Positions 1 through 33,788 of a stretch of DNA of 33,788 nucleotides are shown one piece after another. Origin of the DNA: Streptomyces sp. MS191. GTDB lineage: Bacteria > Actinomycetota > Actinomycetes > Streptomycetales > Streptomycetaceae. The notes under the pieces are model-generated. The model saw only the letters and a list, made by a program, of their open reading frames with translations, was not told the DNA's origin and searched no databases. Each line of letters opens with the position of its first letter. Position 1 is the stretch's first letter. The position numbers and the translations under genes are program-made. The stretch is from positions 319,000 through 352,787 of the forward strand of contig NZ_RDBI01000065.1 of assembly GCF_008042125.1 (NCBI RefSeq). The letters are read 5' to 3'.

Positions 1-894
1 GCCGTCGTCGACCGGCTGGCCCCCCGGCCGGCCGTCGTGTCCCGCATGCGGTGGTCGTCGGTCTTCCGCATCAGCCACCGGATCGTCGACCGCTACGGCG
101 ACGGCCGGGTCTTCGTCGCGGGGGACGCGGCGCACATCCACCCGCCCACCGGCGCGCAGGGCATGAACACCGGCATCCAGGACGCCTGCAACCTGGCCTG
201 GAAACTCGCCCTCGTGCTGGGCGGGGAGGCCGGGCCGGCCCTGCTCGCCTGCTACGACGCCGAGCGCCGCCCGATCGGCGAGGAGGTCGTCGGCCGGACC
301 GTCCGGCACGCCCACCAGGGCGTCCAGGCCGACCCCGACGACCCGGGGACGGTGATGCTGCGCGAGGCCCAGCTGCTCGTGAACTACCGGGGCGGCCCGC
401 TCGCCGGACCGCCGTACGGACCGCCCGACGCCCCCCAGCCCGGCGACCGGGCCCCCGACTGCGGCGGTCTGACCACGGCCCTCGCCACCTTCCCGCTGCG
501 CCTGCTGGACGTCCTGCGCGGCCGTACCGGCCACGTGCTGATCCTGTACGGACCCGACACCACCGGACCGGCCGAGGCCTCGGCCGCCGCGGCGGGCGGG
601 GCGGCCGGCACGGCTCCGGTGACCGTCACGGTCCTCCCCCGTGAGGCCCCGCGGTCCGACGCCGACGCGGCGGCGGCCAGCGCACCGCCGGTCACCGCCC
701 CAGCCGCCTCGTCCGTCGCCGCGTACCGCGACGCGGCGGGGGAGTTCGCCCGCCTCTACCGCCCCGACGGGCCGACCGGGTTCCTCGTCCGCCCGGACGG
801 CCATCTCGCCGCCCGCTTCCCCCTCGGCGACACCGCCCAGGCCGTCGCCGCCTACCACGCGGCCCTGTGGGGGGTCGCCGTGGCCCGTCCGTGA
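1..894 (+). CDS. FAD-dependent aromatic monooxygenase, C-terminal part (5' end outside window)
   Basis: The reading frame is open from base 1, so this is the last 297 residues of a larger protein; the N-terminal FAD-binding GxGxxG region lies outside the window. The visible part has the second FAD/ribityl-binding motif of class A flavin hydroxylases (GDAAHIHPPTGAQGMNTGIQ, about residues 41-60 of the fragment), followed by DACNLAWKLA and the YDAERRP motif. This is the PheA/TfdB/MhpA family, which hydroxylates aromatic rings or polyketides with NAD(P)H and O2. The C-terminal 150 residues resemble the thioredoxin-like dimerisation domain (APDCGGL start) and hold an Ala/Gly-rich low-complexity insert near 580-720. 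The substrate cannot be told. The ABC exporter genes downstream would fit a natural-product or detoxification context, but that is inference. Confidence 0.88.
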   Translation, partial: AVVDRLAPRPAVVSRMRWSSVFRISHRIVDRYGDGRVFVAGDAAHIHPPTGAQGMNTGIQDACNLAWKLALVLGGEAGPALLACYDAERRPIGEEVVGRTVRHAHQGVQADPDDPGTVMLREAQLLVNYRGGPLAGPPYGPPDAPQPGDRAPDCGGLTTALATFPLRLLDVLRGRTGHVLILYGPDTTGPAEASAAAAGGAAGTAPVTVTVLPREAPRSDADAAAASAPPVTAPAASSVAAYRDAAGEFARLYRPDGPTGFLVRPDGHLAARFPLGDTAQAVAAYHAALWGVAVARP

Positions 895-897
895 GAA

Positions 898-920
898 CCG
901 GGCCGGCCAAGCCGGTCCGG
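898..920 (+). terminator. Hairpin after the monooxygenase gene
   Basis: A 10-bp stem with one G:U pair (898-907 with 911-920) and a 3-base loop begins 3 bases after the stop codon. There is no T-run, as is usual in this GC-rich background. Confidence 0.45.
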
Positions 921-1029
921 CGCCGTCCCGGGCGCGCCCGGCGGACCGGCCGCGTCGGCCGTCTGGCGCCGGACGGGAGAGCGACGGAGACTGGTCGGAG
1001 CGGCCCCGCCCCCTGTCCGGAGGAGACGC

Positions 1030-2064
1030 ATGACCGACCTCGCCATCGAGACCGAGGGCCTGGTCAAGGTCTTCGGTACGAACCGTGCCGTCGACGGCAT
1101 CGATCTGCGCGTCCCGGCCGGCACCGTCTACGGCGTCCTCGGCCCCAACGGCGCGGGCAAGACGACCACCGTGCGGATGCTCGCCACCCTGCTGCGCCCG
1201 GACGGCGGCCGGGCCCGCGTCTTCGGCAAGGACGTGGTGCGCGACGCGGACACCGTACGGAGCCGGGTGAGCCTCACCGGCCAGTACGCCTCCGTCGACG
1301 AGGACCTGACCGGCACCGAGAACCTGGTCCTCCTCGGCCGGCTCCTCGGCCGCTCCCGCGCCGGCGCCCGGGAGTCCTCGGAGCGGCTGCTCACCGCGTT
1401 CGGGCTCGCCGAGGCCGCCGGCCGGCAGGTCAAGAACTACTCGGGCGGCATGCGGCGGCGCATCGACATCGCCGCGTCCCTCCTCAACATCCCCGACCTG
1501 CTCTTCCTCGACGAGCCGACCACCGGCCTCGACCCGCGCAGCCGCAACCAGGTGTGGGACATCGTCCGCACGGTCGTCGCGCAGGGCACCACCGTGCTCC
1601 TCACCACGCAGTACCTCGACGAGGCGGACCAGCTGGCCTCCCGGATCGCCGTGATCGACCACGGGAAGGTGATCGCGGAGGGCACGAAGGGGGAGCTGAA
1701 GGCATCGGTGGGTTCCGGATCGGTGCACGTGCGGCTGCGGGACCCCGAGCAGCGCCCGGCCGCCGAGCGGATCCTCGCGAGCGCCCTGCGGGCTTCGGTG
1801 CAGCTCGACCCGGACCCGGTGGCGCTGACCGCCACCGTCGACGGCCACGGCACGGACCTGGGCGCCGCGGAACAGGCCGCCCGGGCCCTGGCCGAGCTGG
1901 CGAGGGCCGGGATCACGGTCGACAACTTCGCCCTCGGCCAGCCCAGCCTGGACGAGGTCTTCCTCGCGCTCACCGAGTCCGGCCCGGCGGGTACGGCGCC
2001 CGCCGACGCCGCCGGTGCCCCGGAACCCACCGACCCGACCGGCACGAAGGGAACGCCGGCATGA
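1030..2064 (+). CDS. DrrA-type ABC transporter ATP-binding protein
   Basis: This 344-residue nucleotide-binding subunit would power export by the permease encoded next. Walker A is GPNGAGKT (38-45), the Q-loop glutamine is about Q85, the ABC signature is YSGGM (137-141) and Walker B is LLFLDEP (157-163), followed by the D-loop GLDP. The position normally held by the switch histidine is glutamine ([12 protein letters not shown]194), as I recall for the daunorubicin-resistance DrrA subfamily. The C-terminal extension contains the DrrA-like segment [18 protein letters not shown] and ends in a Pro/Ala/Thr-rich tail of about 30 residues. A strong Shine-Dalgarno (CGGAGGAG) precedes the ATG. The stop overlaps the permease start (ATGA), so the two are translationally coupled. 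The exported substrate is unknown; hydrophobic antibiotics are typical of the family. Confidence 0.93.
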
Positions 2065-2927
2065 GCACCGTCGCCACCACCAAGGACACCCGGCAGACCG
2101 ACGCCCTCGCCTACGAGGCCCCGCGCGCCGACGAACTCGCCGCGCTCCTCGTCGGCCACGAGCGCCCGCCACGGCCCGGCGCGCTGTCCGCGTCCCTGAC
2201 CTTCGGCTGGCGCGCCCTGCTGAAGATCAAGCACGTGCCGGAGCAGCTCTTCGACGTGACGGCGTTCCCGATCATGCTGGTGCTGATGTACGCGTACCTC
2301 TTCGGGGGCGCGCTGGCCGGGTCGGTCTCGGACTACGTCCAGTTCCTGCTGCCCGGCATCCTCGTGATGAGCGTCGTGATGATCACGATGTACACCGGGG
2401 TCTCCGTCAACACCGACATCGAGAAGGGCGTCTTCGACCGCTTCCGCTCGCTGCCGATCTGGCGGCCGGCGCCGATGGTCGGCTATCTCCTGGGCGACGT
2501 GGTCCGGTATCTGATCGCCTCGGCCGTGATGCTCACGGTCGGCGTGATCATCGGCTACCGGCCGGACGGCGGGGTGCTCGGGGTCCTGGCGGGAGTCGCC
2601 CTGCTGCTGGTGTTCGCGTTCTCGTTCTCGTGGATCTGGACCATGTGCGGACTGCTGCTGCGCAGCGAGAAGTCGGTCATGGGCGTCTCGATGATGGTGA
2701 TCTTCCCCGTGACGTTCCTGTCCAACGTCTTCGTGGACCCGACGACCATGCCGGGCTGGCTCCAGGCCTTCGTGAACAACAACCCGGTGACGCATCTGGC
2801 GACGGCGGTGCGGGAGTTGATGGCGGGTGAGTGGCCGACGGCGGAGATCGCCTGGTCGCTGGGCTGGTCGGCCCTGCTCGTGCTGGTCTTCGGGCCGCTG
2901 ACGATGCGGCTCTACAACCGCAGGTGA
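2061..2927 (+). CDS. DrrB-type ABC-2 transporter permease
   Basis: This 288-residue ABC-2 family membrane protein is the partner of the ATPase encoded just upstream. The N-terminal 60 residues are cytoplasmic and polar. About six hydrophobic segments follow, the first near [14 protein letters not shown]-like sequence around residue 75. The conserved ABC-2 features include the loop [18 protein letters not shown]-like segment ([18 protein letters not shown], about 115-132) and a C-terminal segment with FVNNNPVTH. The ATG at 2061 overlaps the preceding TGA by the ATGA arrangement, which fixes the start; longer upstream reading in this frame lies inside the ATPase gene and is not used. The pair most likely forms a 2+2 exporter in the cytoplasmic membrane. 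Substrate not determinable from sequence. Confidence 0.92.
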
Positions 2928-2932
2928 CACCC

Positions 2933-2964
2933 GTCCGGCCCGGCCCGCCGGCAGCCGGGCGGAC
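2933..2964. terminator. Hairpin between convergent permease and VOC genes
   Basis: Stem GTCCG/CGGAC (2933-2937 with 2960-2964) continues after a single bulged G into CCCGGC/GCCGGG (2939-2944 with 2954-2959), with a 9-base loop. It lies between two convergent stop codons and could serve both strands. Confidence 0.5.
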
Positions 2965-2983
2965 CGGTCGTCCCGACGGGCGG

Positions 2984-3355
2984 TCAGGTCTGGCGGGGTG
3001 TGGTCTGCTGGACCGACCAGCGGTTGCCGTCGGGGTCGGCGAAGTAGACGAAGGAGCCCCAGGGCTGGTCGTCGATCTCGCTGACCTCGATGCCCCGGGC
3101 GCTGAGGTCGCGATGGGCCTCCTCGATGTCGGCGACGACGACCTGCATGTTGTCGAGCGAACCCGGTGCCATGTCGGTGATGCCCTTGCCGAGGGCGATC
3201 GAGCAGGCCGATCCGGGCGGGGTGAGCTGGACGAAGCGGATCTCGTCGCTCACGGGGATGTCGTGGTCGGCGTGGAAACCGACCTTCTCGTAGAAGGCCT
3301 TGGCCCGGTCGACGTCGGTGACCGGGACGCCGATCAGTTCCAGCTTGATGTCCAT
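2984..3355 (-). CDS. VOC (glyoxalase/bleomycin-resistance fold) protein
   Basis: A 123-residue single-module vicinal-oxygen-chelate protein. It begins MDIKLELIGVPVTDVDRAKAFY, the standard first beta strand and helix of the fold, and ends with the family's typical FADPDGNRWSVQQ. Candidate metal ligands of canonical glyoxalases are only partly present, so it may be a binding or resistance protein and not an isomerase. The start is fixed by a good Shine-Dalgarno (CCAGGAGC) 5-9 bases upstream of the ATG. It is preceded on its strand by the terminator at 3394-3442 and is therefore transcribed separately from the universal stress gene. Substrate unknown. Confidence 0.88.
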   Translation of the reverse strand: MDIKLELIGVPVTDVDRAKAFYEKVGFHADHDIPVSDEIRFVQLTPPGSACSIALGKGITDMAPGSLDNMQVVVADIEEAHRDLSARGIEVSEIDDQPWGSFVYFADPDGNRWSVQQTTPRQT

Positions 3356-3393
3356 GGGGGCTCCTGGGTGATCGCGGACTCCCCGTCATCATG

Positions 3394-3442
3394 CGCCCGA
3401 GGGGCGCCCCGCGTCCCACGGACGCGCGGCGCCCCTCGGGCG
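3394..3442 (-). terminator. Strong hairpin downstream of the universal stress gene
   Basis: Perfect 15-bp inverted repeat: CGCCCGAGGGGCGCC (3394-3408) pairs with GGCGCCCCTCGGGCG (3428-3442) around a 19-base loop. It follows the stop codon of the minus-strand gene at 3463 and precedes the start of the next minus-strand gene. Confidence 0.8.
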
Positions 3443-3462
3443 TGTCCTGCGATCCCGCCGGT

Positions 3463-3888
3463 TCACTCGCCCCGGACGACCACCACGGGGCAGGGCGCGT
3501 GCTGGGCGACGTTCGTGGAGACCGAGCCGAGCACCGCGGCCTTGAAGCCGCTGTGCCCCCGGTCGCCGACGACCAGCAGCGAGGCGCCCGCGGCCTGGTC
3601 GACGAGGGCCTGGGCCGCGTTGCCGCCCACGACCGTCCGGGTGACCGTGGCGGCGACCTCCGGAGCGAGGGCCTGCTCCAGGGACTCGTCCAGGATCTGC
3701 TTCGCGAGCTGCTCGGGGTCGAACTCCGGCGGCACTCCCGGCATCAGGGTCGCCCAGGACGCCGGGTACTCCCAGCCGATCACCGCCTGCAGCGAGTCCC
3801 CGGTGAGGGCGGCCTGCGCGGCCGCCCAGCGGAGTGCCTTCAGGGACTGCTCCGAGCCGTCCACGCCCACCACGATCCTGCCGGCCAT
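3463..3888 (-). CDS. Universal stress protein (UspA family, ATP-binding type)
   Basis: A 141-residue single Usp domain. It opens with RIVVGVDGSEQSLKALRWA, and near residue 110 has the ATP-binding signature G-x2-G-x9-G-S (GDRGHSGFKAAVLGS), which marks the nucleotide-binding class represented by MJ0577 and Rv-type actinobacterial Usp proteins. It ends CPVVVVRGE, the usual terminal strand. Length and ends match a complete one-domain protein. Its likely role is cytoplasmic, in stress or dormancy responses, with signalling through ATP binding. It is transcribed alone: 67 bases separate it from the FMN reductase gene upstream and a strong terminator follows. Confidence 0.92.
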   Translation of the reverse strand: MAGRIVVGVDGSEQSLKALRWAAAQAALTGDSLQAVIGWEYPASWATLMPGVPPEFDPEQLAKQILDESLEQALAPEVAATVTRTVVGGNAAQALVDQAAGASLLVVGDRGHSGFKAAVLGSVSTNVAQHAPCPVVVVRGE

Positions 3889-3955
3889 CGTCGGCCTCCG
3901 TTCCGTTCGTCGTCCGGTACGCCTGCCCCCGATCTCCCCAACGTAACAAACGGCC

Positions 3956-4579
3956 CTAATCCAGGCGCAGGTCGGCGAGCTGCCGCTCGAAGGGGACGAC
4001 CTCGTCGTCCTCCGCCGCGGCGGCCGGGCGGGCCGCCACGGCGTCCGCCAGCTCCTGGCCCGCCCGGAGGATGCGGGACGGCAGGCCGTCCGTGTACTCG
4101 TCGCCGCCGGAGCCCCAGTCCTCCGAGGCCGCGTAGACCGCGGTCGGCAGGACGAGGGCCCGCAGGTAGGCGAAGAGCGGCCGCAGGGCGTGGTCGAGCA
4201 CCAGCGAGTGGCGGGCGGTGCCGCCGGTGGCCCCGATCAGGACCGGCTTCCCGGTGAGTGCCACCGGGTCGATCAGGTCGAAGAAGGACTTGAACAGCCC
4301 GCTGTAGGAGGCGGTGAAGACCGGGGTCACCGCGACGACCCCGTCCGCGCCGGTCACCGCGTCGATCGCGGCCTGGAGCTCGCCCGAGGGGAAGCCGGTG
4401 ACGAAGTTCTTCGCGATGTCCAGGGCGAGGTCGCGCAGTTCGACCACCTGGACCTCGACGATGTACTCCTGCTCGGTCAGGCGCCGTTCGGCGGCCGTGG
4501 CGAGCCGGTCGGCGAGCAGGCGGGTGGACGACGGGCTGCTGAGCCCGGCGGACACGGCGACCAGCTTCAGGGTCTGCAT
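3956..4579 (-). CDS. NADPH-dependent FMN reductase, partner of a luciferase-like monooxygenase (CE1759-type)
   Basis: A 207-residue flavodoxin-fold flavin reductase. The N-terminal KLVAVSAGLSSPSSTRLLAD supplies the FMN phosphate loop, and PVFTASYSGLFKSFFDLI (about 85-102) is the characteristic flavin-binding segment of this class. IGATGGTARH follows. It should reduce FMN with NAD(P)H and hand FMNH2 to the monooxygenase encoded immediately upstream. The genes are 3 bases apart, which supports one operon and joint function. The C-terminal 25 residues are acidic and variable. I assign it to the CE1759 family of reductases paired with CE1758-type monooxygenases from memory of that gene pair. Confidence 0.88.
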   Translation of the reverse strand: MQTLKLVAVSAGLSSPSSTRLLADRLATAAERRLTEQEYIVEVQVVELRDLALDIAKNFVTGFPSGELQAAIDAVTGADGVVAVTPVFTASYSGLFKSFFDLIDPVALTGKPVLIGATGGTARHSLVLDHALRPLFAYLRALVLPTAVYAASEDWGSGGDEYTDGLPSRILRAGQELADAVAARPAAAAEDDEVVPFERQLADLRLD

Positions 4580-4582
4580 GGG

Positions 4583-5674
4583 TCACGCCTCCTGGGCGTC
4601 GGTGCGGGTGCGGATGACGGCGGGGTGGAGCGGGGCGGTCTCCGGGACGCCGGCCGGCCGCAGGTTCGCGAACTCCTTGCGCAGCACCGGGACGACCTCC
4701 TCGCCGAGCAGGTCGAGCTGTTCCAGGACGGTCTTCAGCGGCAGACCGGCGTGGTCGACCAGGAAGAGCTGGCGCTGGTAGTCGCCGACGTACTCGCGGA
4801 AGGACAGCGTCCGTTCGATGACCTCCTGGGGGGACCCGACGGTCAGCGGGGTCTCGCGGGTGAACTCCTCCAGGGACGGGCCGTGGCCGTAGACGGGCGC
4901 GTTGTCGAAGTACGGGCGGAACTCCCGTACCGCGTCCTGGGAGTTCTTCCGCAGGAACACCTGGCCGCCGAGGCCGACGATCGCCTGCTCGGCGGTGCCG
5001 TGGCCGTAGTGCGCGTACCGCTGGCGGTAGAGACGGACCATCTTCTCGGTGTGCTGCTTGGGCCAGAAGATGTGGTTGGCGAAGAAGCCGTCACCGTAGT
5101 ACGCGGCCTGCTCGGCGATCTCGGGTGAGCGGATCGAGCCGTGCCAGACGAACGGCGGGACGTCCTCCAGCGGGCGCGGGGTCGAGGTGAAGCCCTGGAG
5201 GGCGCTGCGGAACTTGCCCTCCCAGTCGACCACGTCCTCCCTCCACAGCCTGTGGAGGAGCGCGTAGTTCTCGATGGCGAGCGGGATGCCCTGGCGGATG
5301 TCCTGGCCGAACCACGGGTAGACCGGGCCGGTGTTGCCGCGGCCCATCATCAGGTCCACGCGGCCGTCGGCGAGGTGCTGGAGGGTGGCGTAGTCCTCGG
5401 CGATCTTCACCGGGTCGTTGGTGGTGATCAGCGTCGTGGAGGTGGACAGGATCAGGTTCTCGGTCCGCGCCGCGATGTGCCCGAGGAGGGTGGTGGGCGA
5501 CGAGGGGACGAACGGCGGGTTGTGGTGCTCGCCCGTGGCGAAGACGTCGAGCCCGACCTCCTCCGCCTTGAGCGCGATGGCGACGGTGTTCTTGATCCGC
5601 TCGTGCTCGGTCTGGGTGCGGCCGGTGGTGGGGTCGGTGGTGACGTCCCCGACGGTGAAGATCCCGAACTGCAT
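4583..5674 (-). CDS. FMN-dependent luciferase-like monooxygenase (CE1758-type)
   Basis: A 363-residue TIM-barrel flavin monooxygenase of the bacterial luciferase superfamily. It starts MQFGIFTVGDVTTDPTTGRTQTEHERI, and contains ATGEHHNPPFVPSSP (about 50), the RVDLMMGRGNTGPVYPWFG region (about 118) and a C-terminal helix with QLDLLGEEVVPVLRKEF. The frame stays open further upstream, but the ATG at 5674 has a good Shine-Dalgarno (GAGAGGTGAG) and begins at the conserved first strand. It should use FMNH2 from the reductase encoded 3 bases downstream and oxidise an unknown substrate. A palindrome that may be a MarR-type operator lies 35-52 bases upstream of the start; no MarR gene is in the window. 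Confidence 0.9.
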   Translation of the reverse strand: MQFGIFTVGDVTTDPTTGRTQTEHERIKNTVAIALKAEEVGLDVFATGEHHNPPFVPSSPTTLLGHIAARTENLILSTSTTLITTNDPVKIAEDYATLQHLADGRVDLMMGRGNTGPVYPWFGQDIRQGIPLAIENYALLHRLWREDVVDWEGKFRSALQGFTSTPRPLEDVPPFVWHGSIRSPEIAEQAAYYGDGFFANHIFWPKQHTEKMVRLYRQRYAHYGHGTAEQAIVGLGGQVFLRKNSQDAVREFRPYFDNAPVYGHGPSLEEFTRETPLTVGSPQEVIERTLSFREYVGDYQRQLFLVDHAGLPLKTVLEQLDLLGEEVVPVLRKEFANLRPAGVPETAPLHPAVIRTRTDAQEA

Positions 5675-5708
5675 CGTGCTCACCTCTCGCGTTCCTGCTT
5701 CTGCGTTG

Positions 5709-5726
5709 TGGTTGAATCTTAAACCA
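5709..5726 (-). promoter_or_regulatory. Operator-like palindrome upstream of the monooxygenase/reductase operon
   Basis: TGGTTGAATCTTAAACCA is an 18-bp inverted repeat matching its complement at 14 of 18 positions (TGGTT-AA--TT-AACCA). It is far more AT-rich than its surroundings. On the minus strand it covers TAAGAT (5716-5721), a possible -10 hexamer, so a bound repressor would block transcription. The size and symmetry suit MarR-family proteins; that assignment is inference. Confidence 0.5.
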
Positions 5727-5776
5727 TTCGATCCAACCGCGCACCCCCACGTCGTATTCCGGGACCGCAGGACCGT

Positions 5777-5840
5777 TCCCGGACCAGGTGCCGCTCCCGG
5801 ATCCGGTGCCGCTCCCGGACACCGGGCGGGACCGGGCGGG
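5777..5840. repeat. Short tandem repeats upstream of cobL
   Basis: An 18-bp unit beginning TCCCGGA occurs at 5777-5794 and 5795-5812 (16 of 18 identical) with a partial third copy from 5813. It runs into two identical copies of ACCGGGCGGG (5821-5840). The repeats fill part of the gap between the monooxygenase operon and cobL and are outside the coding region as called. Confidence 0.6.
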
Positions 5841-5889
5841 CCACGCCCAGCAGGGGGCGCCGGGAAGGGCTCCCGTAGAGTTCGCCGAC

Positions 5890-7122
5890 GTGAGCACCGT
5901 TCCCCCACCTGCGATATCGGTCGTCGGAATCGGCGCGGACGGCTGGGACGGACTCCCCGAGAACTCCCGCCGCACCCTGCGCACCGCCGAGGTCCTGATC
6001 GGCGGCCCCCGCCAGCTCGACCTGCTGCCCACGGCCGAGTGCCCCGGCGAGCGCGTCGCCTGGCCCTCTCCGCTGCGGCCCGCCGTGCCCGGGCTGCTCG
6101 CGGCCCACGAAGGGCGGCGGGTGGCGGTCCTCGCCAGCGGGGACCCGATGTTCCACGGGATCGGCCGCACCCTCACCGAGACGGTGGGCGCCGACCGGCT
6201 GCACGTCCTGCCCCACCCGTCCTCGGTCTCCCACGCCTGCGCCCGCCTCGGCTGGCCCCTGGAGGCCGTGGAGACGGTCTCCCTGGTGACCGGGCCGCTC
6301 GACACCCTGACCGCCGCCCTGCACGACGGCCGCAGGCTGCTCGTCCTCAGCGCCGGCGCCGGTAGCCCGGCACAGGTCGCGGACCTCCTGCGGCGCAAGG
6401 GCTACGGCGCCAGCCGGCTGCGGGTCCTGGAACGGCTCGGCTCCCCGCACGAACGGCTCGTGGACACCACCGCGGACGGCTGGGCCCCGGACGAGGCCGC
6501 CGACCCGCTCAACATCGTCGCGCTCGACTGCGTCCGGTCCGCCGACGCGCCCCGGCTCGGGCTGACGCCCGGCCTCCCCGACGAGGTGTTCGAGCACGAC
6601 GGCCAGCTCACCAAGCGGCACGTCCGGGCCGCGACGCTGGCCGCGTTGGCCCCCGCGCCCGGCGAACTGCTCTGGGACGTCGGCGGCGGCTCAGGATCGA
6701 TCGGCATCGAATGGCTGCGGGCACACCGCTCGTGCCGGGCGGTCGCGGTGGAGAGGTCCGCCGAGCGGGCCGCCCGGATCACCCGCAACGCGGCGGCCCT
6801 CGGCGTACCGGCCCTGCGCGTGGTCACCGGACCCGCCCCCGCCGCGCTGGCCGGGCTGCCCACCCCCGACGCGGTGTTCATCGGCGGCGGTCTGACCGCG
6901 CCCGGCCTGCTCGAAGCCTGCTGGGAATCACTGCCGGCCGGCGGCCGGCTCGTCGCCAACACGGTGACGCTGGAGTCCGAGGCGCTGCTGGCGGACCACT
7001 ACCGCCGGCACGGCGGCGAGCTGGTCCGGCTCGCGGTCGCCCAGGCCGTGCCGGTGGGCGGCTTCACGGGCTGGCGCCAGGCCATGCCGGTCACGCAGTG
7101 GTCCGTCACCAAGGGTCCGTAA
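5890..7122 (+). CDS. cobL: Precorrin-6Y C5,15-methyltransferase (decarboxylating), CbiE-CbiT fusion
   Basis: A 410-residue bifunctional enzyme that methylates C5 and C15 of precorrin-6B and removes the C12 acetate carboxyl, giving precorrin-8. The N-terminal half is a CbiE-type tetrapyrrole methylase (ISVVGIGADGWDGL, SGDPMFHGIGR). The C-terminal half is a CbiT-type Rossmann SAM methyltransferase with LWDVGGGSGSIGIEWLR at about 260-276. I place the start at the GTG at 5890 because it directly precedes the conserved first strand; upstream codons in frame are repeat-derived. The Shine-Dalgarno is weak, so leaderless translation is possible. cobM follows 19 bases later and is probably co-transcribed. 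Confidence 0.92.
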   Translation: MSTVPPPAISVVGIGADGWDGLPENSRRTLRTAEVLIGGPRQLDLLPTAECPGERVAWPSPLRPAVPGLLAAHEGRRVAVLASGDPMFHGIGRTLTETVGADRLHVLPHPSSVSHACARLGWPLEAVETVSLVTGPLDTLTAALHDGRRLLVLSAGAGSPAQVADLLRRKGYGASRLRVLERLGSPHERLVDTTADGWAPDEAADPLNIVALDCVRSADAPRLGLTPGLPDEVFEHDGQLTKRHVRAATLAALAPAPGELLWDVGGGSGSIGIEWLRAHRSCRAVAVERSAERAARITRNAAALGVPALRVVTGPAPAALAGLPTPDAVFIGGGLTAPGLLEACWESLPAGGRLVANTVTLESEALLADHYRRHGGELVRLAVAQAVPVGGFTGWRQAMPVTQWSVTKGP

Positions 7123-7141
7123 CCAAGGGAGAAGCAGCACC

Positions 7142-7891
7142 ATGACCGTCTACTTCATCGGCGCCGGCCCCGGGGCCGCCGACCTGATCACCGTGCGCGG
7201 TGCGCGGACGCTCGCGTCCTGCGGGGTCTGCCTCTACGCCGGGTCCCTGGTCCCCCGCGAGCTGCTCGCCGAGTGCCCGCCGGACGCCCGTCTCGTCGAC
7301 ACCGCGGACCTGGACCTGGACCGGATCGTCGCCGAGATCGTCGCCGCGCACGAGGCCGGCCAGGACGTGGCCCGGCTGCACTCGGGCGACCCGTCCGTCT
7401 TCTCCGCGGTCGCCGAGCAGATGCGCCGGCTCGACGCGGTGGGCATCCTCTACGAGGTCGTCCCCGGCGTCCCGGCCTTCGCCGCCGCGGCGGCCGCGCT
7501 CAAGCGGGAGCTCACGGTCCCGACCGTCGGCCAGACGGTCGTCCTCACCCGCATCGCCCAGCAGGCCACCCCCATGCCGGAGGGTGAGGACCTGGCGACG
7601 CTGGGCCGCAGCGGAGCCCTGATCGTGCTGCACCTGGCCGCGCGCTACGTCGACCGCGTGGTCGACGAGCTGCTGCCGCACTACGGCGCGGACTGCCCGG
7701 CGGCCGTCGTGGCCATGGCCAGCCGCCCGGACGAGGTCGTGCTGCGCGGCACCCTGGAGGACATCGCCGCGCAGACGAAGGAGGCCGGCATCACGAAGAC
7801 GGCCGTCATCCTGGTCGGGCGCACGCTCGCGGCCTCCCAGTTCCGCGACAGCCACCTCTACGACCCGGCACGGGAGCGGCACGTCTGCTGA
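7142..7891 (+). CDS. cobM: Precorrin-4 C11-methyltransferase
   Basis: A 249-residue tetrapyrrole (corrin/porphyrin) methylase that transfers a methyl group from SAM to C11 of precorrin-4 to form precorrin-5. The N-terminal motif is FIGAGPGAADLITVRG (5-20), CLYAGSLVP follows near residue 30, and the SAM-binding LHSGDPSVFSAV lies at 79-90. GVPAFAAAAAALKREL and GQTVVLTR match the CobM/CbiF family along its length, and the protein is complete. A GGGAGAAG Shine-Dalgarno lies about 9 bases before the ATG. It is 19 bases downstream of cobL in the same orientation and is closed by the strong hairpin at 7962-7998. Confidence 0.94.
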   Translation: MTVYFIGAGPGAADLITVRGARTLASCGVCLYAGSLVPRELLAECPPDARLVDTADLDLDRIVAEIVAAHEAGQDVARLHSGDPSVFSAVAEQMRRLDAVGILYEVVPGVPAFAAAAAALKRELTVPTVGQTVVLTRIAQQATPMPEGEDLATLGRSGALIVLHLAARYVDRVVDELLPHYGADCPAAVVAMASRPDEVVLRGTLEDIAAQTKEAGITKTAVILVGRTLAASQFRDSHLYDPARERHVC

Positions 7892-7961
7892 GCCGGCGTT
7901 CCCGGGAGCCCGGACATCCGGGCGCCCGTGCGGCCGCCCGTGACGGCGCTCCGGCACGCGC

Positions 7962-7998
7962 CGGGGCCGGCACGTCGGCGTACGACGTGCCGGCCCCG
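7962..7998. terminator. Bidirectional terminator between cobM and the bL37 gene
   Basis: Perfect 16-bp stem (7962-7977 with 7983-7998) around the 5-base loop GCGTA. It is located between two convergent genes, 71 bases after cobM and 26 bases after the stop of the minus-strand ribosomal protein gene. Confidence 0.85.
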
Positions 7999-8023
7999 TG
8001 CGGACAGCGGCTCGGGGACCTTC

Positions 8024-8098
8024 TCAGGTGTTGGGCCGCTTGCCGTGGTTCGCGCCCTTCTTCTTGCGGGCCCGGCGCTTGTTGCCTCGCTTCGACAT
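8024..8098 (-). CDS. Ribosomal protein bL37-type, 24 residues
   Basis: A 24-residue, extremely basic peptide: MSKRGNKRRARKKKGANHGK at 1-20, then RPNT. The sequence closely matches, from memory, the tiny actinobacterial large-subunit protein called bL37, which is found in mycobacterial ribosomes and ends in NHGKRPN. The start is fixed by GGAGAGG 7-13 bases upstream of the ATG, and the gene has its own strong terminator. Sixteen of 24 residues are K, R, H or N, as expected for an rRNA-binding tail protein with little or no globular core. It is easily missed because of its size. It sits between cob genes with no evident functional link to them. Confidence 0.85.
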   Translation of the reverse strand: MSKRGNKRRARKKKGANHGKRPNT

Positions 8099-8224
8099 GG
8101 GAGTACCTCTCCGTCGGGGGCATTGCCCTGGCAAGCCTAGGTTCGACGGGTGCGGGCCGCATCCGGTGCCCGCGTCCGCACCGGCGGCCCGGTGACTGTC
8201 AGTGCCGTGGGCTTGAATCGGCGC

Positions 8225-8899
8225 GTGACCGTACACGACGTGGCCCGGCGGCTTCCGGGCATCGGGGTCCTGCGCGACCACTGCCGAGGGCTGGCCATGC
8301 TGGAGGCCGTCCTGAGCCCCGAGTGGGCCGACCGGTACTACTCCTTCGACTGCGGCTGGGCGGACGACGAGGAGATGGCGTCGATGCGGGACGGGCAGGG
8401 GGACGACTGGTTCCTCGTCTTCTCCCCCGACGGCGCCTACCTGCGCGGCTTCGCCCATGAGTCCCCGATGAGCCCCTACGCCCGGCACACGGAGCCGCGG
8501 CCCTGGCCGGGCGTGCTCGACGAGGTGCCCGAGGTGTTCCGGCGGCACCTGAAGGAGCCGGCGTTCGCGGACGAGGACGGGCTGCCGCTCGCCACGGCGT
8601 GCCTGTGGCGGGAGACCGGTGACACGGCCTGGCGGGCGGGCGGGGTCGACTTCCCCGCCGAGGCGGACGACCCGGCCGACGGCGCGGACTATCTGTTCGA
8701 GCTGCTGGTGGACCGGTCGGCGGAGGCGTACCGCGACTGGGCGGAGGAGTACTACGAGGTCCGGGTCGACCTGGAGGCCGTCCGCCACGTCCTGGCCCTG
8801 CGCCCGCTGACGGACGAGGTGGTGGCGGCGCTCAACGCGGACGTGACGCTGCCCGGCCTGGCCGGCGAGATCGAGGAGATCGGCTACCCGGTCGGCTGA
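8225..8899 (+). CDS. Hypothetical protein, actinobacterial type
   Basis: A 224-residue acidic soluble protein (from the GTG at 8225) whose function I do not recognise. It has no signal peptide or membrane segment. Visible features are LSPEWADRYYSFDCGWADDEEMASM near residue 45, FSPDGAYLRGFAHESPMSPY near 75, CLWRETGDTAWR near 130 and a C-terminal YLFELLVD...YRDWAEEYYEV block. Aromatic and acidic residues are abundant. From memory, similar proteins are frequent in Streptomyces, without an assigned role. The start is uncertain: the frame is open to 8150 and none of the candidate starts has a good Shine-Dalgarno. It lies between bL37 (divergent) and cbiD (convergent), so it is a single-gene unit. 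Confidence 0.75.
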   Translation: MTVHDVARRLPGIGVLRDHCRGLAMLEAVLSPEWADRYYSFDCGWADDEEMASMRDGQGDDWFLVFSPDGAYLRGFAHESPMSPYARHTEPRPWPGVLDEVPEVFRRHLKEPAFADEDGLPLATACLWRETGDTAWRAGGVDFPAEADDPADGADYLFELLVDRSAEAYRDWAEEYYEVRVDLEAVRHVLALRPLTDEVVAALNADVTLPGLAGEIEEIGYPVG

Positions 8900-8931
8900 G
8901 GCGCCCCGCCCCGGCACGCCTGTCCCGGGTC

Positions 8932-8982
8932 GGTCCCGGCCGTCCGTCGGTCCCGGCCGTCCGTCGGTCCCGCCCGTGCGCC
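8932..8982. repeat. 17-bp tandem repeat between the hypothetical gene and cbiD
   Basis: GGTCCCGGCCGTCCGTC occurs at 8932-8948 and again, identical, at 8949-8965, with a diverged third copy at 8966-8982. It lies in the 113-bp gap between two convergent stop codons. No clean terminator stem is visible there apart from these repeats. Confidence 0.7.
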
Positions 8983-9012
8983 GGGTCGTCCGTGGGCCGG
9001 TCCGCCGGCACG

Positions 9013-10140
9013 TCAGTCCCGGCCGGGCCCCTTGGTGGCGGACCGGCCCACCACCGTGCCCGCGCGGTCGATGCAGACGACGTCCACCGCGACCGGGGCG
9101 CCGCGCAGCACCGCGAGGGCCTCGTCGCGGGCCGTCGTGGCCACCAGGTCGCCGAGCGGGACCCCGGCCGCCTCGCACAGGCGCAGCGCCGCGAGGCCCG
9201 TGTTCGCCGTGGAGATCTCCGCGGCCAGGGCCTCGGACGCGCCGCCCGAACGGGCCAGCTCCGCGAGGAACGGCTTGTCGACCTGCGAGCGGGCCGAGTG
9301 CAGGTCCAGATGGCCCGCCGCCAGCTTGGAGAGCTTGGCGAAGCCGCCGCAGATCGTGAGCCGGTCGACGGGGTGGCGGCGGATGTACTTGAGCACGGCG
9401 CCCGCGAAGTCGCCCATGTCGAGCAGGGCGATCTCCGGCAGCTCGTGGAGCGCGGCGACGGTCTTCTCCGAGGTGGAGCCGGTGCAGCCGGCCACGTGGC
9501 GCAGCCCGGCCGCGCGGGCCACGTCCACACCGCGGCGGATGGAGTCGATCCACGCCGAGCAGGAGTACGGGACCACGATGCCGGTCGTGCCGAGGATGGA
9601 CAGGCCGCCGAGGATGCCGATCCGCGGGTTCCAGGTCGAGCGGGCGATCTCCTCGCCGTGGTCGACGGAGACCGTGATCTCGACGTCCCCCGGGGCACCG
9701 TGCAGGGCGGCCACCTCGGCGACGTGCTCGGTCATCATGCGGCGCGGCACGGGGTTGATCGCCGGCTCGCCGACCTCCAGGGGCAGGCCGGGCAGGGTCA
9801 CCGTCCCGACCCCCGGGCCGGCCCGGAAGACGACACCGGAGCCGGGCGGCAGGAGCCGTACCGTCGAGCGGACCAGCGCGCCGTGCGTCACGTCCGGGTC
9901 GTCGCCCGCGTCCTTGACGACCGCCGCCATGGCCTGTCCCGCCGTGCGCTCCTCCGCCGCCAGGGCGAAGGCGGGGCGCCCGCCGCGCGGCAGCGTGATG
10001 GTGACCGGGTCCGGGAAGTCGCCGGTCAGCAGCGCCGTGTACGCGGCCGTGGTCGCCGCCGTCGCGCAGGCACCGGTCGTCCAGCCCGGGCGCAGACCCG
10101 TGTGCTTGAGTTGGGCGTCGCGCCCGCCGCCTGAGCTCAT
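9013..10140 (-). CDS. cbiD: Cobalt-precorrin-5B C1-methyltransferase type protein
   Basis: A 375-residue CbiD family protein, expected to methylate C1 of the corrin precursor with SAM and so produce a precorrin-6A. The hallmark GLRPGWTTGACATAATTAAY is at 15-34, followed by DPDVTHG, the NPVPRRMM segment, STWNPRIGILGGLSILGTTG and GCTGSTSEK in order, so the domain is complete. It fills the slot normally taken by CobF in the aerobic pathway. The ATG at 10140 has GGGAG about 10 bases upstream; only 12 bases separate it from the start of cobK on the other strand, so its promoter must lie inside cobK or it is read with an overlapping antisense leader. Confidence 0.93.
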   Translation of the reverse strand: MSSGGGRDAQLKHTGLRPGWTTGACATAATTAAYTALLTGDFPDPVTITLPRGGRPAFALAAEERTAGQAMAAVVKDAGDDPDVTHGALVRSTVRLLPPGSGVVFRAGPGVGTVTLPGLPLEVGEPAINPVPRRMMTEHVAEVAALHGAPGDVEITVSVDHGEEIARSTWNPRIGILGGLSILGTTGIVVPYSCSAWIDSIRRGVDVARAAGLRHVAGCTGSTSEKTVAALHELPEIALLDMGDFAGAVLKYIRRHPVDRLTICGGFAKLSKLAAGHLDLHSARSQVDKPFLAELARSGGASEALAAEISTANTGLAALRLCEAAGVPLGDLVATTARDEALAVLRGAPVAVDVVCIDRAGTVVGRSATKGPGRD

Positions 10141-10152
10141 GGATGGACTCCC

Positions 10153-10890
10153 ATGCACGTACTGATACTCGGAGGGACCACCGAGGGGCGGGTCCTGGCC
10201 GAGGCGCTCCACCCGGGCGTCCGCGTCACCAGCTCCCTCGCCGGCCGGGTCGCCCGCCCCCGGATGCCGGTGGGCGAGGTGCGGGTCGGCGGGTTCGGCG
10301 GCACGGAGGGGCTGGCGGCGTGGCTGGCCGAGCACCGTGTGGACGCGGTCATCGACGCCACCCATCCCTTCGCGGAGCACATCAGCTTCAACGCGGCCGG
10401 TGCGGCCGCCTCCGCCCATGTTCCCCTGCTGGCGCTCCGCCGGCCCGGCTGGGTCCCGGTGGCGGGCGACGACTGGCACGAGGCCGCCTCGCTCGACGAC
10501 GCGGCCTCCCGGCTGGCCGGTCTCGGCGAGCGGGTGTTCCTGACGACGGGACGCCTGGGCCTGGCGGCCTTCGCCGCGTGCCCCCAGTGGTTCCTGGTCC
10601 GCTCGGTGGACGCCCCCGACACCCCGATGCCGGCCCGCGCGGAACTGCTTCTCGACCGGGGGCCGTTCACCCTCGACGGGGAACGCGAGCTGCTGCGCCG
10701 CCACCGCGTCGACGTCCTGGTGACGAAGGACAGCGGCGGGGCCGCGACGGCGCCGAAGCTGACCGCGGCCCGCGAGGCGGGCGTCCCGGTCGTGATCGTC
10801 CGCCGCCCCCCGGTCCCGCAAGGCGTCCCGACGGCGGCGACCCCCGAGGAGGCCGCCGCCTGGGTGCTCGGGCGGACCGGGGCGGCGTAG
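10153..10890 (+). CDS. cobK: Precorrin-6A reductase
   Basis: A 245-residue CobK/CbiJ family NADPH-dependent reductase that reduces precorrin-6A to precorrin-6B. The N-terminal LILGGTTEGR (4-13) is the family dinucleotide-binding loop. DATHPFAEHIS near residue 66 and FLTTGRLGL near 130 are characteristic, and the C-terminal VLVTKDSGGAATAPKL is the conserved substrate-side motif. The protein is full length. The ATG at 10153 directly begins the first beta strand; GGATGG 6 bases upstream is a modest Shine-Dalgarno and lies in the 12-base gap shared with cbiD. A 7-bp stem hairpin follows. Confidence 0.94.
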   Translation: MHVLILGGTTEGRVLAEALHPGVRVTSSLAGRVARPRMPVGEVRVGGFGGTEGLAAWLAEHRVDAVIDATHPFAEHISFNAAGAAASAHVPLLALRRPGWVPVAGDDWHEAASLDDAASRLAGLGERVFLTTGRLGLAAFAACPQWFLVRSVDAPDTPMPARAELLLDRGPFTLDGERELLRRHRVDVLVTKDSGGAATAPKLTAAREAGVPVVIVRRPPVPQGVPTAATPEEAAAWVLGRTGAA

Positions 10891-10897
10891 GGCCGTT

Positions 10898-10923
10898 GCC
10901 CCGGGAGGCGTGCCGGCCGGGGC
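10898..10923. terminator. Hairpin between convergent cobK and cobIJ
   Basis: GCCCCGG (10898-10904) pairs with CCGGGGC (10917-10923) across a 12-base loop in the 41-bp gap between two convergent stop codons. Confidence 0.5.
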
Positions 10924-10931
10924 GCGGGCGC

Positions 10932-12434
10932 TCAGCCCTGCGCCGGCTCCGGGTAGCGGCGCGGGGTCCAGGCGATCGTCCGGCCGTCGCCGCGGTCCAC
11001 CGCGCGCGTCTGCGACGAGCCGATCAGCAGCAGCGTGCGCATGTCGACCTCCGACGGCTCCAGCGTCTTCAGCGTGACCACCCGGACCGACTGCTCCGGG
11101 CCGCCCACGTCACGCGCCACGACCACCGGCGTCTCGGGGGAGCGCAGGTCGAGCAGCAGGTCGCGGGCCGCCGCCACCTGGTGCGTGCGGGAACGGGAGC
11201 CCGGGTTGTACAGCGCCAGCACCAGGTCGGCGGAGGCCGCCGCGCGCAGCCGCTCCGCGATCACCTCCCAGGGCTTGAGGCGGTCGGACAGCGAGATCGT
11301 CGCGTAGTCGTGGCCGAGCGGGGCGCCCGCCGCCGCCGCCGCCGCGTTCGCCGCGGTCACACCGGGCAGGACCCGCACGGGCACGTCCGCGTACCGGGGC
11401 TCCGAGGCGACCTCGAGGACGGCCGTCGCCATGGCGAAGACGCCCGGGTCGCCGCCCGAGACGACCGCGACGCGCCGGCCGCGCCGGGCCAGGTCGAGGG
11501 CGAACTCGGCGCGCTCGGACTCGACCTTGTTGTCGGAGCCGTGGCGCCGCTGGTCGGGCCGCAGGACCGGGACCCGGTCCAGATAGGTCGTGTAGCCGAC
11601 GAGGTCGTCGGCGTTGACCAGCGCGCCGCGCGACTCCGGCGTCAGCCACGGCGCGCCCGCCGGGCCGGTGCCGACCACGACGACCTCGCCCCGCTCCCGG
11701 GACTCGGGTGCCACGGCGTCGATCCGCGAGGGCAGCACGGCCACCGAGAAGTACGGGACGGAGTCCGGGTCGATGTCCGCCAGCGCGCCCGTCCGCTCGC
11801 CCGCCATCGTCGCGCGCTCCACGTACCGCGCGTCGTCGATGCGGCCGGCCCGCTCCAGGGCCCGGCGCACGGTCGGGAAGGTCCGGCCCAGCTTCATCAC
11901 GACCGCCGAGTCCGTGGCCGCGAGACGGGCCGTCAGCTCGTCCTCCGGCAGCGTGCCGGGGATGATCGTCAGGACCTCCTCGGCCTCGCACAGCGGCTCG
12001 CCGAGCCGTGCCGCCGCCGCGCTGACCGAGGTCACGCCGGGGATCACCTCGGTCTCGTAGCGGTGCGCGAGGCGCTTGTGCATGTGCTGGTACGAGCCGT
12101 AGAAGAGGGGGTCGCCCTCGGCGAGGACGGCGACCGTGCGGCCGGCGTCGAGGTGCGCGGCGAGCAGCGCCGACGCCTCCTCGTAGAAGTCGTCCAGCGC
12201 GCCCCGGTAGCCGCCGGGGTGATCCGTGGTCTCCACCGTGAGCGGGTACATCAGCCGCTCCTCGACGTGGTCCTCGCGGATGTGCTCCGCCGCGATCGAC
12301 CGGGCGATGGAGCGGCCGTGGCGGGCCGAGTGGTACGCGACCACGTCCGCCTCGGCGATGGCCTGCGCGGCGCGCAGCGTCATCAGGTTCGGGTCGCCGG
12401 GGCCGAGGCCCACGCCGTACAGCTTGCCGCTCAT
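10932..12434 (-). CDS. cobIJ: Fused precorrin-2 C20-methyltransferase / precorrin-3B C17-methyltransferase
   Basis: A 500-residue fusion of two tetrapyrrole methylases. The first module (about 1-240) is Cob[19 protein letters not shown] at the start, [15 protein letters not shown] near 100, and it makes precorrin-3A from precorrin-2. The second (about 246-500) is Cob[38 protein letters not shown] near 325 and [15 protein letters not shown], performing C17 methylation with ring contraction of precorrin-3B to precorrin-4. The fusion is known in actinobacteria. CobG, made from the same operon, acts between these two activities. The ATG overlaps the cobH stop (ATGA), fixing the start and coupling translation. 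Confidence 0.94.
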
Positions 12435-13084
12435 GCCTGGATCTCCTCCTCGGTCGCGATCGCGTTGACGGCGGCCGCGGTCATCGCGCTGCCGCCGCGC
12501 CGGCCCCGTACGACGAGGTAGTCGAGGCCGAGGTCCTGGGCCGCCAGCGCGTCCTTCGACTCGGCGGCGCCGATGAAGCCGACGGGTATGCCGAGCACCG
12601 CGGCGGGCCGGCCCGCGCCCTTCTCCACCATCTCCAGGAGCCGGAAGAGGGCGGTGGGCGCGTTGCCGATGGCGACGACCGAGCCTTCGAGGCGGTCGCG
12701 CCACAGCTCCATGGCCGCCGCGCTGCGGGTCGTGCCCAGTTCGGCCGCGAGCGCGGGCACCGCGGGGTCGGAGAGGGTGCAGACCACGTCGTTGCCGGCG
12801 GGCAGGCGCTTGCGGGTGACCCCGCTCGCGACCATCTGCGCGTCGCAGAGGATCGGCGCGCCGGCGCGCAGGGCGGCGCGGGCGCGCGAGACGACCTGCG
12901 GCGAGTACGCGAGGTCCCGGACGAGGTCGACCATGCCGCAGGCGTGGATCATCCGCACCGCGACCTGGCTGACGTCGGCGGGCAGGCCCGCGAGGTCCGC
13001 CTCGGCACGGATCGTGGCAAAGGACTGGCGGTAGATCTCCGCCCCGTCCTTCTCGTAGTCGAACATCCTGTTGCTCTCGCTCAT
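12431..13084 (-). CDS. cobH: Precorrin-8X methylmutase
   Basis: A 217-residue CobH/CbiC protein that moves the C11 methyl group to C12, converting precorrin-8X to hydrogenobyrinic acid. The catalytic histidine is H47 in VRMIHACGM. Family blocks follow: [36 protein letters not shown] and the C-terminal [13 protein letters not shown] substrate loop, all intact. The start at 13084 overlaps the cobG stop (ATGA) and its own stop overlaps the cobIJ start, so the three genes form a tightly coupled operon. An alternative ATG at 13066 would remove six residues that are not conserved. Confidence 0.94.
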
Positions 13085-14499
13085 CTCGTGGGTGTGGACG
13101 GGCCGCGGGCCGCAGCGACGGCGTCGGGGAGGTCTGTACGAGGGGTGGGGCGCCCGTCCACCAGGTAGTGGCCGTCGGCGGTGGCGACGACGTCCACCCA
13201 GGTGCGCGGGCGGGTGCCGCCGGTCGTTCCGTGCGGGTGCCCGCAGCGCCGCTCGCATCCGGAGAACTGGACGGGGAGTCCGCCGGCGCCCCGTCCCGGG
13301 GTCGCGTCCGCGCGGACGTCGGCGAGGGACTTGGCACATCCGGGACGGCCGGTGCAGGCGCCGACGCCGAGCCAGGGGGAGTCCGCCCGTGTGAGCAGAC
13401 CGGCCTCGGCGAGCGAGGCGAGGCGGGTCTCGGCCGCGGCACGGTCGCCGAACCCGGTCACCACGGCTCCGCGCCAGGGGGTGAGCCGCAGCTCGCCGTC
13501 GCCGCCGCCGGCGGGGGCCGGCTCGGGGGCGAGTGCCCTCAACTGCGCGGCGGTCAGGCGTCCCAGGTGCACGGAGACGGAGACGGCGTGGGCGCCGGTG
13601 ACCGGATCCCCGAAGACTCCGGGCAGCGGCCCGGCGAAGGCGGGTCGGGTGGTGCCGACGGGTCCGGTCCGCGTGGCCACGGGTCCGGCGGGGGCGTGCG
13701 GAGGTGCGGCGGCGGCCCGTCCCGGTGCCCGGACGTCGTCCGCGGGGCGCGCCGGGACGCCGGCGCGGCGCAGGGCGTCCGCGAGGTCGGGTTCGACCCC
13801 CTCGGGGAGCTCCTTCACGCGCCAGGCACCCGTGCCCGCCGACCGCGCGGCGGCGAGGAACGCGTCCGCCGCGGCGAGCGCCGCACGGGCCGCGTCGGCC
13901 CGTGCGACCCGCGAGGTCCGGCGCCCCACCCGCACGAAGACGTCGTCCGCCGAGGATCCCGCCGCGGGCCCCGCTGAGAACAAGGTCACATCCGCGCCCA
14001 GGCCGCCCACGTCTCCGCGGCCGTCGTCGAGAGCGAAGAGGAATCGGCCGGAAAGCGCCGTCGTCCACGTCTCCCCGCACAGCAGCCCGTCGAGCTCGCG
14101 CGCCCACAACTGCACGTCCCCGCAGCCGATTCCGTCCGCTCCGGCCAGGGGCGAGGCGACGATGTTCCGGATGCGCTCGTGCGCCGCGGAGGGGAGCAGG
14201 CCGGCGTCCGAAAGCAGCTCCGCCAGTTCGGTCCCGCAGCCCTCGCCGAGGCCCCGCAGCTCCACGTTTCCGCGCGAGGTGACACTGATCCGCCCGTCGC
14301 CCAGCGTCTGTGCCGCGCGGGCCAGGACCTGCGTCTGATGTGCCGTCAGAATGCCTGCGGGCAGGCGGAGTCGGGCCAGGCGGCCGTCATCGGCGGGGTG
14401 CAGGCGCAGCGCCCCCGGGCAGGCGTCGCCACGGTCCCGTATGAGCGGTTCGCCCCGGTTGGGCGTTGTGGGTGGGGTGGGCGGCATGGCGGCGAGCAT
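13081..14499 (-). CDS. cobG: Precorrin-3B synthase
   Basis: A 472-residue siroheme/4Fe-4S protein of the sulfite/nitrite reductase fold. CobG uses O2 to convert precorrin-3A into the hydroxy-lactone precorrin-3B, so it marks the aerobic pathway. The first ferredoxin-like half has [12 protein letters not shown] and [12 protein letters not shown] (about 75-86). The second half carries the cluster cysteines in CTGRPGC and, about 30 residues later, SGCERRC. The central linker is Pro/Ala-rich. The start is uncertain: ATG 14499 is taken here; GTG 14505 and ATG 14487 are in frame, and none has a strong Shine-Dalgarno. It is divergent from the riboswitch-controlled cobN, and leads the cobG-cobH-cobIJ operon. 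Confidence 0.92.
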
Positions 14500-14545
14500 A
14501 CCCACGTCGTTCCGGGCGCCATCCCTGCCCGGGGCGGCCAGGATC

Positions 14546-14551
14546 TACTAT
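14546..14551 (+). promoter_or_regulatory. Candidate -10 element of the cobN promoter
   Basis: TACTAT fits the TANNNT consensus of the main sigma factor and would start transcription near 14557-14559, just at the 5' edge of the riboswitch aptamer. No convincing -35 element is seen. Confidence 0.45.
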
Positions 14552-14554
14552 GCA

Positions 14555-14668
14555 GACGGCATGGGGTCCCAGGACCCCGGGGAGGAAGCCCGGTGAGAAT
14601 CCGGCGCGGTCCCGCCACTGTGAGCCGGCCCCCGAGACGGGGCCGGTGAGTCAGGAACTCCCGCCGTC
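14555..14668 (+). promoter_or_regulatory. Cobalamin riboswitch controlling cobN
   Basis: The conserved core is unmistakable: GGTGAGAATCCGGCGCGG (from 14592), then CCGCCACTGTGA (from 14612), and the closing GTGAGTCAGGAACTCC (from 14646). Closing helix P1 can form between GACGGC (14555-14560) and GCCGTC (14663-14668). It binds adenosylcobalamin and should reduce cobN expression when the vitamin is plentiful. Downstream, CGGGG (14681-14685) can pair with CCCCG (14694-14698), which runs directly into the Shine-Dalgarno GAGGAAGG. Control is therefore probably at translation initiation. Confidence 0.93.
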
Positions 14669-14716
14669 CACACGACCACCCGGGGCGCGGAAACCCCGAG
14701 GAAGGCCTGCGCTCGC

Positions 14717-17700
14717 ATGCGAATTCTGTTGCTGTCGCACTCCGACACGGACCTGCTCAGCGCCCGCGCGGCCGGCGGACCGGTCGAGTACCGCTTCGCC
14801 AACCCCGCCCGGCTTCCCGCCGCCGACCTGCCCGGTCTCCTGGACGGCGCCGACCTCGTCCTGGTCCGCCTCCTCGGCGGCCTGCGGGCCTGGGAGGAGG
14901 GCCTCGAGGCGCTGCTCGCCGAGGACCAGCCGCGGCCGGTGGTCGTGCTCTCCGGCGAACAGGCCCCCGACGCCCAGCTCATGGAGGCCTCCACGGTCCC
15001 CATAGGCGTCGCCACCGAGGCGCACGCCTACCTCGCGCACGGCGGCCCGGACAACCTGGAGCAGCTGGCCCGCTTCCTCTCCGACACCGTGCTGCTCACC
15101 GGGCACGGCTTCGAGTCCCCGGCCGCCGCCCCGACCTGGGGCCCGCTGGAGCGCACCCCCGGCACCACCGACGGCCCGACCGTCGCCGTGCTCTACTACC
15201 GCGCCCACCACATGAGCGGCAACACCGGCTTCGTCGCCGCGCTGTGCGAGGCGCTGGAGGACGCCGGAGCCCAGGCCCGCCCGTTGTTCGTGGCCTCCCT
15301 GCGCGCGCCCGAGCCCGAGCTGCTCGACCGTCTCCGTGACGCCGACGCGATCGTCACCACCGTCCTCGCGGCCGGCGGCACCAGGCCCGCCGAGGCCCAG
15401 GCCGGCGGCGACGAGGAGGCCTGGGACGCCGGCGCGCTCGCCTCCCTCGACGTGCCGATCCTCCAGGCGCTGTGCCTCACCGGCTCGCGCGCCGCGTGGG
15501 AGGAGAACGACGAGGGCCTGTCGCCGCTCGACGCGGCGAGCCAGGTCGCCGTCCCCGAGTTCGACGGCCGGCTCATCACCGTCCCCTTCTCCTTCAAGGA
15601 GATCGACGAGGACGGGCTGCCGTCCTACGTCGCCGACGCCGAGCGCGCCGCCCGCGTCGCCGGGATCGCCGTGCGCCACGCCCGCCTGCGGCACATCCCG
15701 AACGCCGAGAAGAAGCTGGCGCTCGTCCTCTCCGCGTACCCGACCAAGCACTCCCGGATCGGCAACGCGGTCGGTCTGGACACCCCCGCCTCCGCCGTGG
15801 CGCTGCTGCGCCGGCTCCGTGAGGAGGGCTACGACTTCGGGCCGGTCGAGGACGTCCCCGGCCTGGTCTCCGGCGACGGCGACGAGCTGATCTACGCCCT
15901 GATCGAGGCCGGCGGCCACGACCAGGACTGGCTCACCGAGGAGCAGCTCGCCCGCAACCCCGTCCGCATCCCCGCCGCCGACTACAAGCGCTGGTACGCG
16001 ACGCTGCCCGCCGAACTCCGCGCCTCCGTCGAGGAGCACTGGGGGCCGGCGCCCGGCGAGATGTTCCTCGACCGCTCCCGCAACCCCGACGGCGACATCG
16101 TGCTCGCCGCGCTGCGCCGCGGGAACCTGCTGGTCGTCATCCAGCCGCCGCGCGGCTTCGGCGAGAACCCGATCGCGATCTACCACGACCCGGATCTGCC
16201 CCCCTCGCACCACTACCTGGCCGCCTACCGCTGGATCGCGGCACGCACCGAGGACGGCGGCTTCGGGGCCGACGCCATGGTCCACCTGGGCAAGCACGGC
16301 AACCTGGAATGGCTGCCGGGCAAGAACGCCGGCCTGTCCGCGGCCTGCGGTCCGGACGCGGCACTCGGCGACCTGCCGCTCGTCTACCCCTTCCTGGTCA
16401 ACGACCCGGGCGAGGGCACGCAGGCCAAGCGGCGCGTGCACGCCACCCTCGTCGACCACCTCGTGCCGCCGATGGCGCGCGCCGACTCGTACGGCGACAT
16501 CGCGCGCCTGGAGCAACTGCTCGACGAGTACGCGCAGATCTCCTCGATGGACCCGTCCAAGCTCCCCGCGATCCGCGCCCAGATCTGGACGCTGATCCAG
16601 GCCGCCAAGCTCGACCACGACCTGGGGATGGCGGACCGGCCCGACGACGACGGCTTCGACGACTTCCTGCTGCACGTCGACGGCTGGCTCTGCGAGGTCA
16701 AGGACGCCCAGATCAGGGACGGTCTGCACGTCCTCGGCGGGGCTCCGGCGGGCGAGGCGCGGGTCAACCTGGTCCTGTCGATCCTGCGGGCCCGGCAGAT
16801 CTGGGGCGGCACGCAGGCGCTGCCGGGCCTGCGCGAGGCGCTGGGTCTGGACGAGTCGGCCGCGACCCGCACGACCGCCGACGAGGCGGAGGCGAAGGCC
16901 CGCGAGCTGGTCGAGGCGATGGAGGCCGCGGACTGGTCCGTGGACGCGGTCCCCGCGGTCGCCGGGGCGTACGGGACCGAGGTCGCCGACGTGCTGCGGT
17001 TCGCCTGCGAGCAGGTGGTTCCGCGACTGGCCGCGACGACCGACGAACTCGCGCACGCCGTGCACGCGTTGAACGGCGGCTTCGTGCCGGCCGGCCCCTC
17101 GGGTTCGCCGCTGCGCGGCCTGGTCAACGTGCTCCCGACCGGACGCAACTTCTACTCCGTCGACCCCAAGGCCGTCCCCTCCCGCCTGGCGTGGGAGACC
17201 GGCCAGGCGCTCGCCGACTCGCTCCTGGAGCGCTACCGCGCCGACAACGGCGAGTGGCCGACCTCGGTCGGGCTCTCGCTGTGGGGCACGAGCGCGATGC
17301 GCACCGCGGGCGACGACGTCGCGGAGGCGCTCGCCCTGCTCGGCGTCCGCCCGACGTGGGACGACGCCTCCCGTCGTGTGAACGGCCTGGAGCCGATCCC
17401 CGCGGCGGAGCTCGGCCGTCCGCGCGTCGACGTGACGCTGCGCATCTCGGGCTTCTTCCGTGACGCGTTCCCGCACGTCATCGGGCTGCTCGACGACGCG
17501 GTGCGGCTCGCCGCCTCGCTGGACGAGCCGGCCGAGTCCAACTACGTACGGGCGCACACGCAGGCGGACCTGGCCGCGCACGGGGACGAGCGGCGCGCCA
17601 CCACCCGGATCTTCGGCTCGCGGCCGGGCACCTACGGCGCGGGCATCCTGCAGCTGATCGACTCGCGCGACTGGCGCACGGACGCGGACCTCGCCGAGGT

Positions 17701-18331
17701 CTACACGGTGTGGGGCGGGTACGCGTACGGCCGGGGCCTCGAAGGCCGCCCGGCCCGGGCGGAGATGGAGACCGCGTACAAGCGGATCGCCGTGGCCGCG
17801 AAGAACACGGACACGCGCGAGCACGACATCGCGGACTCCGACGACTACTTCCAGTACCACGGCGGCATGGTGGCGACCGTCCGCGCGCTCAAGGGCACGG
17901 CCCCCGAGGCGTACATCGGCGACTCCACCCGTCCGGAGACGGTTCGCACCCGAACGCTGGTGGAGGAGACCTCCCGCGTCTTCCGCGCCCGGGTGGTCAA
18001 CCCGAAGTGGATCGAGGCGATGCGCCGCCACGGCTACAAGGGTGCCTTCGAACTCGCGGCGACGGTGGACTACCTGTTCGGCTACGACGCGACGACGGGT
18101 GTGGTCGCCGACTGGATGTACGACAAGCTCACGGAGACGTACGTCCTGGACCCGGAGAACCAGGCCTTCCTGAAGGAGGCCAACCCCTGGGCCCTGCACG
18201 GCATCGCGGAACGCCTCCTGGAAGCCGAGTCCCGCGGCATGTGGGAGAAGCCGGACCCGGAGGTCCTGGACCGCCTGCGCCAGGTGTTCCTCCAGACGGA
18301 GGGCGACCTGGAGGGCGGCGACGAGGACTGA
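14717..18331 (+). CDS. cobN: Cobaltochelatase large subunit CobN
   Basis: A 1204-residue protein, full length for CobN/BchH-type chelatase subunits. It inserts Co2+ into hydrogenobyrinic acid a,c-diamide with ATP supplied by an AAA+ partner complex (CobST or ChlI/ChlD-like). Visible signatures are YYRAHHMSGNTGFV near 157, the AYPTKHSRIGNAVGLDTP block near 338, HLGKHGNLEWLPGKNAGLS near 523 and a C-terminal SDDYFQYHGGMVATVRALKG region near 1037. The Shine-Dalgarno GAGGAAGG precedes the ATG by about 11 bases and adjoins the riboswitch expression platform. No chelatase AAA+ subunit gene follows: the transcript is closed by a hairpin at 18352. The antisense frame open over most of the gene is a codon-bias shadow. 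Confidence 0.96.
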   Translation: MRILLLSHSDTDLLSARAAGGPVEYRFANPARLPAADLPGLLDGADLVLVRLLGGLRAWEEGLEALLAEDQPRPVVVLSGEQAPDAQLMEASTVPIGVATEAHAYLAHGGPDNLEQLARFLSDTVLLTGHGFESPAAAPTWGPLERTPGTTDGPTVAVLYYRAHHMSGNTGFVAALCEALEDAGAQARPLFVASLRAPEPELLDRLRDADAIVTTVLAAGGTRPAEAQAGGDEEAWDAGALASLDVPILQALCLTGSRAAWEENDEGLSPLDAASQVAVPEFDGRLITVPFSFKEIDEDGLPSYVADAERAARVAGIAVRHARLRHIPNAEKKLALVLSAYPTKHSRIGNAVGLDTPASAVALLRRLREEGYDFGPVEDVPGLVSGDGDELIYALIEAGGHDQDWLTEEQLARNPVRIPAADYKRWYATLPAELRASVEEHWGPAPGEMFLDRSRNPDGDIVLAALRRGNLLVVIQPPRGFGENPIAIYHDPDLPPSHHYLAAYRWIAARTEDGGFGADAMVHLGKHGNLEWLPGKNAGLSAACGPDAALGDLPLVYPFLVNDPGEGTQAKRRVHATLVDHLVPPMARADSYGDIARLEQLLDEYAQISSMDPSKLPAIRAQIWTLIQAAKLDHDLGMADRPDDDGFDDFLLHVDGWLCEVKDAQIRDGLHVLGGAPAGEARVNLVLSILRARQIWGGTQALPGLREALGLDESAATRTTADEAEAKARELVEAMEAADWSVDAVPAVAGAYGTEVADVLRFACEQVVPRLAATTDELAHAVHALNGGFVPAGPSGSPLRGLVNVLPTGRNFYSVDPKAVPSRLAWETGQALADSLLERYRADNGEWPTSVGLSLWGTSAMRTAGDDVAEALALLGVRPTWDDASRRVNGLEPIPAAELGRPRVDVTLRISGFFRDAFPHVIGLLDDAVRLAASLDEPAESNYVRAHTQADLAAHGDERRATTRIFGSRPGTYGAGILQLIDSRDWRTDADLAEVYTVWGGYAYGRGLEGRPARAEMETAYKRIAVAAKNTDTREHDIADSDDYFQYHGGMVATVRALKGTAPEAYIGDSTRPETVRTRTLVEETSRVFRARVVNPKWIEAMRRHGYKGAFELAATVDYLFGYDATTGVVADWMYDKLTETYVLDPENQAFLKEANPWALHGIAERLLEAESRGMWEKPDPEVLDRLRQVFLQTEGDLEGGDED

Positions 18332-18351
18332 CGCCGGCGCGCTCCAGGGTG

Positions 18352-18382
18352 GACCGAACGGGACGCCTCGTCCCGTTCGGTC
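18352..18382. terminator. Bidirectional terminator after cobN
   Basis: Perfect 13-bp stem GACCGAACGGGAC (18352-18364) / GTCCCGTTCGGTC (18370-18382) with a 5-base loop, between the convergent cobN and nucleoside hydrolase genes. Confidence 0.85.
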
Positions 18383-18416
18383 GACCGCACGGCTCCCCTC
18401 CCCGGAACGCGCGACG

Positions 18417-19373
18417 CTACGTCTCGTTCGTTCGGGTGCCGAGCACCCGCACCGCCTCGACGATCAGATCCCAGAACCCGGCCACGTCGACCTCCATGCC
18501 CACGTCGACGTGCGGCGCGACACCCGTCACCCCGTCCAGGTCCACCACCGTCGCCCCTCGCGTGTACGTCCCCGTCAGCTCCACGGACACCGCGGCCCGC
18601 ACCAGGCTGACCAGCGACGGGTCGATCAGATGGGCCACCGTCAGCGGATCGTGCAGCGGCGGCGCGTCGAAGCCGAAGACCTGGCGGTAGGTGGAGGCGA
18701 AGAAGGTCAGCAGGTCCACGCAGAGCCGGCTGAGCGGCGTGTCCAGGGCCGCGATACGGGCGACGACGTCGGGGGTCGCGCGGACCTGGTGGGTGGCGTT
18801 GAGGCCGAACATCGTCACCGGCAGCCCGCTGGTGAGGACGATGTCCGCCGCCTCCGGGTCGCACAGGATGTTGAACTCCGCGGCCGGTGTGGTGTTCCCG
18901 CGGCCGGTCGAGCCGCCCATCAGCACGATCCGCTCGATCCGGGGGGTCAGCTCCGGATGGGCGAGCAGCAGTGTCGCGATGTTCGTCAGCGGCCCGGTCG
19001 GCACCAGGGTCACGGGCACCGGGTGCGCGAGCAGCGTGTCCCGGATCAGCGTGAGGGCGTCGCGCGGGTCCAGCGGGACGCGGGGCTCGCCCGCACCCCA
19101 GCCGGGGCCGTCGAGCCCGGTGCGCCCGTGGATGTCCTCGGCGAGCCGCGGCCTGCCGTGCAGCGGACTGTCCCGGCCCGCCGCGACCGGCACGCCGTCG
19201 AGGCCGGCGGCGTCGCACACCCGGCGGGCGTTGAGGGTCGTCTTCTCCAGCGACTGGTTGCCGGCCACGGTGGTGATCGCCAGCAGCTCGACGGCGGGGT
19301 GCGCGGCGGCCAGCAGGATGTTGAACGCGTCGTCGTGGCCGGGATCGCAGTCGAGGATCACGGGTACGGCCAT
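18417..19373 (-). CDS. Inosine/uridine-preferring nucleoside hydrolase family protein
   Basis: A 318-residue N-ribohydrolase that should split the N-glycosidic bond of ribonucleosides to base plus ribose. The calcium-binding signature VILDCDPGHDDA has its aspartates at D8, D10, D14 and D15. LVPTGPLTN (near 125), VLMGGSTGRGN with AEFNILCDPEAADIVL (near 155-180), and PPLHDPLTVAH near 240 complete the active site, so the enzyme looks functional. The ATG at 19373 is chosen because the family begins at this strand and GGTGG lies upstream; the frame is open further 5' without conserved sequence. Base specificity cannot be read. The link to the neighbouring cobalamin genes appears only positional. 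Confidence 0.92.
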   Translation of the reverse strand: MAVPVILDCDPGHDDAFNILLAAAHPAVELLAITTVAGNQSLEKTTLNARRVCDAAGLDGVPVAAGRDSPLHGRPRLAEDIHGRTGLDGPGWGAGEPRVPLDPRDALTLIRDTLLAHPVPVTLVPTGPLTNIATLLLAHPELTPRIERIVLMGGSTGRGNTTPAAEFNILCDPEAADIVLTSGLPVTMFGLNATHQVRATPDVVARIAALDTPLSRLCVDLLTFFASTYRQVFGFDAPPLHDPLTVAHLIDPSLVSLVRAAVSVELTGTYTRGATVVDLDGVTGVAPHVDVGMEVDVAGFWDLIVEAVRVLGTRTNET

Positions 19374-19545
19374 ACCGCCACCGTCCCACAGGTGTGCCCC
19401 GCCGTCACCGGCCCTCGCTCGCCCGTCGCCCGTCGCAGGCGCATCGGTCCTCCGCTCGGAACGTCCGCAGACCGCCCTGCGGCTCCGCGCACCAGTCAAC
19501 AGCCGGAAGGCGGGTGGCGCATGTCGACCGCAAAGCGCATTGTTC

Positions 19546-19558
19546 TAGTAGAGTACTA
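19546..19558 (+). promoter_or_regulatory. Operator-like palindrome upstream of the DUF1648/GntR genes
   Basis: TAGTAGAGTACTA has perfect 5-bp arms (TAGTA/TACTA) around a 3-base spacer, within an AT-rich stretch flanked by TTGTT and AACAA. It overlaps TAGAGT (19549-19554), a plausible -10 hexamer, and lies 25 bases upstream of the first start. Autoregulation by the YtrA-type GntR protein of this operon is the likely use, by inference. Confidence 0.5.
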
Positions 19559-19582
19559 ACAACTTTGTGAGGGGGTTCTCCG

Positions 19583-20530
19583 ATGAACCGTGGTCCGACC
19601 CGTCTCCGCCTGCTCGCGGCCCTGCCGTTCCCGCTCGTACTCGCCGCGCACACCACGCTGTTCGTGCGCTGGGGCGACCGGCTGCCCGACCCGCTCGCCA
19701 CCCACTTCTCCGCCGGCGGCGGGGGCCGCGCCGACGGATGGACCGGTGCGACGGCCTACGCCCTGATCGCCTCCGGACTGCTCGTCGCCCTCGGCGCCGG
19801 CTGGACCCTGCTCGTACGGCGCGGCGCGCTCTGGGGCGCCTGGGCGACGGCGGGCTTCACCGGCGCCCTGCTCCTCCTGGTCCTCGGCGACAACCTCGAC
19901 GCGGTCGACGCGGCGACGGTCACCTCGCCGCCCGCGCACCTCCTGGTCGCGGGGGCCGCGGCGGGCGTCGCCGGGCTCCTCGGCCTGGCCCTGACCCGTC
20001 TCGTACCGCCGGAACCCGCGGTCCCGCCGGGGCCGGGGGCCGTGCAGGCCCTGCCGCTCGGGGCGACCGAGGTCGCGGGCTGGTCCCGTGGGGCGGGCTC
20101 GCGCGCCATGGCGTCCGTCGGCGCGGTGACCGGGACGGCGGGCCTCGCCCTGTTCGTCGCGGGACCCTGGCCGGTCGCGCTCGTCCTCCTCGTCTCCGGT
20201 CTGCTCGTCCTGCTCCTCGCGGGGGTCCGCGTCAGCGTCGACCGCCGCGGGCTCACCGTCCGGCCCACGCTCGCCCCCTGGCCCCGGATCCGGGTGCCCC
20301 TCGACAGGGTCGAGGGCGCGAGCGTCCGCGACGTCGACCCGCTCGCGGACTTCGGAGGCTGGGGCTACCGCGTGCGGGCGCACGCCACCGGGGTGGTCCT
20401 GCGCTCGGGCCAGGCACTGGTCGTACGGAAGGACGGCGGCCGGGAGTTCGCGGTCACCGTGCCCGACGCGGCCACGGCGGCGGCGCTCCTCAACGCGCTC
20501 GTCGAACGCCGTGGGCATGGGAAGGTCTGA
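19583..20530 (+). CDS. DUF1648 membrane protein with C-terminal PH-like domain
   Basis: A 315-residue integral membrane protein. The N-terminal region carries the DUF1648 signature RLPDPLATHFSAGG (33-46) after a first hydrophobic segment. About five to six hydrophobic segments are visible in total (roughly 10-28, 58-80, 85-103, 120-138, and a pair at 186-222). The last 90 residues, from VSVDRRGLTVRP, are soluble and resemble the bacterial PH-like fold. No enzymatic motif is seen. It has a strong Shine-Dalgarno (GAGGGGG) and is followed after 2 bases by a YtrA-type GntR gene; this pairing recurs in Streptomyces and resembles cell-envelope stress modules. Exact function unknown. Confidence 0.85.
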   Translation: MNRGPTRLRLLAALPFPLVLAAHTTLFVRWGDRLPDPLATHFSAGGGGRADGWTGATAYALIASGLLVALGAGWTLLVRRGALWGAWATAGFTGALLLLVLGDNLDAVDAATVTSPPAHLLVAGAAAGVAGLLGLALTRLVPPEPAVPPGPGAVQALPLGATEVAGWSRGAGSRAMASVGAVTGTAGLALFVAGPWPVALVLLVSGLLVLLLAGVRVSVDRRGLTVRPTLAPWPRIRVPLDRVEGASVRDVDPLADFGGWGYRVRAHATGVVLRSGQALVVRKDGGREFAVTVPDAATAAALLNALVERRGHGKV

Positions 20531-20532
20531 CC

Positions 20533-20892
20533 ATGCTCTTCCGGGTCGACCCCGCCTCCGCCGTACCGCTCGGCGACCAGATCGCGGGCTGTGTCCGCGG
20601 CGCCCTCGCCGACGGCTCGGCCGTCCCCGGCGAACGCCTCCCGGCCGCCCGGGAACTCGCCGACTCCCTGGGCGTCAACGTCCACACCGTCCTGCGCGGC
20701 TACCAGCGCCTGCGCGAGGAGGGCCTGATCGAACTGCGCCGCGGCCGGGGAGCCGTCATCGTCCCCGGCGCCGCCGTCCAGGACCGGGCCCGGCTGGTCG
20801 GACGCGTCCGCGACGTCCTGGCGGAGGCACGCGGCCTGGGCCTGACCGAGGACGAGATCCTGGACCTGGTCAGGACCGCGCTGACGGGTTGA
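20533..20892 (+). CDS. YtrA-subfamily GntR transcriptional regulator
   Basis: A 119-residue regulator with an N-terminal winged helix (PLGDQIAGCVRGALADG, LPAARELADSLGVNVHTVLR near 36-55, YQRLREEGLIELRRGRGAVI) and only a short C-terminal helical tail (LVGRVRDVLAEARGLGLTEDEIL), as in YtrA proteins, which lack a large effector-binding domain. It is 2 bases downstream of the DUF1648 gene and surely co-transcribed. It probably represses its own operon at the palindrome at 19546-19558. The effector is unknown; YtrA-type proteins often govern membrane transporter or envelope-stress genes. Confidence 0.92.
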   Translation: MLFRVDPASAVPLGDQIAGCVRGALADGSAVPGERLPAARELADSLGVNVHTVLRGYQRLREEGLIELRRGRGAVIVPGAAVQDRARLVGRVRDVLAEARGLGLTEDEILDLVRTALTG

Positions 20893-20906
20893 CGGGCGGG
20901 CCCGTC
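20891..20906. terminator. Weak hairpin after the GntR gene
   Basis: GACGGGC (20891-20897) and GCCCGTC (20900-20906) are perfectly complementary, with only 2 bases between them, so the effective stem is shorter. It overlaps the stop codon and lies between two convergent genes. Confidence 0.3.
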
Positions 20907-20963
20907 CCACGGCCCCGCGCGGTGCCGCCACGGGCCCGCGCGGTGCGGCGCCGGTCGGCGTGC

Positions 20964-21572
20964 TCAGTCGGTGTCGCCGCCCGCCCCCGTGAACGGCCCG
21001 CCGAGGCGCAGGTTCCAGCGACCGGAGCGGCCGCTGAGGTGCACGCCGGCCAGCGGCCGCACGTCCAGCCGCCAGAAGACCCGGTCGTCCGCGCCGAGGG
21101 CGTGGACCACCACGGCCCGGACGACGTCGGGCTCGGCCACGACGAGCACCCGGCCCGCCGGGTGCGGCGCGTCCAGCCAGCCGCCGACCCGCTCGCGCAG
21201 CGCCCGCAGGGACTCGCCGCCGTGCGGGGCGGCGTCCGGGTCGGAGAGCCAGGCGGCCACCGACTCCTCCTCCTCGCCCACGAGGGCGTCCAGGGTCCGG
21301 CCCCGCCAGCGGCCCATCGCGCAGCCGGCGAGGGCGTCCACCGGAGCAGCCCCGGGGAACCCGAGCGCCTCCGCCGTCTCCCGGCACCGGACCGAGGGCG
21401 AGACGAGGACGCGCGCCCCGGCGCCACCGGACGTCCGGACCGGGTCCAGGGCCCGCCCCAGCTCCTCCGCCCGGGTCCGGCCGGCCGCCTCCAGCGGTTC
21501 GCCGTCGTCGAAACGGGCCTCGCGCAGCGCCGCGTTCACGGCGGGAGCGATCAGCGTGACGCGTGCGGTCAT
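20964..21572 (-). CDS. Histidine-phosphatase-fold protein lacking both catalytic histidines
   Basis: A 202-residue protein aligned with the phosphoglycerate-mutase/CobC superfamily. The phosphatase arginine motif SPSVRCRETAEALG (58-71), LAGCAMGRWRGRTL (81-94) and PHGGESL (116-122) are kept. The RHG motif expected after the first strand is replaced (LIAPAVNAALREARF, APA at about 9-11). The second histidine motif is also changed: VLVVAEPDVVRAV has EP (147-148) where HG is expected. It is therefore unlikely to be a phosphatase. It is divergent from the cobalamin-riboswitch-controlled cbtBA, close to where CobC-like proteins might be expected. A role in binding or regulation is possible. The start at 21572 has GAGGGA upstream. 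Confidence 0.8.
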   Translation of the reverse strand: MTARVTLIAPAVNAALREARFDDGEPLEAAGRTRAEELGRALDPVRTSGGAGARVLVSPSVRCRETAEALGFPGAAPVDALAGCAMGRWRGRTLDALVGEEEESVAAWLSDPDAAPHGGESLRALRERVGGWLDAPHPAGRVLVVAEPDVVRAVVVHALGADDRVFWRLDVRPLAGVHLSGRSGRWNLRLGGPFTGAGGDTD

Positions 21573-21652
21573 GGGTGACACATCCCTCAGGCTTCCATGC
21601 GCTCTTGGCCGCGAGGGCCCCGCGCGGTACGTTCTCCGCGACATTTCCATAT

Positions 21653-21765
21653 CGACGACAGCACGACGGAAGCCGGTGCAACTCCGGCACGGTCGCGCCA
21701 CTGTGAGCCGTGCCCGCCCGAACCAGGGGCGGAGCGCGGTGAGTCAGACCCGGAAGCCGTCGTCG
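21653..21765 (+). promoter_or_regulatory. Cobalamin riboswitch controlling cbtBA
   Basis: The core contains GCCGGTGCAACTCCGGC (from 21672), then GCGCCACTGTGA (from 21695) and GGTGAGTCAGACCC (from 21738). P1 forms a perfect 7-bp helix, CGACGAC (21653-21659) with GTCGTCG (21759-21765). It differs in its arms from the riboswitch of cobN but keeps all core boxes. A small hairpin, GGGAC (21779-21783) with GTTCCC (21788-21793), abuts the Shine-Dalgarno GAGGAGG at 21794. Adenosylcobalamin should therefore lower translation of cbtB and of the following cbtA. Confidence 0.93.
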
Positions 21766-21807
21766 CGCACCACCGTATGGGACGCGAGTTCCCGAGGAGG
21801 TACCACC

Positions 21808-22038
21808 ATGGCCGAGGCCCTCGCCTCATCCGCCGTCTCTTCCACCCCCACCGTCGCCCTTCCGGCATCCCTGCCGGTCCGCGCCGTGCTGCCCTGGGCC
21901 GCGTTCGCCGGAATCCTGATGCTGGTCGCGCTCTACTTCGTCGGCGCCGAGCAGGGCGCCCTGTCCGTCTTCGCGGGCAGCGACGTGCACGAGTGGGTGC
22001 ACGACGGTCGTCATCTGCTCGGCTTCCCCTGCCACTGA
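21808..22038 (+). CDS. cbtB: CbtB-type cobalt transporter subunit
   Basis: A 76-residue protein with one membrane segment (about 27-47, AVLPWAAFAGILMLVALYFV). Its short outward tail ends with a metal-binding pattern: H61, H65, H69, C75 and H76 (HEWVHDGRH...GFPCH). This is the CbtB architecture, and the protein is expected to gather Co2+ for the multi-spanning CbtA encoded 14 bases downstream. The start is clear: an ideal Shine-Dalgarno GAGGAGGT lies 6-13 bases upstream. A cobalamin riboswitch precedes it, which strongly supports a cobalt role. The N-terminal 20 residues are low-complexity Ala/Ser/Thr. Confidence 0.92.
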   Translation: MAEALASSAVSSTPTVALPASLPVRAVLPWAAFAGILMLVALYFVGAEQGALSVFAGSDVHEWVHDGRHLLGFPCH

Positions 22039-22052
22039 GGGGCGCCACGCAC

Positions 22053-22871
22053 ATGAACACCGCAACCGGTTCCACCGTGGGAAGACTGCTGCTCCGCGGC
22101 ATGCTCGCGGGTCTGCTCGCCGGACTGTTCGCCTTCGCCGTCGCGTACGTCGCCGGTGAGCCGTCCGTCGACGCCTCGATCGCCGTCGAGGAGGCCGCGG
22201 CCGCGAAGGAGGCCCACGCCGACCACGGCGCGACGTCCGGGCACGCCGCCGAACACGCCGCCGACGAGGAGGAGGAGATCGTCAGCCGGGACGTCCAGTC
22301 CACGGCCGGCCTCGCCACCGGCGTCCTCGTCTACGGGATCGCCCTCGGTGGGATCGCCTCCCTCGCGTTCTGCTTCGTCCTCGGACGGGTGGGCCGCTTC
22401 ACCCCGAAGGCGACCGCGGCTCTCGTCGCCGCCGCCGCCTTCACGACCGTCTACCTGGTGCCGTTCCTGAAGTACCCGGCGACCCCACCGGCGGTGGGCA
22501 ACCCGGACACCATCGGGAAGCGCACCACGCTCTTCTTCCTGATGATCGCGTTGAGCGTGCTGCTCGGCATCGCCGCAGTCGTGGCGGGCCGCCGTCTCGC
22601 GCCGCGCCTCGGCAACTGGAACGCGACCCTGGTCGCGGGCGCCGGCTTCGCCGCCGCGGTCGTGATCGCCTGCGCGGTCCTGCCGGGCAACGAGGACGCG
22701 GTGCAGGAGGGCTTCCCGGCCGCCGTGCTCTGGGACTTCAGGCTCGCGACCCTGGGGATCCAGCTCGCGTTGTGGGCGGCCTTCGCGGTCGTCTTCGGCC
22801 TGTTCGCGCAGCGGCTGCTCACGCCGCGCGAGGCAGCCGCACCGGCGGCCCCGGCGGCTTCGGCCGTCTGA
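22053..22871 (+). CDS. cbtA: CbtA-type cobalt transporter, multi-spanning subunit
   Basis: A 272-residue membrane protein with about six hydrophobic segments: 12-34, 86-106, 115-135, 152-174, 185-205 and 232-255. A long loop after the first segment is His- and acid-rich: H55, H58, H64 and H68, followed by DEEEE (71-75). This probably extracellular loop could bind Co2+ and pass it to the channel. The family is fixed by its association with CbtB and by the FLKYPATPPAVGNPDTI motif near 145-161, which is typical of CbtA. It shares the riboswitch-led transcript with cbtB and is closed by a strong hairpin. Confidence 0.92.
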   Translation: MNTATGSTVGRLLLRGMLAGLLAGLFAFAVAYVAGEPSVDASIAVEEAAAAKEAHADHGATSGHAAEHAADEEEEIVSRDVQSTAGLATGVLVYGIALGGIASLAFCFVLGRVGRFTPKATAALVAAAAFTTVYLVPFLKYPATPPAVGNPDTIGKRTTLFFLMIALSVLLGIAAVVAGRRLAPRLGNWNATLVAGAGFAAAVVIACAVLPGNEDAVQEGFPAAVLWDFRLATLGIQLALWAAFAVVFGLFAQRLLTPREAAAPAAPAASAV

Positions 22872-22893
22872 GCCCCGACGACGGGCGCCGGTG

Positions 22894-22935
22894 ACGGCCC
22901 CGCACCTTCCCCGTCCGCGGGGGGTGCGGGGCCGT
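22894..22935. terminator. Bidirectional terminator after cbtA
   Basis: Perfect 13-bp stem ACGGCCCCGCACC (22894-22906) / GGTGCGGGGCCGT (22923-22935). The loop itself can fold (CCCCG/CGGGG). It lies between the convergent cbtA and hydroxyacid dehydrogenase genes. Confidence 0.85.
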
Positions 22936-22968
22936 TCCCGTCTCACGGCGCCGCATCCCTTCCGGGGC

Positions 22969-23928
22969 TCAGCGCAGTTCGCGGATCGGCGCCCCGGCCA
23001 GCCACGCCTCGATGTCCTCGACCGCCCCGCCGTGGAACCGGGCGTAGTTGCCCTCCGTGACGTAGCCCAGGTGCGGCAGTGCGAGGACGTTCGGCAGGGT
23101 GCGCAACGGGTCGTCGGCCGGGAGGGGTTCGGTCGCGAAGACGTCGAGGCCCGCCCCCGCGATCCATCCCTCGCGCAGGGCTCGCAGCAGCGCCTCGCCG
23201 TCGACGAGGCCCGCGCGTGAGGTGTTGACCAGCCGGGCCGTGGGACGCATGGCGCGCAGTTCGTCCTCGCCGACGATGCCGCGGGTGCGGTCCGAGAGCA
23301 CCAGATGGAGCGAGACGACATCGCTGCCGGCCATCAACTCCCGCTTGTCCGCGACGCGTCGGACGCCGTGCTCGGCGGCGCGCTCGTCGGTCAGGTGCGG
23401 GCTCCAGGCGACCACGTCCATGCCGAAGGCGAGTCCGACGCGGGCGACCCGGCCGCCGATCCGGCCGAGACCGAGGAGCCCGAGGGTCCGCCCGGCCAGG
23501 TCGGTGCCGACGGTGGACTGCCAGGGACCGCCCTCCCGCAGGCCCTGCGCCTCGGTCCGCACGTGCCGGGCCAGCCCCAGGATCAGCGCCCAGGTCAGCT
23601 CGACGGGCGGTTCGGCGCTGCTGGTGGTGCCGCAGACCGTGATCCCGTGGCGCGCGGCCGCGGCCAGGTCGATGGAGGCGTTGCGCATCCCGGACGTGAC
23701 GAGCAGCCGCAACCGGGGAAGCCGGTCGAGCAGCTCGGCGTCCACCGGGGTCCGCTCCCGCATCACGACCACGATCTCGCAGTCCTCCAGGGCGGCCACC
23801 AGGGCGTCCCGGTCGGTCAGGTGCTCGCGCAGGACCCGGACGTCGACCCGGTCGGCGAGCGCGCTCCAGTCCGCGGAGGTGAGGGCGACGCCCTGGTAGT
23901 CGTCGAGTACGGCGCAGCGCAGCTTCAT
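22969..23928 (-). CDS. D-2-hydroxyacid dehydrogenase family protein
   Basis: A 319-residue NAD(P)-dependent oxidoreductase of the D-isomer-specific 2-hydroxyacid dehydrogenase family. The N-terminal flavodoxin-like domain begins MKLRCAVLDDYQ. The nucleotide-binding loop is LGLLGLGRIGGRVA (near 155). The catalytic set is visible: Arg in VNTSRAGLVD (near 240), Glu in FATEPLP (near 271) and His in LALPHLGYVT (near 291), so it should be active. The substrate 2-keto acid is not evident. The ATG at 23928 begins the conserved part; an ATG three codons upstream (23937) is equally possible and no start has a clear Shine-Dalgarno. Confidence 0.9.
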   Translation of the reverse strand: MKLRCAVLDDYQGVALTSADWSALADRVDVRVLREHLTDRDALVAALEDCEIVVVMRERTPVDAELLDRLPRLRLLVTSGMRNASIDLAAAARHGITVCGTTSSAEPPVELTWALILGLARHVRTEAQGLREGGPWQSTVGTDLAGRTLGLLGLGRIGGRVARVGLAFGMDVVAWSPHLTDERAAEHGVRRVADKRELMAGSDVVSLHLVLSDRTRGIVGEDELRAMRPTARLVNTSRAGLVDGEALLRALREGWIAGAGLDVFATEPLPADDPLRTLPNVLALPHLGYVTEGNYARFHGGAVEDIEAWLAGAPIRELR

Positions 23929-24097
23929 GGCGCCCATGATCGCCCACGGGAGCCTACGGGAGAGGGCGCGGGTGCGCGCGCCGGTGCTGCGGCAGACGGG
24001 TGAGCGGCCCGATCCGACAGGACAAACCGTGGAGAGGGCCAAAGAATTGCCCTGATTCGTCCCGATCCAAGGGAACGTTCCGGAGAGCGGAGAACGC

Positions 24098-25564
24098 ATG
24101 AGTTCCATGGACGTCCCCGCCGAGGTGCCCCGGCAGGTGACACACACGGCCGCCGCCCGCACACCGGCCAACCCCACGATGACCTGGGTCACGCTGGCCC
24201 TCATGACCACGGCGTCCGTGGCCAGCCTGCGCGCCGCCCCGACGATGGCGGTCTACGGCCTGGCGTGCGTCTTCCTCTACCTGGTCCCGGCCGTCGTCTT
24301 CCTGCTGCCGACCGCTCTGGTCTCCGCCGAACTCGCCTCCGGCTGGACCGGCGGTGTCTACCGCTGGGTCTCCGAGGGCCTGTCCAAGCCGCTGGGCTTC
24401 CTCGCGGTCTGGTGCCAGTTCGCGATGACGATCTTCTACTACCCGAGCCTGCTGGCCTTCGTGGCCTCCACGATCGCGTACATCATCGACCCGGCGCTCG
24501 CCTCGAACGGGCTCTACACCGCCATCGTGATCATGGTGCTGTACTGGACCGGCGTCTGGGTCTCCTCGCGCGGCACGAAGGCCCTGGCCGGACTGGCCAG
24601 TTGGGGCCTGGTCATCGGCACCCTGATCCCCGGCACGGTGCTCGTCGTGCTCGGCATGGTCTTCCTCGGCCAGGGCAACCCCTCGGCCGCGCCCATGAAC
24701 GCGGACCACCTGCTCCCGCAGTGGACGGGCCTGGCGAGCCTGGTCCTGATCGTCAACAACTTCCTGTCCTACTCGGGCATGGAGATGAACGCGGTCCACG
24801 TCTCCTCGCTCAAGGACCCGCCCCGGGAGTACCCCAAGTCGATGTTCCTGGCGGTCGTGCTGGTCCTGCTGATCTTCATCCTGCCGGCGCTCGCGATCAG
24901 CTGGGTCGTCCCGGCCGACCAGCTCAGCCTCACCGCGGGCGTGATGCAGGCCTTCGAGGCCTTCTTCTCGTACTTCAACGTCGGCTGGATGACGCCGATC
25001 GCCGCCGTCATGCTGATCTCGGCCTCCCTGGCCGGCATGCTCACCTGGCTGGCCGGACCGTCCAAGGGCCTGCTGGAGATCTCGCGCAGCGAGGGCTACC
25101 TGCCGCCGTTCCTGCAGAAGCTCAACAAGTACGGCATCCAGCAGAACATCCTCGTCACCCAGGGCGTCGTGACCTCCCTCATCGCCCTCGCGTACGCGTT
25201 CATCCCGAACGTGTCGAGCGTCTACTGGATCTTCTCGACGATCACCACGCAGGTGTACCTGATCGTCTACCTGCTGATGTTCGCGGCCGCCGTCCGGCTG
25301 CGGAAGACCCAGCCGGACCACCCGCGCGGCTACCGGGCCCCCGCGCTCGTCCTCATCTGCACCGTCGGCTGGCTGTCCTCGCTCGCGGCGCTCATCATCG
25401 GATTCGTCCCGCCGTCGCAGTTCGGCGGCGGCAGCGTCTGGTCGTACGTCCTGTTCATCGGCTGCGGTCTGGGCGTCCTCGGGCTGCTGATCCCGTGGCT
25501 GTTCCTCCACTTCCGCAAGCCCAGCTGGCGCACGGCCGCGGCCGACGACGGAGGTGCCTCATGA
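24098..25564 (+). CDS. APC superfamily amino-acid transporter (glutamate/GABA antiporter-like)
   Basis: A 488-residue transporter with about 12 hydrophobic segments. The first helix (near 28-50) contains TTASVASLRAAPTMAVYG, and the following ELASGWTGGVYRWVSEGL (near 75-92) is the characteristic sequence of the GadC/YjeM-like branch of the APC superfamily. NNFLSYSGMEMNAVHVSSLKDPPREYPKS in the middle (split here at about 217-245) is a hallmark of amino-acid antiporters. It should exchange or import amino acids across the cytoplasmic membrane; glutamate/GABA is the nearest guess. A strong purine-rich Shine-Dalgarno (GGAGAGCGGAGAA) precedes the ATG. The stop overlaps the next start (ATGA), coupling it to a small membrane protein. 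Confidence 0.88.
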   Translation: MSSMDVPAEVPRQVTHTAAARTPANPTMTWVTLALMTTASVASLRAAPTMAVYGLACVFLYLVPAVVFLLPTALVSAELASGWTGGVYRWVSEGLSKPLGFLAVWCQFAMTIFYYPSLLAFVASTIAYIIDPALASNGLYTAIVIMVLYWTGVWVSSRGTKALAGLASWGLVIGTLIPGTVLVVLGMVFLGQGNPSAAPMNADHLLPQWTGLASLVLIVNNFLSYSGMEMNAVHVSSLKDPPREYPKSMFLAVVLVLLIFILPALAISWVVPADQLSLTAGVMQAFEAFFSYFNVGWMTPIAAVMLISASLAGMLTWLAGPSKGLLEISRSEGYLPPFLQKLNKYGIQQNILVTQGVVTSLIALAYAFIPNVSSVYWIFSTITTQVYLIVYLLMFAAAVRLRKTQPDHPRGYRAPALVLICTVGWLSSLAALIIGFVPPSQFGGGSVWSYVLFIGCGLGVLGLLIPWLFLHFRKPSWRTAAADDGGAS

Positions 25565-26001
25565 GTCCCACCCGGTTCGCGTCCGAGCACAAGTGGATCT
25601 ACGTGGGCTCGATCGTCCTGCTCGTCGGGATGGTGGTCGTCGGCCTGATCCAGTACTCCGCCGTCCGGCGGACCAACCAGACCGCGAAGAAGGCCGACGA
25701 GCTGAACACGAAGCTGGTCGAGGCGGGATTTCCCGCGCCCGACACGGACATCACCGAGCGCCTGCTCGGCACCGACGGCGGCGTCGTCTGCGAGGACCCG
25801 GGCAGCACCCTCAACAACGCCCTGTGGAAGGTCCACCAACTCTCCAACGGCGCGACGGGCCCGGGCATGCGGCCGGTCATCGCCGACAGCACGGCGGTCG
25901 AGATCGAGCGGATCGTGCTCCAGGTCTACTGCCCCGACGAGGTCGACGAGTTCGAGGACGACCTCGACGACCTGAAGACGGACGACACCGTCCGCAGATG
26001 A
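25561..26001 (+). CDS. Single-TM hypothetical protein coupled to the APC transporter
   Basis: A 146-residue protein I do not recognise by family. It has a short basic N-terminus, one hydrophobic helix (about 12-30, KWIYVGSIVLLVGMVVVGLI) and a soluble domain of about 115 residues, probably outside the cell. That domain has two cysteines (C77 and C124) that could form a disulfide, and a strongly acidic tail (EVDEFEDDLDDLKTDD, 127-142). The ATG overlaps the transporter stop codon by ATGA, so the two proteins are made together. A role as an accessory or regulatory subunit of the transporter is inferred from this coupling only. Confidence 0.82.
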   Translation: MSPTRFASEHKWIYVGSIVLLVGMVVVGLIQYSAVRRTNQTAKKADELNTKLVEAGFPAPDTDITERLLGTDGGVVCEDPGSTLNNALWKVHQLSNGATGPGMRPVIADSTAVEIERIVLQVYCPDEVDEFEDDLDDLKTDDTVRR

Positions 26002-26011
26002 ACGCGGGCCG

Positions 26012-26029
26012 CACGGGCGACTGCCCGTG
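26012..26029. terminator. Hairpin between convergent membrane protein and PP2C genes
   Basis: CACGGGC (26012-26018) pairs with GCCCGTG (26023-26029) around a 4-base loop. After one mismatch, GGCC (26007-26010) could extend the stem with GGCC (26031-26034). Confidence 0.55.
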
Positions 26030-26046
26030 GGGCCGGCGGGGGCCCG

Positions 26047-26787
26047 TCACGCGCCGATCCGGATCAGCGCCAGCGTGATGTTGTCGGGCCCGCCCGCCTC
26101 GATGGCGGCCTTCCAGAGCTCGAAGGCCGCCCGGCCGTCGTCGTGGGCCCGCAGCAGCCCGTCGAGGACCTCGTCCGGCACCGGGTCGGTCAGGCCGTCG
26201 CTGCACACCAGGAAGCGGTCCTCCGCGGCCAGTGGGTGTTCCTCGACGTGCGGGGTGACGGCGCTGAAGACACGGCTGCCGCCGAGGGTCTGGGTGACGA
26301 GGGACGTGGTGCGCCGGCCCGGCTCCGGTGGCGGGCTGTCGTCCACGCTGAGCCTGCGCAGCGGCTCCGCCCCGGCGTCGTACACGCGGCTGTCGCCGAC
26401 GTTGAAGACCAGCAGCGTGTCCGGCAGGACGACGACGCCCGCGACCGTGGTCCCCATGGTGGCCTGCTCGGGGTCGTCGCTCGCGGCCTCGTACACCGCG
26501 CGGTTGCAGGTGTTCAGCGCGTGCCGGACGGAGTCGGCGCCGTCCAGGGACGTACCCGCCCGGGCCAGCCGGCCGACCACCAGGGCGCTGGCGACCTCAC
26601 CGGCGGGCTGCCCGCCCAGGCCGTCGGCGACCGCGACGACGAGCGGCGTGCCGAGGGGGAACAGGAACGTCTGGGGGCTCTCGGTCACCGTGCCGCACAG
26701 CGTCCAGGGACCGATCGCGAGGCTGTCCTCGTTGTGCTCGCGGACCAGCCCGGCGTGGCTCAGCGCGGTGACGGCTGTGTACGGCAC
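26047..26787 (-). CDS. PP2C-family serine/threonine phosphatase
   Basis: A 246-residue PPM/PP2C phosphatase. All metal-binding motifs are present: VREHNEDSL (15-23), VAVADGLGG (51-59), TTVAGVVV, NVGDSRVYDAG, VCSDGLTDPV (near 190) and GGPDNITLALI at the C-terminus. It should be a soluble Mn2+/Mg2+-dependent phosphoserine/threonine phosphatase of the PstP type without a membrane anchor. No partner kinase is in the window. The start is a GTG at 26787 preceded by GGGGTGAGAG; the first strand follows at once, which supports it. It is divergent from the small dimeric-barrel gene at 26932. Confidence 0.93.
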   Translation of the reverse strand: MPYTAVTALSHAGLVREHNEDSLAIGPWTLCGTVTESPQTFLFPLGTPLVVAVADGLGGQPAGEVASALVVGRLARAGTSLDGADSVRHALNTCNRAVYEAASDDPEQATMGTTVAGVVVLPDTLLVFNVGDSRVYDAGAEPLRRLSVDDSPPPEPGRRTTSLVTQTLGGSRVFSAVTPHVEEHPLAAEDRFLVCSDGLTDPVPDEVLDGLLRAHDDGRAAFELWKAAIEAGGPDNITLALIRIGA

Positions 26788-26931
26788 CTCTCACCCCGCT
26801 CTCCGTCGTGGCGGGTGTGTCCCTCACCCCATTGTCCCGCCGGAATGCGGGGTGCCGCCCGCCGGAGCACGCTGGTGCTGGAGCCGCCGGTCCGCCCGAC
26901 CGGCGGCCCGGCCACGAAAGGACTGCCGCAG

Positions 26932-27231
26932 ATGTTCGCGAGGCTGAGCACGTACCAGGGATCACCCGTTCCCCCCGCGGGTGACCTCAGCGCCAACGCC
27001 GAGAGCGTCGTCGGACGCATCAGGAACCTGCCCGGCTTCCTGGGTGTCTACTACATGGTCGACCGGCCCTCGGGTAAGGCCAGGACGCTGACCCTGTGGG
27101 CGAGCGAGGACGCCATGCGCGAGAGCGAGGAACTGGCGTCCCTGATCCGCGAGGAGGTCGCCACGCGGGAGGGCCAGCGGATCCTCTCGATCGAACGCTT
27201 CGAGGTCGGCTTCAGCCATCTGCGACCGTGA
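26932..27231 (+). CDS. Small protein, probable dimeric alpha/beta-barrel (ABM-like)
   Basis: A 99-residue protein starting MFARLSTYQGSP. It contains IRNLPGFLGVYYMVDRPSGKARTLTLWASEDAM, a pattern of PGF, GVYYMVD, TLTLWASEDAM and ERFEVG, matching the ferredoxin-like half-barrel found in antibiotic-biosynthesis-monooxygenase and stress-responsive A/B-barrel proteins. No conserved catalytic residue is evident, and the family is typically dimeric. The ATG has AAAGGA upstream. It is a single-gene unit facing away from the PP2C gene. A function in stress or small-molecule handling is only a guess. Confidence 0.75.
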   Translation: MFARLSTYQGSPVPPAGDLSANAESVVGRIRNLPGFLGVYYMVDRPSGKARTLTLWASEDAMRESEELASLIREEVATREGQRILSIERFEVGFSHLRP

Positions 27232-27243
27232 CGTCGGCTCCGC

Positions 27244-27262
27244 GGGACGCCCGGGCGGTCCC
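27244..27262 (+). terminator. Possible terminator after the dimeric-barrel gene
   Basis: GGGAC (27244-27248) / GTCCC (27258-27262) with a 9-base loop, 12 bases after the stop codon. The stem is short and the call is weak. Confidence 0.3.
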
Positions 27263-27407
27263 GAGCCCGGCTCCCCGGCCAGGTCCTCGAAAACGCCGCA
27301 GCGGCCGCCCCTCGAACGCGATCATGGTGAGGATCCGCGGGCGACCCCCGCCGTCCCGCGCCGCGAACGGGCGCCGGGGCACCGCCTCCTCACGAAGGGC
27401 AGCACCG

Positions 27408-27890
27408 ATGGACGAGAGCACCGAACCGGCCGGCCTGACGACCCGCGCGGTGGGACGGGTGATCGGCGGCCGGGAGGAGGTCCGCGACGACGAGTGGGGC
27501 GCCATCTCCGCCGTGATCCGGCTGGACGCGGCCCGCTTCGGCCCGGAGGCGCTCGCCGGCCTGGACGCGTTCTCGCACGTCGAGGTCGTCTACCACTTCG
27601 ACCGCGTACCGGAGGAGCGGATCGAGACCGGGGCGCGGCACCCCCGCGGCAACACCGACTGGCCGCTGGTCGGCATCTTCGCCCAGCGCGGCAAGAACCG
27701 CCCCAACCGCATCGGCGTCTCGCGCTGCCGGCTGCTGCGGACGGAAGGACTCGACCTGCACGTCCAGGGCCTGGACGCGGTCGACGGCACCCCGGTGCTC
27801 GACATCAAGCCGTACATGACGGAGTTCGGCCCGCAGGGCGACGTCCGGCAGCCCGACTGGGCCACCGAGATCATGCGCCACTACTACTGA
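27408..27890 (+). CDS. TrmO/TsaA-type (UPF0066) SAM-binding protein
   Basis: A 160-residue single-domain protein of the TsaA/TrmO family, whose E. coli member methylates N6-threonylcarbamoyladenosine at tRNA position 37. GLDAFSHVEVVYHFDRV (51-67) and RHPRGNTDWPLVGIFAQRGK (77-96) followed by NRPNRIGVSRCRLL are the family's SAM-binding and tRNA-side motifs; VLDIKPYM follows near 127. It lacks the extra C-terminal domain of longer TrmO proteins. A different SAM-dependent role is thus possible. GAAGGG lies about 8 bases before the ATG at 27408; in-frame codons upstream are not conserved. Confidence 0.85.
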   Translation: MDESTEPAGLTTRAVGRVIGGREEVRDDEWGAISAVIRLDAARFGPEALAGLDAFSHVEVVYHFDRVPEERIETGARHPRGNTDWPLVGIFAQRGKNRPNRIGVSRCRLLRTEGLDLHVQGLDAVDGTPVLDIKPYMTEFGPQGDVRQPDWATEIMRHYY

Positions 27891-27966
27891 CCGGGGCCGG
27901 CGGCACGGCGTCCGCTCCGTCGGCGCCTCCCCGGGATCAGCGGGCCGCGCGGCTAGCCTCCGCGGC

Positions 27967-28743
27967 ATGCTGCGTATCGCCGACACCCGCACCGGACGCC
28001 TCGTCGAGGTCCCCTCCGCGCGCCGCCACCTGCTGCGCCTCTGCGTGCACCTGCCCACCGCCCCGGACGGACCGGGCGCCGTGGACCTGCGGGTGCCGCT
28101 CGTCGGCGACCTGCTGGCGCGCACCGCGGAGCTGCACGGACTGCAGTCCCACACCGTTCTCACCGCACACGGCCCCGCGTGGTCGCCGGAACGGAGCCGG
28201 GACCTCGACCGCGCCCTCGCCGCGCTCGGCGTCCACCCGCCCGCCGTGACCGGCGCGCCGCCGACGACGGACGCCGCCTGCGCCGCCGCCGACGTGCACG
28301 TACACGCGCGCGGCGAGGTGCCCGACGCGGCCGGCGGGGTGCCGACCGAGGTGGGCACCGGCGGCGCCGTACCGCCGGGGCTCCTCGACGACGCCCCGGC
28401 GCCGGGCCGCGACCCGCTCGCCGTCCGGCTGCTGCTGCTCGGCCGCCCGCACGCCGCCCCGGTGACCCTCGACGAGGCCGCCCTCGACGACGCCCGGCGG
28501 ACGCTCGCCCACTGGCGCCGGCAGGTGGCCGCGTGGGCGCGCGAACCGTCCCGGCCGGTCCCCGCCGAGGTCCTGAGGGAGGCCCGCGACCGGCTCGCCG
28601 ACGACCTCGGCGTCCCCGCCGTCCTCGCCCTGCTCACCGCCGTCGCCGAGAGCGCCGACGTCCCGCCCGGCGCCCGGTTCGAGACCTTCGCCCTCCTCGA
28701 CCGCGTCCTGGGCCTGGACCTCGCCCGGGAGGTCGGCAGCTAG
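27967..28743 (+). CDS. Cysteinyl-tRNA-synthetase-like protein without catalytic motifs
   Basis: A 258-residue protein. The N-terminus (MLRIADTRTGRLVEVPSARR, then LRLCVHLPTA and LVGDLLARTAELHGLQ) aligns loosely with the start of class I cysteinyl-tRNA synthetases. The HIGH motif is absent and the middle of the protein is Ala/Gly/Pro-rich. The C-terminal 100 residues (VTLDEAALDDARRTL, LADDLGVPAVLALL, LLDRVLGLDL) resemble the anticodon-proximal helical region of that enzyme family. No KMSKS motif or zinc-binding cysteine set is present. I infer a relic or repurposed CysRS paralogue; other options are open. The gene is complete and has no frame disruption. The assignment is from pattern memory. 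Confidence 0.6.
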   Translation: MLRIADTRTGRLVEVPSARRHLLRLCVHLPTAPDGPGAVDLRVPLVGDLLARTAELHGLQSHTVLTAHGPAWSPERSRDLDRALAALGVHPPAVTGAPPTTDAACAAADVHVHARGEVPDAAGGVPTEVGTGGAVPPGLLDDAPAPGRDPLAVRLLLLGRPHAAPVTLDEAALDDARRTLAHWRRQVAAWAREPSRPVPAEVLREARDRLADDLGVPAVLALLTAVAESADVPPGARFETFALLDRVLGLDLAREVGS

Positions 28744-28773
28744 GTCCTGTCCGGGGCGTGTCTTGCCGATCTT

Positions 28774-28787
28774 GCCGGGCTCCCGGC
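28774..28787 (+). terminator. Possible short hairpin after the CysRS-like gene
   Basis: GCCGGG (28774-28779) and CCCGGC (28782-28787) are complementary with little loop space, so about 5 bp would form. This is weak evidence. Confidence 0.3.
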
Positions 28788-28881
28788 GTCCTGAGACTCC
28801 GCCTCCCGCGGCTCCGTCTCCCCGGTTGAGGCCGTGGCCCATCGGCGTAGCGTGAAGGAGGGGCACGGACGAGGAGCGGTG

Positions 28882-30252
28882 ATGGGCAGGCTCTCGATCG
28901 ACCAACTGCGCGAGCGGGTACGCGGGATCGTCGTCACCCCGGAGGACGACGGCTACGACACGGCACGCGCGGTCAACAACGCCATGATCGACAAGACCCC
29001 GGCGGTGGTGGTGACCTGTGCCAACGCGGGCGACGTCATCGCGGCGGTGGACTACGCCCGGGAGAACGGGCTCGATCTCGCGGTGCGCGGCGGCGGCCAC
29101 AGCGTGCCGGGCTTCGGCACCTGCGACGACGGCGTGGTCGCCGATCTGTCGGCGATGCGCGGGGTCCGCGTCGATCCCGTGGCGCGGACGGCCCGTGCGG
29201 AGGGCGGCGCGACCTGGGGCGACCTCAACGCGGCGACCCACGCCTTCGGACTCGCCACGACCGGCGGGATCATCTCCACCACCGGGGTCGGCGGCCTCAC
29301 CCTCGGCGGCGGCATCGGCTATCTCGCCCGCGGCCTCGGACTGAGCTGCGACAACCTGATCTCGGCGGACGTCGTGACCGCGGACGGCCGCCTGCTCGTC
29401 GCCAGCGAGAAGGAGAACGAGGACCTCTTCTGGGCACTGCGCGGCGGAGGCGGCAACTTCGGCGCGGTGACCTCCTTCGAGTACCGGCTCGCGCCCGTGA
29501 AGGACATCTACGGCGGGCCGATGCTCTTCGAGCTGGAGCACGCCGGCACCGTGCTGCGCGCCTTCCAGGAGCTGATCGCCGACGCGCCGGAGCAGTTCGG
29601 CGGCTTCCCCGCGTTCCAGATCGCCCCGCCGCTCCCGTTCATCCCGGAGGACCGGCACGGCGACCCCTTCGTCCTGATCGTGTCCTGCTGGTCCGGCCCG
29701 CTGGACGAGGGGCCGCGGGCCGTGAAGCCCTTCCACGACATCGCCCCGGTCGTCGCCGAGCACGTCGGGCCGATGCCGTACCCCGCGCTCAACAGCGCCT
29801 TCGACGCGCTCGTGCCACCCGGTCTCCAGCACTACTGGAAGGCCAACTTCGTCACCGAGCTCAGCGAGGACGCGATCGAGGCGCACCTGCGGCACGGGCC
29901 CCGGGTGCCGGCCGTGAACTCGACGGTGCACATCTACCCGATCAACGGCGCCTGCCACCGGGTGGCGCCGGACGCCACGGCCTTCGCCTACCGGGACGCG
30001 TCGTTCGCCACCGTCATCGCCGGCATGTGGCCCGACCCCGCCGACAACGAGGCGAACATCGCCTGGGTCCGCGACTACTACGCGGCCACCGCCCCGCACT
30101 CCGAGGAGGGCGGTTACATCAACTTCATGGCCGACGACGACCAGAGCCGCATCAAGGCCAACTACAAGGGCAACTACGACCGCCTGGTCGACGTCAAGCG
30201 CGCCTACGACCCGGGGAACCTGTTCCACCTCAACCAGAACATCAAGCCGTAG
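28882..30252 (+). CDS. BBE/VAO-type FAD-linked oxidoreductase
   Basis: A 456-residue flavoprotein with an FAD-binding PCMH domain (about 35-210) and a berberine-bridge-enzyme-like C-terminus. The covalent flavin histidine is probably H73 in RGGGHSVPGFG. The FAD loop TTGGIISTTGVGGLTLGGG (near 132-150) has ISTTG at the place where bicovalent enzymes carry a cysteine, so a single covalent link is expected. RRG..LSCDNLISADVVTADG-like sequence (GLSCDNLISADVVTADG) follows. The C-terminus ends YDPGNLFHLNQNIKP, the family standard. A cytoplasmic oxidase of alcohols, sugars or a natural product is likely. No signal peptide; Shine-Dalgarno GAGGAG lies 9 bases upstream. Confidence 0.93.
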   Translation: MGRLSIDQLRERVRGIVVTPEDDGYDTARAVNNAMIDKTPAVVVTCANAGDVIAAVDYARENGLDLAVRGGGHSVPGFGTCDDGVVADLSAMRGVRVDPVARTARAEGGATWGDLNAATHAFGLATTGGIISTTGVGGLTLGGGIGYLARGLGLSCDNLISADVVTADGRLLVASEKENEDLFWALRGGGGNFGAVTSFEYRLAPVKDIYGGPMLFELEHAGTVLRAFQELIADAPEQFGGFPAFQIAPPLPFIPEDRHGDPFVLIVSCWSGPLDEGPRAVKPFHDIAPVVAEHVGPMPYPALNSAFDALVPPGLQHYWKANFVTELSEDAIEAHLRHGPRVPAVNSTVHIYPINGACHRVAPDATAFAYRDASFATVIAGMWPDPADNEANIAWVRDYYAATAPHSEEGGYINFMADDDQSRIKANYKGNYDRLVDVKRAYDPGNLFHLNQNIKP

Positions 30253-30258
30253 GAGTGG

Positions 30259-30525
30259 TCAGGACTCCTCGACGTGCGGGCCCCCGCCGGTCGGCGGCCT
30301 GCTGGTGGCGAGCCAGGAGCGGGCGGGGCCGGCCGCGGTCTCGGTGTCGACGGTGAGGTGAAGCCGGGTGCCGCCGCCGGGGGCGGGGTAGCTGCGCTGC
30401 TCGGTGCCCGAGAAGCAGCGGCGCAGTACCTCGGCCACCGCCCGGGCCGTCTCCGGCGAGGCGGCGACGATCCGGATCTCGGCGTGCCCGGCCATCGGCA
30501 GGGACTCGGTCTCGTAGGGGTCCAC
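30259..30525 (-). CDS. Small hypothetical protein, actinobacterial
   Basis: An 88-residue protein from the GTG at 30525. The conserved-looking core is GHAEIRIVAASPETARAVAEVLRRCFSGTEQRSY followed by TRLHLTVDTE. It suggests a small alpha/beta fold of beta-alpha-beta type. I recognise similar Streptomyces proteins but no function. The GTG has AGAGGA 10 bases upstream; an ATG at 30495 starts directly at the core and has only a poor Shine-Dalgarno. It is convergent with the BBE oxidoreductase gene (6 bases apart), with no terminator between them. Confidence 0.65.
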   Translation of the reverse strand: MDPYETESLPMAGHAEIRIVAASPETARAVAEVLRRCFSGTEQRSYPAPGGGTRLHLTVDTETAAGPARSWLATSRPPTGGGPHVEES

Positions 30526-30757
30526 GGCGGGACCGTCCTCTCGGAGGGGGCGCGTCAGCGTCGGCGGGCCGTCGGCCTTCGGGACGCTTCCGGGGATCGC
30601 GACGACACGGATGCCGGGCGGAGGAACTCCCGGTCCGTCCACTCTATGTCGGCCCCTTCGGCGAGGACCGGTGGCGGGAACGCGGGCGGTGGGCTGCTTC
30701 GGCGTCGTCGACGCGACGGTCCCACCTCACCGGCCGGGTGTCCGGCCACCCGCGCGC
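30526..30757. other. Intergenic region without recognisable gene
   Basis: This 232-bp stretch between the small hypothetical gene and the MerR gene, both on the minus strand, has no convincing coding potential of its own; the frames that cross it lack conserved sequence. It presumably carries the promoter of the hypothetical gene and the 3' end of the MerR transcript. No clear hairpin or operator was seen. Confidence 0.5.
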
Positions 30758-31108
30758 TCAGTCGGTGCCGTCGGTGCCGTCGGCGCGGCGTGCCGCCTCG
30801 GCGCTGCGGAATTCGGCGTTGATGCGCTGTGCCTCCTCGAGCTGGTCCTCGAGGATGACGATGCGGCAGGCGGCCTCGACCGGTGTGCCCTGGTCGACGA
30901 GCTCCCGGGCCCGGGCGGCGATGCGCAGCTGGTAGCGGGAGTAGCGGCGGTGCCCGCCCGCGGAACGGAGCGGGGTGATCAGGCGGGCCTCTCCGATGGC
31001 ACGGAGGAAGCCGGGTGTGGTGCCGAGCAGCTCGGCCGCCCTGCCCATCGTGTAGGCGGGGTAGTCATCGTCGTCCAGGCGGCCGCCGAGCGAGTCGTCC
31101 GCTGTCAT
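30758..31108 (-). CDS. MerR-family transcriptional regulator, short form
   Basis: A 116-residue protein with a MerR-type winged helix-turn-helix: YTMGRAAELLGTTPGFLRAI (19-38), EARLITPLRSAGGHRRYSRYQL (40-61). A dimerisation helix follows, ending with ILEDQLEEAQRINAEFR, and the tail (RADGTDGTD) is a tandem GTD repeat. No metal-binding cysteine or effector domain is visible, so the effector cannot be guessed. The ATG at 31108 has AGAGG 5 bases upstream; an in-frame ATG at 31150 gives 14 more residues and is less likely. It is transcribed separately from the CBS gene, being beyond the terminator at 31227-31260. Confidence 0.9.
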   Translation of the reverse strand: MTADDSLGGRLDDDDYPAYTMGRAAELLGTTPGFLRAIGEARLITPLRSAGGHRRYSRYQLRIAARARELVDQGTPVEAACRIVILEDQLEEAQRINAEFRSAEAARRADGTDGTD

Positions 31109-31226
31109 CTGCACCTCTTCCAGGGAGCGCGTCAGGGCCCTGGTGCGCATATGGCACCGGGGCCCGAGGGAAATTCAACACCATCCGCCGCTCCCGCCGC
31201 CCCGCCGACCGCACCGGGACAGCGGT

Positions 31227-31260
31227 GAGGGCCCGACCGGCGCGTGCCGGTCGGGCCCTC
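31227..31260 (-). terminator. Strong terminator after the CBS-domain gene
   Basis: Perfect 15-bp stem (31227-31241 with 31246-31260, GAGGGCCCGACCGGC and its complement) with the 4-base loop GCGT, 41 bases after the stop codon on the minus strand. Confidence 0.85.
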
Positions 31261-31301
31261 TCCACTGCCCTGGTCCTCGGCCCCGGAGGCCGTTCCGTCC
31301 G

Positions 31302-31547
31302 TCAGACGGACACGGGGGTCCCGAGGACGTCGCGCAGGCGGACCCGGTCCGTGTACGCCGTGCCGTCGCGGATCGTCGTGAGGTGGGCCATGGTGACCAG
31401 CCCGGAGCGCTGGTCGTCCTCGTCGCAGACGATCAGGTGCGCGGAGCGCGCGCTGGTCAGGACCGAGATCGCGACCTCGACGGTCATGTCGTCACGGACC
31501 TGCGGCGCGGGCTCGACCGTGGTCGTGTGCGTCGGGGGAAAGGTCAA
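31302..31547 (-). CDS. Short protein with a single CBS-like motif
   Basis: An 81-residue protein starting at TTG (31547), supported by an excellent Shine-Dalgarno AGGAGGAA 6-13 bases upstream. Its sequence (DDMTVEVAISVLTSARSAHLIVCDEDDQRSGLVTMAHLTTI) has the beta-alpha-beta outline of one CBS motif, with the usual D-M-T start and LIVCDEDDQRSGLVT. CBS motifs normally act as pairs that bind adenine nucleotides, so this would need to dimerise or interact with another protein. It lies 40 bases downstream of the DEAD-box helicase gene on the same strand and is probably co-transcribed. Function unknown; regulation of the helicase is conceivable. Confidence 0.8.
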   Translation of the reverse strand: MTFPPTHTTTVEPAPQVRDDMTVEVAISVLTSARSAHLIVCDEDDQRSGLVTMAHLTTIRDGTAYTDRVRLRDVLGTPVSV

Positions 31548-31587
31548 GAGGTTCCTCCTGCGGGGACGGATCGGGGTGCCTGGCTGT

Positions 31588-33024
31588 TCAGGCGGCCGGA
31601 CGCCGTACGGGCGCACGCCGGACGCCGGGGCCGCGGCGCCGGCCGCGGGCCGCGCCACCGCGGTCGGAGCGTTCGGCCTCCGGGGCGGTGATGACGACCG
31701 GGACGCCGGACGGGGTCCGGGCGCCGGTGATGCGGTTCAGGGCCTCTTCCCCGGAGCGGACCTGGGTGGTCGTCGGGGTGATCCCGGCGGTGGCCATGAG
31801 CCGCGCCATGTCGCGGCGCTGCTTCGGGGTGACCAGGGTGACGACACTGCCCGACTCGCCGGCGCGGGCGGTGCGGCCGCCGCGGTGGAGATAGTCCTTG
31901 TGATCGGTGGGCGGGTCCACGTTGACGACCAGGTCGAGGTCGTCGACGTGGATGCCGCGGGCGGCGACGTTCGTGGCGACGAGGACGCTGACGTGCCCGG
32001 TCCTGAACCGCGCGAGGGTCCGTGTGCGCTGCGGCTGCGACTTGCCGCCGTGCAGGGCCGCGGCCCGGACGCCGCTGCTCAGCAGGTGGGTGGTGAGCTG
32101 GTCCACGGCGTGCTTGGTGTCCAGGAACATGATGACGCGGCCGTCGCGTGCGGCGATCTCGGTGGTGGCGGCCTGCTTGTCCGCGCCGTGCACGTGGAGC
32201 ACGTGGTGCTCCATCGTGGTGACCGCGCCGGCGGACGGATCGACGGAGTGGACGACCGGGTCGGTCAGGTAGCGACGCACGAGCAGGTCGACGTTGCGGT
32301 CGAGGGTGGCGGAGAACAGCATGCGCTGGCCCCCGGGGCGCGTCTGGTCGAGAAGGGCGGTGACCTGCGGCATGAAGCCCATGTCGGTCATCTGGTCGGC
32401 CTCGTCGAGGACGGTGATCGCCACCTGGTCCAGGCGGCAGTCCCCGCGCTCGACGAGGTCCCGCAGCCGGCCCGGCGTCGCCACGACGACCTCGGCACCG
32501 CCGCGCAGGGCGCCGGCCTGGCGGCCGAGGGACATTCCGCCGACGACCGTGGTCAGCCGGAGCCTGACGGCGCGGGCGTAGGGGGTGAGGGCGTCGGTGA
32601 CCTGCTGGGCCAGCTCGCGCGTGGGGACCAGGACCAGGGCCAGCGGCTGACGGGGCTCGGCGCGCTGTCCGGCCGTACGGGCGAGCAGGGCCAGTCCGAA
32701 GGCGAGGGTCTTGCCGGAGCCGGTACGCCCGCGGCCGAGGACGTCGCGGCCCGCGAGGGAGTTCGGCAGGGTGGCGCCCTGGATCGGGAACGGCACGGTC
32801 AGGCCCTGGCTGGTGAGGGCGGCGAGCAGCCGGTCGGGCATGTCGAGGGCGGCGAAGGTCTCGACCGCGGGCAGTGCGGGGGTGACCGTCCGGGGCAGTG
32901 CGAACTCGCCCTGGACCGTGGTGCGATGACGGCTGTGGCCACCCGGGTGGCCGGGGCGGCCGAAGCGGCTGCTACCGCCGTGGCGGGTGCGGGCGGGGCG
33001 GGCGTCGGTACGTGCGTGGTTCAT
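31588..33024 (-). CDS. DEAD-box ATP-dependent RNA helicase
   Basis: A 478-residue RNA helicase. The motifs run in order: Q-motif region (FPIQ, 79-82), Walker A GRTGSGKT (99-106), PTRELA (134-139), TPGR near 183-186, DEAD (207-210), SAT (238-240), VATNVAARGIHV and HRGGRTARAG near the C-terminal part of the core. Both RecA-like domains are complete. The N-terminal 45 residues and the C-terminal 30 are basic and Gly/Arg-rich, suited to RNA binding. It is likely to unwind structured mRNA or rRNA, with a cold-adaptation role suggested by the adjacent cold-shock gene. GGAAGG lies 6 bases before the ATG. A 9-codon open frame ending on the ATG (ATGA) is discussed in the findings. Confidence 0.95.
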   Translation of the reverse strand: MNHARTDARPARTRHGGSSRFGRPGHPGGHSRHRTTVQGEFALPRTVTPALPAVETFAALDMPDRLLAALTSQGLTVPFPIQGATLPNSLAGRDVLGRGRTGSGKTLAFGLALLARTAGQRAEPRQPLALVLVPTRELAQQVTDALTPYARAVRLRLTTVVGGMSLGRQAGALRGGAEVVVATPGRLRDLVERGDCRLDQVAITVLDEADQMTDMGFMPQVTALLDQTRPGGQRMLFSATLDRNVDLLVRRYLTDPVVHSVDPSAGAVTTMEHHVLHVHGADKQAATTEIAARDGRVIMFLDTKHAVDQLTTHLLSSGVRAAALHGGKSQPQRTRTLARFRTGHVSVLVATNVAARGIHVDDLDLVVNVDPPTDHKDYLHRGGRTARAGESGSVVTLVTPKQRRDMARLMATAGITPTTTQVRSGEEALNRITGARTPSGVPVVITAPEAERSDRGGAARGRRRGPGVRRAPVRRPAA

Positions 33025-33232
33025 GCGGAACCTTCCTCGATACGGCGCATATCAAGGAATTCCCGCTGCAGGTGCGGCGCGGAGAATTGCGAGAACGGGC
33101 CGGCTGAAATGCGATGTGAATCCGCTCGGTGGCGCGTGCGCGTCGAACCGGGTGCGCGGAATGGCGCGCCGGTCGCCCGGGGATTCCTCGGAGTCGTCCT
33201 GCGGCGGTCGGAACCCCCGCGGAAAATGCATA

Positions 33233-33272
33233 CAGCTGGGGCCCGCACCCCGAAGGATGCGGGCCCCAGCTG
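33233..33272 (-). terminator. Strong terminator after the cold-shock gene
   Basis: Perfect 15-bp stem CAGCTGGGGCCCGCA (33233-33247) / TGCGGGCCCCAGCTG (33258-33272) with a 10-base loop, 17 bases after the stop codon on the minus strand. It separates the cold-shock transcript from the helicase gene. Confidence 0.88.
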
Positions 33273-33289
33273 CGAAGTGCGCGCCGGCG

Positions 33290-33493
33290 TCAGGCGGGAA
33301 CGATGTTCTCGGCCGTCGGGCCCTTCTGGCCCTGCGCGATGTCGAAGCTGACCTTCTGGCCTTCCTGCAGCTCGCGGAAGCCCTGGGCGGCGATGTTCGA
33401 GTAGTGGGCGAACACGTCGGGGCCGCCACCGTCCTGCTCGATGAAGCCGAAGCCCTTTTCCGCGTTGAACCACTTCACGGTTCCAGTAGCCAT
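33290..33493 (-). CDS. Cold-shock protein (CspA family)
   Basis: A 67-residue single cold-shock domain, standard length. It starts [20 protein letters not shown], with RNP1 KGFGFI (13-18) and RNP2-type VFAHY (27-31); the common form is VFVHY. It binds single-stranded RNA/DNA in the cytoplasm as an RNA chaperone. A strong Shine-Dalgarno (AAAGGAGA) precedes the ATG. The 5' side is long and AT-rich compared with the rest of the window, as expected of a leader that could refold with temperature. It is followed by its own strong terminator, so high independent expression is expected. Confidence 0.96.
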
Positions 33494-33788
33494 GTCATAT
33501 CTCCTTTGGGGCAGTACAGCGGAATCCGCACCGTGCGGATGCCGTGTCGCCGCGATGATTACCCCGTCCGGAAACGACCGGCGTTCTTGACAGCATTCCC
33601 AGGGCCGCGAGGGCCTGCTGGGCGCTTGGAATTTCGGGAACCACAACTGCAACTGATATCGACAGTAGCACGTCGAAGCGGCTCGCGGATTCTCTTTGAA
33701 TTCGCTCCGCCCGTCGCGGGAAAAACCCTCACCACGCGGCTCGTCACATTCTCATCCGGCGGGCACAGATATGCTCGCGCGCCCGGTG
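33494..33788 (-). promoter_or_regulatory. Leader and promoter region of the cold-shock gene
   Basis: About 295 bp with no gene. It is clearly more AT-rich than the flanks. A 7-bp stem, ATCCGCA (33524-33530) / TGCGGAT (33534-33540), lies roughly 30 bases upstream of the Shine-Dalgarno in the leader. Long structured leaders are known for cspA-type genes; whether this one is temperature-responsive cannot be judged from sequence. I see no convincing -10/-35 pair. Confidence 0.45.

Follow-up and report, generated by a model that had tools for sequence, protein, structure and literature searches.

The window, by which we mean the whole 33,788-nucleotide stretch of Streptomyces sp. MS191 DNA analysed here, carries on its reverse strand a gene for a protein with the histidine phosphatase fold (HP), which stands divergent to cbtB and cbtA with 235 bases between the starts of HP and cbtB (Table 1). 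The HP start was placed at the ATG at 21572, in agreement with the start of most homologues. An earlier note on this DNA had put a cobalamin riboswitch opposite HP, and a match was indeed seen in the cbtB leader, just under the Rfam cut-off and with nothing at the cut-off itself. At six of six related Streptomyces loci, AdoCbl-type riboswitch matches were found between cbtB and HP (36.5–43.3 bits, below the cut-off of 50), and of 12 divergent loci examined, 7 had a B12 riboswitch above cut-off in this interval. HP itself lies off the riboswitch-controlled transcript at the divergent loci. The transporter genes were assigned with Pfam; an NCBIfam search gave only 18 bits for cbtB against a cut-off of 64.4, and no match for the cbtA product. 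Two forward-strand genes are convergent with HP, encoding a GntR-type helix-turn-helix protein (20533–20892, 50.3 bits) and a protein with a DUF1648 match below cut-off (19583–20530). The product of a reverse-strand gene at 18417–19499 presumably resembles inosine-uridine nucleoside hydrolase, as judged from its DCDPGHDD motif.

Table 1 Features of the Streptomyces sp. MS191 locus, in window coordinates.
Feature	Position	Strand	Details
HP, histidine-phosphatase-fold pseudoenzyme (putative)	20964..21572	-	202 aa + stop, open frame
APA replacing catalytic RHG, HP residues 9-11	21540..21548	-	alignment
Arg segment SPSVRCRETAEALG, HP residues 58-71, Arg62 retained	21360..21401	-	
PHGGES loop, HP residues 116-121, including His117 and Glu120	21210..21227	-	
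Glu147 replacing second catalytic His of HP	21132..21134	-	alignment
Cobalamin riboswitch core, cbtB leader	21668..21730	+	RF00174 28.2 bits, E 1.8e-05, gathering score 31.5
cbtB, 76 aa, C-terminal HEWVHDGRHLLGFPCH	21808..22038	+	PF09489 39.7 bits, cut-off 27
cbtA, membrane subunit, 272 aa	22053..22871	+	PF09490 258.1 bits, cut-off 30.7
Second cobalamin riboswitch, 5' of cobN	14543..14679	+	RF00174 42.6 bits
cobN, cobaltochelatase subunit, upstream in window	14717..18331	+	PF02514 1330.9 bits

HP scored 79.4 bits with the His_Phos_1 profile (PF00300, cut-off 21.7), and the Pfam search returned this domain alone, without a DNA-binding domain. Since the match runs from profile position 23 to 189, the end of the profile that bears RHG is the part left unmatched. 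In line with the earlier note, which had read APA for RHG, EP for the second HG and an otherwise preserved fold, the translation gives LIAPAVN where relatives show L-x-R-H-G, and VAEPDVVR occupies the place of the second His motif, while Arg62, the PHGGES loop with its Glu120, and Arg152 are all retained. An AlphaFold model built from 36 sequences had a mean pLDDT of 90.8, and its structural matches included phosphoserine phosphatase 1 (Z 23.6), PhoE (23.0) and E. coli CobC (22.8). HP has the profile and the fold of branch 1 of the histidine phosphatase superfamily and lacks both RHG and the second catalytic His. Its top NCBIfam matches, to RNase H/acid phosphatase and CobC models, were both far under cut-off (58.9 bits against 162.9 for the CobC equivalog TIGR03162). 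The most hydrophobic 19-residue segment of HP averages 1.57, compared with 2.85 for CbtA, and in the model it folds inside the phosphatase domain; HP is likely to be soluble on this predicted structure.

The residue changes are not peculiar to one strain. In an alignment of 41 long-form Streptomycetaceae HP sequences (35 from homologous loci and 6 others), position 10 holds Pro, Ala or Ser and never His (0/41), and Glu147, Arg62, Glu120 and Arg152 are fixed (41/41 each). The loss of His, which the earlier note had proposed to check among homologues, is fixed in this sample. Beyond this family, Glu120 is found in 89 of the 90 sequences placed in a tree (below), and Arg62 is missing from 13 of 18 rows from Pseudomonadota and Acidobacteriota. 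His117 is present in 38 of the 41 Streptomycetaceae rows, in all 14 rows of a paralogue family, in 5/5, 8/10 and 15/18 rows of other groups, and in none of eight canonical proteins, with Pro at this position in Klebsiella, Acinetobacter, Pantoea and most short forms of HP. Position 186 holds Trp in 82 of 88 rows and in one of the eight canonical rows, two of which are gapped. From these alignments, and with a small canonical sample, His117 and Trp186 look like features of the HP clade that predate the loss of His. A universal metal site was rejected, as no His or Cys was invariant across 14 diverse rows.

The frame of HP is under selection. Across 14 near pairs, some sharing members, the in-frame dN/dS had a median of 0.30 (range 0.16–0.56), whereas shifted-frame controls gave medians of 1.78 and 1.73, with only 1 of 28 values below 1 (0.88). 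The low in-frame values indicate that HP is constrained, though somewhat less than CbtA (median 0.22, 12 pairs, again with shared members). A reduced form occurs at 19 loci (L047 and L049–L066; S. virginiae, S. lavendulae and kin), where HP lacks the stretch bearing the Arg motif; this was established by alignment for 12 and by eye for the remaining 7, in which start codons are uncertain. These proteins have 149–166 residues, with a mean column identity of 73% (12 aligned) and dN/dS of 0.15–0.49 (8 pairs), and cbtB and cbtA are present at 18 of the 19 loci. AlphaFold returned a low-confidence model for this form (pLDDT 51). At two further loci (L017:5001-7637 and L071) the HP frame continues without a stop into a long frame, possibly through loss of the stop or sequence error.

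The 90-sequence tree was calculated with the five catalytic columns excluded, by a quick search with SH-aLRT support and without bootstrap. Eighty-two rows, gathered by similarity to a query lacking both His, formed one clade (SH-aLRT 99) apart from the eight canonical RHG proteins, and the phyla sampled in it are Actinomycetota, Pseudomonadota and Acidobacteriota. RHG was seen in 0/82 clade rows and in 8/8 outgroup rows, which speaks against the case, raised in the earlier note, of a decaying copy among RHG-bearing homologues. Among the 82 rows of this similarity-gathered set, 22 keep both catalytic His, 7 keep one and 53 keep none. The first branch (support 87) consists of nine rows of other Actinomycetota with RHA and both His together with one CHA row, and a same-class group of five rows has SHG, SHA or GHG, again with both His. 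The Pseudomonadota and Acidobacteriota rows show CHG, CHA, AHA, SHG, CAG, CSA, CAA, CRG, CQG, SSG, ASG and CPP, with the first His in 7 and the second in 13 of 18. In the Streptomyces rows Glu147 is accompanied by an APA, SPA, SAA or AAA-like motif. If the direction is taken from the outgroup, the tree requires three or more changes to complete loss of His. Because 22 of the 82 rows have both His (nine of them as RHA, with the Arg), a non-catalytic nature may not hold for the whole family, and the RHA-type members may, by their motifs, still be enzymes.

Linkage to cbtBA was assessed in 246 Streptomyces genomes, 154 of which contain CbtA. At least 84 of 150 listed HP matches have a listed cbtA within 3 kb, in divergent orientation in 62 cases and in convergent orientation in 22; these counts are not phylogenetically independent. 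Among the matches listed, at least 81 of the 97 with 53% identity or more to HP were linked and 16 had no listed cbtA within 3 kb, whereas 50 of the 53 below 53% identity were unlinked. All 96 genomes with a match of at least 53% identity have CbtA (Fisher p 1e-27, uncorrected for shared descent). At the loci of the 35 aligned long forms, 29 of the stretches examined also hold cbtB or cbtA, which are missing from the other 6. Ten unlinked matches that were read (L097–L106) belong to a paralogue family that is likewise without both His, with an AAA-like motif and with Glu147 (Glu147 in 14/14 rows); examples away from cbtBA are L104:5751-6344 and a copy in Streptomyces sp. MS191 itself (C192:10181-10762). 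At L104 the genes ahead of the paralogue encode a GNAT acetyltransferase, a GntR/aminotransferase regulator and a GHL10 protein, and an argC-like gene stands at a greater distance; relatives of the GNAT frame recur at 8 other loci. CbtBA is thus not the sole home of such dead copies. A conserved cbtBA neighbourhood, which the earlier note had made a test of its reading, recurs in the genus and beyond; the stronger expectation that HP always neighbours cbtBA failed on the 16 unlinked close matches among those listed and on the paralogue.

The association also extends outside Streptomyces. Among 296 Actinomycetota genomes sampled, HP was found within 3 kb of 19 of 61 listed cbtA places, and in 14 of the 19 it follows cbtA on the same strand with 30–119 bases between the matched parts; the 42 places with no HP nearby come mostly from families absent from the CbtA tree described below. 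Plasmid records place HP with cbtBA in Bradyrhizobium, Paracoccus and Granulicella, and over all loci three gene orders were seen, with HP divergent from cbtBA, convergent with it or directly after cbtA. On Klebsiella, Acinetobacter and Pantoea plasmids the order is nthA-nthB-accessory-cbtB-cbtA-HP, that is, a cobalt nitrile hydratase operon, in which both His of HP are gone. The nitrile hydratase alpha chains of these operons carry CTLCSC, which we take to be the motif of the cobalt-type enzyme, and no B12 gene is annotated in the stretch read, for which the gene table is incomplete. The genes cbtA and HP overlap by 4 bases in Pantoea, abut with a gap of 0 in Bradyrhizobium and are 4 bases apart in Klebsiella and Acinetobacter. 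Unlinked plasmid relatives of HP in Shinella HZN7 and S. mirabilis have other surroundings; the S. mirabilis protein (L158:4001-4621) has CATT and EP motifs and a very long branch, and its surroundings show no annotated cbt gene. In Burkholderia arboris, a PHO4-type phosphate transporter follows HP (L150:4743-6335). Candidate CbtA-HP fusions at four loci (L137, L138, L140 and L141) were rejected, as by coordinates the long stop-to-stop frames are not in the frame of CbtA.

HP tracks a single branch of CbtA. CbtA occurs in 40 of 299 genomes sampled from the phylum of a Rhizobiaceae locus (L044), and HP stands beside 7 of 40 cbtA places read, all within one CbtA branch; in an eighth case the contig ends, and HP adjoins a cut cbtB on another contig of that genome (L044). 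A tree of CbtA has two deep branches, with an HP neighbour in 49 of 52 rows of one versus 0 of 31 of the other, although some rows had been picked via HP. In the unbiased part of the tree, drawn from the 299-genome sample, the figures are 8/9 (one via the second contig) versus 0/31.

Taken together, these data suggest that HP is best read as a non-catalytic protein that serves one CbtBA subfamily as accessory subunit or as regulator, and it is probably a soluble third component of this predicted cobalt transporter. The close placement of HP after cbtA suggests a subunit, which favours a non-catalytic accessory; overlapping or near-abutting genes are common among subunits. The data lend most support to the earlier note's proposal that HP takes part in cobalt import as a non-enzymatic partner, with the qualification that the family spans several phyla, with graded loss and some members that keep both His. 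The cobalamin link that the earlier note had drawn is indirect, because cbtB-cbtA-HP also occurs in nitrile hydratase operons for which the stretch read shows no annotated B12 gene.

HP resembles CobC, the adenosylcobalamin-alpha-ribazole phosphatase (6e4b, 6nru; TIGR03162), in its fold (rmsd 2.1 over 193 residues at the Z of 22.8 for 6e4b), GGES loop, Arg62 and cobalamin-related neighbourhood, and differs from it in lacking both catalytic His and the first Arg. Its top structural match, at Z 23.3–23.6, is phosphoserine phosphatase 1 of Hydrogenobacter (4ij5; H9A mutant 4ij6), in which we take His9 to be the catalytic His; the motif of HP has no His counterpart to it. HP could still be an enzyme, either catalysing another reaction with Arg62, Glu120 and Glu147 in the retained fold or acting as a weak phosphatase in B12 nucleotide-loop assembly, and we regard this as unlikely. 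Such a role would fit the fixation of these residues and of Arg152 in the 41 Streptomycetaceae rows, the clade members with both His and the distant RNase H/acid phosphatase and CobC matches, but the phospho-accepting His is missing in Streptomyces, loss of both His needs several changes on the tree, and the short-form lineage has lost the Arg as well. The genome also encodes a separate protein with intact RHG that scores 577 bits against the RNase H/acid phosphatase model (cut-off 326); as it reaches 140 bits against the alpha-ribazole phosphatase model, under the cut-off of 162.9, it is partial evidence only against HP replacing CobC. A plain B12 phosphatase would, moreover, be a misfit in the nitrile hydratase operons, as HP there has neither His and the stretch read, with its incomplete gene table, has no annotated B12 gene.

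Alternatively, HP might respond to cobalt or corrinoids as a sensor or regulator with expression, and not the transporter, as its target, an idea to which the divergent promoter region shared with the riboswitch-bearing cbtBA leader and the paralogue away from cbtBA lend some weight. We consider it improbable, given that Pfam detects His_Phos_1 and no DNA-binding domain, and that the operon lineages place HP after cbtA with an overlap or 0–4 bases between them. That HP is a decaying or hitch-hiking gene without function is very improbable: the lost active site, a dN/dS somewhat above that of CbtA and the further shortening in one lineage are what decay would leave, but the in-frame constraint against the shifted-frame control disfavours decay, linkage to cbtBA in three phyla disfavours hitch-hiking within one genus, and a neutral relic would be unlikely to stay intact next to a single subfamily of transporters through three gene orders and three phyla.

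For the favoured accessory of CbtBA, we infer the following course. The ancestor would have been a CobC/PhoE-type histidine phosphatase that became tied to the CbtBA transporter, and its lineage would have acquired residues of its own, His117 and Trp186. Phosphatase chemistry would then have been lost stepwise, until in Streptomyces both catalytic His were gone and Glu was fixed in place of the second. HP would most likely bind CbtA or CbtB on their cytosolic side, or the Co(II) that has just been imported, and control or assemble cobalt uptake. In a more specific and rather doubtful version, HP would be a cytosolic subunit of the CbtBA subfamily that receives cobalt or gates its entry, with the former phosphate pocket (in Streptomyces His117, Glu120, Glu147 and Arg62) remodelled so as to accommodate Co(II) or lock onto CbtA, so that a dead enzyme controls the importer. 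We know of no ATPase for the CbtBA importer.

Dead members of phosphatase families with a binding role have been described. Pseudophosphatases such as STYX, in the accounts available to us, likewise keep the fold and have lost catalysis; unlike HP, STYX belongs to the protein tyrosine phosphatase family and to eukaryotic signalling. CbtAB (PF09489 and PF09490 for the CbtBA neighbours of HP) was described as a predicted cobalt transporter in a paper (PMC2667541) whose main text contains no occurrence of the word 'phosphatase'. The cob clusters of Leptospira are reported to carry, besides cbtBA, a further histidine phosphatase gene, hps_1 (PMC4758666); the locus tags are separated by 14 numbers, and the passages available are silent on lost catalytic residues. 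Searches of an open-access collection, with most subscription papers lying outside it, brought up no paper on the loss of the active site or on the link to one CbtA branch.

Public plasmid records label HP proteins 'histidine phosphatase family protein', and this label masks both the link to the transporter and the series from enzyme to non-enzyme. That series, which starts from RHA with both His and ends with neither, would form a natural record of an enzyme becoming a non-enzyme beside a fixed partner. To our knowledge, the mechanism of CbtBA has not been worked out. If the favoured reading is true, a third, enzyme-derived component follows one CbtA branch across phyla, in B12 clusters and in nitrile hydratase operons alike, and would offer a direct handle on how CbtBA works.
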